Position numbers and translations under genes: made by a program. A stretch of 64,000 nucleotides of DNA from Pseudomonadota bacterium (GTDB lineage Bacteria > Pseudomonadota > Gammaproteobacteria > Burkholderiales > Chitinibacteraceae), in the NCBI GenBank assembly GCA_026399755.1, contig JAPLQI010000001.1, positions 1 to 64,000 of the forward strand. The letters run 5' to 3'. Positions 1-64,000 of this stretch are shown one piece after another; position 1 is the stretch's first letter; each line of letters starts with the position of its first letter. The notes under the pieces were generated by a model, which made no database searches, was not told the DNA's origin, and worked only from the letters and a program-made list of their open reading frames with translations.

Positions 1-240
1 CGAGTAAATAGCTTGTGGAATGCACAGGATGTGGTTGGTGATTCTCTTGGAGCCTTGGGCTTGGGAGCGCTAGCTCGTATCTTGATCCCTTCGCTGGCAG
101 TTTGCTCACTGGGTATGCTGGTTGTCATTGTTGGGGGAGTATTAGGAGCCAGTTTTGTCGCTTTACGGCAATTGGCTCCTGTTCAAAAAATGGCGAAACA
201 GCAAGTAAGCAGCGGCTCACCCGCATCAGAAACGGCTTAG
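1..240 (+). CDS. C-terminal end of an unidentified membrane protein (partial)
   Basis: The reading frame is open at the first base of the window, so this is the 3' end of a gene that begins upstream; about 79 residues are visible. They contain a strongly hydrophobic stretch rich in Leu, Val and Gly that would form one, perhaps two, membrane segments. A short polar tail follows with the motif ALRQLAP and ends in SETA. A membrane helix followed by a short basic, proline-containing tail resembles the end of FtsX/MacB-type ABC permeases, but too little is visible to assign a family. A strong hairpin terminator follows about 36 bases after the stop. Confidence 0.6.
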   Translation, partial: RVNSLWNAQDVVGDSLGALGLGALARILIPSLAVCSLGMLVVIVGGVLGASFVALRQLAPVQKMAKQQVSSGSPASETA

Positions 241-276
241 TTAGGACTGTTTTAAGTTTGAAAGCTTGCTAAAGCT

Positions 277-315
277 ATGCCCTCAGATGCGCGTTGGCTT
301 CTGAGGGCATTTTTT
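277..315 (+). terminator. Rho-independent terminator after the partial membrane protein
   Basis: An 11-bp perfect stem (ATGCCCTCAGA pairing with TCTGAGGGCAT) encloses a 12-base loop and is followed directly by five T residues on the plus strand. It ends the upstream plus-strand gene and lies just beyond the stop codon of the convergent fepB gene. Confidence 0.85.
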
Positions 316-336
316 GGGGCTGGCACGGCAGGCGAA

Positions 337-1320
337 TTATTGAAAATGTTGCTCAATCCGTTTCAGCATATTGCTGGCGCTGTAGTAATCAATCCTAAAG
401 GTGTCTATGCCCATGGCGTAGACACGGTTGGCGGCAATCGCTGGGTTTTGGGCGAGGAATTTATTGCTTTTTATTTTTTGTACGATGGTGTCGTCGGCAG
501 TAAACAACAGCATCGTTTGGCCTTGCAGGCCTTCAGAAAATTTCTCACCCGATAGCTGGATAATGTCTTTGCGTAAGCCCATGCTGGTATTGCCTTTTAC
601 CGAGTCTGGGACTTTGGCCAGCGTGAAGCCTAGATCGAGTAAGAGCCGTCCTTGGCCAGAGTTGGCCGTCCAAACATTGGCACCCGAATTATCTTCGTAA
701 TACACCATGGCGGTGGTGGGCTGCGGAGGTAGGCGTAGTTTTTGTTTGGTTGCGAGCAGCTTGGCAGCAAAGTCGCTGATGGCCTGATTGGCATCTTGTT
801 CGTGGCCCGTGATTGCACCGAGTTGTACGGCGATATCTTGCCAGCTTTTATCGTCGTAATTGACCACAATCGTTGGTGCAATCTGGCTGAGCTGATCATA
901 AAGCCTGAGGGCAGAGTCGCCACCGGTGGCTGAAACAATAATCAGATCAGGATTCGCTGTGGCAATGGCTTCGGCGCTAGGCTCGCGGTGGTAGAGCGCT
1001 TGCACTTTGCGTTGTTTCGCGACGGCGGCCCATTGGCTGAAAAAGCCCTGATCGTCAGATATATCCATATTAACCGGCCCCGTTCCCGTACCTATCAGCG
1101 GGGCATTGATGGTGAGCAGCGTGCCGGTGAGTGTGACGCTGGTCGAGACTATCCGCTGTGGCGGTGCTTTGATGGTCAGCTTGCCTTTGGGTGTGTCGAA
1201 AGTACGCGGCCAGCCACTCGCCTGAGTTTCAGCTTTAGCTACTTGCTGGCTGGAATCGCAGCCAGTCAGCAGGGCCACCGTCATCAGCATAAAGGCCCGA
1301 AGGCCATGTTTAGTATTCAA
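337..1320 (-). CDS. fepB: FepB-like ferric-catecholate siderophore periplasmic binding protein
   Basis: This binding protein delivers ferric enterobactin-type catecholates to the FepDG permease. It resembles E. coli FepB strongly along its length: the start of the mature region (GWPRTFDTPKGKL), RIVSTSVTLTGTLL, EPSAEAIA, VSATGGDSALRLYDQL, NYDDKSW and the C-terminal FRIDYYSAS block are all recognisable. At 327 residues it has the family's length. The N-terminus carries a hydrophobic segment followed by LLTGC (Cys21), which could be a lipobox; E. coli FepB is not a lipoprotein, so anchoring here is an inference. The start is TTG with a weak ribosome-binding site; Met11 is an alternative, but it would shorten the signal peptide. 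It is transcribed divergently from entA across a large palindrome. Confidence 0.9.
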   Translation of the reverse strand: MNTKHGLRAFMLMTVALLTGCDSSQQVAKAETQASGWPRTFDTPKGKLTIKAPPQRIVSTSVTLTGTLLTINAPLIGTGTGPVNMDISDDQGFFSQWAAVAKQRKVQALYHREPSAEAIATANPDLIIVSATGGDSALRLYDQLSQIAPTIVVNYDDKSWQDIAVQLGAITGHEQDANQAISDFAAKLLATKQKLRLPPQPTTAMVYYEDNSGANVWTANSGQGRLLLDLGFTLAKVPDSVKGNTSMGLRKDIIQLSGEKFSEGLQGQTMLLFTADDTIVQKIKSNKFLAQNPAIAANRVYAMGIDTFRIDYYSASNMLKRIEQHFQ

Positions 1321-1413
1321 GGAAGGCTCGCTTATCTTGGGTTTGGGGGATGGGCTGTGATGGCGCTATGGATGTAGAGCAATGCAGCACATCGCTAACG
1401 CTTACAGCCTCAT

Positions 1414-1456
1414 TAATATTTTAATACGAACAATAACTATTCGTATTAAAATATTA
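1414..1456. promoter_or_regulatory. 17-bp perfect inverted repeat between fepB and entA
   Basis: Two perfect 17-base arms (TAATATTTTAATACGAA and its exact complement) are separated by the 9-base spacer CAATAACTA. The element is AT-rich and sits between two divergent siderophore genes, 94 bases before the fepB start and 77 bases before the entA start. That position fits a shared operator for an iron-responsive regulator. It does not match the classical GATAATGATAATCATTATC Fur consensus well, so the regulator cannot be named. Confidence 0.6.
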
Positions 1457-1533
1457 TGTAGGACGATCTAAAAAGCCTCTATCAGCCTGCTGGACAGGCT
1501 GCTCGCCCCGTCAAAAAACAAGGAAAAGCGCTT

Positions 1534-2319
1534 ATGCAAGATCAGCCCTATCGTGGAAAAGTAGCCATTGTGACCGGAGCCGCTCAGGGTATTGCTGCTG
1601 CGGTTGTGCAGGCTTTAAGCCGCCAAGGTGCGATTGTTGCGGCGCTGGATATTCAGGCTGAGCGCTTGCAATCTTTGGCTTTGCACTATCAGGCAGAAGG
1701 CTTGGCGGTGCATGCTTATCCGGTAGATATGCGTAGTAGCAGCCAGATTAACGAGGTGGTTGAGCGGATTGAAGCCGAGCTGGGGCCGATCGCTATTTTG
1801 GTGAATGCCGCAGGTATTTTACGCATGGGCGCTATTTGCGAGATGAGCGATGAAGATTGGGAGAACACTTTTGCCGTGAATACCCATGGCCCCTTTTATT
1901 TATCCAGAGCCGTAGCACGGCGCATGATTCCACGCCGCAGCGGCACGATTGTGACGGTGGGATCTAATGCTGCCGAAGTGCCTCGGCAACAGATGTCTGC
2001 CTATGCCGCGTCTAAGGCGGCGGTGGGCCACTTTACCAAGTGCCTAGGTCTGGAGCTGGCTGAATACGGCATACGCTGCAATATTGTCTCGCCTGGCTCG
2101 ACTGATACGGCGATGCAACGTCAGCTTTGGCAGGATGAAAGCGATGTGCAAAAAGTGATTGCTGGCTCCTTGCCTACTTATCGCACGGGTATTCCACTGG
2201 GGCGGATCGCAGATGCTGATGATATTGCTGCATCGGTGCTTTTTTTACTCTCACCCAGCGCTCGCCATATCACCATGCATAATCTGTGTGTGGATGGTGG
2301 GGCGACCTTGGGGATTTAA
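1534..2319 (+). CDS. entA: 2,3-dihydro-2,3-dihydroxybenzoate dehydrogenase, SDR family (EntA-like)
   Basis: This is a short-chain dehydrogenase of 261 residues, close to EntA length (about 250). The role is inferred as NAD-dependent oxidation of 2,3-dihydro-DHB to 2,3-dihydroxybenzoate, because the gene faces fepB and heads an operon with a PPTase and an esterase. Visible SDR features are the nucleotide-binding loop TGAAQGIA (14-21), NAAG (91-94), Ser144, and the catalytic Tyr157/Lys161 in YAASK, with SPGSTDT after that. The third glycine of the usual TGxxxGIG motif is alanine here. AAGGA lies 9 bases before the ATG. entC, entE, entB and entF are absent from the window. A different SDR substrate cannot be excluded from sequence alone. 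Confidence 0.8.
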
Positions 2320-2331
2320 TCGGATGAAGGC

Positions 2332-3015
2332 GTGCTAAAAATCTGGCGGGTAGCACTCGATGATCCGGCGCATCTTGATCCGCCAAGGTTGGCGACTTTG
2401 GATCAGCAGGAGCATCAGCGCTGGCAGAGTTTACGCAAGGCGCAAGATGCCCGTCGCTATGCCGCAGCACATACCGCCTTGCGCGCTATTTTGGCCAGTG
2501 AGTTGGCTTGCTCGCCGAGCGAGATTCAGTATTTGCATAATGCTTGGGGCAAGCCATTTTTAGCGCATGGCCCTGCTTTTTCGCTGAGCCATAGCGGCCC
2601 GCTGGCCCTGATCGCCTTGCAAAGTGATTCACCTATTAGCGAGTCGCGAAGTGAGATGTCGATTGGCATTGATATTGAGCTACAGAGTCAGGACACCGAC
2701 CCTAGTTGGTTTGTTGATTGCTGGAGCCCTGCCGAGCAGCGACGGATGAGCCAGCCTTTAAGCGCCGAGCAAGCTTTAAGGCTGTGGGTGCGTAAAGAAG
2801 CGGTGCTTAAAGCCGTCGGGCGCGGCTTGCATTTACCCATGTCGCAAGTGGTGCTGCCGCTTGGACAAAGCCAGCGTATGCGGGCCATCTCTCATTGTGA
2901 GGGCCAAAGCACATTCTGGCATTTATATGATATCGATGTGGGCCAAGGGCAATTCGCGGCCTTAGCCAGTCACCGTGTTTATCGTCAGCCTACGGTGATG
3001 GATTGGCTGGGATGA
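2332..3015 (+). CDS. 4'-phosphopantetheinyl transferase, Sfp type
   Basis: This enzyme would move the phosphopantetheine arm of CoA onto carrier-protein domains, here presumably the aryl-carrier and peptidyl-carrier domains of the siderophore synthetase. The two diagnostic motifs are present: GIDIE at 112-116 (Mg2+/CoA binding) and WVRKEAVLKA at 152-161. FSLSHSG at 83-89 is the conserved region before them. The length of 227 residues suits the Sfp/Gsp class. The start is GTG, 12 bases after the entA stop, so the two genes are probably co-transcribed. It fills the role of EntD, but its sequence is of Sfp rather than EntD type. Confidence 0.88.
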   Translation: MLKIWRVALDDPAHLDPPRLATLDQQEHQRWQSLRKAQDARRYAAAHTALRAILASELACSPSEIQYLHNAWGKPFLAHGPAFSLSHSGPLALIALQSDSPISESRSEMSIGIDIELQSQDTDPSWFVDCWSPAEQRRMSQPLSAEQALRLWVRKEAVLKAVGRGLHLPMSQVVLPLGQSQRMRAISHCEGQSTFWHLYDIDVGQGQFAALASHRVYRQPTVMDWLG

Positions 3016-3107
3016 ACGGTGATTGCGGCCTTGTATTGGCTGGAAATTTATAGGCGCACTGGCTTGAGCATGGTTTGCGTCAGGGACTTAATTAAAGAGG
3101 AAATAGG

Positions 3108-3410
3108 ATGTTCAATAGCTACACACAACACACTACGTCAGATGTAGAGAAGGTTTTATATAAGCTCTGCAAGCACTTTGCGCTGAAGATTCCGGTCGAG
3201 TTCGATAGCGAAAAAGCGCATATCGAGTTCACGATGGGTATCTGCCAGATCCGCCGCGAGCAAGATACTTTGCATCTGCAATGTCAGGCAGATGCGAGCG
3301 ATAAGCTGACGGCCATTGAATCAATTGTTGAGGATCATCTTGGGCTGATGGTCAAAAATCCAGAGCTGGTTTTGCAATGGCAAGCGCTGGTGGAACCATG
3401 CCAAAGCTAG
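3108..3410 (+). CDS. DUF2218 family protein
   Basis: This is a 100-residue cytosolic protein. The pattern of a central CKHF motif (residues 22-25), a beta-rich middle and a C-terminal HLGLMV...LVLQW region matches my recollection of the DUF2218 family. Such proteins are often found beside siderophore biosynthesis genes, and their biochemical role is not established. AAGAGGAAATAGG precedes the ATG. It lies between the PPTase and the esterase in the same orientation, and its 3' end overlaps the esterase start, which supports one operon. Participation in siderophore handling is inferred from context only. Confidence 0.75.
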   Translation: MFNSYTQHTTSDVEKVLYKLCKHFALKIPVEFDSEKAHIEFTMGICQIRREQDTLHLQCQADASDKLTAIESIVEDHLGLMVKNPELVLQWQALVEPCQS

Positions 3411-4270
3411 CCTTGCCCGCTGCATGGGGAAGCGCTCAGCTTTCTCGTAGCCGTAGTTTTGAAATAGATTCGGCTTATACCGGTCAGCGTTATCGTATTT
3501 TGCTGGGTTTACCGCACAGGGCCGCTGGAGATACAGGCTATCCGGTGCTTTGGGCATTAGATGGGCTGGCGAGTTTTCCGCTGATGGAGTTCGCCCGCCC
3601 TCGGCCTGTTAGCGAGCATGAAAGCCCAGCATGGCGAGCACGGATTGGCGATCAGCCTGCGGGTTTGACTGTAGCAATTGGCTACGCCAGTGGCGAGCCT
3701 ATGGATGTGAATGCGCGGGCGCTAGATTACACGCCACAGCTGGCAGGCGCAGGTGATGCATTCTCGCCCCAGCATGGTGGTGCGATAGCCTTTCTCGCTT
3801 TTTTGAAAGAGGAGCTGCGCCCCTATTTGGCGCACTACTTTACGCTGGATGAGCAGCGCCACACCCTGTTTGGATTTTCCTACGGTGGCCTATTTACTCT
3901 GCATACCTTAAGCACCGCACCGCAGCATTTTCAACGCTACTGGGCGGCCAGCCCTTCGTTATGGTTTGGCGATCATGTCACGCTGCAGCAATTAGCGCCG
4001 CGCCTAGAACAGCTGGGTGATGAGATGAGCGCAGTCCAAGTGATGATCACCGTCGGCAAGGAAGAGCAGTGGCCTAGCGGCGAAATCGATACAGCGACTC
4101 GCTTAAAGCTGGCCGATAGAAAAATGGTCCAAAACGCAGAGCGCTTTGCACAGACCCTGCAACAGCAGGCGGGTGTGGCTGTCGAATTTCAAAGCCTTGC
4201 CGACCATGACCACTACGATATGTTGATGCACGGCGCGCGGCGAGTGGTGGAGTTTGCGTTTGCGGAGTGA
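3398..4270 (+). CDS. Alpha/beta-hydrolase esterase of the siderophore (IroE/Fes-like) type
   Basis: This is a putative esterase of about 290 residues. It has the nucleophile elbow GFSYGG (Ser161 when counted from the ATG at 3398) in an EsteraseD-like fold, the block YPVLWALDG near the N-terminus and a C-terminal DHDHYDM segment that can supply the catalytic His. Members of this family hydrolyse the ester backbone of enterobactin or salmochelin to release iron or trim the siderophore; the operon with entA, PPTase and DUF2218 supports that role. An in-frame ATG at 3377 is also possible, but 3398 has the better spaced GGTGG and overlaps the DUF2218 gene by only 13 bases. No signal peptide is evident, so it is probably cytoplasmic. 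Confidence 0.82.
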   Translation: MPKLALPAAWGSAQLSRSRSFEIDSAYTGQRYRILLGLPHRAAGDTGYPVLWALDGLASFPLMEFARPRPVSEHESPAWRARIGDQPAGLTVAIGYASGEPMDVNARALDYTPQLAGAGDAFSPQHGGAIAFLAFLKEELRPYLAHYFTLDEQRHTLFGFSYGGLFTLHTLSTAPQHFQRYWAASPSLWFGDHVTLQQLAPRLEQLGDEMSAVQVMITVGKEEQWPSGEIDTATRLKLADRKMVQNAERFAQTLQQQAGVAVEFQSLADHDHYDMLMHGARRVVEFAFAE

Positions 4271-4273
4271 AAC

Positions 4274-4347
4274 CGTCATTCCCGAGTGTTTTTGTCGGGA
4301 ATCCAGTGGCTCTGCTGGATCCCCGATAAATCCATTCGGGGATGACG
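4274..4347. repeat. Complete copy of dispersed palindromic repeat, family A
   Basis: The 74-base element has nested dyads. The outer arms are CGTCATTCCCGAGTG and CATTCGGGGATGACG; the inner arms are TCGGGAATCCAG and CTGGATCCCCGA. Shorter or half copies occur at 8280, 9354 and 23695. All copies are intergenic. It resembles REP/MITE-type elements and contains no coding sequence. Confidence 0.75.
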
Positions 4348-4388
4348 AGCGTGCCACTTTGGGCAGTTAATATGATAACTTTTTAGGG

Positions 4389-4589
4389 CTACGCACTTTT
4401 TTTGTGGTGTTTTCGATGTCTCATTTCAGCAGCCAAACCTTTCCCATTCCCTCTCTTCTTGCGCTCTGCGTCGTATTCAGAAGTACACGGGATACACCAA
4501 ACTCGTAGTCCATCTGGGTTGGCAGTCTTTACTCCATAATGAGATAAGGGCTTATTGATCTTACATATTGTGCATGGCTTGTTTTGCAT
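4389..4589 (-). CDS. Small zinc-finger-like protein (66 aa)
   Basis: This is a 66-residue ORF with two CxxC pairs: CTIC near residue 6 and CIPC near residue 34. Between them is a segment containing KPLSHYGVKTANPDGLRVWC, and a very basic tail rich in Arg, Lys and His follows. The Cys spacing and the DGL motif resemble small zinc-binding proteins related to the N-terminus of phage-type recombination endonuclease VII proteins, which is a weak resemblance. A longer frame up to 4757 exists, but its first half runs through a repeat of family B, so Met at 4589 is preferred. AAGGAG lies rather far upstream (about 16 bases). It could be a remnant of mobile DNA between two repeats. Confidence 0.5.
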   Translation of the reverse strand: MQNKPCTICKINKPLSHYGVKTANPDGLRVWCIPCTSEYDAERKKRGNGKGLAAEMRHRKHHKKSA

Positions 4590-4662
4590 GATATTCAATT
4601 TAATGCTCCTTTTGCTCTGAAAAATAGCTTTCCATGAGCAGCTAAAGCTAGCCCAAGTTACC

Positions 4663-4740
4663 ATGCATAATTCAAACCCCGTTTTTCTCCGTGACACTCC
4701 GTGTCCTCTGTGACCTCCGTGTTGCAAGATTTGGGTTTTG
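4663..4740. repeat. Half copy of dispersed repeat, family B
   Basis: The half copy holds the right-hand side of family B: TTTTTCTCCGTG, CTCCGTGTCCTCTGTG, CTCCGTG and the terminal AAGATTTGGGTTTT. Longer copies occur at 19745 and 49268, another half copy at 29498, and a degenerate one at 16914. It abuts the 3' end of fepC. Confidence 0.7.
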
Positions 4741-4747
4741 CTGACGA

Positions 4748-5569
4748 CTAACTCCAATGCGGCCTACCCCTCGGGATAATCATCGGGGTGTGGCTGATTG
4801 GGTCGTCGATAATCAGGCAGGGCAGGCCAAAGACGCTTTCTACTAGCTCGGGTGTCATGATTTGGCGGGGTGTGCCTGTGGCTACAATTTGCCCTTCTTT
4901 CATCACGATCAGTTGGCTGGCGTAGCGGCAGGCGTGGTTTAGATCGTGTAAGACCGCCACTAGGGTGCGGCCCTGCTCATTCAGGGTGCGAAACAGCTCA
5001 AGCAGCTCGATCTGATGGGCAATATCCAGATAGGTGGTTGGCTCATCGAGCAGCAAAATGGATGTTTGCTGGGCCAGTGCCATCGCCACCCAAACACGCT
5101 GCCTTTGCCCGCCGGATAGTGCGTCTACATTTTGCTCAGCCAGTGGAGTGATGCCTGTGGCGTGCATGGCGCTGGCAACGGCATCTTCGTCCTTTTGGCT
5201 CCATTGTTTCAGCAGGCTTTGATGCGGATAGCGGCCACGGGCAACTAAATCCGCCACGCAAATGCCTTCGGGCGCGGTGGAAGATTGCGGTAGCAGCCCA
5301 AGCTGTGTGGCGACAAATTTAGCGGGGTAGCGGTGGATATCTTTGCCATCAAGGCTGATTTGCCCTGTGGATGGTTTGATTAGCCGAGCCAGGCTGCGCA
5401 GCAGCGTTGATTTGCCACAGCCATTGGGGCCGATAATCACGGTAAAAGCGCCATCGCTGATTTGCAGATTAAGCTGCTCGCAAATCACGCGCTGCCCGTA
5501 GCCTAGCTGTAGGTTTTTACCTTGTAAGCGGCTGGTGGCGGGAGGGGAGGGGTTAAGCCTTGCTGTCAT
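4748..5569 (-). CDS. fepC: FepC-like ferric-siderophore ABC transporter ATPase
   Basis: This is the ATP-binding subunit of the ferric-catecholate importer. It has Walker A GPNGCGKST at 47-55, a Q-loop LLPQS near 92-96, signature LSGGQ at 151-155, Walker B ILLLDEPT at 171-178 and the H-loop in VLHDLNH. It is 273 residues long, typical of the FecE/FepC group. Its ATG overlaps the fepG stop as ATGA, so the two are translationally coupled. It is the last gene of fepD-fepG-fepC on the minus strand and would act at the inner membrane with FepD, FepG and FepB. Confidence 0.92.
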   Translation of the reverse strand: MTARLNPSPPATSRLQGKNLQLGYGQRVICEQLNLQISDGAFTVIIGPNGCGKSTLLRSLARLIKPSTGQISLDGKDIHRYPAKFVATQLGLLPQSSTAPEGICVADLVARGRYPHQSLLKQWSQKDEDAVASAMHATGITPLAEQNVDALSGGQRQRVWVAMALAQQTSILLLDEPTTYLDIAHQIELLELFRTLNEQGRTLVAVLHDLNHACRYASQLIVMKEGQIVATGTPRQIMTPELVESVFGLPCLIIDDPISHTPMIIPRGRPHWS

Positions 5570-6666
5570 ATGCGTTTTGCTTCACAGAGTAAGAGCCAGA
5601 TCAGATAAACCCCGCCAATACTTACCGTAATGATGCCGACCGGAAATTGTTGGGGGAAGAATAAATGTTGTGCTGCTAAGTCGGCCAGCAGTAGCAATAG
5701 CGCGCCCATTAAGGCTGAAAGATAGAGCGACGCCGCATTATTGCTGCCTATGCGTTTAACGATTTGCGGTGCAACAAGGGCAATAAAGGCAATCGGCCCA
5801 GTCGCTGCCGTGGCTGCGGCAATCAGGGCCACGCCAAGCGCCATCAGTTGCAGGCGGGTGCGCTCGGCAGGGATTCCCAGCGCGCTGGCACTATCGTCGC
5901 CCATTTCTAAGAGCTGCATTCGGCGGCCAAGTAGTAACGCCAGCAGCATACAGCTGAGGCAAAAAGCCGCAGCAGGCAGGCCTTTGGCCCATGACATGCC
6001 ATTGAGCGATCCGGCCGCCCACAGCGCCACACTCATGGCGGCTTCAAGGCTGCCGGTAATGCTGAGCCAAGTATTAAATGCAGCCAGCATGGCGCTGACT
6101 GCAATCCCTACAATAATTAGCCTAAAGCCGTGTATACCTTGTCGCCAAGCCAGCAAATAAACCAAGAGTGCCGTCAGCAGCCCGCCAATAATGGCACCGG
6201 TGGCGATCTCCAGATAGCCGCCGTTTAAAAGGATGATGGTAATCAGTGCGCCGGTATGCGCGCCGGTGCCAAAGCCAATTACATCGGGGCTGCCTAGCGG
6301 GTTGCGCACCAGCGATTGAAAAATAGCCCCGCTCATCCCCAACGCCGCGCCAATCACCAGCGCCATCAATACCCGAGGCAGCCGCCATTGGTTGATGACG
6401 ATCATGGCGCGGCTACTGCCTTCGCCTTTAAGCGCGGCAAACACTTCGGCGTTTGAAAACGATAACGCACCTAGTTTTAAGGCCATCATCCCCAGCAACA
6501 GGCAAGCCAGCGCAAGGATAAAGGCGAGGCGTAGTCCGGCAAAATTGAGCCGAAAGTTGATGACGCCATCTGGCTTGCCAATGAGGATAGAGCGCCGCGC
6601 CCATATTGATTTAGCAGCGATTGCTGGCTTAATACTCTGGTCATGCTTAGAAAGAGCGGTATTCAT
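5566..6666 (-). CDS. fepG: FepG-like ferric-siderophore ABC transporter permease
   Basis: This is a FecCD-family permease with about nine or ten hydrophobic segments. The family blocks AALGMSGAIFQSLVRNPLGSPDVIGFGTGA, here split around residues 115-145, and GPIAFIALVAPQIVKRIG are clear. I chose Met at 6666 because it overlaps the fepD stop as ATGA; the frame is open nine codons further upstream within fepD. The N-terminal cytoplasmic tail of roughly 45 residues is longer than in many FecCD proteins. It forms the membrane channel with FepD, served by FepC. Confidence 0.9.
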   Translation of the reverse strand: MNTALSKHDQSIKPAIAAKSIWARRSILIGKPDGVINFRLNFAGLRLAFILALACLLLGMMALKLGALSFSNAEVFAALKGEGSSRAMIVINQWRLPRVLMALVIGAALGMSGAIFQSLVRNPLGSPDVIGFGTGAHTGALITIILLNGGYLEIATGAIIGGLLTALLVYLLAWRQGIHGFRLIIVGIAVSAMLAAFNTWLSITGSLEAAMSVALWAAGSLNGMSWAKGLPAAAFCLSCMLLALLLGRRMQLLEMGDDSASALGIPAERTRLQLMALGVALIAAATAATGPIAFIALVAPQIVKRIGSNNAASLYLSALMGALLLLLADLAAQHLFFPQQFPVGIITVSIGGVYLIWLLLCEAKRI

Positions 6667-7673
6667 GTGCGCACCTGCTTGCGGGCCAGCCAAATCAGCA
6701 TCGGTGCGCCCACAAAGGCGGTGACAATCGATACGCGTAGCTCGCTAGCGACCAGCAGGCGGCCAATCATATCGGCGCTGAGTAATAAAATAGGGGCCAG
6801 TAAAATGCTCAGCGGCAAGATGCGCCGTAAATCTGGCCCCACCAGCCAGCGCGCCACTTGCGGAATCATCAGGCCAACAAAACCAATCGGCCCCGCAATG
6901 GCCGTGGTGGCACCCGTGAGCAGGGTAATGGACAAAATGCTGAATGCCTGCGTGATCCATGGCCGCGTACCCAGCGTCACGGATAATTCTGCCCCCATGC
7001 TGAGCGCATTGAGTGGCCTTGCTAAGAGCAGTGCCAATACGCTGCCGGTGATGATGGCGGGCAACACCATGAGTACTAGATTGAGATTACGCACATCGAG
7101 CGTGCCCGCGTTCCAATAGCGAAGGCGATCAAATGCCATGGGGTTAAATAGCACCAGCCCCGAAGAAATACCGTGCATCACCGCGCCAATCGCCACTCCG
7201 GCCAGAATAAAGCGGCTAGGGTCTAGCCTGCCCGCTCCCCAAACGCCGACAAAATAAACCAGCAGGGTGGTGAGCAGGGCGCCCGTGCAGGCAAAGCCAA
7301 CAAAGGCTGCGGGCTGCTGGATATTAAATAGCGCCACGGCAAGCACCACCGCAAAGCTTGCTCCAGCATTCACGCCAAGCAAGCCCGGATCGGCCAGAGG
7401 ATTGCGCGTAAGGGCCTGAATCAGCGCGCCCGCCAGCCCCAGTGCTGCCCCAGCAAATAGGCCGAGCAATGTTCTGGGTAGCCTGCTTTCCAAAATAATA
7501 ATGCTATCTGGGTGAAGGGCCGCGCCAAAGAAGCTGTCATAAACCACCGCCAGTGGAATAGGCTTTGCGCCCACGATCAGGCTAAGGATCACAATCAGGC
7601 AGAGCAGGATCAGCACTAAGCCGTATCGCCGCCGAGTTTGCTGCGTGGAAATGAGAGTGGTGGAGTGTTTCAT
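6663..7673 (-). CDS. fepD: FepD-like ferric-siderophore ABC transporter permease
   Basis: This 336-residue FecCD-family permease is the first gene of the fepDGC operon. It shows the conserved motifs RLPRTLLGLFAGAALGLAGA (64-83), ALTRNPLADPGLLGVNAGA and, toward the C-terminus, GPIGFVGLMIPQVARWLVG. About ten hydrophobic segments are present, and it pairs with FepG. Upstream of the start, two short palindromes of the GTCA...TGAC type may carry regulation. Which of the two permeases corresponds to FepD and which to FepG is assigned by gene order and similarity and could be interchanged without changing the function. Confidence 0.9.
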   Translation of the reverse strand: MKHSTTLISTQQTRRRYGLVLILLCLIVILSLIVGAKPIPLAVVYDSFFGAALHPDSIIILESRLPRTLLGLFAGAALGLAGALIQALTRNPLADPGLLGVNAGASFAVVLAVALFNIQQPAAFVGFACTGALLTTLLVYFVGVWGAGRLDPSRFILAGVAIGAVMHGISSGLVLFNPMAFDRLRYWNAGTLDVRNLNLVLMVLPAIITGSVLALLLARPLNALSMGAELSVTLGTRPWITQAFSILSITLLTGATTAIAGPIGFVGLMIPQVARWLVGPDLRRILPLSILLAPILLLSADMIGRLLVASELRVSIVTAFVGAPMLIWLARKQVRT

Positions 7674-7694
7674 TAAATGCGAATGTAAATCATA

Positions 7695-7737
7695 GTCATT
7701 TGATGACGGATCATAGCAGATTCGTCAATTTGGTGAC
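7695..7737. promoter_or_regulatory. Two GTCA...TGAC palindromes upstream of fepD
   Basis: GTCATTTGATGAC (7695-7707) is a perfect 5-3-5 palindrome. GTCAATTTGGTGAC (7724-7737) is a second, imperfect one. Their centres are about 30 bases apart, near three helical turns. They lie 22-64 bases before the fepD start. A paired operator is plausible; the regulator is unknown and neither site is a good Fur consensus. Confidence 0.4.
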
Positions 7738-7825
7738 AGGCTAGAGATCTGCTTAATGACTCGCAAGATTGTTTAGCTTGTCTTGATAGAGAGCTAAACC
7801 TTGAACCACAGAGAAAAACGTCGAA

Positions 7826-8173
7826 TTATGTGCTCTGGCGCTCAGCAATCACCAAGCCAAGACATTGAGGGCAGAAGCAATCGTCTGTTGCACTCGTTAC
7901 GGATAAAACCGGTGGGAAATCCATACACCAACAGCCCCCTTGTTTACCCCCATCGCCACAACTAAATTCTGTGCCACAACGTTGGCATTGTTTGCTTTTG
8001 ATAATTAAAGGCAGGGCGAGCAAGCGTTGCCAGATGATGGTTTTTGTCGCATCTGTTGCCTGCGACCATGCACGGATTTCATCGATGGTACGGCGGCAAC
8101 CAACACACGTTTGGGCGTCGTCTAGCTTGCATTGATTAATACAAGGAGAAGGAATAGCTGGAGAATCAGTCAT
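7826..8173 (-). CDS. DUF1289 plus cysteine-rich CWC domain protein
   Basis: This is a 115-residue protein with two small cysteine modules. The N-terminal half has SPCINQCKLD..TCVGCRRTIDEIRAW, the signature of DUF1289. The C-terminal half has CQRCGTEFSCG..GGCWC and a later CPQC pair, matching the cysteine-rich CWC family. Both are probable metal-binding domains of unknown function and usually occur as separate small proteins; here they form one continuous frame. A TTG five codons upstream is possible, but the ATG at 8173 is more likely. It stands alone on the minus strand. Confidence 0.75.
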   Translation of the reverse strand: MTDSPAIPSPCINQCKLDDAQTCVGCRRTIDEIRAWSQATDATKTIIWQRLLALPLIIKSKQCQRCGTEFSCGDGGKQGGCWCMDFPPVLSVTSATDDCFCPQCLGLVIAERQST

Positions 8174-8279
8174 GGGAAGGGCAGGCAAAGGGCGATTTTA
8201 CCTGAAGCAAGCGCAGATTATATTTAGCTTAGAGTGTTCTTGGTATTAGCTGCATATTCATTTCCCAAAATGACATTCT

Positions 8280-8325
8280 CGTCATCCCCGCAGGGGTTTA
8301 TCGGGGATTTTGCAGGGCCGCTGGA
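8280..8325. repeat. Partial copy of dispersed repeat, family A
   Basis: CGTCATCCCCG, a short palindromic segment, TATCGGGGAT and then GCTGGAT match the left half of family A (complete copy at 4274), with a divergent centre. It is intergenic, between the DUF1289 gene and an NTF2-like gene. Confidence 0.55.
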
Positions 8326-8427
8326 TTTTTGATAGAAATACAGAGGAATGGCGACGATGGGTAGCATTTCGCTAAGTTATTTCGAGCCTTATTCTTAGGT
8401 GTTGTCGTGCAATCTACGGCGATTACT

Positions 8428-8952
8428 TTAGCCTATCCAATCGTCTGCTGATTCGCAGGGCAATAGCTGAATTTCTTCTGATTTAGGTAAATCGACTAAA
8501 TGCCTTAATGCATCCTCAGCTCTCGCTAAAGGGTGTTTTAATGGTCTGTGATTGGGCTGCATGGGCGATATTTTTTCTTCGTATTGAATTACGCCCGCCA
8601 TTGCCCATTCACCATATATCCGCTTGAGCTGGTAGCTGGTGCAGTATTCCCAAGGGCTACCGTCTTTTAGCGTAACTCGCCAACGCAGCCTTGCCGTCGC
8701 CAGATTTTTATCTAGTTTAAGCAGGCTTACAACTGTGTACTGCGCGTTATAAAAGCCCTGTTGCTTATACCAATCAAACAAAATGCAGGTGGTGTGATAA
8801 AGCTCTTCCAGCTTAGGCCAGTTAGTTTTTTCACCATTGATCAGGGTAAAAAACGGCAGGCAAAACATATCCGTTACGCCATCAACATCTAAGCGAGCGT
8901 AGACCTTTGAAAAACGCTCGAAGAATATTTCTAGGTCGTGTGTTTCATCCAT
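8428..8952 (-). CDS. NTF2-like fold protein of unknown function
   Basis: This is a 174-residue predicted cytosolic protein. Alternating helices and strands, with EIFFERFSKVYARLDVDG near the start, LPFFTLINGEKTNW in the middle, then LDKNLATARLRWRVTLKDG and GEWAMAGVIQYEE, are typical of the NTF2/SnoaL-like superfamily, which includes many enzymes and binding proteins. No catalytic residues can be assigned. The frame is open 53 codons further upstream, but GGTGAAG six bases before the ATG at 8952 fixes this start. The gene has no obvious operon partner. Confidence 0.65.
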   Translation of the reverse strand: MDETHDLEIFFERFSKVYARLDVDGVTDMFCLPFFTLINGEKTNWPKLEELYHTTCILFDWYKQQGFYNAQYTVVSLLKLDKNLATARLRWRVTLKDGSPWEYCTSYQLKRIYGEWAMAGVIQYEEKISPMQPNHRPLKHPLARAEDALRHLVDLPKSEEIQLLPCESADDWIG

Positions 8953-9212
8953 CGCTTCACCACGTATACATAGTGTTATGTATGTCGATGGTATATGGAA
9001 AGTATTTGAATGGAAAATAGAAAGTAATTTGAAAGATAGTGTTGTGGCTAGAGGGCTACAGTTTGGGTTGAGAGAGTAGTAAAAACACAGAATATTCCTG
9101 ACGCAAGCCATTATAAAAATGAATTAATACAGCGATTTATCGTAATATCCTTACAAATCGTCGTTTAATGCTTCCTAATTTTCTATCCTTCATGTAATAT
9201 GCCGCTCTCTTC

Positions 9213-9289
9213 AGGGGAGTCGCCAAGTTGGTTAAGGCATCGGATTTTGATTCCGACATGCGAAGGTTCGAATCCTTCTTCCCCTGCCA
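9213..9289 (+). tRNA. tRNA-Gln (anticodon UUG)
   Basis: The cloverleaf can be drawn in full. The acceptor stem AGGGGAG pairs with TTCCCCT and has one G-T pair. The D arm closes with GCC/GGC. The anticodon stem TCGGA/TCCGA encloses the loop TTTTGAT with anticodon TTG at 9247-9249. The T arm is GAAGG/CCTTC around TTCGAAT. Discriminator G and an encoded CCA end at 9289. Length is 77 bases. Confidence 0.96.
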
Positions 9290-9302
9290 AGAGCATAAAA
9301 AT

Positions 9303-9326
9303 AGCCGCTGAAAAGCGGCTTTTTTT
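9303..9326 (+). terminator. Terminator of tRNA-Gln
   Basis: AGCCGCT pairs with AGCGGCT around a GAAA loop and is followed by six T residues, 13 bases after the tRNA. Confidence 0.9.
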
Positions 9327-9353
9327 ACGTCTATATCTTAGCCATTTACATAG

Positions 9354-9388
9354 CGTCATCCCCGAATGTTTTTATCGGGGATCCAGCC
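9354..9388. repeat. Half copy of dispersed repeat, family A
   Basis: CGTCATCCCCGAATG, five T residues and ATCGGGGATCCAGC form the left half of the element described at 4274. It lies between the tRNA-Gln terminator and the 3' end of bluB. Confidence 0.65.
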
Positions 9389-9437
9389 ATGCGGCAATCG
9401 ATGTTGGAATGTTGATAGCGGGTTGAGGCGATGGTGC

Positions 9438-10112
9438 CTAATAGCTAATCGGTGTGCTGTGATCGCCTTCCGGCCAGCTATTTTCAAAAAAGATTTGTTC
9501 CTGCTCTAAGCGGCTGCCCCAGCCTAAGCGCTCTAGCGTGGGTTTTTCTGGGAAGGCTTCAACTTGCCCTAGGCAAAGAATGGCAATCGGCTTTGCGCCC
9601 TCTGGCATCTTTAATAACTTGGCGAGATCGCTAGGCTCAAAGATCGATACCCAGCCTAGCCCTATGCCTTCGGCACGCGCCAGTAGCCACATATTCTGAA
9701 TGGCGCAGGAGGCAGAAGCCAAATCCATTTCGGGTAGGGTGCGGCGGCCAAAGATATGCTTCTCACGCCCATCCATTAACGCCACCACCAAGACTTCGGC
9801 GCATTCTGCCAAGCCATCCACCTTGAGCTTCATAAATTCTTGCTGACGACTAGGCAGCGCTGCCGAGGTGCGTTCACGCTCGGCATCGACCAAGGCATGC
9901 ACCTGCCCACGTAATGCATCGTCGGTGATATGCAGAAAGCGCCAAGGCTGCATAAAGCCCACCGAAGGAGCCATTTGTGCAGCTTCAATTAAGCGGGGCA
10001 TCAGCCCCTCTGGCAGCGGCCCAGTTTTAAACTGACGAATATCCCGCCGCTGGCTCATTAGCCGAGTCAGGCTTTCGATTTCGCTATCTAAAAAACGATG
10101 TGAGTTGGGCAT
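9438..10112 (-). CDS. bluB: 5,6-dimethylbenzimidazole synthase (BluB)
   Basis: BluB breaks down reduced FMN with oxygen to make 5,6-dimethylbenzimidazole, the lower ligand of vitamin B12. The 224-residue nitroreductase-fold protein shows RRDIRQFKTGPLP near 22-34, AAQMAPSVGFMQPWRF near 44-59, GLGWVSIFEP, IAILCLGQVEAFPEKPTLE and the late GW..R segment, all characteristic of BluB rather than generic nitroreductases. AAGGA lies 8 bases before the ATG. metH, which encodes a B12-dependent enzyme, lies about 1.2 kb away on the same strand. No cobalamin riboswitch was recognised upstream. Confidence 0.9.
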   Translation of the reverse strand: MPNSHRFLDSEIESLTRLMSQRRDIRQFKTGPLPEGLMPRLIEAAQMAPSVGFMQPWRFLHITDDALRGQVHALVDAERERTSAALPSRQQEFMKLKVDGLAECAEVLVVALMDGREKHIFGRRTLPEMDLASASCAIQNMWLLARAEGIGLGWVSIFEPSDLAKLLKMPEGAKPIAILCLGQVEAFPEKPTLERLGWGSRLEQEQIFFENSWPEGDHSTPISY

Positions 10113-10205
10113 GGGGAATTCCTTGACGCACTTTTTTAGCTTAGTAGGGGAGAGACAGGAGAAGTTGTCAGGTTTTTTAGTATTGATGAATGGAACTGAG
10201 CCGTT

Positions 10206-10259
10206 TGCCCATAGACTTCTTGATGATTGTTTCGTCGATCACCAAGAAGTCTATGGGCA
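10206..10259. repeat. Long isolated hairpin (17-bp perfect arms) upstream of bluB
   Basis: TGCCCATAGACTTCTTG pairs perfectly with CAAGAAGTCTATGGGCA. Further pairing inside, with one mismatch and one wobble, extends the stem to about 24 bp around a loop of about 6 bases. No T run follows on either strand, so it is not a standard terminator. It lies between bluB and the orphan gene at 10317. Confidence 0.7.
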
Positions 10260-10316
10260 TTTACACCGAAATATTTATGGGTTCTAAAAATTTCTAAGTT
10301 AATTTTTGGTAAGACT

Positions 10317-11213
10317 CTAGTCTAAAATGCCGCGTCCTTCACTTCTACGTAAAGTTGCGCTGACTTGTTGCATACTGGCTACTGGCACTTTATATCTACA
10401 AGCTCTTCCATCGTCAGCTACGGCTGTACACATATAGTGGTAGCTGCCTAATATGCTGCCATCTGCGCTAGGTATTTCGAGCATGCGCATTGGGATTAAA
10501 TGGGTGGGGCAAGTGATGGCTTGGTCTTCTCTTCCAAGCGATTCACGCAAGCGTGAATGAGTGCTCTTAAGCATCGCAGGTTGGTGCATGTACCCAGCGA
10601 TAACAATTGCATTCCCATCTAAGTCGTATGTTGGCTTACGCAGAACAACAACTTCTGCTTCTGGTTTGAAGAATATAGGTTTGCAAGTACTGTTTAGCTT
10701 TGTGCATTGCCACTTTAATTTCTGTTGTTTGGTGAGAGTGTCTTGTGAGTGGTGTGTCAGTCGCATTGGTGTATTGCACTCCGGACACGGCTTTGTGGCT
10801 AGTAGTGCAATGTTAGCTGCAGCTTCGTTTGCAGTAAGAACTGTTGAAATAAGCTCTTCTGCAGCTTCTACAATGTCATGAGCACTATTTTCAGCAGATG
10901 CTTTGTCCATTTGTTTTTTTAGTTCTGCTCGCTCCTGAGCAATTTCATATAAACGTTCCTTGTCTGCTTCGGTTTGTTTATTGTCATGTGCTGCTTTTGT
11001 GTAAAGTTCTTTTTCTTCCTGTACTAAATCTTTCGCAGTAGCAAACATGTCTATGAGCTGCCCAGTTGTTTTACTGGCAAATTTAGCTGCTTTTTCTGAT
11101 GCAAATGCTTTGACAATGGAATGTACAGCTTCTTGAATGAATTCTTTACCTTCCTGTAATGTGTTGCGGACAAAAGAGACTGCCCCACTAAACAGCGATT
11201 CAAGAAAACTCAT
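10317..11213 (-). CDS. Unrecognised protein: helical/coiled-coil N-terminus with two Cys-rich modules
   Basis: This is a 298-residue protein of unknown family. Residues 1-130 are helical, starting with the amphipathic segment SFLESLFSGAVSFVRN. A charged stretch rich in Glu, Lys, Asp and Gln (about 64-105) is likely coiled coil. A first putative zinc ribbon has CPEC near 143 and a second Cys pair (CTKLNSTC) near 170. A second Cys/His group has CPTH near 233 and Cys residues near 261 and 271. No signal peptide or enzyme motif is visible. AAGGA lies 8 bases before the ATG. The DNA is visibly more AT-rich than the flanking bluB and metH genes, which suggests acquisition. It could be an envelope-stress or defence accessory protein; I cannot assign a function. 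Confidence 0.7.
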   Translation of the reverse strand: MSFLESLFSGAVSFVRNTLQEGKEFIQEAVHSIVKAFASEKAAKFASKTTGQLIDMFATAKDLVQEEKELYTKAAHDNKQTEADKERLYEIAQERAELKKQMDKASAENSAHDIVEAAEELISTVLTANEAAANIALLATKPCPECNTPMRLTHHSQDTLTKQQKLKWQCTKLNSTCKPIFFKPEAEVVVLRKPTYDLDGNAIVIAGYMHQPAMLKSTHSRLRESLGREDQAITCPTHLIPMRMLEIPSADGSILGSYHYMCTAVADDGRACRYKVPVASMQQVSATLRRSEGRGILD

Positions 11214-11315
11214 GGTTGGATCCTTTTAAAGAATGTTGATTAGATATGCATCATATTACCAACTGAGTAAGTATATGGTTGGATGTCAGTTAGATGTAGG
11301 GTGTCTCGTTGATAC

Positions 11316-14300
11316 TCAGGCGTTATATCCCAGATTAGGTGCTAAATCTCGCTCGGCTTGCTCAATCGTTACCCCACGTCGCGTCGCGTAGCTTTCCACC
11401 TGATCCTTCTCGATTTTACCCACGGCAAAGTATTGGGCTTGGGGGTGGCTGAAGTAGAAGCCACTGACGGCTGCGGTAGGCAGCATGGCGTAGCCCTCGG
11501 TGAGGCTCATGCCGATGCTGCCCGGGTCGATCAGGTTAAATAAGCCGGTTTTGGGCGTGTGATCTGGGCAGGCGGGGTAGCCGGGGGCGGGGCGGATGCC
11601 TTGGTATTTTTCATCGGTTAAATCATCCACATGCAGGTTTTCATCCGGCATATAGCCCCATAGCTCTTTGCGAATTTTCTCGTGCATATATTCGGCAAAG
11701 CCCTCGGCAAAACGATCAGCCAAGGCTTTCACCATAATGGCGTTGTAATCATCATCGGCTTTTTCAAAGCGCTCTACATGCTGATCAATATTCAGCCCGC
11801 CCGTTACGGCAAACGCGCCAATATAGTCAGTTACGCCGCTGTTTTTGGGGGCTATAAAGTCAGCCAAGCACCAGTTAGGCTTACCAGCAGCCTTGGCGTT
11901 TTGCTGGCGCAGATTGTGCCAAGTCATCAGCCGCTCGCCATTTTCTGGGTGATAGATTTCAATATCGTCTTCCACGCTGCAAGCTGGAAAGAGGCCGATT
12001 ACGCCATTGGCTTGCACCCACTCGCCTTCTATCATTTGCGCCAGCAGCACTTGGGCATCGGCAAATAAGGCTGTTGCGGCCTCGCCAACCACTTCGTCGG
12101 TCAGAATGCGTGGATATTTACCGGCCAGCTCCCAAGCGTTAAAGAAGGGGCTCCAATCGATGTAGGGGGCGATGTCGGCAAGAGGCACTTTTTCAAAGCG
12201 CATCACGCCCAGCTGCTTGGGTTTGGGTGGGGTGTAGCTGGTCCAGTCGATTTCAAATTTATTGGCGCGGGCGGTGGAAATTGGCAGTAGTTTGCTCTTG
12301 CCTTTGTTCTCATGAATGGTGCGGATATTTTGGTATTCGGCGCGTAGCTTTTCCATAAAGGCAGGCTTTAGCTCGTCGCTTAATAAATTGGAGCATACGC
12401 CTACCGCGCGGCTGGCATCCGGCACATAAACCACGGGGCCATTGGCGTAGCCCGGCTCGATTTTAACGGCGGTGTGCACCTTGGATGTGGTGGCGCCGCC
12501 AATTAGCAGCGGAATATCAAAGCCCTGGCGCTGCATTTCTTTGGCCACATGGCTCATTTCTTCCAGGCTTGGGGTAATCAGGCCGGACAGGCCGATCATA
12601 TCTGCGCCGATTTCCTTGGCGGTATCGAGGATTTTTTGCGCGGGCACCATCACGCCAAGGTCGGTCACCTTGTAGTTATTGCAGCGGAGCACCACACCCA
12701 CAATATTCTTACCGATATCGTGTACATCGCCTTTCACCGTTGCCATTACAATATTGCCTTTGGCGGGTGCGTCTTGCAGGCCCATGGCGATTTTTTCTGC
12801 TTCGATAAAGGGCTCAAGATGGGCGACGGCGGCTTTCATTACGCGGGCGGACTTTACCACCTGAGGCAGAAACATCTGGCCCGATCCAAACAGATCACCC
12901 ACATGGTTCATACCGTTCATGAGTACGCCTTCGATCACATGAATCGGGCGTTCTACCGCAAGCCGTGCTTCTTCGGCATCTTCCAGAATAAAGGTGGTAT
13001 TGCCACGCACCAGCGCGTGGGTAATGCGCTCTTGCAGCGTGCCATTGCGCCAGCTTAAATCCTCGCCCTTGGCTTGATTTGCGTCGCCTTTAAAGCGCTC
13101 GGCAATTTCGATCAGGCGTTCGGTCACATCCAGATTGCCCTCAGTGAGTGGCGCTCCGGCGCTGGTTCCGGCGGGCAACATTCGCACAACGTCTTCAATA
13201 ATATCGCGCAACTCACGCGGCACTTCTTCGTAAACTTCTAGCGCCCCCGCGTTCACAATCCCCATCGTCATGCCTTTTTTAATGGCGTGATAGAGGAAGA
13301 CGGCGTGGATGGCTTCACGTACCTTGTTATTGCCACGGAAGGAGAACGACACATTGGATACGCCGCCGCTGACCTTGGCGTGCGGTAGATTTTGGTGAAT
13401 CCAGCCGGTGGCTTCGATAAAGTCGAGGCCGTAGCGGGCGTGCTCTTCAATGCCGGTGGCGACGGCAAAGATGTTTGGGTCGAAAATAATGTCGGCCGGA
13501 TCCATGCCCACTTCATCGACCAGAATGCGGTAGCTCTTTTCGCAGATTTCTACTTTGCGGGCATAGGTATCGGCCTGGCCAACCTCATCAAAAGCCATGA
13601 CGATCACCGCTGCACCATAATCTTTGACCAGACGTGCGTGGTGCTTAAAGGCTTCAACACCTTCTTTCATCGAGATCGAGTTAACAATGCACTTGCCCTG
13701 CACGCATTTCAAACCGGCTTCGATTACATCCCATTTGGACGAGTCGATCATGATCGGTACGCGTGAGATATCTGGCTCGGCTGCGATTAGGTTCAGGAAG
13801 GTGACCATGGCTTTGTGGGCATCCAGCATGCCCTCGTCCATATTGATGTCGATCACTTGCGCGCCGTTTTCTACCTGCTGCCGCGCCACCACCAAGGCTT
13901 GTGGATAATCGCCATTTAAAATTAGCCGGGCAAAGGCTTTGGAGCCGGTGACGTTGGTGCGCTCACCTACGTTCACAAATAAATCGCTATCGCCGATATT
14001 AAATGGCTCAAGGCCAGAGAGGCGGCATTTGGCCTCGATCTCGGGCAGGGCACGTGGCGCGATGTCTTTTACTGCCGCATACATGGCGGCGATGTGTGCA
14101 GGCGTGGTACCGCAGCAGCCGCCGACGATATTGATCAGGCCAGATTCAGCCCATTCTTTGATCGATTCGGCCATCATTGCTGGGTCTAAGTCGTAGCCGC
14201 CAAAGGCATTGGGCAAGCCCGCATTGGCGTGCACCGATACAAAGCCTTCGGAAATACGGCTGAGTTCTTCTACATACTGGCGCAGCAAATCTGGCCCCAG

Positions 14301-15065
14301 CGCACAGTTTAGCCCGTAGCTAATGGCATCTGAGTGGCGCAGGCTGTTGTAAAACGCTTCGGTGGTCTGGCCAGTTAAGGTGCGGCCAGATTGATCGGTA
14401 ATCGTGCCGGAAACCATCACCGGCAGTTGATCGTCTTTGGCAATATCATTTCTGCGGAAATACTGTTTAATCGCGAACACCGCGGCTTTGGCATTCAGAG
14501 TGTCGAAAATCGTTTCAACCAGCAGAATATCCGCGCCGCCTTTCACGAGGCCATCGATGGCTTCTAAATAGCTTTCAACCAGTGCATCAAAGGTTACATT
14601 GCGATAGCCAGGGTCGTTTACATCGGGGCTGATCGAGCAGGTGCGGTTGGTTGGCCCTAAAACACCGGCGCAGTAGCGCGGCTTATTCGGTGTTTTGGCG
14701 GTTTGCGCTGTGCATAATTCTTTTACTAACTTGGCCGCGGAAAAATTCAGCTCCCAAACGAGGCTTTCCATTTCGTAATCGGCCATGGCAATCGAGGTGC
14801 CGTTAAAGGTATTGGTCTCGATAATATCCGCACCCGCATCAAGGTAGCCCTGATGGATTTCAGCGATGATGTGCGGCTGACTCAGCACCAGCAAATCGTT
14901 ATTGCCTTTGACATCACAAGTCCAATCGGCAAAACGCGTGCCGCGATAATCGGCTTCTTGCAAATCGTAAGCCTGAATCATCGTTCCCATGCCGCCATCC
15001 AAAATCAGAATGCGCTGTTTGAGCTGGTTTTGTAGTTCTGAATGAAGACTCTGGGGGCGGGTCAT
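11316..15065 (-). CDS. metH: Cobalamin-dependent methionine synthase
   Basis: MetH transfers a methyl group from methyltetrahydrofolate through cobalamin to homocysteine. The full set of modules is present: the homocysteine domain ([11 protein letters not shown] near the start, zinc ligands in GLNCALG and GGCCGTTP), the pterin-binding domain ([11 protein letters not shown]), the cap and B12-binding domains ([11 protein letters not shown] supplies the axial His), and the C-terminal AdoMet activation domain ([12 protein letters not shown]). The 1249-residue length is close to the 1227 of E. coli MetH. The frame is open for about 80 codons upstream; I prefer the ATG at 15065 because AAGG lies 9 bases before it, with ATG at 15071 a near alternative. 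It is divergent from the oxidoreductase gene at 15338. Confidence 0.95.
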
Positions 15066-15337
15066 GGGCATATACCTTGGATGTCTAAGAAATACGGCTG
15101 CAAAGTCGGCAATTTTACCACGCCAGGTGGTGGTTTTAGGCGCGTTGCGTGGCTTTGCTCGTTTATCGTTTCGGCTAATGCGTTGAGGTGTTGGATATAA
15201 ATTAAATGTTGATGGCGGTTCAACATAATTCCGGTGCGGCAAGCTTGCAGTCGCGCTATGGTTCTTTATTTGCCAGTTTGTTGCGAGCTGGACATTTTTG
15301 TCAGTTTTACTCAATGAGCTTACTAGAGGAAATCGTG

Positions 15338-16309
15338 ATGCATCAGGTGATTCGTATTCATGCCCATGGTGATCGTAGTGTAATGCAGCTTGAAACGCTT
15401 ATATTGGGGGAGCCGCAGGCGGGTGAAGTTTTGCTGCGCCAAACTGCAATTGGCGTCAATTTTATTGATATCTACCATCGTTCAGGGCTGTATCCGCTGA
15501 CTATGCCCTCAGGCTTGGGTGTAGAGGCGTGCGGTGTGGTTGAGGCGCTGGGCTTAGGCGTAAAAGAATTTAAAATTGGCGATCGAGTGGCTTATGCAGG
15601 CGGTGCTGTGGGCGCTTATGCCTCGCACCGAATGATGCCTGTGGATAAATTAGTGCTAGTGCCCGCTAAAATTAGCGATGAGATTGCCGCAGGTACTTTG
15701 CTACGCGGCATGACGGCGCAGTATTTGCTCAAGCAAACGTTTCCAGTTCATGTAGGGCAAACTATTTTATTTCATGCTGCAGCCGGTGGGGTGGGGCAAC
15801 TGGCCTGCCAATGGGCGCGTGAACTGGGTGCCACGGTGATTGGCACGGTGGGCTCAGTAGAGAAAGCCGAGATGGCTAGCCACTATTGCGATCATGTGAT
15901 TAATTATAAAACCAGCAATTTTGCTGAGCATGTTCGAGAAATAACAGGTGGCAAAGGCGTGTCTGTGGTGTATGACGGAGTAGGTGCAGATACTTTTGCA
16001 GGGTCGCTAGATTGTTTGGCTACGCGCGGCATGATGGTGAGTTTTGGCAATGCATCTGGGCCTGTGCCTGCTTTTGAGCCTGCTATTTTGGCGCAGAAGG
16101 GTTCACTTTTCTTTACACGTCCTACACTGGGTCATTACACCTCAACAAGAGCCGAGCTAGTGAATGCTGCCGCAGACTATTTCCATGCTGTAAGCCGTGG
16201 CTTTGTTAAGCCAGAAATTGGCCAAAGCTATGCTTTAAAAGATGCAGCACTGGCTCATCAAGATTTAGCCCTGCGCAAAACGCAAGGCTCCACATTATTA
16301 CGGCCATAG
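15338..16309 (+). CDS. NAD(P)H:quinone oxidoreductase, Qor/zinc-independent MDR family
   Basis: This is a 323-residue medium-chain reductase. The GroES-like N-terminal half contains [13 protein letters not shown] and [14 protein letters not shown]. The Rossmann half contains [20 protein letters not shown], whose AAxGGVG replaces the GxGxxG motif and is typical of Qor (NADPH:quinone reductase). No structural zinc-site cysteines are evident. AGAGGA lies 7 bases before the ATG at 15338; the open frame continues 44 codons upstream. The next gene starts 4 bases after the stop, suggesting co-transcription. The likely substrate is a quinone or other electrophilic carbonyl compound. Confidence 0.88.
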
Positions 16310-16313
16310 ACAA

Positions 16314-16901
16314 ATGAAAGATCGCCCACACATTGTTTATTTGCACGGTTTTTTATCCAGCCCGCTTTCCAAAAAAGCGCAGGAAATGGCTCAGTGGATG
16401 GAGCAAGAAGGCCTGCAAGATAATTTTCACTGCCCGCAACTGCCTATGAATCCATATGAGGCAGGTATTTTGCTGCAGGGCCTGTTTTTTAAGCTGGCGG
16501 GTGAAGATATCTGTGTTGTGGGCAGCTCGCTGGGTGGCTTTTTTGCCACATGGGCGGCTGAAACGTTTGCTTGCCGAGCCGTGCTGATTAATCCTGCTGT
16601 GCGCCCTTATGAGCGCCTAAAAGATTATTTAGGGCCACAGCGTAATTATCAGACTGGCGAAATCCATATGATTGAAGTCGGTTTTTTTGACCAATTAAAA
16701 GCTTTTGAAAGACCGCCGACTCATTTTGATCGTTATTGGTTACTGACCCAAACAGGTGATGAGGTTTTGGACTACCAAACGGGTGTCGACCACTATTCGG
16801 CTTGCCGCAAAACAATTATTAAAGGCGGAGATCATGGCTTTGTTGATTTCCCTCTGTGGTTGCCCGAAATCTGGGGCTTTGCTCAGGGAAAGCAAGGTTA
16901 A
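16314..16901 (+). CDS. YqiA-type alpha/beta-fold esterase (UPF0227)
   Basis: This is a 195-residue small hydrolase. HIVYLHGFLSSPLSKKAQ opens the protein, the nucleophile elbow is GSSLGGFFATWAAE near residues 67-80, and the catalytic His is in GGDHGF near 175-180. This arrangement and size match YqiA and the UPF0227 family, which have esterase activity on short acyl esters; the physiological substrate is unknown. It starts 4 bases after the quinone oxidoreductase stop and is probably translated from the same message. Confidence 0.85.
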   Translation: MKDRPHIVYLHGFLSSPLSKKAQEMAQWMEQEGLQDNFHCPQLPMNPYEAGILLQGLFFKLAGEDICVVGSSLGGFFATWAAETFACRAVLINPAVRPYERLKDYLGPQRNYQTGEIHMIEVGFFDQLKAFERPPTHFDRYWLLTQTGDEVLDYQTGVDHYSACRKTIIKGGDHGFVDFPLWLPEIWGFAQGKQG

Positions 16902-16913
16902 ATAATGAGTAAA

Positions 16914-17040
16914 ATTCAGAATCCAAATTTTGAACTATAGAGAACACAAAGGGCACGGTGTTTCACGAAGAAAACCATGAGAAATGATTGGTTTTGTTCG
17001 TGCCTTTCGTAGATTTCTCCATTTGTAATATTTGAATCCC
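16914..17040. repeat. Degenerate copy of dispersed repeat, family B
   Basis: AATCCAAATTTTGAAC, TAGAGAACACAAAGGGCACGG, GTTTCACGAAGA and the mirrored TGTTCGTGCC, TTTCTCC and ATTTGAATC follow the family B plan (better copies at 19745 and 49268) with many substitutions. It looks like an older copy. Confidence 0.5.
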
Positions 17041-17174
17041 CTCCTTTGCTTGCAATGGCAGGATTAAGGCTTAAATGTTCGACAGGTTCACTCGCGCTTT
17101 TGAAGTCCTCGAGGCGAGCAGGCTAGTCATAAATAAAATTGATTGAATGAGAGACACCCTAAAGGAATAGCTGC

Positions 17175-18083
17175 ATGACTCCACAAAGTGGAATTCTTCC
17201 TCCTGCGAATGGGCACGCCCTTTTTACAATGTTTCGGCGGCGTTTGGGCAGGCGTGCTGATGCGCGTCTTAAATCATTACTGGCGAGTGTGGCTGAGCGT
17301 ATTGAGCTGCTTCAACGCGACGATAGCCAAGTCAGTGTTGTTATCGCTTTTGGGCCGCATATTTGGCCTGAGCTCTATGCTAGCAAGCCTGCTTTACTTC
17401 GCGATTTCCCTTCTATTTCAGGTGCAATACATCCAGCGCCGACGAGCGATGTTGATGTATTGCTGCATTTACGCGGTGAGCGTTATGACTTGCTGCATGA
17501 ATTTGCTGACCAGCTAAGCGCCGATATGGCGGAATGGTTGGAAGTGATTGAAACAGTTCATGGCTTTCGTTATCGCGATTCACGAGATTTAACGGGCTTT
17601 GTGGATGGCACAGAAAACCCGGAAGGCGATGAGCGAGCTGAGGTGGCTTTGCTGGGCGAGGGGGAATGGGCCGGTGGCAGTTATATTCATTTGCAGCGCT
17701 ATGTGCATCGTATGGAGCAATGGAAAAAGCTGCACGTACGCCAGCAAGAAGCGGTAATGGGACGAACGAAAGAAAGCAACGAAGAGCTAGCTGACGATGA
17801 TAGGCCGCATACCTCGCATATCAGCAGAGTAATTATTGAAGAAAACGGCGAAGAGCTGGCCATGCTTAGGCATTCCATGCCCTATGGGCAGCCTGGTGGA
17901 GAAAAGGGCCTCTACTTTATTTCTTACTGTAAAACGCCCGTGATATTTGAAAAAATGCTGACTCGAATGGTGGCCCCAACCTCTGATGGCCGGGTTGATC
18001 ATCTGCTTAACTTTACGCGTGCCGTAACAGGGGGAGCTTTTTTTGCCCCTAGCCTCGAGAAATTAAGCCAATTACAAAAATAA
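17175..18083 (+). CDS. DyP-type (dye-decolourising) heme peroxidase
   Basis: This is a 302-residue peroxidase of the DyP superfamily, the cytosolic YfeX-like class. The hallmark GFVDGTENP (GxxDG, catalytic Asp) lies near residues 141-149. The proximal heme His is probably in the HTSHISRV segment near 213-220, and GLYFISYCK is the conserved late strand. No Tat or Sec signal is visible. AAAGGA precedes the ATG at good spacing. The enzyme uses hydrogen peroxide to oxidise porphyrinogens or other donors; the natural substrate is unknown. No encapsulin gene is adjacent. Confidence 0.92.
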   Translation: MTPQSGILPPANGHALFTMFRRRLGRRADARLKSLLASVAERIELLQRDDSQVSVVIAFGPHIWPELYASKPALLRDFPSISGAIHPAPTSDVDVLLHLRGERYDLLHEFADQLSADMAEWLEVIETVHGFRYRDSRDLTGFVDGTENPEGDERAEVALLGEGEWAGGSYIHLQRYVHRMEQWKKLHVRQQEAVMGRTKESNEELADDDRPHTSHISRVIIEENGEELAMLRHSMPYGQPGGEKGLYFISYCKTPVIFEKMLTRMVAPTSDGRVDHLLNFTRAVTGGAFFAPSLEKLSQLQK

Positions 18084-18268
18084 TACTTAGCTTCCTGTTT
18101 ACTCGCTTATCGCGGCTAGAGTGGTGTTTTAAGCGGCGTTACTGCTTAAGCCTACTTTAGCTGGCATAGCTTGAATGAATAAAGCAAAGCCCTGTTCAGG
18201 AAACTCCCGATTGCTGTAAAAAATGAACACGCTCACATTGCATAAACACATTCGAGGGGATTTTGTTT

Positions 18269-19462
18269 ATGCAATTCGTTCAAAAATCAGCCGTGCTATC
18301 AGCGGCTCTTGCTTTAGCGCTATCTGCTTGTGGCCAAAAGCCAGAAAGCAACACCGCAGCATCCGCCCCAGCCCCTGTTGCAGCCGCAGCAGGTGATTCC
18401 TCTGTCGTTAAAATTGGCTTTGCAGCACCGCTGACAGGGCCACAAGCGCATTATGGTAAGGGCTACCAAAATGGCGTGCAGCTAGCGATTGACGATGTAA
18501 ACGAAACAAAACCAACGCTCGATGGTAAGCCTGTTAAGTTTGAACTGGTTGCTGAAGACGATATGGCTGATCCAAAAACAGCCACTCAAGTGGCCGAGAA
18601 GTTTGTAGATGCAAAGGTTGCTGGGATTATTGGCCACTTTAATTCGGGCTGCGCTATTCCGGCTTCCAAGATTTATTCCGATGCGGGCATGCCACAAATT
18701 GCGATGGCTACCGCGCCTGCTTATACCGCCCAAGGCTTTAAAACCACTTTCCGCTCGCTGACTTCTGATGCGCAACTTGGCTCGGTGATCGGTAAATACA
18801 CAGTAGAAAAACTAGGCGCTAAGAAAATCGCCATCATTGACGATCGCTCAGCTTACGGCCAAGGCTTGGCAGATGAGTTTGAGAAAGCCGCTAAAGCTGC
18901 CGGTGCAGAAATCGTCAAACGCGAATTCACCAGTGATAAAGAAACCGATTTTACCTCGATTCTTACCTCCATCAAAGGCGCTAAGCCCGATGTGATTTTC
19001 TACGGCGGCACCGACGCACAATCTGGTCCTATGGCGCGTCAAAAGAAACGTCTTGCCATCAATGTACCGATTGTTTCTGGTGAAATGACGCGCTCAGACA
19101 CCTTCTTGAAATTAGCTGGCCCAGATGGGGAAGGCACGATTGCTGCACTTGCTGGCCAGCCATTGGATCTTATGCCAGGTGGTAAAGACTTCGCCGCGCG
19201 TTATAAAGCCAAATATGGTGAGCTAGAAATTTACACCCCATACGGCTATGACTCTACCCGTTTAATGTTGGCCGCAATGCAAGCCGCTGGCTCAGCTAGC
19301 CCAGCTAAATACCTACCGGTGTTGGCTAAAATCAAGCACAGCGGCGTTACCTCTAGCAATATCAGCTTTGACGATAAAGGCGATTTGCAAGACGGTAGCT
19401 TGACTGTGTACAAAGTAAAAGATGGTAAGTGGGAAGTATTGGAAACACTAGGCGGTAAGTAA
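18269..19462 (+). CDS. Branched-chain amino acid ABC transporter binding protein (LivJ/LivK-like lipoprotein)
   Basis: This is a 397-residue periplasmic-binding protein of the type I fold. The N-terminus is a lipoprotein signal ending in LSAC. An Ala/Pro-rich linker follows, then VKIGFAAPLTGPQAHYGKGYQNG, the standard opening of LivJ/LivK proteins, and later IDDRSAYGQGLADEF and PYGYDS. It should bind Leu, Ile, Val or a related amino acid. GAGGGGA lies 8 bases before the ATG at 18269. No livHMGF permease or ATPase genes are adjacent, so it either works with a transporter encoded elsewhere or has a sensing role. Confidence 0.88.
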   Translation: MQFVQKSAVLSAALALALSACGQKPESNTAASAPAPVAAAAGDSSVVKIGFAAPLTGPQAHYGKGYQNGVQLAIDDVNETKPTLDGKPVKFELVAEDDMADPKTATQVAEKFVDAKVAGIIGHFNSGCAIPASKIYSDAGMPQIAMATAPAYTAQGFKTTFRSLTSDAQLGSVIGKYTVEKLGAKKIAIIDDRSAYGQGLADEFEKAAKAAGAEIVKREFTSDKETDFTSILTSIKGAKPDVIFYGGTDAQSGPMARQKKRLAINVPIVSGEMTRSDTFLKLAGPDGEGTIAALAGQPLDLMPGGKDFAARYKAKYGELEIYTPYGYDSTRLMLAAMQAAGSASPAKYLPVLAKIKHSGVTSSNISFDDKGDLQDGSLTVYKVKDGKWEVLETLGGK

Positions 19463-19510
19463 GATTACGCCTATGTGCATCAGGCTAAGCTAATGCCAGT
19501 TTCATTTTTT

Positions 19511-19570
19511 GTAGGGCGGGTGAAACCCGCGAGCAATGTTGAATAAATACGCGGGTTTCACCTGCCCTAC
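19511..19570. repeat. Dispersed palindromic repeat, family C (copy 1)
   Basis: Two 20-base arms, from GTAGGGCGGG to CCTGCCCTAC, pair with a single mismatch around a 20-base loop. The loop is nearly identical to that of the copy at 51457, so the whole 60-base unit was copied. Other members are at 41397 and 47251. Confidence 0.8.
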
Positions 19571-19644
19571 GATGATGCAAAGCTTGCAAGCGCGAGGCTA
19601 TGGCAAAAACCTAATTTGATGCACTAGGTGGTAAGTAAAATGAT

Positions 19645-19716
19645 GCCAGCCTGCTTGCAGGCTGGCTGGCAAGACTCTCTCTTCATGCAAACTGGCTCGC
19701 TGGTTTGCATTTTTTT
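19645..19716 (+). terminator. Two consecutive hairpins, the second a rho-independent terminator
   Basis: GCCAGCCTG/CAGGCTGGC (19645-19666) forms a first hairpin with no T run. ATGCAAAC/GTTTGCAT (19685-19710) forms a second, followed by six T residues. They would end readthrough from the livJ-like gene. The remainder of 19463-19891 holds repeats C and B and no gene. Confidence 0.75.
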
Positions 19717-19744
19717 ATCCTTGTACAAGGTCGTAGAAATGAGT

Positions 19745-19876
19745 CTTCACCCAAAACCCAAATCTTGAACCACAGAGAACACAGAGGACACAGCGTTTCA
19801 CAGAGACAAGCTTTTATGTTTTTCTCCGTGGCCCTCCGTGTTCTCCCTTTCCTCCGTGGTTTAAGATTTGGGTTTT
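19745..19876. repeat. Long palindromic copy of dispersed repeat, family B
   Basis: The left side reads CCCAAATCTTGAACCACAG followed by AGAACACAGAGGACACAG; the right side mirrors it as TCTCCGTGGCCCTCCGTG and CTCCGTGGTTTAAGATTTGG. The centre is TTTCACAGAGACAAGC. The ribosome-binding site of the methyltransferase gene at 19892 begins just after its right end. Confidence 0.75.
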
Positions 19877-19891
19877 CTTAGGAGTATTGCT

Positions 19892-20833
19892 TTGAATACT
19901 AAAACCCCCGAGCAGCAGTGGCAGTGGTTGCAGAGCGGGCCGGGTTTGAATGCTTTAAGCGAGGCTTGTCCAGAAGATTGGCTCCTTGTGCGGGATGAGC
20001 TGACGGCAGTGTTTGCGCGGCGGGATCCGGCTGAGCTTAAGCAGTTGGTCGAGCGATCTTCAAAGCGGATCAAGGCCGATGCGCGTTTTTTATCGGGGGA
20101 GAGAAATGGCCGCGCTTTTGCTGATTTTGTGCGTGCTCAAATTCGTCAGCGTATGGCCGAACTCGCACTACGCCAATATGCTTTTTCTGCGGCTACGGGC
20201 GTGTATCAGGGCAAGGTGAGGTTTAATTTCTTGAATGGCTTCTTGGCGCAAAAACTATTATTTAAGCGTGATTTAGTCAGAAAGCCGGTGTCGATGCGGG
20301 CATTTAAGTGTATTTGGCCCTTGTTATGGCAAAAGCGACTCTTAATGCCCTTGGTAGAAAAACGTGGCATTTATTGTTTTTATAGCCGCGAGCTGATTGC
20401 AGGTTTGGCCCAGATGATTGGCACGCGTTCTTGCTTAGAAATTGCTGCGGGGGATGGCACGCTCAGCCGATTCTTAAGCGATGCGGGTGTAGATATCACC
20501 GCTAGCGACGATTTTAGCTGGGGAAAAGTGGTGCAATACCCAGACGCCGTACAGCGTTTAGATGCAGTCGCCGCGATTGCACGATTTAATCCACAGGTGG
20601 TGATTTGCTCTTGGTCGCCTTCGGGTAACCGCTTTGAAAAGCAGGTTTTCCGTTCCCGCAGCGTAGAAACTTATATCGTCATTGGCAGCCATTCGCGTTT
20701 TATAACTGGCAATTGGGCTGATTATGAAGCCCAAACGACATTTGATTGGCAGGAAGATGCTGCAATGAGCAAACTAGTGCTGCCGCCTGAGTTAAAGGCG
20801 GGGATATGGGTTTTTCAGAGAAAGCGCATTTAA
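19892..20833 (+). CDS. SAM-dependent methyltransferase-like protein
   Basis: This is a 313-residue protein. The C-terminal half holds a class I methyltransferase core, with motif I CLEIAAGDGTLSRFL (about 185-199) followed by DITASDDFSW as motif II. The helical N-terminal half includes basic segments such as LVERSSKRIKAD and is not recognised. The start is TTG at 19892 with AGGAG 7 bases upstream; the frame also runs a few codons into repeat B. The substrate is unknown. It has no operon partner, as the gene before it ends with terminators. Confidence 0.7.
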   Translation: MNTKTPEQQWQWLQSGPGLNALSEACPEDWLLVRDELTAVFARRDPAELKQLVERSSKRIKADARFLSGERNGRAFADFVRAQIRQRMAELALRQYAFSAATGVYQGKVRFNFLNGFLAQKLLFKRDLVRKPVSMRAFKCIWPLLWQKRLLMPLVEKRGIYCFYSRELIAGLAQMIGTRSCLEIAAGDGTLSRFLSDAGVDITASDDFSWGKVVQYPDAVQRLDAVAAIARFNPQVVICSWSPSGNRFEKQVFRSRSVETYIVIGSHSRFITGNWADYEAQTTFDWQEDAAMSKLVLPPELKAGIWVFQRKRI

Positions 20834-20894
20834 GCTGCTATGAATCAACCTTGCTGCCCCAGCATCGCTGAGTGCAGGATAAAAGGCTTAAGCT

Positions 20895-21188
20895 AGTAAT
20901 CTTGGGCTAACTGGCTTTGCTCGGCGCTCGCGAGTGTTTTTTCAGGCTCGCGGATCCAAGCTGCCATTAGCTTAAGCTTGCCAGTGATTGCAAGCTGGCT
21001 TGTAAACTGAGCCATGGCTGGATATAGGCCATGCCTTGCTGTTCGCGTGCAGAGAAAAGACGATTTGTTTCTGTCGCTTTATAAAGAGAGCCGCCTAGAA
21101 AGAAAACACCCAAAGCGATAACGAAGCCCGTGACAGCAAAACGAGCAGGATGGCTGAGTAAGCGCATCAATCGTATTAAGTAGTTCAT
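20895..21188 (-). pseudogene. Truncated N-terminus of a membrane sensor/chemoreceptor
   Basis: A 73-residue frame (20967-21188) begins with a short basic tail (MNYLIRLMRLLSHPARF), a membrane helix, and then ETNRLFSAREQQGMAYIQPW. This E..G..Y..P pattern is typical of the start of periplasmic sensing domains in methyl-accepting chemotaxis proteins and related receptors. It stops after about 73 residues, with no second membrane segment or output domain. An overlapping TAATG starts a 24-codon frame that ends at 20895. The best reading is a decayed or deleted receptor; a genuine small membrane protein is the alternative. Confidence 0.5.
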
Positions 21189-21334
21189 TAGTACGAGCAG
21201 AATGAGGCTGAGCTTGTACCTTAGGTGGAATCTATCTTTTCTTTGTATTTGCCAATTAATGGTCGGCTAAAAGGACAATTGGCTTTGTTTAAGACTCGTC
21301 TATTATGGATCAAGAGCAGCTGGGGGGTGAGGCA

Positions 21335-22123
21335 ATGTATAAGCTAGGTATTTTTTTATTTGCGCTAGGCTTCGCGCACGCCGAAGAAATTAATCTTCAT
21401 TTAATGAATAGGCGTGATCAACAGCAGCAGTATTACCATCGTTTATTACAGGAATCATTACAGGCAGAAGGGCATAGCGTTAATCTTATTTCTGAGCCAG
21501 AAATGCCTGTGGTGCGTGTACATAAATTATTAGAGGGTGGTGAATTATCTGCCCATTGGCTTTTGCAAACAGCTGAGCGAGATAAGCGTTTTCTACGCGT
21601 TAATATCCCATTAAGTTTTGGCTTGATTGGTCAGCGTTTATTGCTTGTTAAAAAAGGGCAGTCTGCTGCCTATGCTAAGGTAAAAACACTGGCAGATTTA
21701 CAAGCAATAAATAAGCGCGCGGCTATGGCTAAAGGCTGGTTTGATGTGATGGTTTGGAAAGAAAATAAATTGCCTGTGTATGAGCAGCTTGGCGATTGGC
21801 AAGTCTTGTTTAAGCTAGTAGCGGCGGGTAATCGGGATGTTGACTATTTTCCACGCGGGGCGATAGAGATTTTAGACGATGCGGCTGCGCATCCAGGTTT
21901 AGAGATCGAGCCTAATTTGCTTTTAAGCTACGAGCGCGATTTTGTTTTTTATGTTTCACCTCGTTATCCACAGCTTAGAAATCAGATTGAAAAAGCATTG
22001 CAAGCGGCGCTGGTAAGTGGTTTGCAGCGCCGCCTTTTCGATCAGCTTCTTTTACCTAAGGTAAAAGGGTTAAATTTAAATAAAAGAACAGTTATTAATT
22101 TGAATTCTGCTATTGAATATTAA
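21335..22123 (+). CDS. Periplasmic solute-binding-like protein (SBP family 3 type)
   Basis: This is a 262-residue exported protein with a Sec signal (YKLGIFLFALGFAHA, cleavage after AHA). It has a bilobed-binding-protein layout: an early EINLHLMNRRDQQQQYYHRLLQ segment, RVNIPLSFGLIGQRLLLVKKGQ, LADLQAINKRAAM and a central VDYFPRGAIEI. This resembles the family 3 binding-protein fold used by amino-acid transporters and by sensory paralogues. GGGGGGTGAGG precedes the ATG at 21335. No transporter genes are nearby. The stop codon is immediately followed by the convergent stop of the patatin-like gene. Confidence 0.65.
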   Translation: MYKLGIFLFALGFAHAEEINLHLMNRRDQQQQYYHRLLQESLQAEGHSVNLISEPEMPVVRVHKLLEGGELSAHWLLQTAERDKRFLRVNIPLSFGLIGQRLLLVKKGQSAAYAKVKTLADLQAINKRAAMAKGWFDVMVWKENKLPVYEQLGDWQVLFKLVAAGNRDVDYFPRGAIEILDDAAAHPGLEIEPNLLLSYERDFVFYVSPRYPQLRNQIEKALQAALVSGLQRRLFDQLLLPKVKGLNLNKRTVINLNSAIEY

Positions 22124-22124
22124 T

Positions 22125-23129
22125 TTATTTTATTAAATGTTCAAGTTTATCACTGGCGTATTTTGTTGCCGCTTGGTATCCCGTTTTATACAGTCTATCC
22201 ATATTGCTTCTGGACCAGTCAAATACATCAGGTAGATCTTTTTCAGCAATAGCATCGATTAATGGAACTTTATGCAAAGTGATGCCATCACTATGTAGCG
22301 CTTCAAATAATTTAATATCATCACGGGCAATTTCAACTAATGGGGTAATGATAGACATAACCCAAGCATCGTATAAATCTTTGGGTTTTCGTAAAAGTTT
22401 TTCTGCTCCTAGTAAATCAAAGACAATGATTTCTTCTAATTCCGGATAATTTTTACGCAAATCTTTGAAGTTAAGGCAATCAATCGCCGCGCCTTCCATA
22501 TAGAAATCACCATTAATTTCTGTTGGTGGATAAAGATAGGGAAAAGATAGCGCCGCTTGTAAATGCTGCACATCAATTTGGCTACGTGACCAGTTTGCCA
22601 TTTGATGCTGGCTGAGGTTATAAGCATTCACCCAAAAATCCGGGCCGTCTTGTTTTAGGGAATTAAAGTCGATAATTTGTTCAGCAAAGGGCACATGGGC
22701 ACAAAGGCCGAGAGAATCGCGGCTTAAATCACTGGGGCTGGCACCCGCCAAGGCTAACGCAGCGCCATCTTTAAGTGTTTGCGCCCAAGCATTGTTGGCT
22801 GGCCATTGCTGCATCATTTGTAGCATAGGATTGGCAGAGAGCGCTTGGCGATAGGCCTCGGCCATGGGGCCGGGTTTGTGAAAAACTTTAAAGTTCACGG
22901 GAAAGGCGCGGTAGATAAAATCAGCGACGCCCATCTCTTTTAGCCCACGCAATGTGCTTACAACATCGCCGTTCTTCGGGGCGATATACATTAAGCCCAG
23001 TAGGGCACCTGCCCCTGCGGTAGAGATAACATCAACCTTTACACCTAGCTCGTGAAAGGCCTCTAAAGCGCCTGCAATCAAGGTGGAGTTAGGTGCGCCT
23101 CCACTGATAATTAATGCTGTGCGTGCCAT
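22125..23129 (-). CDS. Patatin-like protein lacking the catalytic Ser and Asp (predicted pseudoenzyme)
   Basis: This is a 334-residue protein with a patatin fold: ALIISGGAPNSTLIAGALEAFHELGVKVDVIS at the N-terminus, followed by helices, and YLYPPTEINGDFYMEGAAIDCLNF near 198-221. In active patatins the nucleophile is in GxSxG and the partner Asp is in DGG or DGA. Here the elbow reads TAGAG (37-41), with Gly39 where Ser is expected, and the DGA box is EGA (212-214). The glycine-rich oxyanion loop is also altered (SGGAPN). Lipase activity is therefore unlikely and a binding or structural role is inferred. AGGGA precedes the ATG. Confidence 0.75.
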   Translation of the reverse strand: MARTALIISGGAPNSTLIAGALEAFHELGVKVDVISTAGAGALLGLMYIAPKNGDVVSTLRGLKEMGVADFIYRAFPVNFKVFHKPGPMAEAYRQALSANPMLQMMQQWPANNAWAQTLKDGAALALAGASPSDLSRDSLGLCAHVPFAEQIIDFNSLKQDGPDFWVNAYNLSQHQMANWSRSQIDVQHLQAALSFPYLYPPTEINGDFYMEGAAIDCLNFKDLRKNYPELEEIIVFDLLGAEKLLRKPKDLYDAWVMSIITPLVEIARDDIKLFEALHSDGITLHKVPLIDAIAEKDLPDVFDWSRSNMDRLYKTGYQAATKYASDKLEHLIK

Positions 23130-23288
23130 AGCTTTCCCTTGTTGAAGATTTACTTACTTATACCCTCTAGATTCTATATGTGCCAATGAAAGAGATATGT
23201 ATGGTTGGAAATCTGTGATCTTTTTGTGGTGAGCAGGCTGTTTTTAATCTGCTAGAACAAAGTAAGGATTTCTTTAAGGAGCTTTATC

Positions 23289-23669
23289 ATGAAGATTGAG
23301 AGTCCACGCGGTAAGGTCAGTATTTTGTCGCGAGTCGATTTTATTCGTGTTGCATCTGCACAATTGAGCGATGCCATTTTATTTCTGACTTACGATACGA
23401 CGGATGAACGCACCACAAAATCGCGCGGTGCCTTAATTGATTATTTAAGTGATGTAGGCATGATCACCATGGCACAAGCGTTGGAAGAGCACCATTCGAT
23501 TGTGATGTTTGAGCTGGCGAGCGATGCAGTGCGGGCTTGGCAGCAAATTAATGATCATAGTCATGCCGTGGCCGCCCATGTGTTTTGGCATGGTTTTCAG
23601 GATGATGCGGTGCATTTGGCGGTGCTTGCCGCCAAGCCAAAAGAAGTAAGCCCCTTGGCGCATCACTAA
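23289..23669 (+). CDS. Conserved-looking hypothetical protein (126 aa)
   Basis: This is a 126-residue predicted cytosolic protein that I do not recognise. It has an even alpha/beta composition, with strands such as VSILSRVDFIRVASAQ and a His-rich second half (HSHAVAAHVFWHGF) that ends in LAHH. There is no signal peptide, membrane segment or Cys. AAGGAG before the ATG is a strong ribosome-binding site and codon use is like that of the neighbours, so it is very likely expressed. It is followed by a family A repeat and a bidirectional terminator. Confidence 0.6.
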   Translation: MKIESPRGKVSILSRVDFIRVASAQLSDAILFLTYDTTDERTTKSRGALIDYLSDVGMITMAQALEEHHSIVMFELASDAVRAWQQINDHSHAVAAHVFWHGFQDDAVHLAVLAAKPKEVSPLAHH

Positions 23670-23694
23670 ACTAGATATTTGATCAGCGCAAAAC

Positions 23695-23748
23695 CGTCAT
23701 CCCCGAGTGTTTTTATCGGGGATCCAGCGGGGTTCTTGGATTCCCAGC
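23695..23748. repeat. Partial copy of dispersed repeat, family A
   Basis: CGTCATCCCCGAGTG, T-rich spacer, ATCGGGGATCCAG, then a degenerate right side ending TTGGATTCCC. It corresponds to roughly the left two thirds of the complete element at 4274. Confidence 0.65.
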
Positions 23749-23806
23749 AATGGCAGGCGGAAATGAATATGTTTGCTAGCGGGAAATGAAGATAAGCCAA
23801 GCTCTC

Positions 23807-23841
23807 AGCGAAAGGCCCAGATGATCTCTGGGCCTTTCGCT
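23807..23841. terminator. Bidirectional terminator between convergent genes
   Basis: AGCGAAAGGCCCAGA pairs perfectly over 15 bp with TCTGGGCCTTTCGCT around a 5-base loop. It lies between the plus-strand hypothetical gene and the minus-strand MBL-fold gene. There is no long T run, so efficiency is uncertain. Confidence 0.65.
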
Positions 23842-23863
23842 TGCTGCTTAGCTAACTAGTTTC

Positions 23864-24742
23864 TTACCACTTCATTTCACCTTTGTTGACCTTAGCACCA
23901 ATTTCTAGTGCCATCTCAAGGCCAGCATTAGGGTAGCACTTTTTCATGGCAGCAATCAGCGCTGCAGAGTCTTTCGCTTTCGCCAGCTCAAGATCGTAGG
24001 CTTTTAGGTATTCACGGTTGTATTGCAGATGCTCAACAGTGAAAGTTGTGCCGGCCTTAAAGTGGCCTGGAATCACAACTTCTGGTTTCAGTGCTTCCAT
24101 TTTATCGATCACTTTCAGCCACTGTGCCCGCTTGGCGACGGATGCATCGTCTGCTGTCCATAGGTGGAAGTTGCCGAATACCGATACGCCACCAGCGATG
24201 GTTCTGATCGATGGAATCCATACAAAGCTGTGCTCTGCATTGTCGCCATCTAAGCCCATCACTTCTAATTTTTCGCCATCTATGGCTAGGGTATTGCCTG
24301 ATAACTGCGAAGGAACGACAGGGTTTTTAGGTGCATTTGTGCCTAAAATTGGGCCCCAGTAAGCGATTTTCTTTGGCAGTGTTTGTTTGATATGGGCAAT
24401 AGTTGGCGCGCTTGCTACTACTTTTACGCCTGGGAAAGCTTGGGTAATGACTTCAAGGCCGAAGTAGTAATCAGGATCGCCATGGCTGATATAAACCGTG
24501 GTTAGTTTTTTGCCGCTGTTCAAAATATTAGCGACCACGCGGTGGGCATCCGCCAATGTGAATTGCGCATCAATCAGGATGGCTTCGGTCTTACCAGTGA
24601 TTAGAGTTGACGCTACGCCAAACGAGCTTGGATCTGGATTTGCATATACTTCCAGTTTTAAAGGCGCTTCAGCGGCTTGAGCACCGGCGATGATGCCAAT
24701 TGAAAGAGCAAGTGTGGATAAAACAGCAGCGGGTTTAAGCAT
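23864..24742 (-). CDS. Exported MBL-fold hydrolase with altered metal site
   Basis: This is a 292-residue metallo-beta-lactamase-fold protein with a Sec signal (LSTLALSIGIIAGAQA). The fold is visible from LITGKTEAILIDAQF, the position of the HxHxDH motif, and the later His in PGHFKAG. The expected HxHxDH reads HGDPDY here, so two of the four usual His ligands in this motif (the second and last) are replaced by Asp and Tyr. D168-type segment LDGDNAEHSFVWIP and IAGGVSVFGNFHLW follow. The protein may bind one metal or be inactive as a hydrolase. AAGGA precedes the ATG at 24742. It is divergent from a LysR gene that probably regulates it. Confidence 0.75.
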   Translation of the reverse strand: MLKPAAVLSTLALSIGIIAGAQAAEAPLKLEVYANPDPSSFGVASTLITGKTEAILIDAQFTLADAHRVVANILNSGKKLTTVYISHGDPDYYFGLEVITQAFPGVKVVASAPTIAHIKQTLPKKIAYWGPILGTNAPKNPVVPSQLSGNTLAIDGEKLEVMGLDGDNAEHSFVWIPSIRTIAGGVSVFGNFHLWTADDASVAKRAQWLKVIDKMEALKPEVVIPGHFKAGTTFTVEHLQYNREYLKAYDLELAKAKDSAALIAAMKKCYPNAGLEMALEIGAKVNKGEMKW

Positions 24743-24876
24743 GATTTGTTTCCTTGAATAAGTGTGATCTAGCAATGGACGCTAGATTAGTTGTATACCG
24801 TGCGCAGAAAAACCCCAAATTAGGCGTTAGTTTGTTGCATAATTCGAGCGAATGATGGATTTGGAGTGACGCGAGG

Positions 24877-25788
24877 ATGATGGATAGGCTGACTGCGATG
24901 CGGGTATTTATCGAAGTGGTTGATCATGGCAGCTTAACTGCGGCGGCAGATAAGCTGGATATGTCACGGGCAATGGTCTCTCGATATTTGGCCGAGCTGG
25001 AAACTTGGCTAGGGGTACGGCTCCTGCACCGCTCTACTCGAAGTCTGGGGCTGAGTAGTGCAGGACAAGATGCTTTGCCGCGCTGCAGGCAAATGCTAGA
25101 GCTGGCCGATGATGTGCAGGGAATGACCCATAATCAGAGCGCTGCTCCACATGGCTTGATTCGTGTAGCGAGCAGCAACTCCTTTGCGCAATCGCACTTA
25201 GCTGCAGCAGCTGCGGCCTTTGTCGCGCGCTATCCTGATACGCAGGTCGAGCTGATTGTGGGGGATAGAAGCATCAATCTGGTGGATGAGCGTATTGATT
25301 TGGCGATTCGCATCACGAATGATTTGGATCCCAATCTTATTGCCCGCAAGCTGAGTGTTTGTCGCTCGGTGGTTTGTGCTACACCCGCTTATTTAGCCCG
25401 CCACGGCACTCCCTTGCTGCCAAGTGATCTGGCTCAGCATCAATGTTTAAACCATGCGTTTTTTGGAAAAAATGGCTGGCGTTTTAGCAAAGAGGGGCAA
25501 GTTTTTGTGGTGCCAGTGCAGGGCGCGATTAGCGCGAATGATGCAAATGTGATTTTGCAAGCGGCCCTTGCAGGCGCAGGAATTGCACATCAGCCCACTT
25601 TTAGCGCAGCACGCTATTTAGAATCGGGTGAGTTAGTGCATTTATTGCCGGATTATCAATCGGATGAATTGGGTATTTATGGTCTTTATACCTCCAGACG
25701 CCATATGCCCAATATTTTACGCAGTCTTTTAGACTTTCTGGCCGAGCGCTTTGGTAGTGAGCCAAGCTGGGACAAGTTCTTGCCGTGA
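24877..25788 (+). CDS. LysR family transcriptional regulator
   Basis: This is a 303-residue LTTR. The N-terminal winged helix contains MRVFIEVVDHGSLTAAADKLDMSRAMVSRYLAELE and RLLHRSTRSLGLSSAG, the standard DNA-binding helix-turn-helix and wing. The C-terminal effector domain has RVASSNSFAQSHLAAA and DLAIRITNDLDPNLIARKL. It resembles the CrgA/DsdC-type subgroup that often controls a divergent gene. It is divergent from the MBL-fold gene across 134 bases, where its operator should lie. The paired ATG ATG at 24877/24880 leaves a one-codon uncertainty in the start. Confidence 0.9.
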   Translation: MMDRLTAMRVFIEVVDHGSLTAAADKLDMSRAMVSRYLAELETWLGVRLLHRSTRSLGLSSAGQDALPRCRQMLELADDVQGMTHNQSAAPHGLIRVASSNSFAQSHLAAAAAAFVARYPDTQVELIVGDRSINLVDERIDLAIRITNDLDPNLIARKLSVCRSVVCATPAYLARHGTPLLPSDLAQHQCLNHAFFGKNGWRFSKEGQVFVVPVQGAISANDANVILQAALAGAGIAHQPTFSAARYLESGELVHLLPDYQSDELGIYGLYTSRRHMPNILRSLLDFLAERFGSEPSWDKFLP

Positions 25789-25795
25789 TTTTGTT

Positions 25796-26515
25796 TTAAG
25801 CCTGTTCTTGAAACCCTTGCTTTGGGCCGTCGTTGCTTAAATCTAAATGGCGTGGGCCGCCGGGTAGGTTGAGCAGTTGCAAGCTCATATCCCCTAATAA
25901 TTTCAGCAGCGATTTGCCATCTTCGCCTTGCTTGAGTAATTGGAAAGGTTGGTATTGAGGCTTGCTGCTTAATCGTTTGAGCAGATCTTCGGCCGTGCCT
26001 GCAAATTGCGTCGCTAAATCGTTAGTTGGAATATTAGCTGGAATATTGGCAGGCTTAGATTCGGCAGCATTCTGGAAGCTGCTGGCGCTGGCTCCTTCAA
26101 CAATGGATTGGTAGCGCACATCAATTTCAAAATCAAATTGACGGCCATCGGCGGTAAATAACTTGCCCTTGCCATTAAAGTGGCTGGCGTCTTCTAGCCT
26201 AAAGCCAGCCGCTGAGCCTTCGGCGCTTTGCTGGGCTGCTGCCGCAAAATGGGAGGAGCTGCTTAGCTCTGCCTGATCAAAGCGAAATGTCATACCCTTG
26301 GCCGCGTCGCCAAATAGTTGCTGGGCAAAGCCGTGCATTAAATTTTGCGCTAAATCAGTGGTGGCTTTGCCTAAGTTTTCGGCACGGCTTGCCAAGAGAT
26401 CACTGCTTTTTTGTACGCCGGTATCTGGCTTGGCGGTTTGCGTGATGCTCTTCTCTGCGCCTGCTAGATAAGGGCTGGGCATGGTTCTATTATTTAGCAG
26501 AGAGAGCGGGTTCAT
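25796..26515 (-). CDS. Hypothetical protein, possibly DUF5610-like
   Basis: This is a 239-residue protein without a signal peptide or membrane segment. The first third is polar and Ala/Ser-rich. The centre has FRLEDASHFNGKGKLFTADGRQFDFEIDVRYQ (about 104-135), and the C-terminal part is LLKLLGDMSLQLLNLPGG. The central FEIDVRYQ segment resembles DUF5610-type proteins, but I cannot confirm this. IPANIPTND shows a short local repeat. It lies tail to tail with the LysR gene, only 7 bases apart, with no visible terminator between them. Confidence 0.5.
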   Translation of the reverse strand: MNPLSLLNNRTMPSPYLAGAEKSITQTAKPDTGVQKSSDLLASRAENLGKATTDLAQNLMHGFAQQLFGDAAKGMTFRFDQAELSSSSHFAAAAQQSAEGSAAGFRLEDASHFNGKGKLFTADGRQFDFEIDVRYQSIVEGASASSFQNAAESKPANIPANIPTNDLATQFAGTAEDLLKRLSSKPQYQPFQLLKQGEDGKSLLKLLGDMSLQLLNLPGGPRHLDLSNDGPKQGFQEQA

Positions 26516-26648
26516 GGCGATAAGCTCGATAGTCGTTTACTAGCTATCGGCAGGCGCTTGGTTTTTCTTTAGGGCTTCATCTTGAGCGTCTAAAGAAATG
26601 GGTAGAATGGCCAGCCCGCAATTGATCGATCCTTCAGGAAAACCCTGC

Positions 26649-27803
26649 ATGCTGAAATCGCTTAGCCCAGAACGCCGTATTCAAGCCATGCTGCTGGTTT
26701 TGATGATGGTGATGTTTACCAGCATTGCAGATTTTATGATTCTGATGCCGCTTGCCCCTGATTTGATGCGGGAGATGCATATTGATACCGCTCAATTTGG
26801 CTTTTTAGTTTCGGCCTATGCGCTGGCTGCGGGTGTTGCTTCTTTAATAGCCGCATCGCTGGCGGACCGCTTTGATCGGCGGCAGGCACTGTTGTTTTGT
26901 TATGCAGGTTTAGTTCTAGCCACGCTGGCGTGCTCGGCGGCAATAGGATTTTATAGCTTGCTGGCAGCTCGAGCTTTAGCGGGTATTTTTGGTGGGGTCA
27001 TTGGCTCAATTATTTTTGCCATTGTGGGTGATTTAATTCCATCGGAGCGGCGCGGCTGGGCGATGAGTTGGGTGATGTTAGGTTTTTCACTTTCAGCGGT
27101 AGCTGGCGTGCCTTTGGGTTTATTTATTGCCGCGCATTCCAACTGGCGCATGCCCTTTGTGGCGCTGTCCTTGATGTGTGCCGTGGTTTGGGTCGGTGTC
27201 TGGTACCTGCTGCCTGCAGTAAAAGGCCATCTAACTAAGGGCCAGCCCGTGCAGGGGATGTTGGCAGGATATAGAGAGCTATTTGCTGATGCTAATCACT
27301 GGTGGGCTTGTGGAGTAACCGCCATGCTGACCTTGTCGGGATTTTGTGTGATTCCCTATATTGCTTCCACGATGGTGAGCAATTCAGGGCTAACGACGCA
27401 CGATTTGGTTTATATGTATTTATTGGGCGGTGTGGCTACGTTATTTTCAAGGCCGGTGATTGGCGGCTTGATTGATCGCTATACACCCTCGCGTATCCTG
27501 GGCTATTTGGTGCTTGCTAGTTTTGTGCCGCTTATTTTGGTTACGCAAACGTTTTCTTTATCGGTAGCGTGGCAGCTATTATTTTCTACGTTATTTTTTG
27601 TGTTTGTGAGTGGCCGTTTTATTCCAGCTACGGCGATGGTGACTGGCGCTACTGCACCACAAATGCGTGGCCGATTGATGGCTTTTAATTCTGCGACGCA
27701 AAATTCCTCTTCTGGTATTGCCGCACTCTTAGCCGGATTGATTATGATTCAGGCCAGCAATGGCAGGATTCTCAACTTTGATTGGGTGGGGTATTTAAGC
27801 TGA
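26649..27803 (+). CDS. MFS transporter, 12 membrane segments
   Basis: This is a 384-residue major facilitator with about twelve hydrophobic segments. The first-half signature ASLADRFDRRQALLFCY between helices 2 and 3, the motif GAGF-type RALAGIFGGVIGS, and VMLGFSLSAVAGVPLGLFI in helix 5 (an antiporter-type motif C) indicate a drug or sugar efflux permease of the AraJ/NepI kind. AGGA precedes the ATG at 26649; an in-frame ATG at 26598 is possible but would add a hydrophilic extension. A strong terminator follows. The substrate is unknown. Confidence 0.82.
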   Translation: MLKSLSPERRIQAMLLVLMMVMFTSIADFMILMPLAPDLMREMHIDTAQFGFLVSAYALAAGVASLIAASLADRFDRRQALLFCYAGLVLATLACSAAIGFYSLLAARALAGIFGGVIGSIIFAIVGDLIPSERRGWAMSWVMLGFSLSAVAGVPLGLFIAAHSNWRMPFVALSLMCAVVWVGVWYLLPAVKGHLTKGQPVQGMLAGYRELFADANHWWACGVTAMLTLSGFCVIPYIASTMVSNSGLTTHDLVYMYLLGGVATLFSRPVIGGLIDRYTPSRILGYLVLASFVPLILVTQTFSLSVAWQLLFSTLFFVFVSGRFIPATAMVTGATAPQMRGRLMAFNSATQNSSSGIAALLAGLIMIQASNGRILNFDWVGYLS

Positions 27804-27863
27804 GTTTTTGGTGTGTTGGCGATTTGGATGGCGAGGCGGGTTAAAGCGGTTTCTTAAAAAAGT

Positions 27864-27893
27864 AAAAGGCTGATCTTGATCAGCCTTTTTCAA
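27864..27893 (+). terminator. Terminator between the MFS gene and a convergent small gene
   Basis: AAAAGGCTGATC pairs with GATCAGCCTTTT, with a loop formed by opening the innermost pairs, and T residues follow. It is nearly symmetrical, so it may serve the convergent gene at 27919 as well. Confidence 0.8.
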
Positions 27894-27918
27894 TTTGCAC
27901 ATTGTTGCCTCGCATTTA

Positions 27919-28134
27919 TCAGTCGACAATGCTTACTAAGTTTCTTAAATCTTCTTGGGTCTTTTCGCCTTTGCTCCAACAAACACGGGCGCGGCTGCCT
28001 TCTACTTTCATCACTAGCCCGTCGATTTTTTCTGAGCCGTCGATCGTTGCAATGCGGTTGACGCGAGTGTTAATTACGATGTTTTGTGAAGCAGAAAAAA
28101 ACAGGTGGTAAAGGCTGCCTAATAAGCTGATCAT
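27919..28134 (-). CDS. Small hypothetical protein (71 aa)
   Basis: This is a 71-residue protein with a hydrophobic start (ISLLGSLYHLFFSA) and then a compact basic region. The second part, IVINTRVNRIATIDGSEKIDGLVMKVEGSRARVCWSKG, has an SH3- or KOW-like strand pattern. It may be a small nucleic-acid or ribosome-related protein, but I recognise no family. Longer frames start at TTG in the upstream AT-rich region; the ATG at 28134 is preferred. It is transcribed away from yqfB. Confidence 0.5.
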   Translation of the reverse strand: MISLLGSLYHLFFSASQNIVINTRVNRIATIDGSEKIDGLVMKVEGSRARVCWSKGEKTQEDLRNLVSIVD

Positions 28135-28355
28135 GGTTGTATCTCTATTGTTTGTAGTATTACTACGAATTTTATAGTGGATAATTTGGTAGTACAACTA
28201 CATTTTTGTGTGATTATCTACATGTCATCACCATGGCTTGTTGTCATAAACCTTTGATGCATAAATGGTTTGGTGATTTTGCTGATAAATCATGAGTTTT
28301 TATAAGGCTAGAGAAACACAAGCTAGCTGTAGTGAATACGTATTGGGGAAATCAA

Positions 28356-28664
28356 ATGCAAAAGATCACTTTCTTTAAACGTTTTGTTGACGATATTTTG
28401 GCCGAGCGTAAAACCATCACTATTCGTGATGCGGGCGAAGCCACTATGTGTGCAGGTGATATTCTTGAAGTGAGTACTTTCGAAGAAGACAGCTGGTTTT
28501 GCCGCTTGCAGGTTTTATCGCTGACGCAAGTCAATCTCGCTGATTTAACGCCTTTGCATGCTGCACAAGAAAATATGGGCCTGCCTGAATTGAAGCAATT
28601 AATTCAGGAAATCTATCCAGAGCAGGATTATTTTTATGTGATTCACTTTGTATTAGTGAAGTAA
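28356..28664 (+). CDS. yqfB: N4-acetylcytidine amidohydrolase (YqfB, ASCH domain)
   Basis: This 102-residue protein aligns well with E. coli YqfB: KITFFKRFVDDILAERKTITIRD near the start, then GDILEVSTFEEDSWFC, and LTPLHAAQENMGLPELKQLIQEIYP near the end. The ASCH domain enzyme hydrolyses N4-acetylcytidine to cytidine and acetate, so it acts in salvage of modified nucleosides. GGGGA lies upstream of the ATG at 28356. It stands alone before the marC-family gene. Confidence 0.9.
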   Translation: MQKITFFKRFVDDILAERKTITIRDAGEATMCAGDILEVSTFEEDSWFCRLQVLSLTQVNLADLTPLHAAQENMGLPELKQLIQEIYPEQDYFYVIHFVLVK

Positions 28665-28743
28665 TAACAATGCTTTAGTTGCCCCACGCATTTTTTGTTT
28701 AAAATGCTTATTTCTTGCCCCTTTTTGCAAGGCTTTAATCAAA

Positions 28744-29439
28744 ATGTTGCAAACCCTAACTGTATTTTTTGGCAATATGCTTTTGGTTTTTGGCGCTTTA
28801 ATGCCCATTTTAAATCCACCGGGCCATGCCCCGATGTTTTTGACACTGACCGCTAATTACAACTCGCAAGAGCGAGTGATTTTGGCGCGTCGAGTAGGCA
28901 TCTATAGTTTTATTTTGTTGCTGGTCAGTATGTTTATTGGTAGTTATGTATTGGAGTTTTTTGGTGTGTCGCTACCGATAGTGCAAGTCGGTGGTGGCTT
29001 GCTGGTGGCCACCGCTGGCTGGCAGTTGATGAGCTCGGGCGATGATGGGCATAAGGCTGCGGGGATGGAGCATGTAGGGGCAACGAGGCCAAGTAATGAG
29101 GAATTACGCGAGCGGGCATTTTATCCGCTGACTTTCCCCATTACGGTAGGGCCAGGCTCGATTACGGTGGCGATTGCCTTAGGTGCGGGCTTTAATGGGC
29201 CGGGCTTGCAGAAGTTTTCTATGCCTTTGGCGAGTTTAACTGCGGTAGCGATTACCTCTTATTCGCTTTATTTATGCTATCGCCATGCCGAGCGTTTGCT
29301 CAAATTATTGGGCAGCACTGGCTCGGTTATTTTCTTGCGACTATCTGCGTTTATTTTAATGTGTATTGGGATTCAGATTTTCTGGGATGGTTTTAGCGTG
29401 TTGTTTGGCACTTTATTAAGTAAGTCTTTAGTTCATTAA
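28744..29439 (+). CDS. MarC/YhgN family integral membrane protein
   Basis: This is a 231-residue protein with about six membrane segments. MPILNPPGHAPMFLTLTANY near the start, RVGIYSFILLLVSMFIG, GGGLLVATAGWQL and the central FPITVGPGSITVAI are the conserved blocks of the MarC family, once thought to be antibiotic-resistance proteins and now of unknown function. No partner gene is evident. A family B repeat follows it. Confidence 0.88.
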   Translation: MLQTLTVFFGNMLLVFGALMPILNPPGHAPMFLTLTANYNSQERVILARRVGIYSFILLLVSMFIGSYVLEFFGVSLPIVQVGGGLLVATAGWQLMSSGDDGHKAAGMEHVGATRPSNEELRERAFYPLTFPITVGPGSITVAIALGAGFNGPGLQKFSMPLASLTAVAITSYSLYLCYRHAERLLKLLGSTGSVIFLRLSAFILMCIGIQIFWDGFSVLFGTLLSKSLVH

Positions 29440-29497
29440 GTTGGAGAGTCGTTTCTTCTTTAGTAATGACGTAGGCCTGCTAAAAACAAGGTAGCTA

Positions 29498-29600
29498 GCC
29501 ACGAAATGCACGGAAAGAGCCGATTTTTCTCTTGGTTCTTTCAGTAAAACTCCGTGTTCTCTGTGCCCCCCGTGGTTCAAGATTTGGGGTTTTTCGCATA
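29498..29600. repeat. Half copy of dispersed repeat, family B
   Basis: ACTCCGTGTTCTCTGTG, CCCCCGTGGTTCAAGATTTGG and a T run match the right half of family B. The left half is represented only by a degenerate CACGGAAAGAG segment. It separates the convergent marC-family gene and the gene at 29618. Confidence 0.65.
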
Positions 29601-29617
29601 CTTGAATCCCATCTTCT

Positions 29618-30583
29618 TTAAAACAGTACCTCATCCAGCCGCTGGCTAAAGTCTTTAGGCGGAATTACATCGCTGCGTAAGATTTTAACGGGTAGCACGG
29701 TGCGATCCAGCCAATTTCCACGCTCAACTAAAACATGGCAGAGCGTAATTTCTGTGGCGTCTTCTGCTGGGCTCAGTACGCCCATTTTATCGAGCTTTAA
29801 GGATTGGACTTCCAGCTTAAGATGGCTATTGGCATCGGTGAGCGAGGTTTCCAGTAGGGCGAGCAGAGCGTCGGGCTCTAAGGCGCTGCGGCAGGCGTTA
29901 AATTCTGTGGATAATTTATCTATTTCTTGGCTAAGCAGTGCATGGCGTGGTTCGGTAGGCTTGCAATAGCGCCAGCTTATTCTTACTTCATTTAGCTCTG
30001 CTTCTAGCTGACGTTTAAATTGCTCTCTGGCCTCGATATGCCAAGCGGCGTGGCTGGCAAGTAGCTTGAGTAATCGGCTAATGAGCTTTTCACGTAAGTC
30101 TGCAACGCTACCAGCCACTTGGCTGATTTGCTGCCCACGGCAAACCAGTACCTGCTGGGCTACATCTTGCCTGACATTATCGCCGCAGACTTCCATGCCA
30201 TAGCGTTGCTGTAATTGGCTTTGCATAACCAAAACAGCATAAGCGTGATCGGCAAGCGGGTTTTGTGCAAACCAGTTTCTGACTTCTTCGGAGTGGCTGA
30301 TGGTGTCTTGCACGCTTTCGGCTGTACCAAAAGCAGCGTGGGCATGGGCTTCCGTATTCCAACTACGGCTCGATAACTCTACCGGCGTTGGCAGCGTTGC
30401 CACGATACGGCCGCTCCAAGAATAGGCAATCGCATAAGCATTTTGCAGACGTGCTTGATAACGGCTGGCGAGCTTAATGCGTGGATTGGCACTATCTGCC
30501 AATGCTTTGAGTATGGCTGGATCGCAGGCAGTGCCTGCTGGTTTGCGGGTAAAAATAGCGCTAAGCGCATTCCAGAGTTTCAT
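29618..30583 (-). CDS. Unrecognised 321-aa protein coupled to an acetyltransferase gene
   Basis: This is a predicted cytosolic protein, largely helical, with no signal peptide. It has a central segment rich in Arg, Glu and Gln (REQFKRQLEAELNEVRISWRY), suggesting coiled coil, and then a beta-rich C-terminal third. I do not recognise a family. Its ATG overlaps the stop of the hexapeptide acetyltransferase gene as ATGA, so it is translationally coupled and belongs to the end of a five-gene minus-strand operon (TSUP, nudC, EamA, acetyltransferase, this gene). Coupling suggests its product acts with, or is regulated with, the acetyltransferase. Confidence 0.6.
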   Translation of the reverse strand: MKLWNALSAIFTRKPAGTACDPAILKALADSANPRIKLASRYQARLQNAYAIAYSWSGRIVATLPTPVELSSRSWNTEAHAHAAFGTAESVQDTISHSEEVRNWFAQNPLADHAYAVLVMQSQLQQRYGMEVCGDNVRQDVAQQVLVCRGQQISQVAGSVADLREKLISRLLKLLASHAAWHIEAREQFKRQLEAELNEVRISWRYCKPTEPRHALLSQEIDKLSTEFNACRSALEPDALLALLETSLTDANSHLKLEVQSLKLDKMGVLSPAEDATEITLCHVLVERGNWLDRTVLPVKILRSDVIPPKDFSQRLDEVLF

Positions 30584-31146
30584 GGGCTATCCAAATAAAG
30601 TGTAGCGGGGTCCGGTTCTTTTAGTGTGCGTATGACACGAGCAGGATTGCCGCCAACCAGCGTGCAGCGCGGCACATCACGCGTCACTACCGCCCCTGCT
30701 CCCACAACACTATGATCGCCTATGCTGATTCCGGGGCAAATAATTGCCCCCGCGCCTATCCAAACATTGCTCCCAATATTGACGGGTTTGGCGGTAAAGG
30801 CATATTGCTGGCGTTCGGTGGGATCGACTGGGTGGCTCACGCGGATAATCTGCACATGCGGGCCGATCAGGCTGTAGTCGCCAATTTTGATTGATGCACC
30901 GCCTAAAATACTGGCCCCTAGATTGATCATCACTTTACGTCCAAGTTCAATTTGCCAGCCACGTGATAAATACAGTGGTGGATAAATCGTCACTTGCTCG
31001 GCTTTAGCAAAGAGAGCTTGGATCAATTCAGGGCGTTCATCGTGGCTACTATTATTAAATTGCTTAAGCAGTGCGTGCTCTGCAATAAATGGGGCAGGGT
31101 TGATGTTTTCTAAATCGCTAAAGTGATAGTAAATCGTTTCAGCCAC
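30580..31146 (-). CDS. Left-handed beta-helix acetyltransferase (maltose/galactoside O-acetyltransferase type)
   Basis: This 188-residue enzyme has hexapeptide repeats. ILGGASIKIGDYSLIGPHVQI, NIGSNVWIGAGAIICPGISIGDHSVVGAGAVVTRDVP and the closing GGNPARVIR are typical of CoA-dependent LbH acetyltransferases such as Maa, LacA and NodL. The conserved catalytic His is in VSHPVDP (about residue 104). The acceptor is probably a sugar hydroxyl. It is 21 bases downstream of the EamA gene on the same strand and overlaps the next gene by 4 bases. Confidence 0.85.
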   Translation of the reverse strand: MAETIYYHFSDLENINPAPFIAEHALLKQFNNSSHDERPELIQALFAKAEQVTIYPPLYLSRGWQIELGRKVMINLGASILGGASIKIGDYSLIGPHVQIIRVSHPVDPTERQQYAFTAKPVNIGSNVWIGAGAIICPGISIGDHSVVGAGAVVTRDVPRCTLVGGNPARVIRTLKEPDPATLYLDSP

Positions 31147-31167
31147 GATGAATCCTTCGTTCGGTAT

Positions 31168-32055
31168 TTAAGATTTCTTGCCTACAATCCACACTCCTAA
31201 CATCACTATCGCCGCGCCCAGCCATTGAATTGCGCTCAAACGTTCATCCAAAATACCGATGCTTAGTAAAATAGACAGCATAGGGCCAAGGCTGCCGATG
31301 ATGGCGGTGCGGCTGGCTCCGATGCGGCTCATGGCGGCGGCCGTGGCGTAAATCGGCAGCACGGTTGCAAAAATGGCCATCGCAGCGGCCAAGCCATAAA
31401 CGGGCAGCGGCTGAACGAGCGCACTGACGGGATGAGTGACTAAAAAATGGCAGAGCACAGCAATGCTCGATACGGTAAGGCCCAGTTCGGTAAAGCGCAT
31501 CGCGCCCACACGGGCAATCACACTTGGGCTGAGGCTCATATACAGTGCATAGCAAGTGGTGCTGGCGACGATAAAGCCAATGCCCAGCCAATCTGCATTC
31601 GCCTCGCCTAAGCTAGGCGTAATGACGAGGGCGATCCCTAGGTAGGTGAGCGGCAGCGCTTGCTTCATTCGCCGAGTCATCACCGTGCCGGTGAGCAGCA
31701 CGGAAAACAGCACCGTCAGCGTAGGGTAAAGGCTGAGGATCAGCCGCTCTAAGCTAGCACTGACCGTCATTAAGCCAATAAAATCCAGCACACTAGAGAG
31801 GTAATAGCCTAAAAGCCCCAAACCAATCAGCGCTAAATAATCGCGCCTAGCTAAGCGGGCTTTGCTGCGCCACAGGCTGAACGAGGCTAAGATCAGCAGC
31901 ACAAACAACATGCGTAAACAGACCAAGGTAATGGCATCTATACCGTGGCGGTAAGCCAACTTGGCAAAAATGGCTTTGCACGAAAAGCCGGTAGCGGCAA
32001 AAATGGCGAGAATGACGCCAATTCGAAATGAGGCATTGTTCTCGGTGCTATACAT
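31168..32055 (-). CDS. EamA/DMT family transporter
   Basis: This is a 295-residue protein with ten hydrophobic segments in two EamA repeats. FAATGFSCKAIFAKLAYRHGIDAITL at the start and IGSLGPMLSILLSIGILDERLSAIQWLGAAIVMLGVW at the end are typical. It probably exports a metabolite or amino acid. It lies between nudC and the acetyltransferase in the same orientation, with short gaps, and is presumably in the same operon. Confidence 0.85.
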   Translation of the reverse strand: MYSTENNASFRIGVILAIFAATGFSCKAIFAKLAYRHGIDAITLVCLRMLFVLLILASFSLWRSKARLARRDYLALIGLGLLGYYLSSVLDFIGLMTVSASLERLILSLYPTLTVLFSVLLTGTVMTRRMKQALPLTYLGIALVITPSLGEANADWLGIGFIVASTTCYALYMSLSPSVIARVGAMRFTELGLTVSSIAVLCHFLVTHPVSALVQPLPVYGLAAAMAIFATVLPIYATAAAMSRIGASRTAIIGSLGPMLSILLSIGILDERLSAIQWLGAAIVMLGVWIVGKKS

Positions 32056-32122
32056 GGATGGCCTGTGCTGTATGTTTAGGGTCGGTGCTTACCCACCAGT
32101 GCTCATAAAACGTCAGCAGCCC

Positions 32123-32938
32123 CTAGGGATTAGCAATTTTTGCTAGCCCAGCCTGTATCAGGTGATAGGCAATGCTGGCATTACTGGGTAGCTCGGGCAG
32201 GTTTTCTAGGCCAAACCACTGTGCATCTTCGATCTCGTCTGCTTGGGGTATGATCTCGCCTGAAACGTAATCTGCGATAAAAGCCAGCATCAAAGAGTGC
32301 GGAAAAGGATGACTTTGGCTGCCAAACCAGCTTAGGTTGGAGACTTTTACCCCTACCTCTTCATAAATTTCGCGAAAAATAGCTTCTTCACAGCTTTCTC
32401 CGGCCTCTACAAAGCCAGCGAGCGCACTGTAAACACCGGGGCGAAAATGGGGGGAGCGGGCTAAAAGTAGCTGCTGGCCTTTCTTAATGAGCACCATAAT
32501 TGCGGGTGAAACTCTTGGATAAGCACGGTGCAAGCAGGCTGGGCATTCTCTGGCGGTTTCTTTGGCCATTCTTGTAGTGGCCGTGCCACAACAGCCACAA
32601 AAGCGGTGCTGCCTATCAAAGGTCAACAATTGTTGCGCTCTAGCGGCTATCCAATAATGGCTGTCTTCGATTAAACCCCAAGCCGCGCGAAGGCCCAGCG
32701 CTTGCAGATCCGTAGAGTGCGCGGTGTCTTGGTGCCAAGCAATTAATACATAGGCTTGCCCAGCGATACTGCCAATTTGCACCGCAATCTCGGCATCATC
32801 ATGGGGCGGTAAATCGCTAGCAGCGGGCAGCCTGCCATCGGGATAAACCAACAGCTGATTGCCGATAAAAGCCAAGCACAGGCTATCGCTGCTGAGTGCT
32901 CGGTGCTTGTATTCTGGAATAAACTCAATGGGTAGCAT
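32123..32938 (-). CDS. nudC: NADH pyrophosphatase NudC / RNA deNADding Nudix hydrolase
   Basis: This is a 271-residue protein. A zinc ribbon has CGCCG near 114-118 and CPAC near 132-135. The Nudix box GFVEAGESCEEAIFREIYEEVG lies at about 176-197. The NudC-specific motif that reads SQPWPFPxS in E. coli is SQSHPFPHS here, with a Trp-to-His change. The enzyme cleaves NADH to NMNH and AMP and removes NAD caps from RNA. It is 28 bases downstream of the TSUP gene. Confidence 0.93.
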   Translation of the reverse strand: MLPIEFIPEYKHRALSSDSLCLAFIGNQLLVYPDGRLPAASDLPPHDDAEIAVQIGSIAGQAYVLIAWHQDTAHSTDLQALGLRAAWGLIEDSHYWIAARAQQLLTFDRQHRFCGCCGTATTRMAKETARECPACLHRAYPRVSPAIMVLIKKGQQLLLARSPHFRPGVYSALAGFVEAGESCEEAIFREIYEEVGVKVSNLSWFGSQSHPFPHSLMLAFIADYVSGEIIPQADEIEDAQWFGLENLPELPSNASIAYHLIQAGLAKIANP

Positions 32939-32966
32939 GGCTGATTCTTTGGAGTGAGTTGGCTGC

Positions 32967-33725
32967 TTAATGCAGGGCTTTAATAAGTAGTGATATTCCA
33001 GTCAGGATGGTGACGCCTTCAAAGCAGCGTTTAATCATTTGATTACCCTGCTTTAATCCCCAGTGAGCACCTAGATAACCACCTAAGGCCGAGGCCAGTA
33101 GTAGAACGGGAATCCACGGCCAGTACACTCCCGCTTGCAAGGCCAGGGATATTGCCCCCGCACTATTCCAAAATAGGCCCACCAAAACCATGGTGTAAGC
33201 CACGGCTTGCTTGTAATCCATGCCAAACCAGTGCACCAGCCATAGGGTGACAAATAAGCCGGTGCCCGAGGTAAACGAGCCGTTAAGGATGCCAATAAAA
33301 AATAAACCCGCCACGCCCAGCCAAAGTTTTGAGCCGCTGCGATGGCGGCTTTGCTGTTGTTGGCCAAGGGCAGGAGAGAATAGCGAGTACAGGCCTAAGC
33401 CAATGGTAAGCATGGCTAAGATCAATAGCGTCCAGTATTCAGGGATATGCAGAACCAGCAGGGTGCCAATTAGTACGCCGGGTAAGCCGCTTGCCAGCAC
33501 CAAGGCAGAAAATCGCCAATTTAGCGTGCCTGCTTTTAAGTGCTTTGCGGTCGCGCCTAAGCCGAGCGCGACGCTGGCTACTTTATGCGTCGCCAATGCC
33601 ACTGGAAAAGCCAAGCCTAAAAACAACAAAATAGGCAGTTGCAACAGCCCTGCGCCACCGCCAGCAAGGGCAGAAAGCGTATTGGCAATTAAAGAAACAA
33701 TAAATAGAGCGAGTAATTCTGTCAT
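32967..33725 (-). CDS. TauE/SafE (TSUP) family membrane transporter
   Basis: This is a 252-residue protein with about eight membrane segments. The glycine-rich start NTLSALAGGGAGLLQLPILLFLG and the mirrored ILNGSFTSGTGLFVTLWLV in the second half are the two TSUP repeats. Members move sulfite, sulfoacetate or other organosulfur anions; the substrate here is unknown. It is the first gene of the five-gene minus-strand operon. Confidence 0.85.
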   Translation of the reverse strand: MTELLALFIVSLIANTLSALAGGGAGLLQLPILLFLGLAFPVALATHKVASVALGLGATAKHLKAGTLNWRFSALVLASGLPGVLIGTLLVLHIPEYWTLLILAMLTIGLGLYSLFSPALGQQQQSRHRSGSKLWLGVAGLFFIGILNGSFTSGTGLFVTLWLVHWFGMDYKQAVAYTMVLVGLFWNSAGAISLALQAGVYWPWIPVLLLASALGGYLGAHWGLKQGNQMIKRCFEGVTILTGISLLIKALH

Positions 33726-33788
33726 AGGGCTTTGAAGGGCGTGTATCGCTTTAAATCTGCATAAAAATTGTATTTATTTATTCTGGAG

Positions 33789-33995
33789 CTACTTTAAGTA
33801 AACGAGTTTTACTTGTTTGTCGCTTAAATACATCATTGCCGCGCATTCTGCCCATGATTTCGCTGAATATTTTTGTGGGTTTTTGTCAGGATACGCAAGT
33901 TTTTGATCTAGGTCAGCAAGATGCTGTAGGAATAAAATGTTCTTTTTAAAAGATATGAAGTGGCTAAATAGGCCAATCTTGCGCTGATCTGCCAT
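33789..33995 (-). CDS. Possible small hypothetical protein (68 aa)
   Basis: This is a 68-residue AT-rich frame encoding a basic protein with hydrophobic patches (IGLFSHFISF, ILFLQHL). No recognised motif and no convincing ribosome-binding site were seen. It occupies much of the 469-base gap between the TSUP gene and the GDSL lipoprotein. The rest of that gap (33996-34194) shows no gene, only a short GCCTAGG-containing dyad near 34050-34096. It may not be real. Confidence 0.3.
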   Translation of the reverse strand: MADQRKIGLFSHFISFKKNILFLQHLADLDQKLAYPDKNPQKYSAKSWAECAAMMYLSDKQVKLVYLK

Positions 33996-34194
33996 TATCA
34001 CAACGGTGTTGCTATTTTCTTACAGCCGACTACCATATATCAGTCATTAAATAGGCGCGAGCCTGACTTAGGGATAGTCCTAGGCTGCTTAGGCTTGTCA
34101 AACATTCGTTTGATTCGTAGCATGCAGATTGTTTCTCAACGACAGAGCATAGTGCTTTGAGTTGCGGTAAACCATAACAAGACGGGAGATATAC

Positions 34195-35373
34195 ATGAAT
34201 TCTTCGCTGCCTCGGGCAAGTCGCCCATTTGCTGTTTTGCTGCTGACCTCCTTGCTTGCCGCATGTGGTGGCGGCGATGATGTAAGCACCCCTGCGGACA
34301 CCCGCAATATCAAAGAAGTGGTTTCTTTTGGCGATAGCCTGAGCGATGTGGGTAGCTACAACCCGACGACAGCCGATGCTGATCTAACTAACGATACCCC
34401 TGTTGGTTTACGCTTTACAACTAAGCCTGCTAGCGCTCCAACGGGCGCTGTTTGGACAGAAATCTTAGCTGCTGAATATGGCTTGAACATCACTCCAAAT
34501 CGTTTGGTGAACTTTAGCGGCATTAATCCTGCAACAGGCGCCCCTGTTGGAACGCCCGGCACGATGGGTAAAATTTATAACCTAGGTGGTAGTGCTTATG
34601 CTGAAGGCGGCGCACGAATTGAGACCGATACCTTGGATGCTCAAGGGAAACCTACAGACGGCTTGATTACCGTGAAGCCGGGTCTGACTTATCAGTCAGC
34701 GACAGCTCTTTCTGTTAAAGGTCAGATTGCTAAATATAAAGCTGCACGTACTAGCTTTAATGCTAGTCAGCTGGTGTTGATTCAAGGTGGCCCGAATGAC
34801 TTCTTCGCCTTTTTGCGGGGGGTAGCGGGGGGGACAATTAATCCAGCGACAGCTCCTACTGAAATTGGCAAAAATGCAACCGCTATGGTTACGCAGGTGA
34901 AAACCTTGCTTGCAATGGGGGCGAGTAAAGTGGTGTATGCCAATATGCCTGATCTAGGTGTTACACCACAATTTGCATCAACACCATTAAAAGGCTTGGC
35001 TACCACGCTTTCTGTTGAATATAACAAAGCAGTAGCGGCTGCTTTAGATGCAGATGTTACGGCTAAAAAAGTGGTGATCTTTGATACTTCGGCCTTGGTT
35101 GCTAAAGCCATTGCTAGCCCTTCATCTTATGGTTTGGTAAATACCACCAATATGGCGTGTACGAATGACACAACGCCATCAGCGACACCACTTCCTCCGA
35201 CGCTTGACCCAAGCAAGGTGTCTGCACTGACATGTAATAGTAAAACGTTGGCGATGGTTGCTGCGGATATGACCTATCTGTTTGCGGATGGGGTCCACCC
35301 TAGTATTTCTGCCCATACTATTCTTGGGAAAACGGCGGCTGCAGAAGCAATAGCAAAAGGTTTTGCTAAGTAA
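34195..35373 (+). CDS. GDSL/SGNH-family lipase-esterase lipoprotein
   Basis: This 392-residue lipoprotein has the signal LLLTSLLAAC followed by GGGDD. The SGNH blocks are in order: FGDSLSDVG (block I, nucleophile Ser near 47), a Gly in the LGGSAYAEGG segment, GGPNDFF (block III) and ADGVHPS (block V, with catalytic Asp and His) near the C-terminus. It would hydrolyse acyl esters at the cell envelope or outside. An insertion with Thr/Pro/Ser-rich sequence and Cys pairs occurs before block V. A strong terminator follows; it is monocistronic. Confidence 0.9.
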   Translation: MNSSLPRASRPFAVLLLTSLLAACGGGDDVSTPADTRNIKEVVSFGDSLSDVGSYNPTTADADLTNDTPVGLRFTTKPASAPTGAVWTEILAAEYGLNITPNRLVNFSGINPATGAPVGTPGTMGKIYNLGGSAYAEGGARIETDTLDAQGKPTDGLITVKPGLTYQSATALSVKGQIAKYKAARTSFNASQLVLIQGGPNDFFAFLRGVAGGTINPATAPTEIGKNATAMVTQVKTLLAMGASKVVYANMPDLGVTPQFASTPLKGLATTLSVEYNKAVAAALDADVTAKKVVIFDTSALVAKAIASPSSYGLVNTTNMACTNDTTPSATPLPPTLDPSKVSALTCNSKTLAMVAADMTYLFADGVHPSISAHTILGKTAAAEAIAKGFAK

Positions 35374-35395
35374 ATTGCTTGGTGTTTGAGTAAAA

Positions 35396-35434
35396 AAACC
35401 GCATTCAGCACTTGGCTTGAATGCGGTTTTTTTT
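35396..35434 (+). terminator. Terminator of the GDSL lipoprotein gene
   Basis: AAACCGCATTCA pairs with TGAATGCGGTTT around a 10-base loop and is followed by five further T residues. Confidence 0.92.
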
Positions 35435-35500
35435 ATGGCGACTACCTTATAAATTGCAGGCGGCTAGCAGCTTCGCCCCCGTATCCGGTAAAATTCGCCC

Positions 35501-36220
35501 ATGAGCAAATTAACATTAGATCGCATCCTGCAATCGCAGGGCTTTGGTACGCGCAAGGGTTGTCGCGAGATGATTACCGACGGTGAAGTGGCCGTAAACG
35601 GTGAAATCGTGAGCAACTTTAAGCTCGCTTTTGAAACTACGGGGCTGGAGCTCACCATCTTTGGTGAAAGCTGGCCCTATCGTGAACACGTTTATATTGC
35701 ACTGAATAAACCCAGTAATTTTGAATGTTCACGTAAACCTAGCCACCATCCAGGTGTGCTAACTCTCCTGCCTGATCAATTTCACTGGCGTGAAGTGCAG
35801 CCGGTTGGCCGTTTAGATCACGACACCACTGGCCTGCTACTGATGTCAGACGACGGCTCGTTTATCCACGCGCAATCGTCCCCCAAGCGCCATGTGCCTA
35901 AGGTTTATGTTGCCATTACTGCCGAGCCGGTGAGCGATGAATTGGTCGCACTGTTAATTGCCGGTGTGCAGCTCAACGATGAGCCAGCGCCGCTTGCGGC
36001 TGTGCATTGCAAAAAGCTAGGCGAGCATGAGTTGGAAATCGTGCTGGAGCAGGGCAAATATCATCAGGTAAAACGCATGTTGGCCGCAGCGGGTAATCAT
36101 TGTGCGGGGCTAAGACGCTCTGAGATTGGCGGCTTAAAACTGGCTGAAATGAATTTACCCGAAGGCGAGTGGTGTTATTTATCTGAGGCGCAAATGGCGC
36201 TGTTGGTGCCAGCACAGTAA
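35501..36220 (+). CDS. rsuA: 16S rRNA pseudouridine(516) synthase, RsuA family
   Basis: This is a 239-residue protein. The N-terminal S4 domain reads LDRILQSQGFGTRKGCREMI. The catalytic domain has GRLDHDTTGLLLMSDDG near 105-121, with the nucleophilic Asp in RLDxDTTG. KVYVA and QGKYHQVKRMLAAAGN follow. RsuA modifies U516 of 16S rRNA. The assignment to RsuA rather than RluB/E/F rests on size and the ALNKP/GVLTLLP-type blocks and is probable rather than certain. Confidence 0.85.
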   Translation: MSKLTLDRILQSQGFGTRKGCREMITDGEVAVNGEIVSNFKLAFETTGLELTIFGESWPYREHVYIALNKPSNFECSRKPSHHPGVLTLLPDQFHWREVQPVGRLDHDTTGLLLMSDDGSFIHAQSSPKRHVPKVYVAITAEPVSDELVALLIAGVQLNDEPAPLAAVHCKKLGEHELEIVLEQGKYHQVKRMLAAAGNHCAGLRRSEIGGLKLAEMNLPEGEWCYLSEAQMALLVPAQ

Positions 36221-36332
36221 AAGACATGGGGAGAACGTTAGATGTAATGGTTTAGTCATTTATTTGTTATAAATTTGCCATTAAATTTCATTACTCTGAC
36301 TACCTTTTTGCTATCTGCCTAAGGGTATCCCC

Positions 36333-38012
36333 ATGAATTTACGTAATGGCCTGCTCATGGCCAGCATCGCGCTGGCACTGACTGCGTGTAATGACGCTGA
36401 TTTGGCGGCTCCAGAAGCCGTCGCTGCTCCGGTTGAAGTGAAGCTGATTGCCATTAACGATTTCCATGGCAATATCGAAGCAGGAGCGATCACCCTGACT
36501 GTTCCCGATGCAGCCGATCCAAGCAAAAGCACCAAGGTGCCGGTGGGTGGTGCTGAATATCTGGCGACTTGGATTAAAAATCTTAAAGCCAAAAATCCAA
36601 ATAATGTGGTGGTCTCAGCCGGTGATCTGATCGGTGCCAGCCCGATGATTTCGGCGCTTTACCACGACGAGCCAACGATTGAATCGATGAACGCCCTTGG
36701 TTTGGAATTCAATGCAGTAGGTAATCACGAGTTTGACGATGGCAGCGCAGAATTACTACGTATGCAAAATGGCGGCTGCCATGCTGATGCAAGCACAAGT
36801 TGCGCTGGTGGTAAGTTTGATGGTGCCAAATTTAAGTTTCTAGCTGCCAATGTGCAAGATAGTAAAACCGGTAAAACACTCTTCCCTGCTTACCTAATCA
36901 AAGAATTTAACGGTGTAAAAGTCGGCTTTATCGGCATGACTTTAAAAGGCACGCCTGGCATTGTTACGCCATCTGGTATTGTGGGTTTAGATTTTAAAGA
37001 TGAAGTAGAAACCGCCAATAAGCTGGTGCCTGAGCTGCAAAAACAGGGCGTTGAAACCATCGTGGTTTTGTTGCACGAAGGTGGAGTGACTGTTGATAAA
37101 AAATACAATGAATGTAATGGTATTTCTGGCCCTATCGTCGATATCGTTAACAAGCTAGATAAAGCCATCGATGTGGTGATTTCTGGCCATACCCATCAGC
37201 CCTACAACTGCAAAATTAACGATAAGCTGGTGACTAGCGCCTACCAATACGGCGGCATGGTGACGGATATCGATCTGACAATTGATCCTAAAACCCGCAA
37301 TGTCACTAAGATGAGCGCCAATAATTTAGCCGTAACGCGAGATGTACCAAAAGATGCGGCTCAAACCTCGCTGATCGAAAAATTCCTGAAATTGGTTTCA
37401 CCGCTGAAAGACCGAGTGGCTGGAACGATTGCTGGCGCACTGACTAAAACCGCGACAGTCGCCGGTGAAATGCCGCTAGGCCGAGTGATTGCTGATGCCC
37501 AGCTCGATGCCACCGCAGATAAGAGCAATGGTGCTTCGCAAATTTCCTTTATGAACCCGGGTGGTGTGCGTGCCGAGTTGGCTCCAGATGCGGCCGGTAA
37601 GGTGACTTATGGTCAGCTGTTTACCGTACAACCTTTCGGCAATACCCTAGTAACGATGACGCTGACAGGTGAGCAAATTGATAAGGTGCTCGAGCAGCAA
37701 TGGAATGGTGCTGCAGTCAAAATCATGCAAGTTTCTGCTGGCTTTAGCTATGTATGGGATAAGAGCAAGCCAGATGGTAGCAAGGTTGATATTGCCAGCA
37801 TTAAGCTTAATGGTGTAGCAATCGACTCGAAAGCTAGCTACCGCGTAACAGTGAATAACTTTATGGCAACAGGCGGCGATGGTTATCTGGAGTTTGTAAA
37901 CGGTAAAAGCGTGCTTGGCGGCCCGCAAGATGTGGATGCCTTGGAAAACTACCTGAAGAAAAACCCTTTGCTTGCTGTACCCAAAACAGAACGAATTAGT
38001 GTTTTGAATTAA
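36333..38012 (+). CDS. 5'-nucleotidase / UshA-type metallophosphatase lipoprotein
   Basis: This is a 559-residue envelope lipoprotein (signal ending LTAC, Cys19). The metallophosphatase domain has AINDFHGNIE (43-52), GDLIGASP, GNHEFDDG and GHTHQPYNC, the dinuclear metal ligands. The C-terminal 5'-nucleotidase domain has FMNPGGVRAEL and GDGYLEF. It is expected to hydrolyse 5'-nucleotides, or cyclic nucleotides or UDP-sugars, outside the cytoplasm and supply nucleosides. AAGGG precedes the ATG. It fits with the nearby nuclease at 41658 and the kinase at 40427. Confidence 0.92.
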   Translation: MNLRNGLLMASIALALTACNDADLAAPEAVAAPVEVKLIAINDFHGNIEAGAITLTVPDAADPSKSTKVPVGGAEYLATWIKNLKAKNPNNVVVSAGDLIGASPMISALYHDEPTIESMNALGLEFNAVGNHEFDDGSAELLRMQNGGCHADASTSCAGGKFDGAKFKFLAANVQDSKTGKTLFPAYLIKEFNGVKVGFIGMTLKGTPGIVTPSGIVGLDFKDEVETANKLVPELQKQGVETIVVLLHEGGVTVDKKYNECNGISGPIVDIVNKLDKAIDVVISGHTHQPYNCKINDKLVTSAYQYGGMVTDIDLTIDPKTRNVTKMSANNLAVTRDVPKDAAQTSLIEKFLKLVSPLKDRVAGTIAGALTKTATVAGEMPLGRVIADAQLDATADKSNGASQISFMNPGGVRAELAPDAAGKVTYGQLFTVQPFGNTLVTMTLTGEQIDKVLEQQWNGAAVKIMQVSAGFSYVWDKSKPDGSKVDIASIKLNGVAIDSKASYRVTVNNFMATGGDGYLEFVNGKSVLGGPQDVDALENYLKKNPLLAVPKTERISVLN

Positions 38013-38051
38013 TGAATGAATCACGGCGTTGAGTCGTGAAGCGTTTGTACC

Positions 38052-38096
38052 AAGCCACAGCCTTTTTCTCATTATGGGAAGGAACTGTGGCTTTTT
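38052..38096 (+). terminator. Terminator of the 5'-nucleotidase gene
   Basis: AAGCCACAG pairs with CTGTGGCTT around a 24-base loop that can form a small internal stem; T residues follow the right arm. Confidence 0.75.
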
Positions 38097-38172
38097 AATT
38101 GGATACTACATAACAAGCCATTGAATTCAGACTAGTTGACTATGCTTAAACCTATACCTTGGGGGCGAGCAA

Positions 38173-38793
38173 ATGAAACACATATGTTTACAACGCAGGC
38201 AGTTTTTATTGTTGGCGAGCAGCTTGCTCGCCACGGTGGCCATGCCTGCATGGGCGGCGGGATTGCACGGTGAAGTGAAGCTGCTAGAAGGGCAGGCCTG
38301 GCGTAATGATCAGCCACTAAAAATAGGTGATCCTATTGCGGCTGGGGATCATTTGCGCACCGGCGCCGATTCAAAGCTAGTGGTGAGGGTAGAGGGTGAT
38401 GTGTATTTGCTGCGTGCAAATAGCATCTTGCAGCTAGAGAAAAAAGGGCTGGTGCTGAGTGGGTTGCGCTTATTGAGCGGCGCTCTATTGGCGGTATTTT
38501 CTAAGGGCCATAAGCAAATTATTACCCCAACGGTAACGGCGGGGATACGCGGTACGGGGCTGTATGCCGAGGCCAGCGAGCAAAGTACCTACTTTTGCCT
38601 CTGCTATGGCGAAGTCGATTTAAGCCCAATGCATCAAGAGTCAAAACGTTTTCGGGTAAAAGCCCGTCACCATAAAGCGCATACCCTAGATGCCAAAGGC
38701 GGCATAGAAAAATCGCCACTTCGTAATCATAGCGATGACGAACTGGCGATTTTAGAAGCTTTAGCGGGGCGTAAACCAAACCCTGCAGCTTAG
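38173..38793 (+). CDS. FecR-domain protein with a possible Tat signal
   Basis: This 206-residue exported protein begins with QRRQFLLLASSLLATVAMPAWA. The RRxFLLL pattern suggests the Tat pathway. The central region (about 30-105) is a FecR domain: GEVKLLEGQAWRNDQPLKIGD, then AAGDHLRTGADSKLVVRV and ANSILQLE. A second strand-rich part follows with two Cys in CLCYG. Unlike sigma-regulator FecR proteins it has no N-terminal cytoplasmic domain and no adjacent fecI or TonB receptor, so it is a stand-alone periplasmic FecR protein of unknown role. Confidence 0.8.
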   Translation: MKHICLQRRQFLLLASSLLATVAMPAWAAGLHGEVKLLEGQAWRNDQPLKIGDPIAAGDHLRTGADSKLVVRVEGDVYLLRANSILQLEKKGLVLSGLRLLSGALLAVFSKGHKQIITPTVTAGIRGTGLYAEASEQSTYFCLCYGEVDLSPMHQESKRFRVKARHHKAHTLDAKGGIEKSPLRNHSDDELAILEALAGRKPNPAA

Positions 38794-38815
38794 ATGAAGC
38801 GCTATATAAAGGCGC

Positions 38816-40078
38816 TTACTTTGCTAGTCGCGCATTCCAGTTTTTCACCGCTGCATCGAGTGCGGCTTTGGCTGATTTTCGGCCTGTAATCGCGGCTTGT
38901 ATTTCGTTTTGCAAAGCGCGCTGCATAGTGGCTTCGTCTGGCAAGATGCCGGGCTCTAGTGTCAGCGTTTTGGCGTTGCCTATCGATAGCGCAGCGATGG
39001 CGCGTGATTTTTCAACGGGGTCGCTACTCTTCGCACCCGACATAAAGTAGCCATCTGTTGCGGCTAGCTTAGTCGATGGGAATGTTGTGCCGGTTTCTTT
39101 AGAGAACGCCAGTTGTGCGGCATCGCTGGTAATAAATTTACCCAGCTTAGCTGCGTCAGCAGGAGACTTCGCGCCCTTAGGAATCACGTAATCCATCATC
39201 CAGCCGCCAAAAGCCATTTTGCCTTCGGCAATCGGGAAGGCGGCGATATCTGTTTTGGCGTAGATGGCTTTGCTATCGGTTTGAGTGCGTTTGAGTGCCT
39301 GAGGAGCGGTGGTCATCATGGCAATACGTTGCGTGTTGTACGCTGCAATTTCTTGCTCGAATTCTATTTTGAAGACGTCTTTTGGCATTGCACCTGATTT
39401 ATATAAATCAGCAAACTTTTGCAATAAAGCGACGTGTTTCGGTGAATTAAATACGGCTTTACCATTTTCAATTACAGGCAGGCCAGCGTAGTAGAACCAA
39501 TTGACAAAGCTGCCACCGCTTTCTGAGGATAATTTAGGCGCAAAAGCGGGCACTTTGGTTTTTTCGCTGATTGTTTTAGCTTGGGCTAGCAATTCATCAA
39601 AGCTTTTTGGTGGGGCTTTAATGCCTGCTTTATTAAATAGCTCTTTATTATAGGCAATAACTGAAACGGAATTATACGAAGGGAAGGCGTAGGTCTTGCC
39701 TTTATAAGTCACATCATGCAAAGCATTCGCTTGGTATAAGTTTTTATCTGCGCCCAAATATTCATCAATCGGCAAGATATTACCTTGGCGAGCAAAGTCA
39801 TGTACCCAAGGAACATTAAAATTAACCAAGGCGGGTGGATTGCCTGCTGCAATTGCTGCGATAAGCTTAGGCTGAATTTGATCCCAATTCATATCTACCC
39901 AAATAGCATCTAAGTTGGGATTCTGCTGATTAAATTGCGCTGCCATGCCTTTAAAATAATCATTAAATTTAGGCGCCATATTCATGGTCCAAAATTCTAA
40001 CTTCACTTTTTCGGCTGCAAAAGCAGGTGATGCACTTAATATACCGGCTACAAGCATGACACTGGCAGTCTTCTTCAT
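38816..40078 (-). CDS. Sugar-type ABC transporter binding protein (family 1, UgpB/MalE-like)
   Basis: This 420-residue exported protein has a Sec signal (MLVAGILSASPAFA) and then the family 1 binding-protein fold: KLEFWTMNMAPKFNDYFKGMAAQFNQQNP, PALVNFNVPWVHDFARQGNI, and MMTTAPQALK in the middle. It should bind a carbohydrate, glycerol-phosphate or similar ligand. GGAG lies 9 bases before the ATG at 40078. No permease or ATPase genes are adjacent. It is divergent from the PfkB-family kinase, which may indicate a shared substrate. Confidence 0.85.
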   Translation of the reverse strand: MKKTASVMLVAGILSASPAFAAEKVKLEFWTMNMAPKFNDYFKGMAAQFNQQNPNLDAIWVDMNWDQIQPKLIAAIAAGNPPALVNFNVPWVHDFARQGNILPIDEYLGADKNLYQANALHDVTYKGKTYAFPSYNSVSVIAYNKELFNKAGIKAPPKSFDELLAQAKTISEKTKVPAFAPKLSSESGGSFVNWFYYAGLPVIENGKAVFNSPKHVALLQKFADLYKSGAMPKDVFKIEFEQEIAAYNTQRIAMMTTAPQALKRTQTDSKAIYAKTDIAAFPIAEGKMAFGGWMMDYVIPKGAKSPADAAKLGKFITSDAAQLAFSKETGTTFPSTKLAATDGYFMSGAKSSDPVEKSRAIAALSIGNAKTLTLEPGILPDEATMQRALQNEIQAAITGRKSAKAALDAAVKNWNARLAK

Positions 40079-40426
40079 CTTGGTTTTCTCCAATTTTGTA
40101 GGTCAGTATAGTCATGACCAATATATGCATTGTGAGACTGAGGCGCATATTCATAGTGTGTATAAATTTACGAAATAACAGTAGAAAAATACATTACATA
40201 AAGCATCAATAGAGTGTAGATGCTTGTCATATTCCAAATGAGTTTTGCTTTAAAGAAATGCTGCGCTATAGAGCAGGCGGGGCTGGTATTTGTGCTGCAC
40301 CCACGACAAAAGTATTTGAGGGTGATGATTTAATCAACGCCTCACTAAAGCATCAAATAAGGGCAGATTAATGGATTGCCTTCAACCTATAATTGGCAGC
40401 TAAACCCTAAGGCGAGGTATGAAACG
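40079..40426. other. 348-base divergent intergenic region
   Basis: This region separates the binding-protein gene and the kinase gene, which diverge. It is AT-rich. I see no gene, no strong hairpin and no repeat of families A-C. Promoters for both genes must lie here but cannot be placed with confidence. Confidence 0.5.
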
Positions 40427-41371
40427 ATGTCTATTTTGATCTGTGGTTCTATGGCCTACGACACGATTATGGTGTTTCCTGATCGTTTCAAAAATCATAT
40501 CTTGCCAGAAAAAATCCACATGCTTTCGGTGTCCTTTATGGTGCCTGAAATGCGCCGTGAATTTGGTGGCTGCGCGGGGAATATCGCTTATAGCCTGAAA
40601 ATGCTTGGGGGCGATCCGCAGATTATGGCCACCGCAGGCTGCGATTTTGCGCCCTATGCAGAGCGCCTCGATATATTGGGCATTCGCCGCGACAGTATTC
40701 AGGAAGTGGAAAACACCTTTACTGGGCAATGCTTTTTAACCACCGATTTAGATTCAAACCAAATCAATGCATTTCATCCCGGCGCGATGAGTTTTTCACA
40801 TTTCAACCGTGTCAATGAAGTGAGAGAAGCGATTGAATTGGCGATTGTTTCCCCAGATGGCAAGCAGGGCATGCAAGAGCATTGCGAGCAGTTGGCGGCG
40901 GCAGGGATTCCCTTTATTCTTGATCCAGGCCAAGGCTTGCCGATGTTTAGCAAAGACGAGCTATTACGCATGATTTCGCTGGCTAGTTTTCTGACGCTGA
41001 ATGATTACGAGCTGGAAATGGTATTGAGCACTACCGGTTTTAGCCTAGAAGCTTTGCAACAAGCTGTGAAGGTACTGATTGTGACGCTGGGTGGCAAAGG
41101 CTCTAAAATTTATGAGGCCGGAGTTTGCCACGATATTCCAGCTGTTGTGGCGGATGAAGTGCTGGATCCTACCGGCTGCGGAGATGCTTATCGGGCAGGG
41201 TTGTTGTATGGCATCAGCCAAGGCTGGGATTGGCCGACTATAGGGCGGTTGGCTTCATTATTAGGCACCATTAAGATTGCCACGAAAGGTGGGCAGAATC
41301 ACGCCATCAGCCGTGAAGCATTGGCTGCGCGCTTTGAAGTGGCATTTGGCTTTGCTTTGCCTTCGGCTTGA
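40427..41371 (+). CDS. PfkB-family carbohydrate/adenosine kinase
   Basis: This is a 314-residue ribokinase-superfamily kinase. SILICGSMAYDTIMVFPDRF opens it; the first PfkB signature region is FGGCAGNIAYSLKMLGG near 46-62; the anion hole and catalytic base are in DPTGCGDAYRAG near 248-259, where GAGD is replaced by GCGD. The pattern resembles bacterial adenosine-kinase-like proteins (AdoK type). Phosphorylation of adenosine or another nucleoside is a likely reaction, though a sugar cannot be excluded. GAGG lies 9 bases before the ATG at 40427. Confidence 0.85.
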   Translation: MSILICGSMAYDTIMVFPDRFKNHILPEKIHMLSVSFMVPEMRREFGGCAGNIAYSLKMLGGDPQIMATAGCDFAPYAERLDILGIRRDSIQEVENTFTGQCFLTTDLDSNQINAFHPGAMSFSHFNRVNEVREAIELAIVSPDGKQGMQEHCEQLAAAGIPFILDPGQGLPMFSKDELLRMISLASFLTLNDYELEMVLSTTGFSLEALQQAVKVLIVTLGGKGSKIYEAGVCHDIPAVVADEVLDPTGCGDAYRAGLLYGISQGWDWPTIGRLASLLGTIKIATKGGQNHAISREALAARFEVAFGFALPSA

Positions 41372-41396
41372 TTGGATGTAAGCCAATCTATTAACT

Positions 41397-41469
41397 CGTA
41401 GGGCGGGTGAAACCCGCCGGACTTGGGTAATGGAGTGTTACGAAAACGGCGGGTTTCACCCGCCCTACG
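41397..41469. repeat. Dispersed palindromic repeat, family C (copy 2)
   Basis: This is a perfect 23-base inverted repeat (left arm 41397-41419, right arm 41447-41469) around a 27-base loop. The arms contain the core GTAGGGCGGGTGAAACCCGC. The loop differs from copies at 19511 and 51457. Confidence 0.85.
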
Positions 41470-41657
41470 AAAAACATTCCCTTTCCGTTAATAGGATTGA
41501 GGCATCGTTCTGCTCGTTTTCCCTCGCACGTATTAGCATTGTCTACTGTATCAAATCTGTCATTTAATTGACGCTATCCCTTCATATTTTATCTATATGG
41601 TCTAGCCCCAAGCAGGAAGATCCGACTAAACCATATAAATAATATGCAGGGGTTGCA

Positions 41658-44441
41658 ATGAATAAGAAGGTTGAAGAGAGCTGCAAGCTAAAAAAGCTGG
41701 CTGCACTGTGTTTGATGGCTTGGGGCATCGCTGCTCCTGCCCATTCTGCCGTAGTGATTAGCCAAGTTTATGGTGGTGGTGGCAATAGCGGTGCAACGCT
41801 TAAAAATGACTTTATCGAGTTATTTAATGCTGGTGATAAGCCAGAAGTAATTGATGGCTGGAGTGTGCAATATGCTTCTGCAACTGGTGGCACTTGGCAA
41901 AAAACACCTATTAATGGCGTATTACTCGCAGGTCAGTATTATCTAATCCAACAAGCAGCAGGCACAGGGCCGGGTGCTAACTTGCCAACGCCTGAGGTGA
42001 TTGGGACGTTAGCTATGAGCGGCTCAGCTGGCAAAGTGGCGCTGGTTAAAAATAATTCCTTATTGAGCTGCGGTACAGCTTGCAGCAGCTTTGCTGATGT
42101 GGTCGATTTTGTAGGCTTTGGTACGGCAAGTAATGCAGAAACAGCACCAACTGCGCCATTAGCTAACGCCACAGCTGCACTACGCAAAAACGACGGTTGC
42201 ACGGATAGCAATAATAATAGCGCTGACTTTACAGTTACCACACCTACACCGCGCAATACGGCAACACTGCTTAAAGTGTGTGAAGGCGGTACGACACCAA
42301 CTCCAACTCCAACACCGACTCCGACTCCGACTCCAACTCCAACTCCAACTCCAACTCCAACTCCAACTCCAACTCCAACTCCAACTCCAACTCCAACTCC
42401 AACTCCAACACCAACTCCAACACCAAGCGCACAGCGTATCCATGATATCCAAGGCCGTGCGCATCGCACTGCAATGGAAAACAGCGCCGTCATCAATGTG
42501 CCGGGGATAGTGACGCTGGTGCGTAGCAATGGTTTTTATATTCAGGATACCCAGCCCGATAACGATCCTTTAACGTCTGAAGGGATCTTTGTGTTTGTTG
42601 GCAGCGCGCCTAGCGTTGTGGTGGGTGATTCGGTACTGGTTTCGGGTGCAGTGAATGAATTCCGTCCTGGTGCTGCGAGTGGCACAAATAATCTATCCAC
42701 CACGCAGATTAAAATGGCCGTGGGCGGCGTGAGTAAAGTGTCTTCGGGCAATGCCTTACCTGAGGCGGTGATTCTGGCTGCAAATGTGCCCAATCAGCGC
42801 ATGTGGCAGGGTAATGTCAGCGATGTAGAGCTGGCTACTCAGCTTGATCTAGCCAATGGTCTCGATTTTTATGAAAGCTTAGAAGGGATGCGCGTACAGA
42901 TTGATGGTGCAATCGCTACTGGGCCAACTAATCGTGGAGAGGTATTTGTAGTCGCAAACTACGGCCGTGATGCAAGTGGCCGCACGCCGCGTGGTGGGGT
43001 GGTTGTTACAGAAACAGACTTCAACCCAGAGCGTATCAAGCTGGTGCCGGGAGCAGTACCTGCAGTGAAGGTGCCGGTGGTGAATGTAGGCGACTGGTTC
43101 TCGAAGGCCGTGGGGGTGGTTGATTACAACTTTGCCAATTACACGGTGGTGCTGAGCGAGCTAGCAGATGTGGTGGATAGTAAGCTGCAGCCTGAAGTGA
43201 CAACTAAGCAAGCTGCAGACGAGCTGGCAGTTGCTTCCTTCAATGTAGAAAACTTAGACGCTAAAGAAGGCGATGCTAAGTTTGCTCGCCTTGCTACTCA
43301 GATCGTTCAAAACCTGCAATCTCCCGATATTCTTGGCCTGATGGAAATTCAGGACAATAACGGCGCGACCAGTGATGGCACGGTTGATCCATCGCAAACC
43401 CTAGGCAAGCTCACCACCGCGATCAAAAATGCGGGCGGCCCTGCTTATCAATATCGACAAATCGATCCGGTCGATGGTCAGGATGGTGGCGAGCCGGGTG
43501 GCAATATCCGCCAAGTATTCTTATTTAACCCAGCCAGAGTCAGCTTTATTGATCGCACGGGAGGCACATCCACCAAGGCCGTTGATGTAGTGACTTGCAC
43601 TGAGCTTGCCTGCCTGACGGCTAGCCCGGGCCGCATTCTGCCGCTTGATCCTGCTTTTAGTTCTAGCCGTAAGCCACTGGTAGGTGAGTTTTCATTTAAT
43701 GGCCAAAAGCTATTTGTGATTGCTAATCACTTTAATTCTAAAGGCGGTGATCAGCCTTTAAGCGGCCGTTTCCAACCGGCTGATCGCACTTCAGAAGTGC
43801 AGCGTAACAAGCAAGCGCAAATCGTTGCCGATTTCGTTAGCCGCATTAATGTGCTGGATCGCAATGCCAATGTGTTGGTGCTGGGCGATATCAATGATTA
43901 CCAGTTCTCTACCAGTGTGGCCAAGTTAAAGGCTGTGGGTTTGGTCGATTTGGTTGAAAACTTGCCAGAAAACGAGCGCTACACCTATGTATTCGAAGGC
44001 AATAGCCAAGTGCTAGACCATATCTTTGCATCCCCTGCTTTGGCTGCTCGCACGACCTACGATGTGGTGCATGTGAATTCTGAGTTTGCCGATCAAGCCT
44101 CTGATCACGAGCCAGAAGTCGCAAGAATCAAGCTGCCATTGTCATGGTTTGATATCAGCGAGCGTTTTGTGCAGCAAAAATCGGGTCTGGTGTATAGCGC
44201 TGCGAGCAAAACCTTTAATGGCAGCCTAACTCTGGCCGCGCAAAGTGTGGTGAGTGGCGCTGTTCGGGTGCAAATCAAAGATCTGCCTGCTGGTGTGAGC
44301 TTGGTCGGCGCTGAAGATGGTGTGCTTACTGCCAATATCACTGCAGGTGCTCCTAACGTCTTGTCGCTTAAATTCAATAATTCAGCCCGTGTAGCGATTC
44401 GTTTTAATGCCCAGATTCTGGCTAACAAGGACTTCAAATAA
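41658..44441 (+). CDS. Secreted nuclease, ExeM/NucH type, with lamin-tail domain and Pro-Thr linker
   Basis: This is a 927-residue exported protein. A Sec signal (LAALCLMAWGIAAPAHSA) is followed by a lamin-tail domain (VVISQVYGGGGNSGATLKNDFIELFN), a Pro-Thr linker of about 45 residues encoded by a tandem 6-base repeat, an OB-fold-like region, and an endonuclease/exonuclease/phosphatase domain. In the last, VASFNVENLD, ILGLMEIQDN, NHFNSKGGD, LGDINDYQ and DHIFAS...ASDHEPE hold the Asp, Glu, Asn and His residues of the active site. This order is that of ExeM/NucH extracellular DNases. No C-terminal PEP-CTERM tail is present. The next gene begins at the stop codon. Confidence 0.92.
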   Translation: MNKKVEESCKLKKLAALCLMAWGIAAPAHSAVVISQVYGGGGNSGATLKNDFIELFNAGDKPEVIDGWSVQYASATGGTWQKTPINGVLLAGQYYLIQQAAGTGPGANLPTPEVIGTLAMSGSAGKVALVKNNSLLSCGTACSSFADVVDFVGFGTASNAETAPTAPLANATAALRKNDGCTDSNNNSADFTVTTPTPRNTATLLKVCEGGTTPTPTPTPTPTPTPTPTPTPTPTPTPTPTPTPTPTPTPTPTPTPSAQRIHDIQGRAHRTAMENSAVINVPGIVTLVRSNGFYIQDTQPDNDPLTSEGIFVFVGSAPSVVVGDSVLVSGAVNEFRPGAASGTNNLSTTQIKMAVGGVSKVSSGNALPEAVILAANVPNQRMWQGNVSDVELATQLDLANGLDFYESLEGMRVQIDGAIATGPTNRGEVFVVANYGRDASGRTPRGGVVVTETDFNPERIKLVPGAVPAVKVPVVNVGDWFSKAVGVVDYNFANYTVVLSELADVVDSKLQPEVTTKQAADELAVASFNVENLDAKEGDAKFARLATQIVQNLQSPDILGLMEIQDNNGATSDGTVDPSQTLGKLTTAIKNAGGPAYQYRQIDPVDGQDGGEPGGNIRQVFLFNPARVSFIDRTGGTSTKAVDVVTCTELACLTASPGRILPLDPAFSSSRKPLVGEFSFNGQKLFVIANHFNSKGGDQPLSGRFQPADRTSEVQRNKQAQIVADFVSRINVLDRNANVLVLGDINDYQFSTSVAKLKAVGLVDLVENLPENERYTYVFEGNSQVLDHIFASPALAARTTYDVVHVNSEFADQASDHEPEVARIKLPLSWFDISERFVQQKSGLVYSAASKTFNGSLTLAAQSVVSGAVRVQIKDLPAGVSLVGAEDGVLTANITAGAPNVLSLKFNNSARVAIRFNAQILANKDFK
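42294..42424 (+). repeat. Hexanucleotide tandem repeat encoding a Pro-Thr linker
   Basis: About 21 units of the CCAACT/CCGACT/CCAACA type run in frame inside the nuclease gene and encode alternating Thr-Pro. Because the unit is six bases, gain or loss of units changes linker length without shifting the frame. The middle units are identical to each other, which suggests recent expansion. Confidence 0.92.
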
Positions 44442-45037
44442 TGAAACACACTCTTAAACTGGCCTTAGCCAGCCTTTTACTTGCCTGCAGCAGCTTGGCC
44501 TCGGCCGCAATCTATCATGTGGATGTCGATACCAGCTCGATGAGTGGGCAGGGCGGTTTTGTTGGTTTTGGTTTAAATGGCACGGGCGCGCCCTTTGTTA
44601 GCGCCATCATTAGCCAATTCTTTGGTGCTAGCTTGGGTGCAATCGATGCGGAAGGTACATTTAATGTATTCGGGGATTTAAGCTCATCGCTCAAGCTAGA
44701 TAGCCACGATTTAAATCAGCTGACCCAAGGTGTGGTTTTTGGTAACAAGCTGCAATTTGATGTGGAGTTTACGGCTGATCAGGATTTATCTACCTCTGGC
44801 ACCAGCTTTGCTTTCACTTTATTGGATAAAAGCTTTGCGGCTTTATTGGGTAATGATCCTAGCGGCGTTGTTGTTCAAGCTGAATTTACCCCAGGGGCCG
44901 CATTAAACTTTTCAAGTAATACGGCAGCAGCAGCGATTACTCCGGTGCCAGAGCCAGAAACCTACGCCTTAATGGGCTTGGGTTTATTGGGTTTGGCGAT
45001 GCGCCGCAAGCGTGGTGTATTCGCTAGGGTGAGTTAA
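44441..45037 (+). CDS. PEP-CTERM sorting domain protein (NF038129-like)
   Basis: This is a 198-residue exported protein with a Sec signal (ALASLLLACSSLASA). The mature part begins AIYHVDVDTSSMSGQGGFVGF, as in the NF038129 group. It ends with the PEP-CTERM signal: VPEPETYALMGLGLLGLAMRRKR (VPEP near 173-176, a membrane helix and an Arg/Lys cluster). Such proteins are processed by an exosortase and placed on the cell surface or in matrix; no exosortase is in this window. The ATG overlaps the nuclease stop (TAATG), so the two proteins are coupled and probably act together outside the cell. Confidence 0.9.
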   Translation: MKHTLKLALASLLLACSSLASAAIYHVDVDTSSMSGQGGFVGFGLNGTGAPFVSAIISQFFGASLGAIDAEGTFNVFGDLSSSLKLDSHDLNQLTQGVVFGNKLQFDVEFTADQDLSTSGTSFAFTLLDKSFAALLGNDPSGVVVQAEFTPGAALNFSSNTAAAAITPVPEPETYALMGLGLLGLAMRRKRGVFARVS

Positions 45038-45053
45038 GCCTCGCCCCGATAGG

Positions 45054-45082
45054 AAAGCGACTCCAGTTGGGGTCGCTTTTTT
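45054..45082 (+). terminator. Terminator after the nuclease/PEP-CTERM operon
   Basis: AAAGCGACTCC pairs with GGGGTCGCTTT (one G-T pair) around AGTT and is followed by T residues. Confidence 0.88.
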
Positions 45083-45569
45083 GCATTTGGGCGATTATTT
45101 ACATGGCTGTTGTAAAAATGAAATTATTATTTTCAATATCGCGTGTATTTTTGTAATAAAACTTGTCCAAGCGCAGTATCTGCCGCTTAATTTGTGCGTG
45201 AATTTAAACGCATCTCTTGTTTTATCCTTTCAGCAAAGCTGACAAGATTTGCTGTAAATGCGGTTTTTGTATTTTTTTGAGCATTCTGTGCTAAATATTT
45301 ACTCAGTTTGAGCGGATGGTGCAGCTAAAGTAGTGCATCATCGCTGTTGATCATACTTTGTAGCTTTGAGCTATGATTTATATCGTTTTTTTATACCGTG
45401 AAGGCTGCAAATAGCACGGTAATGTTTGAGATTTTAAATAGGCCAGCCTTGAAAGTGTTGGGGATATCTCTAGTAGGACTTGGCCTTATTTGTAGGTTTA
45501 CTAGGTAGCAGCACTTTTAAGACTCTATATGAGTTTTCTCTATTAACTTAGTAAGGTGGGGAATCACTA
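45083..45569. other. 487-base AT-rich leader region upstream of dppA
   Basis: No gene or repeat is visible in this unusually long gap. It is AT-rich with several T runs. A TTGATC at 45347 and a TATGAT at 45372 resemble promoter hexamers, but their spacing of 19 bases is too long to be sure. AGGTGGGGAA just before the dppA ATG is its ribosome-binding site. The length suggests an extended 5' leader, possibly a target of small RNAs, as dppA is in enterobacteria; that is inference. Confidence 0.4.
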
Positions 45570-47168
45570 ATGCGATTGAAACAGCTCGGATATATTCTCG
45601 CTACGGCGTGTGCTTTGAATGCGGGGGCTGCAATGGCCGCTGGCAAAACTCTGATTTTCTGCTCTGAAGGCAGCCCTGCCGGTTTTGACCCCGTGCGTTA
45701 TACATCAGGTACGGATTTCGATGCCTCTGCTGAAACTGTTTTCAATCGTTTGGTGCAATTCAAGCAAGGTTCTACCCAAATTGAGCCTGGCCTTGCTGAG
45801 AAATGGGAAGTATCGCCAGATGGTCTGACTTACACCTTTAATCTGCGTAAAGGCGTTAAGTTTCATACCACGCCTTACTTTAAGCCAAGTCGTGATTTTA
45901 ATGCCGACGATGTGGAATTCACTTTCCAACGTATGACAAACAAAAACCTGCCATTTAATAAGGCAGCACCATCCGATTTCCCATATGTATCGGATATGGC
46001 ACTTGATACCAATATCGTGGGTATCGAAAAAATCGATACCTACACGATTCGCCTGAAGCTTAAAACCGTTGATGCCGCATTTTTGCAAAATATCGCCATG
46101 TCTTTTGCCTCGATCTATTCGGCCGAATACGCCGATAGCTTGGTAAAAAGCGGCAAGACCTCGCAAATGAACACCATGCCGATTGGTACTGGCCCATTTG
46201 TGTTTAAGAGCTATCAAAAAGACAGCAATATCCGCTTTGATGCCAATGAGCAATATTGGAAGAAAGGCGATGTAAAACTGGGCAAGCTGATTTTTGCAAT
46301 TACGCCAGATGCGTCTGTGCGTTACCAAAAACTGCAAAAGGGTGAATGCCATGTGATGGTTTATCCAAAGCCAGCTGATCTGAAAGCCATGCAAGAAAAC
46401 AAAAGTTTAACTGTGCCTTCACAAGCCGGTTTTAATCTTGGCTATTTGGCTTACAACGTGCAACACAAGCCATTGGATAAACTAGAAGTGCGCCAAGCAC
46501 TGGATATGGCAATCAACAAAAAAGCCATTATCGAAGCGGTTTACCAAGGTGCGGGCCAGTCTGCGACTAACCCAATGCCACCAACACAATGGTCTTACAA
46601 TAAAAAGCTGAAAGATGCGGCTTATGATCCGGTTAAAGCCAAGGCTTTGCTGAAAAAAGCCGGTATTGCCGAAGGCACCGAGATCACTCTGTGGGCGATG
46701 CCAGTACAGCGCCCTTACAACCCAAATGCCAAGCTGATGGCCGAAATGATCCAAGCAGATTGGGCTAAAGTTGGCGTGAAAGGCAAGATCACCACTTACG
46801 AGTGGGGCGAGTACCTGAAGCGCGGTAAGGCTGGCGAGCACGACACTATCCTTGTGGGTTGGACAGGTGACAATGGCGATCCTGATAACTGGCTAGGTGT
46901 GAATTTGGCTTGCGGATCCTTGGATGGCAATAACTACGCTAAGTGGTGCGATAAAGAGTTCGATGGCTTGATCACTAAAGCGCGCACTCTTAATAATCAA
47001 GGTGAGCGCACTAAACTGTACGAAAAAGCACAGGAAATCTTTAAACGTGAGCTGCCGTGGACAACGATTGCTCACTCGACTGTGTATCAGCCGATGCGTA
47101 AAGAAGTTCTAGGCTACAAGATCAGCCCATTTGGTCTGAACTCCTTTGTTGGCGTGAGCTTGAAATAA
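45570..47168 (+). CDS. dppA: Dipeptide ABC transporter periplasmic binding protein
   Basis: DppA binds dipeptides (and in some species heme) for import. The 532-residue protein has a Sec signal ending AAMAA. The mature start KTLIFCSEGSPAGFDPVRYTSG aligns closely with E. coli DppA, as do LAEKWEVSPDGLTYTFNLRKGVKFH and the late GWTGDNGDPDNW. It is first in the dppABCDF operon. A hairpin plus a family C repeat separates it from dppB, which probably sets a higher level of binding protein relative to the membrane components. Confidence 0.93.
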   Translation: MRLKQLGYILATACALNAGAAMAAGKTLIFCSEGSPAGFDPVRYTSGTDFDASAETVFNRLVQFKQGSTQIEPGLAEKWEVSPDGLTYTFNLRKGVKFHTTPYFKPSRDFNADDVEFTFQRMTNKNLPFNKAAPSDFPYVSDMALDTNIVGIEKIDTYTIRLKLKTVDAAFLQNIAMSFASIYSAEYADSLVKSGKTSQMNTMPIGTGPFVFKSYQKDSNIRFDANEQYWKKGDVKLGKLIFAITPDASVRYQKLQKGECHVMVYPKPADLKAMQENKSLTVPSQAGFNLGYLAYNVQHKPLDKLEVRQALDMAINKKAIIEAVYQGAGQSATNPMPPTQWSYNKKLKDAAYDPVKAKALLKKAGIAEGTEITLWAMPVQRPYNPNAKLMAEMIQADWAKVGVKGKITTYEWGEYLKRGKAGEHDTILVGWTGDNGDPDNWLGVNLACGSLDGNNYAKWCDKEFDGLITKARTLNNQGERTKLYEKAQEIFKRELPWTTIAHSTVYQPMRKEVLGYKISPFGLNSFVGVSLK

Positions 47169-47188
47169 ATCTGCTTGAGTAAGAAGAG

Positions 47189-47217
47189 CGGCCGCTGCGA
47201 TTCGGGCGGCCGTTTTT
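47189..47217 (+). terminator. Hairpin with T run between dppA and dppB
   Basis: CGGCCGC pairs with GCGGCCG around a 10-base loop, followed by five T residues. It is a likely partial terminator inside the operon, 20 bases after the dppA stop. Confidence 0.75.
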
Positions 47218-47250
47218 GCGTAAGCGTTTTGGCAACAGGATTATTGTATT

Positions 47251-47319
47251 TGTAGGGCGGGTGAAACCCGCCGTTTACAGCGTTTTATGCCAAGGCTCGG
47301 CGGTTCCATCCGCCCTACA
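47251..47319. repeat. Dispersed palindromic repeat, family C (copy 3)
   Basis: The arms begin TGTAGGGCGGGTG and end CCGCCCTACA, with two or more mismatches in the right arm (CGGTTCCATCC). It lies inside the dpp operon, directly before the dppB ribosome-binding site. Confidence 0.75.
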
Positions 47320-47342
47320 AATTGTCGTATGGGGAAATATCC

Positions 47343-48353
47343 ATGTTTAGTTTTATTCTTCGCCGCTTAAGCGTCACGATTCCTACTTTTTTAGGTATCA
47401 CCGTTTTGGCGTTCGCCCTGATCCATATGATCCCCGGTGACCCGGTATTGGTGATGGTGGGTGAGCGTCGTTTAGACCCTGAATTTTATCGCCAAGCCCT
47501 GATTCGGCTTGGTTTAGATCAGCCTTTATATGTGCAGTACTGGCAATATTTGCTGAAAGTATTGCAAGGCGACCTAGGCCAGTCGCTGGTCTCGCATGAG
47601 CCGGTGATTAAAGACTTTTGGGCGCTGTTTCCGGCCACATTAGAGCTGTCTATCTGTGCCATGTTAGTGGCTTCGGTATTTGGCTTAGCAATCGGCATGA
47701 TTGCCGCCATTCGCCGTGGTAGTTGGATAGACCACACCGTGATGGGCGCTGCGCTCACTGGTTATTCAATGCCGGTGTTCTGGTTGGGCTTGCAATTGAT
47801 TATGTTGTTTTCGGTGCAGCTAGACTGGACGCCGGTTTCTGGCCGTATCGATCTGGAATATGACATCACCCGTGTGACCGGCCTGATGCTGATCGACACG
47901 CTGATTTCTGGCGAAGAAGGTGCGTTTAAATCGGCCTTTATGCATCTGATTTTACCGACCATCGTGCTGAGCACTATTCCGATGGCGGTGATTGCGCGGA
48001 TGACGCGCTCGTCCATGCTAGAAGTGCTGCGTGAAGAATATATCCGCACCGCGCGTGCCAAAGGCTTATCCCGCACCCGTATTGTGCTAGTGCATGCGCT
48101 GCGTAATGCCCTGATGACGGTAGTGACAGTGATTGGTTTGCAAGTAGGAACCATGCTGGCCGGAGCCGTGCTAACCGAGAGTATTTTCTCTTGGCCGGGT
48201 ATTGGTAAGTGGTTGATCGATTCGATTTCGCGTCGTGATTATCCGGTGGTACAGGGCGGTATTTTATTGATCGCTACACTGATTATTATTGTGAACCTGC
48301 TGGTTGATGTGCTGTATGGCGTTATCAATCCACGTATTCGCCACGCGAGGTAA
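47343..48353 (+). CDS. dppB: Dipeptide ABC transporter permease DppB
   Basis: This is a 336-residue permease with six membrane segments. RLSVTIPTFLGITVLAFALIHMIPGDP opens it as in all DppB/OppB proteins; the cytoplasmic EAA loop region is EEYIRTARAKGLSRTRIVLVHALRNA near 225-250. GGGGA precedes the ATG at 47343; an in-frame start 7 codons upstream would lie in the repeat. It forms the channel with DppC. Confidence 0.93.
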   Translation: MFSFILRRLSVTIPTFLGITVLAFALIHMIPGDPVLVMVGERRLDPEFYRQALIRLGLDQPLYVQYWQYLLKVLQGDLGQSLVSHEPVIKDFWALFPATLELSICAMLVASVFGLAIGMIAAIRRGSWIDHTVMGAALTGYSMPVFWLGLQLIMLFSVQLDWTPVSGRIDLEYDITRVTGLMLIDTLISGEEGAFKSAFMHLILPTIVLSTIPMAVIARMTRSSMLEVLREEYIRTARAKGLSRTRIVLVHALRNALMTVVTVIGLQVGTMLAGAVLTESIFSWPGIGKWLIDSISRRDYPVVQGGILLIATLIIIVNLLVDVLYGVINPRIRHAR

Positions 48354-48355
48354 GT

Positions 48356-49267
48356 ATGACAAACGCTTCAACTCTGGCGGCCGCTGAGCCGCTTTACAGC
48401 TACCCATCCCCACTTAAAGAATTTTGGCAAAGCTTTAGTAGCAACCGTGGGGCCTTGGTTTCTTTTATCTTTTTTGTGCTCTTGGTCTTGGCTGCGCTGT
48501 TTGCGCCATGGCTGGCACCGCATTCGCCTACCGAGCAATACCGCGAGTTTTTCTTGAGCCCTCCCGCTTGGCAAACTGGTGGCTCGATGCAGTTTATTTT
48601 TGGCACCGATGAAGTCGGCCGCGATATCTTAAGCCGCCTCTTACACGGCGCTCGCTTAAGCTTGATGATTGGTCTGATTTCGGTGCTGATGTCGTTGCTG
48701 CCAGGCATTGTGCTGGGCATGACCGCTGCGTTTTACCCCAACTTTATCGGCACCTCCATCATGCGGGCGATGGATGTGATGATGGCGCTGCCTTCATTAC
48801 TGCTGGCAGTTGCCATTGTGGCCGTGCTTGGGCCGGGCTTGCTGAATACGATTCTGGCGATTTCTGTGGTGAGCTTGCCCTCCTATGTGCGCTTGGCAAG
48901 GGCGTCCGCCATGAGCGAGTTATCTAAAGATTATGTGATTGCTTCCAGATTGTCCGGTGCGGGCCAGCTGCGTTTGATGTTTAACACCGTGCTGCCTAAT
49001 TGCATGGCACCGCTGATCGTACAAGCGACTATGGGTTTTTCTGCAGCTATTCTGGATGCCGCCGCACTGGGCTTCTTGGGCCTTGGCGCTCAGCCGCCGC
49101 TGCCTGAATGGGGCACGATGTTGGCTTCTGCCCGCGACTATATCGAGCGCGCTTGGTGGGTAGTGACCATGCCGGGGGTAACGATTCTGATCACCGTGCT
49201 AGCACTCAACCTGATGGGCGACGGCCTGCGCGACGCGCTGGATCCAAAACTGAAAAAGCTGGCTTAA
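48356..49267 (+). CDS. dppC: Dipeptide ABC transporter permease DppC
   Basis: This 303-residue permease shows the N-terminal OppC/DppC TM segment (FWQSFSSNRGALVSFIFFVLLV), FGTDEVGRDILSRLLHGARLSL and the EAA loop KDYVIASRLSGAGQLRLMFNTVLPN. The motif LGLGAQPPLPEWGTML is typical of DppC. It starts 2 bases after the dppB stop, whose last codons provide GAGG as its ribosome-binding site. Confidence 0.93.
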   Translation: MTNASTLAAAEPLYSYPSPLKEFWQSFSSNRGALVSFIFFVLLVLAALFAPWLAPHSPTEQYREFFLSPPAWQTGGSMQFIFGTDEVGRDILSRLLHGARLSLMIGLISVLMSLLPGIVLGMTAAFYPNFIGTSIMRAMDVMMALPSLLLAVAIVAVLGPGLLNTILAISVVSLPSYVRLARASAMSELSKDYVIASRLSGAGQLRLMFNTVLPNCMAPLIVQATMGFSAAILDAAALGFLGLGAQPPLPEWGTMLASARDYIERAWWVVTMPGVTILITVLALNLMGDGLRDALDPKLKKLA

Positions 49268-49398
49268 AAAAACCATAAATCTTCGACACAGAGTACACGG
49301 AGAAGGACAAGACCGAGAATACGGAGAAAATCTCCCTTGGTTTTCTCCGTGAAACTCCGTGTTCTCTGGGGCCTCCGTGGTTCAAGATTTGGGTTTGC
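49268..49398. repeat. Palindromic copy of dispersed repeat, family B, inside the dpp operon
   Basis: The left side is ATAAATCTTCGACACAGAG then TACACGGAGAAGG; the right side is TTTTCTCCGTGAAACTCCG, TGTTCTCTGGGGCCTCCG and TGGTTCAAGATTTGGGTTT. It fills the 183-base gap between dppC and dppD almost completely. Confidence 0.75.
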
Positions 49399-49450
49399 TT
49401 GGAGTTTGCAGGCAGCTAGCTTGTGTAATGATTCTAATAAAGAGAAAACG

Positions 49451-50431
49451 ATGAGTTTATTAGATATAAAAAACCTCTCCGTAGCGTTTGGTTCGGTTGA
49501 TAAGCCATTTCGGGCGGTAGAAAGCGTCGATTTTTCGATTAACCGTGGCGAGATCGTTGGGATTGTTGGCGAATCGGGCTCGGGTAAAAGCGTGACCATG
49601 CTGGCCTTGATGGGCTTGATCGACGCCCCTGGCCGCGTCACTGCGGATGAATTGTCTTTTGAAGGCAAAGACCTGCTGAATATGAAAGCAGGCGAGAAGC
49701 GCAAGATTATCGGCAAAGATATTGCCATGATTTTCCAAGATGCACTCTCCAGCCTAAACCCAGCCTATACCGTGGGCTATCAGCTGATGGAAACGCTGCG
49801 CGAGCATGAAGGCCTGCGTGGTGCTGCGGCTAAGGCAAGGGCGATTGAGCTGCTAGAAATGGTGGAGATTCCTGCCGCCAAATCACGCCTCGATGCCTAC
49901 CCGCATCAATTATCTGGCGGCATGAGCCAGCGCGTGATGATTGCTATGGCGATTGCTTGTAAGCCACGCTTACTGATCGCCGATGAGCCAACCACCGCGC
50001 TGGATGTAACGGTGCAGGCGCAGATTATGGAGCTGTTGGTTAATCTGCAAAAGCAGCACGATATGGCGCTGATCCTGATTACCCACGATCTGGCCGTGAT
50101 TGCCGAAGTGGCACAGCGTGTGGTGGTGATGTACGCCGGCCAAGTGGCCGAAACCAGCCCTGTACCGGCCATTTTTGATACCCCGCGCCATCCATATACC
50201 CAAGCACTGCTGAGCTCTATTCCTGAGCACAGCAAGGGCGCGCATCGTTTGGCAACTTTACCCGGCGTTGTGCCGGGGCAATATGATAGGCCGGTGGGGT
50301 GTTTACTATCGCCACGCTGCCCCTATGTGCAAGAGTCCTGTAAAACAAATCGTCCAGCACTGATGAATATGGGCACAAGCACCGTGCGCTGCATTACACC
50401 ACTGGATGAAGCTGGGAGACCGCAATCATGA
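49451..50431 (+). CDS. dppD: Dipeptide ABC transporter ATPase DppD
   Basis: This is a 326-residue ATPase. Walker A is GESGSGKS near 42-49, the signature is LSGGMSQRV, Walker B is LLIADEPT. The C-terminal oligopeptide extension carries CPYVQESC, part of the Fe-S or metal-binding motif seen in DppD/OppD. An upstream in-frame start would fall in the family B repeat; AAAGAGAAAACG precedes the ATG at 49451. Its end overlaps dppF as ATGA. Confidence 0.93.
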
Positions 50432-51405
50432 GCAACAATCCTATCCTGGTCGCCAGCGAAATTACCCGGCATTACCATGTTTCACGCGGCTTTATGAAGC
50501 CATCAGCCACGGTAAAAGCCTTAAATGGCGTGAGCTTTAGCCTAGAAGCGCAGAAAACACTGGCCGTTGTGGGCGAATCGGGCTGTGGTAAATCGACTTT
50601 AGCGCGTCAACTTACCCTGATCGAAGATTTGACCAGTGGCCAGCTACAAATCGCCGGTATCGATACCGTAGGCGCGAGTGTGGCGGATCTGAAAATGCTG
50701 CGCCCTAAGGTGCAAATGGTGTTTCAAAACCCCTACGCATCATTAAATCCGCGTAAACAAATCGGCACTATGCTGGCTGAGCCGCTGCTGTTGAATACTT
50801 CTTTAAGCGCCGCTGAGCGCGAAGAAAAAGTACGCGCCATGATGACGCGTGTTGGCCTGCGGCCTGAGCATTATCATCGCTACCCGCATATGTTTTCCGG
50901 CGGCCAGCGCCAGCGTATCGCCGTGGCACGCGCCATGATGTTGAATCCAAGTGTGGTGGTGGCTGACGAGCCGACTTCGGCGCTGGATGTCTCGATTCAG
51001 GCGCAGATTTTGAATCTGTTTATGGATCTGCAAGACGAGCTGGGCATCGCTTACGTCTTTATCAGCCACAATCTATCCGTGGTTGAGCACGTCGCTGATG
51101 ACGTGATGGTGATGTACTTTGGCCGTGCGGTAGAGCATGGCAGCAAAGACGTTCTGTTTGATCGTCCACTGCACCCCTATACCCGCGCACTGATGTCGGC
51201 CACACCCGCCATTCGAGCCGAAGATCGTGGTGCCAAAGTGAAGCTACTCGGCGAACTGCCATCCCCGCTCAACCCGCCAACCGGCTGCGCCTTCAACACC
51301 CGCTGCCCCTTTGCCACCGACCACTGCCGCAAAGAAGTCCCCCAGCTGCGCCCCGTCGAAGGCCGCTTGGTAGCTTGTCATCGGGTGGAAGAAATTACGG
51401 TTTGA
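50428..51405 (+). CDS. dppF: Dipeptide ABC transporter ATPase DppF
   Basis: This is a 325-residue ATPase. Walker A is GESGCGKST near 50-58, the signature [14 protein letters not shown] and Walker [13 protein letters not shown]. The C-terminal [12 protein letters not shown] is the Cys motif shared with OppF/DppF. It overlaps the dppD stop by 4 bases (ATGA), so the two ATPases are made in equal amounts. It is the last gene of the operon. Confidence 0.93.
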
Positions 51406-51456
51406 TCGTCAGTTTTATATGCATCACTAAAGCCTATGACATACGGTGTATCTTTT

Positions 51457-51516
51457 GTAGGGCGGGTGGAACCCGCGAGCAATATTGAATAAATACGCGG
51501 GTTTCACCCGCCCTAC
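51457..51516. repeat. Dispersed palindromic repeat, family C (copy 4)
   Basis: The 60-base unit has arms from GTAGGGCGGG to CCGCCCTAC. Its loop matches that of the copy at 19511 at 19 of 20 bases, so these two are recent relatives. It follows dppF. Confidence 0.8.
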
Positions 51517-51557
51517 GAATGCGCCAATGCGCATGCTTTCTCATCATCCTGTCATTT

Positions 51558-51668
51558 GTAGGGCGCTAATAAAGCCAAGCGTTTTTTGCTTGGCTTTATT
51601 ACGCCGCATGCTGGTTGAATGCACGGCGCAATGTGTCTGGATAAAGCCCTAGGCATATTGCACCCTAC
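51558..51668. repeat. Composite palindromic intergenic element after dppF
   Basis: A strong hairpin AATAAAGCCAAGC/GCTTGGCTTTATT (51568-51600) is nested within GTAGGGCGC...GCACCCTAC. A central GCCGCATGC/GCACGGCG region and GATAAAGCCCTAGGCATATTG follow. It shares the GTAGGG boundary with family C but has a different interior. The rest of 51406-51792 contains no gene. Confidence 0.6.
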
Positions 51669-51792
51669 GGTTTTCGGTATGAAATGCCCTTAGCTGGATG
51701 GCTATCGGGCGCAAGCTCTATTAGGCCGATATTTTTATTTATGGGAATGTGTTGGGCAGATAAAACATGCCCAATCTTGTTAGTGGACTCAA

Positions 51793-52371
51793 ATGCCAGA
51801 TCTTATCGTCATCATCGGCCCACCCGCTTCGGGTAAGGCAGCAGTCGGTTTGGCCTTAAGCCAAATTACAGGTTTTCGTTTCTTTCACAATCATATGACG
51901 GCAGAGCCTGCGGCAGCGTTGTTTGGCTGGGGAACCGAGGCCTACGGCGAAGCTGCCGATGAGATCCGCCTGTCTTTAATGACGAGAGCACTGGCTCAGC
52001 CCCTTATGCCTTCGATCATCTTCACGTTTTTTTGGGTATTTGATCAGGCAAAAGATAATTGCTTTGTTGCAAAGCTCGTTGACCTATTTGAGGCTAAGGG
52101 GCTGCGCGTGTTCTTTGTGGAGCTGATCGCTAGCTTGGAAACGCGAGTTGCCCGCGAAGGAACGCCACTGCGGCTTGCTCTTAAGCCGAGCAAGCACGAT
52201 GTGGAGCGTGCTAAAGCGTTTCATGCCGAAGCGGATGCAAAGTATCGAGTGAATTCATGCAATGATTTTCCCTACCCAGCAAGGCACGTCGTGATCAACA
52301 CGGAAAACCAATCTGCCGCCGAGTCGGCTGAGATGATTATTCGGCACTTTGGTTTGAGCCGGAACGCATGA
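51793..52371 (+). CDS. P-loop nucleotide kinase-like protein with variant Walker A
   Basis: This 192-residue protein starts with IVIIGPPASGKAAVGLALS, a P-loop of the nucleoside/shikimate-kinase type, but the usual Ser/Thr after GK is Ala (GKA). FRFFHNHMTAEPAAALFG and a helical lid region with SLETRVAREGTPLRLALKPSKHDVE (Arg-rich) follow. It is probably a small-molecule kinase-like protein, with substrate and activity uncertain because of the Walker A change. No clear ribosome-binding site is visible. It stands alone. Confidence 0.65.
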   Translation: MPDLIVIIGPPASGKAAVGLALSQITGFRFFHNHMTAEPAAALFGWGTEAYGEAADEIRLSLMTRALAQPLMPSIIFTFFWVFDQAKDNCFVAKLVDLFEAKGLRVFFVELIASLETRVAREGTPLRLALKPSKHDVERAKAFHAEADAKYRVNSCNDFPYPARHVVINTENQSAAESAEMIIRHFGLSRNA

Positions 52372-52465
52372 TTATCTGCAATTATCAAAAAAATCATAAT
52401 TTATGAAAAATTGATAATTGAAGGTAATGGCGATGAGAATCTATAGAACAGTAGCTTCGCTTTTT

Positions 52466-52536
52466 ATAGGGTGTACAACGACGAAGTCGTTGCGCACCGA
52501 AAACGGTGCGCAAGAAAAGCGACTTGCACACCCTAT
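52466..52536. repeat. Palindromic element with nested hairpins (family D)
   Basis: ATAGGGTGT and ACACCCTAT are the outer arms; TGCGCACCG/CGGTGCGCA around AAAA is the main inner hairpin and ACGAC/GTCGT a smaller one. Only one copy was seen here. Nothing else was found in 52372-52672, except the promoter region of the next gene. Confidence 0.65.
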
Positions 52537-52672
52537 GAAAATCAGCCTTTCTACTCTATTTTTGTCTTTAGTGATGCCTATAGGGCTAAAGCGTTATCAA
52601 CCCAATATTTTTATTTACGGGAAAGTATTGAGCTGATAAAACATGTGCTACCTACTGAGTTGGATTTTTATA

Positions 52673-53452
52673 ATGTCAATAGATGCGCAATTCGCAAACA
52701 TAGAGTTAAAAAAGCATAGCTTTGCATTTTGGCAGTTGGCCCTAGGGCTAACAAATGCAGAAATGCTTTGCTCTAAACATGTGATTAGTCATATTGGGCA
52801 TTATTTATCCAAATCAGACGATCAGGCCATTTTCCATTTTACGTCTTTAGCCAATGGCAAACAGGTGCTTGCACTGCCAGAGAAAACGCTGCCACTGTTT
52901 GCGTCAATAGATTTAAATGCAAATCGCGCTGTGATTGATACCACAATTATAGCGGTGGGTTTTGCAGAGCAATATCGTGATATTGACTATCACCTTGAAC
53001 AGATTAATTCGTTTAAGCGCATCAATAATAGTATTCAATATCTAAATTCAAGCTCACCGCTATTTAAAGGCTTGTTGCCTGATTTTTTACGCCAGCAAAC
53101 AGCAAAAGATCTCGATATTTTAGATTTGGAAGAGGACGACGAGGCCATTGCTCTTGTTGCAGATGGCGCAATACAGGCCATTGCCCGTTATGTGCCATTA
53201 AAATTATCCCCTTTAATTGCGGACATCACGGTTTTGGTGAGCCCACTTGCAAGACAAGGGCAACTGGCTACTACGGCGGTATCTCGCCTTTGCGAGCTCA
53301 TTCTTAGTCGTGGCTTGATTCCTAGATATCGAGTGGCTTATCAGCATTTTGCAAGTATTAAAGTCGCAGAAAAATTGGGTTTTACACCCCAATTTACTAT
53401 TACGGCTTGGCGAATTAGAGCTCTGAGGTCATCAAAAGCCGTGTGCTTTTAA
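52673..53452 (+). CDS. GNAT-fold acetyltransferase-like protein
   Basis: This 259-residue protein has an unrecognised N-terminal half and an acetyltransferase-like C-terminal half: ITVLVSPLARQGQLATTAVSRLCELILSRG (acetyl-CoA-binding region) then PRYRVAYQHFASIKVAEKLGF, the usual last motif of GNAT/FR47 proteins. The acceptor is unknown. Its 3' end overlaps the 3' end of the convergent binding-protein gene by 21 bases. The ribosome-binding site is weak. The gene is AT-richer than the dpp operon. Confidence 0.65.
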   Translation: MSIDAQFANIELKKHSFAFWQLALGLTNAEMLCSKHVISHIGHYLSKSDDQAIFHFTSLANGKQVLALPEKTLPLFASIDLNANRAVIDTTIIAVGFAEQYRDIDYHLEQINSFKRINNSIQYLNSSSPLFKGLLPDFLRQQTAKDLDILDLEEDDEAIALVADGAIQAIARYVPLKLSPLIADITVLVSPLARQGQLATTAVSRLCELILSRGLIPRYRVAYQHFASIKVAEKLGFTPQFTITAWRIRALRSSKAVCF

Positions 53453-54211
53453 CATGTTCTGGTATTGCGCAGTTTCTCGTACATTGCGGATTTCCTGCCA
53501 GAGAGCCTGACAGCGTTCTGCTTGCTTCTGGCAGTAGCTTTTACTGAGTGGCAGATACAAGTTGTTAACTTTGTAGGGAATGGGCAGCTGTTCGATGCGG
53601 CTGGCCAGGTGTGGCAAAGTTTGCAGAGTATGCTGGGCTGGGCCTTGCAAAGTGATGACGACATCGACAATACCTGCATCCAGTTTACGCATCAGATCGC
53701 TGACATTTTTCGAGCTGTCTTCCAGGGTATAACCTGCTGCGAGAAGTTCCGAATAAATGCTATAGCCAGCTTGGATGCCGATCTTCTTGATATGGATCAT
53801 GCGCATATTTTGCCAGTCCATGGCGGAGCCAATGCGGCGATAGATGCGGTAGTCATCCCTAGCCATGCGGTAACTGGGGTCGGGTTCTCCGTTGGGGAGC
53901 GTTGGATAAACTGCGTATTGTTGCCGCTCCGCTGTGAAGGAGGCCGAAAACATACCATCGCTGATGCCATTGCGGACTTCATACTGGCAGCGCTTCCAGG
54001 GGCGGGGGCGATATTCAATATCGATTTTCAGCCGGTTGGCGACGGTCTGGAGCAGATAATGATCCAGACCTTCATGCTTGCCGTATCCCCATGGGTATAC
54101 ATCAACATCCTCATAGCACAGGCTGAGATCTGCTGCGGTGGCAGTTAGTAGGCAGCTTGTCAGGAGCGTTGCCAGTACGTATTTCGGTTTCAACTTAAAA
54201 TCCTTAGTCAT
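53432..54211 (-). CDS. Periplasmic amino-acid-type solute-binding protein (SBP family 3)
   Basis: This 259-residue exported protein has a signal (YVLATLLTSCLLTATA) and a family 3 binding fold: LSLCYEDVDVYPWGYGKHEGLDHYLLQTVANRLKIDIEYRPRPWKRCQYEVRNG at the start, MRMIHIKKIGIQAGYSIYSELL in the middle, and a C-terminal helix rich in QK. Paired Cys near the start and in CQYEV may form a disulfide. It is alone, with no permease or ATPase genes. It may feed a transporter encoded elsewhere or serve as a sensory protein. Confidence 0.75.
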   Translation of the reverse strand: MTKDFKLKPKYVLATLLTSCLLTATAADLSLCYEDVDVYPWGYGKHEGLDHYLLQTVANRLKIDIEYRPRPWKRCQYEVRNGISDGMFSASFTAERQQYAVYPTLPNGEPDPSYRMARDDYRIYRRIGSAMDWQNMRMIHIKKIGIQAGYSIYSELLAAGYTLEDSSKNVSDLMRKLDAGIVDVVITLQGPAQHTLQTLPHLASRIEQLPIPYKVNNLYLPLSKSYCQKQAERCQALWQEIRNVRETAQYQNMLKAHGF

Positions 54212-54421
54212 ATCCCATCTTATCGTTTTAGCTGACACTGCTTGCTACTGCCATGCTTATCCCGCACCTAGCAACTCAAGCAGATCACGATCGGCTAAGC
54301 GAGGGCTGACTTGGTAAAACAACAAGCCCACTGAGTTTTGCATCCTGTCCTATCCACAAGGACAGCTCCCGCCATCTCGCTTATACTTCGCACCCGTCAG
54401 AAATATTATCTAAGGCCCATC

Positions 54422-55666
54422 ATGTCCTTTTCCGCTCTGGGTCTGTCACCCGCCGTTTTACTTGCCGCTAGCAAAAAATCCTATATCACTCCAACGCCCG
54501 TTCAGGCGGCGGTGATTCCTGCTGTGCTGTGGGGGGAGGATGTTTTGGCGCAGGCGGCCACGGGTTCGGGTAAAACGGCTGCTTATGTTTTGCCACTGCT
54601 GCATCTCATGACAACGGGCAGTAGCAAGGTGCTGATTTTGGTGCCAACGCGTGAGTTAGCAGTGCAGGTGGGGGACGAGATCAAGGGTTTTCTGGCGGTC
54701 TTAGTCAAAAACAATATGACTAAGCCGATCAAGCTTGCGACGGTATTTGGCGGTGTGGCGATTAATCCGCAAATGATGCAGCTGCGTGGTGGTGCCGATG
54801 TGTTGGTGGCAACCCCTGGCCGCTTGCTGGATTTAATCGATAAGAATGCAGTTCGGCCTGAGTTTTTTAATACCTTAGTGCTAGATGAAGCCGATCGCTT
54901 GTTGGATATGGGCTTTGCTGCCGAAATTAACCGCATCTTGGCGCTGCTACCTGCTAAGCGCCAAAGCCTGTTTTTCTCTGCAACTTTTCCAGACGATGTT
55001 AACGCGCTGGCGACTGGCATATTAAATAACCCAACGCGCGTGATGATTGCGGCCACAGAAATTAATCAGCCAGATATCTTGCAGCGGGCGATTTTTGTGG
55101 ATACCGAGCGCCGTGCCGACTTACTCGCGCATTTGATTAAAGAGAATGAAGGCCAGCGGGTGTTGGTGTTTGTCGCTAGCAAGCATGGCAGCGAGCAGCT
55201 GGCCAATACGCTGTACGCCAAAGGCATTAACGCAGCGCCTTTTCATGGCGAATTTAGCCAAGGTCGCCGTAATCAAGTCTTGGCCGAATTTAAGTCGGGC
55301 AGCTTGCAAGTGGTGGTAGCAACCGATTTGGCTGGCCGTGGTATCGATATTGATGGTCTGCCTTTTGTGGTGAATTACGATTTGCCCCGCTCGCCGGTGG
55401 ATTACACCCACCGCATTGGCCGCACCGGTAGAAATGGCGCGAGTGGCACGGCGATTAGCTTGGTAAGTGCCGCCACCGAAGCGCATTTTCGCCTTATCGA
55501 AACCCGCCAGAATATCCGTCTAAATCGTGAAGTGATTGCAGGCTTTGAAGCCAAGCTGACGAGCCTGCCTGTGGCGTCTATTAATGGTGGCGTTAAGGGT
55601 GTGCGTATGAGCAAAAAAGATAAGCTACGCGCCGCCGCTGCGCGGGCTGAGCAAGACAATCAATAA
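54422..55666 (+). CDS. DEAD-box ATP-dependent RNA helicase (RhlE-like)
   Basis: This 414-residue helicase has all standard motifs: the Q motif (ITPTPVQ, 22-28), motif I ATGSGKT (46-52), PTRELAVQVG, GGVAINPQ, LDEADRLLDMGF, FSATFP, FVASKHG, ATDLAGRGIDIDG and HRIGRTGRNG. The C-terminal tail is short, basic and Ala-rich. It would remodel structured RNA in ribosome assembly or mRNA decay, especially at low temperature. RhlE is the closest subgroup by motif wording and tail; the exact paralogue is not certain. AAGG precedes the ATG. Confidence 0.88.
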   Translation: MSFSALGLSPAVLLAASKKSYITPTPVQAAVIPAVLWGEDVLAQAATGSGKTAAYVLPLLHLMTTGSSKVLILVPTRELAVQVGDEIKGFLAVLVKNNMTKPIKLATVFGGVAINPQMMQLRGGADVLVATPGRLLDLIDKNAVRPEFFNTLVLDEADRLLDMGFAAEINRILALLPAKRQSLFFSATFPDDVNALATGILNNPTRVMIAATEINQPDILQRAIFVDTERRADLLAHLIKENEGQRVLVFVASKHGSEQLANTLYAKGINAAPFHGEFSQGRRNQVLAEFKSGSLQVVVATDLAGRGIDIDGLPFVVNYDLPRSPVDYTHRIGRTGRNGASGTAISLVSAATEAHFRLIETRQNIRLNREVIAGFEAKLTSLPVASINGGVKGVRMSKKDKLRAAAARAEQDNQ

Positions 55667-55826
55667 CCGCTACTGTTTTAATTCTTATTTAAACGCATGT
55701 ATTCCTGATTAATATTGTATTTATTAGGCATAAATGAACTATCTTCCTAGATAGCGATCTAAGCAGTGGTAGTAGGAATTTTAGATCCTTATCATTCTTT
55801 AATTTAATCGCATCAGGAGATAGACA

Positions 55827-56285
55827 ATGGGTTTGTTCGATTCGATCAAAAAGATGGGCCAAGATGCCAGCAATATGCTGAGCAACGAAGTGACTAAATT
55901 TAAGAATAAAGATTTTTTAAATGCGGTGATTGCGGGCTGCGCCTTGGTGGCGAGCAGTGATGGCAGCATTAGTCCAGAAGAAAAAAGAAAGATGCTGGGC
56001 TATATCAGCAATTCTGACGAATTAAAAGTATTTGATTCGGCGGATGTGATTGATTCATTTAATAAAATTGCTGCTAAATTTGATTTCGATTATGAAATTG
56101 GCAAGGCAGAAGCATTAAAGATTATTGCTAAATTAAAAAGTAATCCTGATGCTTGCAAATTGATGATCCGCGTTTGCTGCGTAATTGGTGCTGCGGATGG
56201 CAATTTTGATGCTAATGAGCAGAAAATGGTCATTAGTATTTGCCGCGAGCTAGGTATTAATGAAGCCGAATTTGATTTGAAATAA
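55827..56285 (+). CDS. terB: TerB-family tellurite-resistance/stress protein
   Basis: This 152-residue helical protein is close in length and sequence to TerB (151 residues in E. coli). The two halves contain the family's acidic metal-binding motifs, ASSDGSISPEEKRKML (near 43-58) and GAADGNFDANEQKMV (near 127-141). Family members bind divalent metal and belong to the ter stress module. The rest of the ter operon is absent, but three AIM24-family genes follow after a terminator. Confidence 0.9.
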   Translation: MGLFDSIKKMGQDASNMLSNEVTKFKNKDFLNAVIAGCALVASSDGSISPEEKRKMLGYISNSDELKVFDSADVIDSFNKIAAKFDFDYEIGKAEALKIIAKLKSNPDACKLMIRVCCVIGAADGNFDANEQKMVISICRELGINEAEFDLK

Positions 56286-56303
56286 GCGATTTAAAGCACA
56301 AAG

Positions 56304-56327
56304 AAACCTGCTTCGGCAGGTTTTTTT
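56304..56327 (+). terminator. Terminator after terB
   Basis: AAACCTGC pairs with GCAGGTTT around the UUCG tetraloop sequence TTCG, followed by a T run. This is a very stable hairpin and separates terB from the AIM24 genes. Confidence 0.92.
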
Positions 56328-56522
56328 GTGCTTGCTGCAATGGCTTTGCAACGGCAAATATGCTTGTATTTATTATTGTTTATGTAAGTTTTTAAAAAGA
56401 AATGCTCGATATTTACTTGCTTTGTCCTTGTAAAATACTCAGATTTTATCCAGTATTATGCTTGGTAAATAAAGCCTGCTGGTGAAAGTTTGCCAGCAAT
56501 ATGGGTAAATAGGAGAGGTGCC

Positions 56523-57140
56523 GTGAGTAGTTTCAGCGTCAATTCAGATCGCCTGCTAGAGGTTGATTTGCAAAATGAAAAAGTGCTGGCGATTGCCGGT
56601 GCGATGGTGGCCTACACTGGCTCAATGAAGTTTGAAAAAGCCATTTTGGGCGGCGAGGGCTTGTTTGGTGCGCTAAAGCGCAAAGTCACCAACGAAGGCA
56701 TGTCCTTGATGCAAACCGTCGGCACGGGCAAAGTATTTTTTGCCAATAATGCGGCCGAGATTGCGGTGATTCCGCTGGCAAATGAAAAGCTGTTTATTGA
56801 AAGCAGTAGCTTGCTGGCTTATGACTCAGGCCTTAAAACCAATACCTCTTTTGCTGGCCTACGCGGAGCAGCATCGGGGCAGGGCTTGTTTACCACCACG
56901 GTAGAAGGTAGCGGTAATCTTGCGGTCATCTCGCGTGGCAATCTGATTAGGTTGGAAGTAGGGCCAAGCTTTCCGCTGTTTGTTGATCCGGATGCGTTTA
57001 TTGGCTACAAGGGCAATATCTCGCAAGAATTTGTGTTTGATGTGAACTGGCGGACGTTGGTGGGCGAGGCATCGGGCGAATCTTATCAATTCAAGTTTAC
57101 CGGCCAGGGCGTGGTGTATATCCAGCCTGCTGAACGTTAA
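56523..57140 (+). CDS. AIM24 family protein (first paralogue)
   Basis: This is a 205-residue beta-rich protein of the AIM24/TIGR00266 family: SFSVNSDRLLEVDLQNEKVLAIAGAMVAY at the start, MSLMQTVGTGKVFFANNAAEIAVI in the middle, and the closing SGESYQFKFTGQGVVYIQ. GTG is the start, with AGGAGAGGTGCC before it. Its function is unknown; in other bacteria AIM24 genes occur beside ter stress genes. It is the first of three tandem paralogues (205, 213 and 241 residues). Confidence 0.85.
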   Translation: MSSFSVNSDRLLEVDLQNEKVLAIAGAMVAYTGSMKFEKAILGGEGLFGALKRKVTNEGMSLMQTVGTGKVFFANNAAEIAVIPLANEKLFIESSSLLAYDSGLKTNTSFAGLRGAASGQGLFTTTVEGSGNLAVISRGNLIRLEVGPSFPLFVDPDAFIGYKGNISQEFVFDVNWRTLVGEASGESYQFKFTGQGVVYIQPAER

Positions 57141-57170
57141 ATTTAGACAGCAATTTTTAAGGATTGAGCG

Positions 57171-57812
57171 ATGCCCTCCTATACACAAATTAATGAAAAA
57201 CTGATTGAAATTACCCTGAATAACGAGGAAGTGTTTGCCAAAAAAGGCTCCATGATCTCGTATCAGGGCAAGGTGAACTTTGCTCGCTCCTTTCTAGGCG
57301 GCGGCAATGTGCAGGATTTGGCCATGCGTACCGTCACCAGTGAAGGCAATGCGCTGATGCTTGCCAAGGGTAGCGGTAAGGTTTATTACGGCTATAACGG
57401 TTTGTTTGTCAGCATCATTCAAGTGAATAACGAGATGGTGTATGTAGAGAGCGAAACCCTGCTCGCCTACGATGCACGGCTTACCGTTGGCACGATGTTT
57501 TTGGGTAATCAGGGTGGTGTGCAAAGTATGGTACGCGGCGCGGTGACTGGGCAGGGCTTGTTTACCACCACCTTGCAAGGCACGGGTGAAATGGCGATTT
57601 TATCGGATGGTAATGCGATTGCCTTGCAAGTGACCGCCGAGCAGCCGGTATTTGTCGATCCTAATGCCTATATCGGCCACAAAGGAAATCTGACTTCGAC
57701 CATTGTGACTGATTTAAATTGGAAAACTTTTGTTGGGCAGGCTTCGGGTGAATCCTACCAAGTGAAGTTTATGGGGCAGGGCACGGTTTATATTCAGGCG
57801 AGTGAAAGATAA
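57171..57812 (+). CDS. AIM24 family protein (second paralogue)
   Basis: This is a 213-residue paralogue of the preceding protein. ITLNNEEVFAKKGSMISYQGKVNF matches the AIM24 start, then GNALMLAKGSGKVYYG, YIGHKGNLTSTI and the closing SGESYQVKFMGQGTVYIQ. AAGGA lies upstream of the ATG. Its TAA overlaps the ATG of the third paralogue, so those two are coupled. The high similarity to its neighbours implies tandem duplication. Confidence 0.85.
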   Translation: MPSYTQINEKLIEITLNNEEVFAKKGSMISYQGKVNFARSFLGGGNVQDLAMRTVTSEGNALMLAKGSGKVYYGYNGLFVSIIQVNNEMVYVESETLLAYDARLTVGTMFLGNQGGVQSMVRGAVTGQGLFTTTLQGTGEMAILSDGNAIALQVTAEQPVFVDPNAYIGHKGNLTSTIVTDLNWKTFVGQASGESYQVKFMGQGTVYIQASER

Positions 57813-58537
57813 TGACTATTTATAACCCAAGTAATTTACCTAAAAACGATAATCTAAGTCGCTTTGCCTTTGTGGTAGATGTGGCCGATGAAATCTTTAT
57901 CCGTAAAGGAAAAATGATTGCGTTTTATGGCCAGCTGCAATTTGAATCGCTAGGCTCTAGCCTGCTAGATATCTTAGTCAAAGAATCATTTAATTCCCCT
58001 TTATATATCAACAATTTTATCGTGGCCAAAGGCCGTGGACAGTTGATTTTGGGGGATAACGGTAATGATATCGCCTGCTACGACCTTGAAGACGCCAATA
58101 TGACCATTAAGGCCAGTCATTTGCTAGGGTTTAGTAAGAACATTATTTGCCAAGAATCAACCATGCCAGGGTTTTTAACCTTAATGGGCAATGGCAAATT
58201 AATTGCTTCAAGTAATGGCCCAGTACACTTTTTAGATTTGCCATGCCGCGTTGATGAGCAAGCGATTCTAGGCTGGGCAGATTGCCCTAGCCCATCTTAT
58301 CGCTATGATTACGCGCATGTTACCAATGTATTGTCGGCGGTCGGTGCTCTGACCAATATCACCTTATCTGGCGAAGAAAAGCAGATTGATTTTAGCGGCC
58401 AAGGCACAGTGCTGATTCAATCGTCCGAATTCGGAAGTGGCTCAACGCTAGCAAATATTTTATCGCAATTACCCTTTTTAAATAAAAGCGAATTAGGCAG
58501 CCTGAATGCATTTGTGGCGCAGAATTTAAAAGCTTAG
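57812..58537 (+). CDS. AIM24 family protein (third, divergent paralogue)
   Basis: This 241-residue protein is the most divergent of the three. RFAFVVDVADEIFIRKGKMIAFYGQLQFE replaces the usual opening, and IDFSGQGTVLIQSSE replaces the closing motif. It has an extra C-terminal tail of about 30 residues (STLANILSQLPFLNKSELGSLNAFVAQNL) not found in the others. It is translationally coupled to the second paralogue. A hairpin terminator shared with the convergent M13 peptidase gene follows. Confidence 0.8.
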   Translation: MTIYNPSNLPKNDNLSRFAFVVDVADEIFIRKGKMIAFYGQLQFESLGSSLLDILVKESFNSPLYINNFIVAKGRGQLILGDNGNDIACYDLEDANMTIKASHLLGFSKNIICQESTMPGFLTLMGNGKLIASSNGPVHFLDLPCRVDEQAILGWADCPSPSYRYDYAHVTNVLSAVGALTNITLSGEEKQIDFSGQGTVLIQSSEFGSGSTLANILSQLPFLNKSELGSLNAFVAQNLKA

Positions 58538-58544
58538 GGTTTAT

Positions 58545-58580
58545 TTATGGGGTGGGCACGTTTTTGTGCCCACCCCATAA
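58545..58580. terminator. Bidirectional terminator between the AIM24 genes and pepO-like gene
   Basis: A 15-bp perfect stem (TTATGGGGTGGGCAC pairing with GTGCCCACCCCATAA) encloses a GTTTTT loop, and A/T-rich sequence flanks both sides. Confidence 0.85.
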
Positions 58581-58585
58581 TTAAA

Positions 58586-60601
58586 TTACCAAATATTAAC
58601 CCGCTTATCTTCACTCCTTAATGTCGATTGGCTGCAGGAAAATGCAGCTGCAAATTCTGGCATATTGGCAAATGGGGCAATCACTCGGTATTTTTCTGGT
58701 GCATGCGGGTCGGTTAAGATTTGCAGGCGTAATGCTTCTGCGCGGGTGTTATTTCTAAAGCTTTGCGCATTGGCAACAAAGAAACGCTGTTCTTGGCTTA
58801 AGCCGTCAATTTGCGCCGGCTGAGGCTTATTAATGAGTGATTTCTTTAATGCCTGAAAAGCAATTTTAAGCCCGCCTAAATCGGCGATATTTTCGCCCGC
58901 AGTGAGTTTTCCATTGATGTGTAGCTTATCAATGGGATTAAATTCATCGAATTGTTTTTCAATTTTGCTAACGCGTGCGGTGAAGTTTTTTCTGTCTTCC
59001 TTCGTCCACCAGCTTTTTAAATTACCATCGCCATCAAATTGGCTGCCTTCATCGTCAAAAGCATGAATTAATTCATGGCCTATTGTGGCACCCGTATTGC
59101 CATAATTGCCGGCGGTATCGGCGGCTACATGAAATAACGGCGCTTGCAAAATACCAGCAGGGAAAACCATTTCATTCATGCTGGCATTGTAATATGCATT
59201 AACGGTGGGAGGCGTCATTCCCCATTCATTACGATCAATCTCCTTACCCAGCTTGGCCAGCTCGCGTTTGAATTCAAATTCACGGCCACGTTTGATATTC
59301 TCAACATAAGACTGCTGATCTATTTGCAAACTACTGTAATCACGCCAAGTATCTGGATAGCCGATTTTAACCACGACTTTGGCTAGTTTTTTTAATGCCT
59401 CTTGCTTAGTTGTGTCCCCCATCCAGTCTAGATTCTGAATACGCTCAGCCATCGCTAGCTTAATATTGGCGACCATTTCCAGTGCTTCAGCTTTGGCGGC
59501 GGGGCTAAAGTATTCAGCTACATACAGCTCACCCAATGCCTCACCTAAGTTTTGATCTAAGCTTTTTAATACCCGTTTCCAGCGAGGGCGTAATTCTTTT
59601 GCGCCTGATAGTGTTTGGCTATAAAAAGAAAAACCGGCATTCACAAAATCAGCGGATAGATATTGGGCGCGGTTGTGTACCAAATGCCAGCGTAAATAAG
59701 CTTTCCAATCGTCCATTGCTACGGTGCTGATGATCTGATTTATATGCTTAAAGAATTGAGGCTGAGCAATATTCATATCTTGAGGCGTACCTATGCCCAA
59801 TTCTTCAAAATATGTTTGCCATGCAAAACGCGGACTTAATTTTTGCAGGTCTTTTATCTTTAGCAAATGATAAGTTGCTTCAGGATCGCGTTGCGCCACC
59901 TGAGTCATTGATACTTTGGCAAGGCCTGTTTCTAAACGCAAAATACGCAGGGCATTTTTTTCTGCTATTGCTGGGCTATCGCCTAATAGGCTAAACATCT
60001 CTAGTAAATGCGCCTTATATTGCTGGAGTAGTTTTTTATGTTTGCTATCGGTTTTTAAATAGTAATCACGGTCCGGCAATCCTAAACCGCCCTGAGATAA
60101 GTCAACAATATAACGAAGCGAATTTTTAGCATCTTGGCCTACATAAAAATTAAATAGCGGATTAACGCCTTCTTTATGCAATTGAGCTAAGACGCGCACC
60201 AAGTCTTGCTGGGTATTTATTGCAGCTATTTGGCTTAAACGCGCCGCCAATGGCGTAGCGCCTTCTGCCTCTAAACGCGCTTCATCCATCCCGCTTAAAT
60301 AAAATGCGCCTACTTTTTGTGTGGAAGGATTCGCACTATTTGATTTAGCCGCAGTTTCAATAATTTTTTTAAGCGCGGTGAGATTGCGCTCAGAAACCTC
60401 ATCATAAGCGCCATATCGGGCACGATCCGCAGGCACAGGATGATCCTCCAGCCATTTACCATTGGCATACTGATAAAAATTACTGCAAGGGTCGGCTGAT
60501 CTATCCATGGTATTGGCTTCGATTACCAAATTATTAGCTTGGCTGAATGTGGAGCCTGCAATAAATAACGCAGCAATGGCGGTGCGGATTGGATTAGGCA
60601 T
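58586..60601 (-). CDS. M13 family zinc metallopeptidase (PepO/neprilysin-like)
   Basis: This 671-residue peptidase is full length for the family. A Sec signal (TAIAALFIAGSTFSQA) is followed by the N-terminal M13 domain (CSNFYQYANGKWLEDHPVPADRARYGAYDEV, 39-69). In the catalytic domain NAYYN (468-472), HELIH (509-513, zinc ligands His509 and His513, base Glu510) and ENIADLGG (Glu570, third ligand) are intact. The C-terminus ends with VNIW. It probably degrades peptides in the periplasm or outside the cell. No neighbouring gene hints at a substrate. Confidence 0.93.
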   Translation of the reverse strand: MPNPIRTAIAALFIAGSTFSQANNLVIEANTMDRSADPCSNFYQYANGKWLEDHPVPADRARYGAYDEVSERNLTALKKIIETAAKSNSANPSTQKVGAFYLSGMDEARLEAEGATPLAARLSQIAAINTQQDLVRVLAQLHKEGVNPLFNFYVGQDAKNSLRYIVDLSQGGLGLPDRDYYLKTDSKHKKLLQQYKAHLLEMFSLLGDSPAIAEKNALRILRLETGLAKVSMTQVAQRDPEATYHLLKIKDLQKLSPRFAWQTYFEELGIGTPQDMNIAQPQFFKHINQIISTVAMDDWKAYLRWHLVHNRAQYLSADFVNAGFSFYSQTLSGAKELRPRWKRVLKSLDQNLGEALGELYVAEYFSPAAKAEALEMVANIKLAMAERIQNLDWMGDTTKQEALKKLAKVVVKIGYPDTWRDYSSLQIDQQSYVENIKRGREFEFKRELAKLGKEIDRNEWGMTPPTVNAYYNASMNEMVFPAGILQAPLFHVAADTAGNYGNTGATIGHELIHAFDDEGSQFDGDGNLKSWWTKEDRKNFTARVSKIEKQFDEFNPIDKLHINGKLTAGENIADLGGLKIAFQALKKSLINKPQPAQIDGLSQEQRFFVANAQSFRNNTRAEALRLQILTDPHAPEKYRVIAPFANMPEFAAAFSCSQSTLRSEDKRVNIW

Positions 60602-60690
60602 AGCGCATCTTATTCATTAAGGGATTGGCCCTAAATTTACGTGGCCATGCTATTTAAATATATTGGGGAAGAACGGAAGTATATAAAAAT

Positions 60691-60716
60691 GGCCACTCCA
60701 GTGAGTGGCCTTTTTT
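60691..60716. terminator. Terminator downstream of the arsR-type gene
   Basis: GGCCACT pairs with AGTGGCC around a 6-base loop. T residues follow on the plus strand and A residues precede on the plus strand (T on the minus strand), so it can end the minus-strand ArsR gene just above. Confidence 0.8.
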
Positions 60717-61032
60717 AATTCTCTGGCTCCTTTGCAATTAGGGCAAGTAAGCCGGGAAAGCGTTGTTCAATGTCGGCACGACGTAGGCAAGCAAGGCTCT
60801 TATTGCCATGATCTACCTGTCGGATTAAGCCTGCTTCGCGCAGTGTACGGAAGTGATGGGAGCGGGTGGTTTTACTTAACGTTAAGCCAAAGGATGAGCA
60901 GTGTCGCTCCGCACCATCCACATCAAGTAGCAGGGCTTTAATGATTTTTCGTCTTGTTGAATCAGCCAATGCCGCGAGCACTTTACCTAGTGTGATTTCT
61001 TCTAGTTCAGGGTGTCCTTGATCGTCTGGCAT
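60715..61032 (-). CDS. ArsR-family transcriptional regulator
   Basis: This is a 105-residue winged-helix repressor. TLGKVLAALADSTRRKIIKALL (about 14-35) and LSKTTRSHHFRTLREAGLIRQ (51-71) form the DNA-binding helix-turn-helix of the ArsR/HTH_20 class. No metal-binding Cys cluster such as CxCxxC is present; the single Cys pair is HCSS and CLRR. It is divergent from the MFS gene at 61327. AAGGAG precedes the ATG. A perfect palindrome between the genes is a candidate operator. Confidence 0.88.
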   Translation of the reverse strand: MPDDQGHPELEEITLGKVLAALADSTRRKIIKALLLDVDGAERHCSSFGLTLSKTTRSHHFRTLREAGLIRQVDHGNKSLACLRRADIEQRFPGLLALIAKEPEN

Positions 61033-61089
61033 GGCAGCTCCTTGTGAATTTATTTGACATATTTATGTGTGGTGAGGTAAAAATAAAAC

Positions 61090-61107
61090 GTTCTATTGAA
61101 ATAGAAC
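61090..61107. promoter_or_regulatory. Candidate ArsR-type operator
   Basis: GTTCTATT and AATAGAAC form a perfect 8-bp dyad with a 2-base spacer, 58 bases before the ArsR start and 220 bases before the MFS start. The compact dyad is the type bound by ArsR dimers. Confidence 0.55.
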
Positions 61108-61326
61108 CTATTACTTACGTTGAGCGATGCGTTCGTAGTGGAAAAATATTAGCTAAAGGCAAGCTTCAATTTTATTAATTGCAATGGAGTCCGCACGCAT
61201 ACCAAGGTTAAAACTTGCAACTCCAACTGAAGAAGTGCCTTGGGTGCAGAGAACAATCCTGCGTCGTCCTACTAGTCTGCCTGTGCGTTGGGCTTCATTC
61301 TGTTAGTTCTAAAACAGGAAAACTCC

Positions 61327-62865
61327 TTGAAAAATTCATTCTCAGATAAAGGCTTGCTAGCCGTTATTTTGCTGGCTATTTTTGTGGTTCCTAGCTCTAT
61401 TTCTGGCACTGCTGTGGCTTTACCCGAGATAGGAATTGACACGCACGCATCATTAACTAGCCTGCAATGGGTCGTCAATGCCTTTAACTTAACCTTTGCT
61501 TGCTTCACTTTGGCATGGGGTGCTTTGGCTGATAAATTTGGTCGTAAACGCTGCTTTATGAGCGGGGCCGTGTTGTATTCCCTTGCTTCTTTATTGTCGG
61601 CGCTTGCGGTAAACCCAATGATGCTGGATGTAGCAAGAGCGCTAGCGGGTGTAGGGGCTGCCGCCATTTTTTCCTGCGGTATTGCTATTTTATCGACTCA
61701 TTTTGATGGTCCTGCTCGGATGCGCGCATTTGGATTATTTGGCACGGTTGCTGGGCTTGGAGTAAGTCTTGGGCCGACAATCTCGGGTCTTTTGCTTGAT
61801 AGCGTAGGTTGGCGTGCAATTTTTTGGACACATACAGTGGCCTTAGCCTTGGTGCTTTTAGGTAGCCCTTTGATTCCCCGTGATAGCCCATCAAAACAGG
61901 GGCTTAGCCGCTTTGACTCTTTTGGTGCCGTATTGTTTATTTTGTCTTTGTTTGCGCTGATGATGGCAATCGTTCAAGGTTCACAGTGGGGATGGGGCAG
62001 TGGCGGCGTGCGTGGCCTTGTTGTAACGTTTGCTGTTTTATTGGCGGTATTTGTTTGGCAAGAGCGCCGTCATTTACATCCTATGCTTGATTTGTCTTTA
62101 CTTAGCAATGGCCCATTTGTGGGGCTGGCCTTGGTCACCGTTGCCGCATCGTTTGGTTTTGTTACCTTGTTGACCTATTTACCGAGCTATTTAGGCGGTG
62201 TGCTAAGGCTGACTTCTACCCATGCAGGCTTAGCGATGCTGTTGCTGACTATGCCAATGTTGGTGTGTCCAATATTGGCAGGCAAAGTGGTTTCTCGTGG
62301 TGTGGCCTCTTCAAGCGTGTTAAATGTGAGTTTATTGTGCTTGTTGGTCGGCGTGCTTACTTTGGCTTATATCAGCCATCCAAGTGTGGAGTTATGGCAG
62401 TTGGCAGTGCCGCTATTGTTGGTTGGGGCAGGCATGGGGCTATCGGCTGGTTTGGTCGATGGGATGGCGCTAGCAACGGTGCCAGAGCAAAAAGTAGGGA
62501 TGGCCGCAGGCCTGCTCAATACCTTCCGTTTGGGGAGTGAGGCGATTGCGGTGGCGCTTTATGGCTCGTTACTAGCGACATTACTACGCAATAAATTGCC
62601 AGATACACTTTCTGCTTACACAGATGATTCGGGTGTACTTACAAAATGGATTGATGATGTTGCCGCAGGTAATTTAGATACGCCGATGCAGGGTGTGGTT
62701 GCTACTCAGGCAGATGCGATGCAAGGTTTGTTAATTACTGCTTATGACGGTGCATTTCATAGTGTGCTATGGGTGTTAGCGGCGGTAATTTTTGGTTTAA
62801 CTCTTTTAATTTCTTATTTAATTCGCCAGCGTAAAGCATTTATTTTAGCTAGCCAAACACCATAG
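61327..62865 (+). CDS. MFS multidrug transporter, 14-TM DHA2 (EmrB/QacA) type
   Basis: This 512-residue transporter has about fourteen hydrophobic segments. The early LPEIGIDTHASLTSLQWVVNAFNLTFA (helix 1-2), GALADKFGRKRCFMSG (motif A) and the helix 5 motif FGTVAGLGVSLGPTISGLLLDSVGWRAIFW (motif C) are the DHA2 drug:H+ antiporter pattern. The start is TTG at 61327 with AGGA 7 bases upstream; a TTG 13 codons upstream is less likely. It is divergent from an ArsR-type regulator, which probably represses it. Confidence 0.88.
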   Translation: MKNSFSDKGLLAVILLAIFVVPSSISGTAVALPEIGIDTHASLTSLQWVVNAFNLTFACFTLAWGALADKFGRKRCFMSGAVLYSLASLLSALAVNPMMLDVARALAGVGAAAIFSCGIAILSTHFDGPARMRAFGLFGTVAGLGVSLGPTISGLLLDSVGWRAIFWTHTVALALVLLGSPLIPRDSPSKQGLSRFDSFGAVLFILSLFALMMAIVQGSQWGWGSGGVRGLVVTFAVLLAVFVWQERRHLHPMLDLSLLSNGPFVGLALVTVAASFGFVTLLTYLPSYLGGVLRLTSTHAGLAMLLLTMPMLVCPILAGKVVSRGVASSSVLNVSLLCLLVGVLTLAYISHPSVELWQLAVPLLLVGAGMGLSAGLVDGMALATVPEQKVGMAAGLLNTFRLGSEAIAVALYGSLLATLLRNKLPDTLSAYTDDSGVLTKWIDDVAAGNLDTPMQGVVATQADAMQGLLITAYDGAFHSVLWVLAAVIFGLTLLISYLIRQRKAFILASQTP

Positions 62866-62880
62866 TTAGTTATCTTAAGC

Positions 62881-62915
62881 AAAAGGCTAGTTCATTATTT
62901 GGACTGGCCTTTTTG
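62881..62915 (+). terminator. Terminator after the MFS transporter gene
   Basis: AAAAGGCTAGT pairs with ACTGGCCTTTT (one G-T pair) around an 11-base loop, with T residues after it. Confidence 0.82.
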
Positions 62916-62955
62916 TTGATGAGGGGGAAAAGTAATCGTTGCCATTGATTTGATA

Positions 62956-62990
62956 CTCAAATATAGTTGTAAAACGCAACTACATTTGAG
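62956..62990. promoter_or_regulatory. Palindromic MarR-type operator at the start of the MarR-GNAT gene
   Basis: CTCAAATATAGTTG and CAACTACATTTGAG form 14-bp arms with one mismatch around a 7-base spacer. The right arm ends 5 bases before the ATG, so a bound dimer would cover the ribosome-binding region and probably the promoter. Auto-repression is inferred. Confidence 0.7.
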
Positions 62991-62995
62991 CCGGT

Positions 62996-63907
62996 ATGAA
63001 TTCAAGATCACTAAGAGCCCTGTCTCGGGATATTGTCCGTGAATTAGGTGTGTTTTCTAAAAAGTGCGGCAAGGTCGATCTGAGCCCGGTTGAGGCGCAT
63101 ATTTTGATTGAGCTGGAGCAGGCCATGCAGACCAATTTGCAATTGGCTGAGCGTTTGCGTATCGATAAATCTAATATCAGTCGCACACTGCAAAAATTAG
63201 CGGAAGAGGGGCTGATTCAATGGCAGGCCCATGCCAGCGATAAACGCAGTAAGCAGGCGGCTTTAACTTTGGCTGGACGGGATGTTTTGCGTGCTGTGCA
63301 TGCTGAATACGATGTGGAAATTGAATGCGTTTTACAGCAGCTTGATTCGGCTGAACAGCAGCGCTTACAGGAGGGGCTGGATTTATACCGGCAGGCTTTA
63401 AACGCGGCGCGTGCGCAGCAGGGCTATCAAATACGCTTGATGGCAGAGGCGGATAATGCTGCGCTTGCGGCGGTGATTCGGCAGGTGTCTGCTGAGCATG
63501 GCTTGAGTGAAGAGCAGGGTTATGGCGTGGCAGACCCGCATTTGGATCAGCTTTATCCGTGTTATCAGCAAGCTGGGGCGGCTTATTGGGTGATTCAAAA
63601 AGAGACGGGAGCATTATTAGGCGGTGCAGGAATTGCGCCGCTGGCCGGGGCAGATACATCGGTGTGTGAATTGCAAAAGATGTATTTATTAAATGATTGC
63701 CGAGGCTTGGGGCTGGGAAAGCGTTTACTGATGATGGCTTGCGATTTTGCTAAGCGTGCAGGCTATCAGCAGTGTTATTTAGAAACCACGGCTAGCTTGC
63801 CAGCCGCGTTGGCCCTGTATACAAAAATGGGCTTTAGGCAGATTGCTCAGCCTATGGGGGAAACGGGTCATCACTCTTGTGAGATTTTTATGCTGCGGGA
63901 TCTATAA
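62996..63907 (+). CDS. MarR-type regulator fused to a GNAT acetyltransferase
   Basis: This 303-residue two-domain protein has a MarR winged helix in residues 1-140 (VDLSPVEAHILIELEQ, then QLAERLRIDKSNISRTLQKLAEEGLI, then the wing DKRSKQAALTLAGR). A complete GNAT domain follows at 145-303 (IRLMAEADNAALAAVIRQ, then LQKMYLLNDCRGLGLGKRLLMMA, whose RGLGLGKR is the acetyl-CoA loop, and LYTKMGFRQ). Such fusions are known, and their acetyl acceptors mostly are not. The operator just upstream suggests self-control. The ribosome-binding site is weak (GAGCCGGT). Confidence 0.9.
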   Translation: MNSRSLRALSRDIVRELGVFSKKCGKVDLSPVEAHILIELEQAMQTNLQLAERLRIDKSNISRTLQKLAEEGLIQWQAHASDKRSKQAALTLAGRDVLRAVHAEYDVEIECVLQQLDSAEQQRLQEGLDLYRQALNAARAQQGYQIRLMAEADNAALAAVIRQVSAEHGLSEEQGYGVADPHLDQLYPCYQQAGAAYWVIQKETGALLGGAGIAPLAGADTSVCELQKMYLLNDCRGLGLGKRLLMMACDFAKRAGYQQCYLETTASLPAALALYTKMGFRQIAQPMGETGHHSCEIFMLRDL

Positions 63908-63908
63908 A

Positions 63909-63940
63909 AAAACCCCGCCTTTAAAAAAGACGGGGTTTTG
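63909..63940. terminator. Bidirectional terminator between the MarR-GNAT gene and the next gene
   Basis: AAAACCCCG pairs with CGGGGTTTT around a 13-base loop. A residues precede and T residues follow, so it can serve both the plus-strand gene and the minus-strand gene at 63958. Confidence 0.85.
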
Positions 63941-63957
63941 TATCACGAGTGCAGCGT

Positions 63958-64000
63958 TTACTTCTTAGCTACATGATGGCCGCCAAAGGCATTGCGCATC
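63958..64000 (-). CDS. Probable 3' end of a 6-phosphogluconate dehydrogenase (partial)
   Basis: Only 13 residues and a TAA are visible on the minus strand: MRNAFGGHHVAKK. The RNxFGGH ending is what I remember of short-form (NAD-type, GntZ/YqeC-like) 6-phosphogluconate dehydrogenases. The frame is open at the window edge. This rests on a very short stretch, so the assignment is tentative, but the bidirectional terminator before it supports a real gene end. Confidence 0.4.
   Translation of the reverse strand, partial: MRNAFGGHHVAKK

Follow-up and report, generated by a model that had tools for sequence, protein, structure and literature searches.

The gene at 10317..11213 (minus strand) of the window, by which we mean the whole 64 000-nt stretch of DNA analyzed, reads to us, with evenly balanced confidence, as a stand-alone member, acquired by horizontal transfer, of a rare defense-type family whose product would be a nucleic-acid-binding sensor or adaptor. 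Sequence comparison is the basis of this reading; a defense role is made probable by the gene neighbors of relatives, and the probable mechanism is drawn from protein anatomy. We call the gene and its family C. It was defined from the ORF listing of the window, where it is an intact frame of 298 codons with an ATG start, and by homology to 14 relatives. A sequence-only reading of this DNA had called it an orphan encoding a coiled-coil protein with two Cys-rich modules, a description that was right in nearly every part, with 'orphan' giving way to 'rare family'.

The 14 relatives that end its orphan status came from stepwise searches. Searches with the window protein by itself were empty in 100 related genomes, viral contigs, plasmids and phages; 21 stretches of genome contigs matched it and none was confirmed, and against PDB nothing scored under E 0.9. 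A class-wide search gave weak full-layout matches, three of which (L002, L003 and L005) proved real by alignment. From the 22 genomes with E ≤0.1 we kept G000, G173, G281 and G196; among the other 18, L004, L006 and L011 were inspected and the rest discarded on account of their score, their short span or their stops. The profile of those three members, run against 84,980 species, returned 11 loci (L059-L069), the three included (L002 is L069, L003 is L060 and L005 is L059; each is counted once). An order-wide search with the enlarged alignment added L092, L093 and L094; a G850 match (18.6 bits, one stop) was dropped, and one in G953, ending at base 4565 just as L061 does, was counted as L061. 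Family C therefore has 15 members including the window protein, with the relatives coming from Pseudomonadota and Cyanobacteria, and is rare: 4 of the 369 genomes of the class and 5 of the 399 of the order, G000 counted, had credible matches. It is not named in the literature searched, and the part of PMC10952713 consulted holds nothing bearing on it. Such genes escape single-sequence searches in nearest relatives; class-wide search and profile building revealed the family.

Membership of the window protein is shown by full-length homology, by both ligand sets and by the C-terminal tail. Its nearest relative is L094, found in the same order but in a different family; the two proteins agree at 112 of 300 positions (37% identity, full length, 2e-67). 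A profile of 11 relatives that excludes the window protein, three of them originally discovered through it, matches it at E 2.5e-26 (Z=1000), the best of 500 shuffles reaching 0.017. With all Cys changed to Ala the protein still scores 6.9e-15, and its pieces match separately: residues 201-298 at 2.9e-12, residues 1-138 at 3.2e-8 and module 1 alone at no better than 0.0049.

The relatives have a common plan of N-terminal helix, coiled-coil region, C4 module, C3H module and GxGIL-type tail. In the window protein, residues 1-38 (11100..11213, minus strand) form a helical, weakly amphipathic stretch by AlphaFold2 and hydropathy. Residues 42-116 (10866..11090, minus strand) are a predicted antiparallel coiled-coil hairpin. 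Module 1 (C143-C177; 10683..10787, minus strand) has four cysteines in the pattern CPxC-x23-C-x6-C (C143, C146, C170 and C177), and module 2 (C235-C272; 10398..10511, minus strand) reads CPxH-x23-C-x9-C (C235, H238, C262 and C272), making it C3H, not C4. The conserved tail (S...Q...L...GxGIL in the family alignment) covers residues 280-298 (10320..10376, minus strand). All eight predicted zinc ligands are invariant in the 15 aligned members, so the two Cys-rich modules proposed earlier are more than chance; R95, K141, M150, W168 and P236 are invariant as well. In four members (L063, L066, L067 and L068) the first CxxC is replaced by CxC.

In agreement with the coiled-coil middle of the sequence-only reading, AlphaFold2 (pLDDT 69.1, pTM 0.63 for the window protein) places helices at residues 42-77 and 82-116, with pLDDT block means of 86-92 over residues 51-100. 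The model also has strands around the ligand sets (149-154 and 166-170; 229-234, 241-246 and 258-261). Both modules are probably zinc ribbons, judging by these modeled strands and the invariant ligands; the likeness to known ribbon families stays below cut-offs. The start of the protein is amphipathic at best (maximal hydrophobic moment 0.55, model confidence <50 over residues 1-21), and its maximal 19-residue Kyte-Doolittle mean is 0.85, within the range of 0.35 to 1.84 in 10 full-length relatives, some of which are more hydrophobic. A suggested association with a complex is plausible from the tight operons of relatives; on membrane association of the window protein, model and hydropathy point neither way.

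The protein has no recognized domain, as the sequence-only reading had stated: no match lies above the curated cut-offs of Pfam and NCBIfam, the best PHROGs match is at E 0.075, and the best PADLOC match, to the coiled-coil ATPase LmuB, is at E 0.0079. PADLOC matches of C and of a partner protein A (below) to LmuB/JetA coiled coils (E 0.001-0.04) were taken as coiled-coil noise. Foldseek with the C model returned nothing at E 0.001, and VIA-align returned generic helices and coiled coils only. Among those alignments are the coiled coils of SMC, RecN and UvsY, in keeping with a DNA-repair or nucleoid protein built from zinc module and coiled coil; we consider that quite improbable, as unrelated proteins score equal Z (7.5-9.2) beside the SMC, RecN and UvsY rows, the distribution is patchy, and by eye no recurrent repair gene adjoins the relatives.

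Models of Top1 and recombinase ribbons match 3 of 12 and 5 of 12 family members, below cut-off; in some relatives it is module 1 that has this likeness. Zn_ribbon_Top1 (PF01396) resembles the C modules in Cys spacing and tandem arrangement, with a best sub-threshold score of 1.6e-4 in those three members (21.8 bits against a cut-off of 32); neither the window protein nor the relatives scanned reach the curated cut-off. The window protein differs from Top1 ribbons in having no match to the model, a C3H module 2 and no topoisomerase domain. Against the zinc part of E. coli TopA, the module-1 profile scored 0.015 (best of 300 shuffles 0.35) and the module-2 profile gave no match at all. E. coli topoisomerase I binds ssDNA through its C-terminal domains, according to the part of PMC9369019 consulted, and the CoCoNuT paper (PMC11090510), in the part consulted, raises nucleic-acid recognition as a possibility for kinase-fused ribbons.

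The proposed survey of the homologues' genomic neighbors gives three layouts, with seven, six and two members. In layout i (L059-L065), A, a small coiled coil of ~75-120 aa, and B (324-333 aa) come before C. The B and C frames overlap in all but one of the seven operons, where 2 bases part them, and those of A and B do so in four; the other gaps are 2-7 bases. Layout ii is solitary, with no A or B adjoining, and comprises the window gene, L094, L066 (Tolypothrix), L067 and L068 (Nostoc) and L069 (Thiothrix). In layout iii, the C genes of L092 and L093 come after a hydrophobic 289-290-aa protein (L092 1238-2107, L093 620-1492) with the His/Asp motifs PDSDL, HRSPFTHS and YHLGVD. A motif hints at a YdjM/DUF457-like nature for this protein, but neither a comparison with E. 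coli YdjM (probability 0.7, 30 shuffles reaching up to 1.08) nor a PDB search bore it out, so that it stands as a lead only. The 225-aa proteins upstream of C in L094 (1551-2228) and L060 (7359-8036) look by eye like the uracil-DNA-glycosylase superfamily; that reading of the L094 gene found nothing significant, a mismatch glycosylase appearing at E 0.86.

Partner B matches the PADLOC candidate family PDC-M72B in all four proteins scanned (best E 3.9e-15 to 4e-19). Across 17 B-type proteins (the seven of layout i and ten from a class-genome search) D140 and K157 are constant, E104 is kept in 16 with D in the other, and the [QS]xK157 motif has Q in 15 and S in 2. We take this E-D-[QS]xK pattern to be a PD-(D/E)xK nuclease motif; the acidic, acidic, [QED]xK catalytic pattern of such nucleases is present in B. 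The structure model of B is poor (pLDDT 53.5; VIA-align rows are helices or coiled coils); B has no Pfam match above cut-off, and Foldseek with this low-confidence model gave nothing at E 0.001. In the last third of all seven B proteins, the Kyte-Doolittle mean exceeds 1.4 over one or more 19-residue stretches.

The match of gene B ties the relatives to PDC-M72, from which they differ in that the scanned A and C proteins match no PDC-M72 model, PDC-M72A included (a component whose existence we assume from the name). The A-B-C operon is found in seven relatives; the window gene has no adjoining PDC-M72B gene, and its genome has no B match. 'PDC-M72' was not found in the literature searched. At E 1e-5, domains of the PDC-M72B type are present in 8 genomes of the 369 in the class, two of them layout-i genomes. 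Other architectures (L072-L081) include longer N-termini in L072 and L073 (by eye), a domain preceded in L079 by a region that weakly matches SAVED_TM (E 0.03), and one adjoining a PDC-M09A match (9e-12) in L075.

Two changes on the tree, the minimum for three layouts, account for their distribution. Support is 99/99 for the solitary side, 100/100 for the pair of window protein and L094 and 78/82 for the seven members with B; an earlier 12-row tree without L092-L094 gave 100/100 between solitary and with-B members. The deeper branching order is unsure, the branches being long. Since C stays constant while its partner changes, it is more likely a sensor or adaptor than an effector. The solitary branch is then the awkward case, in which the N-terminal helix or an unlinked partner would have to act. 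Solitary members could instead be relics, or could have taken up a different function since losing B: L069 is frameshifted, the window protein and L094 together are set apart by a long branch (2.05), so that their function may have shifted, and searches of four solitary genomes (G000 and those of L067, L068 and L069) gave no B, against 7 of 7 layout-i genomes, which contain the very sequences of the query alignment. We judge this account unlikely, because the solitary members form one supported group stretching from Cyanobacteria to Pseudomonadota, keep all eight ligands and have open frames in five of six cases. The frameshifted Thiothrix homologue sits between TIR-effector-like and DUF2971 genes.

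Defense-type genes adjoin several relatives. L064 has McrC and HsdS upstream and HsdR downstream. L065, a close relative of L064, has HsdS upstream and an AAA protein (PDC-S02 match) and SoFic downstream, with a McrC-like gene (by likeness to that of L064) between. At L061 an NYN/OST-HTH gene lies upstream, and ~3.5 kb downstream there is an HsdR-like gene on the opposite strand; L060 has a PDC-S31 match upstream, and L069 a PDC-S31 neighbor and a TIR-effector match. By eye no such genes lie near L059, L062, L063, L066-L068, L092-L094 or the window gene; one neighbor of L063 was run against PADLOC (best E 0.0033). Defense-type genes are thus near at least four of seven layout-i members (L060, L061, L064 and L065), at least one of six solitary members (L069) and at least zero of two in layout iii, counts that are a lower bound without background control, the neighbors having been chosen selectively for library scans. 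The C genes of the window, Nostoc and Tolypothrix lie mostly amid housekeeping-looking genes (by eye).

The window gene lies as previously described, between metH (11316-15314, minus strand; named by eye) and a nitroreductase-family gene (9438-10112, minus strand; Pfam Nitroreductase 3.9e-29) that the sequence-only reading named bluB, a name we keep as putative. Beyond the latter, two copies of a 29-nt repeat (8280-8308 and 9354-9382; 86% alike) flank a 227-aa ORF (8428-9111) and a tRNA-Gln gene (9213-9289).

Comparison of this gap across the genus supports the suggested gain of the gene. The nitroreductase gene was recovered at E 1e-40 or better in seven of eight other genus genomes (G001 gave no such match), and in all seven metH comes directly before it. 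The whole stretch between the two genes in the window (10113..11315, minus strand) has no match in any of the seven gaps, divergence starting right past the metH stop codon; synteny conserved in all related species, which would have spoken against acquisition, is thus not what we see. The gap is ~160-215 bases long in G003, G005 and G006. In G002, G004, G007 and G008 it holds a 212-aa HD-domain-like gene (by eye; L042, L044, L045 and L043), which was not found at E 1e-20 in the other five genus genomes. With the gap short and empty in three genomes and occupied by that gene in four, it may be a small insertion hotspot. Among 42 other genomes of the bacterial family the C gene has no credible match; the single weak one, in G007 (E 0.006), was dropped, having three stops. 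As family C is rare and scattered and the C gene is absent from all seven genus-mate gaps, it was gained or swapped in. A host metabolic role tied to cobalamin or methionine, to which its place between metH and bluB on the same strand as both might point, is very improbable given this absence and the other genes that adjoin the relatives.

Composition was said to set the gene apart as AT-rich, and the comparison with neighbors makes this real but moderate. None of the other mechanical ORFs of ≥150 aa in the window, 52 with this gene, has a GC3 as low as its 33.9% (mean 50.2%, z -2.2), and in GC, at 43.1%, it ranks 6th lowest (z -1.6); in 10 of 11 relatives GC of the C gene is lower than that of its own locus. 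The large hairpin reported beside the gene is there as well: repeat search and RNA folding place a near-perfect hairpin at 10206..10259, 58-111 bases past the stop codon, with a 22-nt inverted repeat (10206-10227/10238-10259; 95% complementary), a 10-nt loop and a fold of -39.5 kcal/mol (z -8.2; equally stable in 0 of 200 shuffles). The terminator scan lists nothing at the hairpin, and it falls in no Rfam family. Next to it, 10256..10285 (plus strand) is a probable relic of a terminal inverted repeat, sharing 20-21 of 22 bases with repeated element ends of genus mates (E 0.0014-0.003), some of which adjoin transposase-like ORFs (L023); an element-end pattern built from window and genus-mate sequences matches the window by construction. 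We take relic and ORFs to be of the IS256 (mutator) type. Because this probable relic abuts the hairpin, the latter is probably a piece of a decayed insertion-sequence end, as far as a short match can suggest.

That probable relic, together with the scattered distribution of the family and the contig of L093, which by eye looks mobile-element-like with terminase-, YqaJ- and toxin-antitoxin-like genes, would fit an accessory protein of a mobile element with no part in immunity: it would bind nucleic acid in the transfer, maintenance or regulation of an integrative element and have stayed behind at this site when that element decayed. We find it rather unlikely: no relative turned up in 72,556 plasmid records (queries window, L005, L067, L064, L093 and L094) or 50,697 phage records (queries window, L005 and L067), and none was confirmed in viral contigs with the window protein and relatives as queries, whereas a nuclease-like gene stands in the operon of seven relatives, and type I R-M genes adjoin two of these operons.

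Known pairings of nucleases with ribbons offer comparisons for the preferred reading, that of a defense-type sensor or adaptor. The family profile had matches in 10 places (9 genomes beside G000); the 8 inspected are single-ribbon proteins (L033 and L037 being left out). These eight (L029-L032, L034-L036 and L038), which we take to be NERD-like proteins, have a nuclease-like domain and one Top1-like ribbon, and differ from family C in that single ribbon, the match spanning 43-89 of 307 profile positions. Six belong to a single family of a different class and two to a single genome of the same class; they are possibly another nuclease-ribbon pairing. CoCoNuTs, as presented in the part of PMC11090510 consulted, are McrBC-related coiled-coil nuclease tandems whose ancillary genes include type I R-M. 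They too join coiled coils, zinc ribbons and PD-(D/E)xK nucleases in operons, whereas the operon of family C, set beside the same part of that paper, consists of short separate proteins with no McrB-type GTPase or CnuC; no McrB-like GTPase or CnuC is found among the genes adjoining the window gene.

In the mechanism that we propose, the two modules would bind zinc and nucleic acid, the latter that of an invader or an intermediate made during infection. The coiled coil would form an oligomer and dock a partner, nuclease-like or membrane-associated, which nucleic-acid binding would trigger. In the solitary form, the N-terminal helix might itself be the effector end, making contact with membrane or envelope, or an unlinked host protein might be recruited. 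A bolder version, which we hold to be possible though doubtful, is that of an undescribed anti-invader family in which one zinc-module/coiled-coil sensor serves interchangeable effectors (the PDC-M72B nuclease-like protein, the hydrophobic His/Asp-rich protein, or none) and the solitary branch is a complete single-gene defense acting via its N-terminal helix.

If the preferred reading is true, two unrecognized genes, A and C, would join a candidate defense system of which one part is known to PADLOC here. It would also explain a class of AT-rich 'orphans' between housekeeping genes, and would give experimenters a compact sensor, its partners exchangeable, with which to study how detection is coupled to different outputs.
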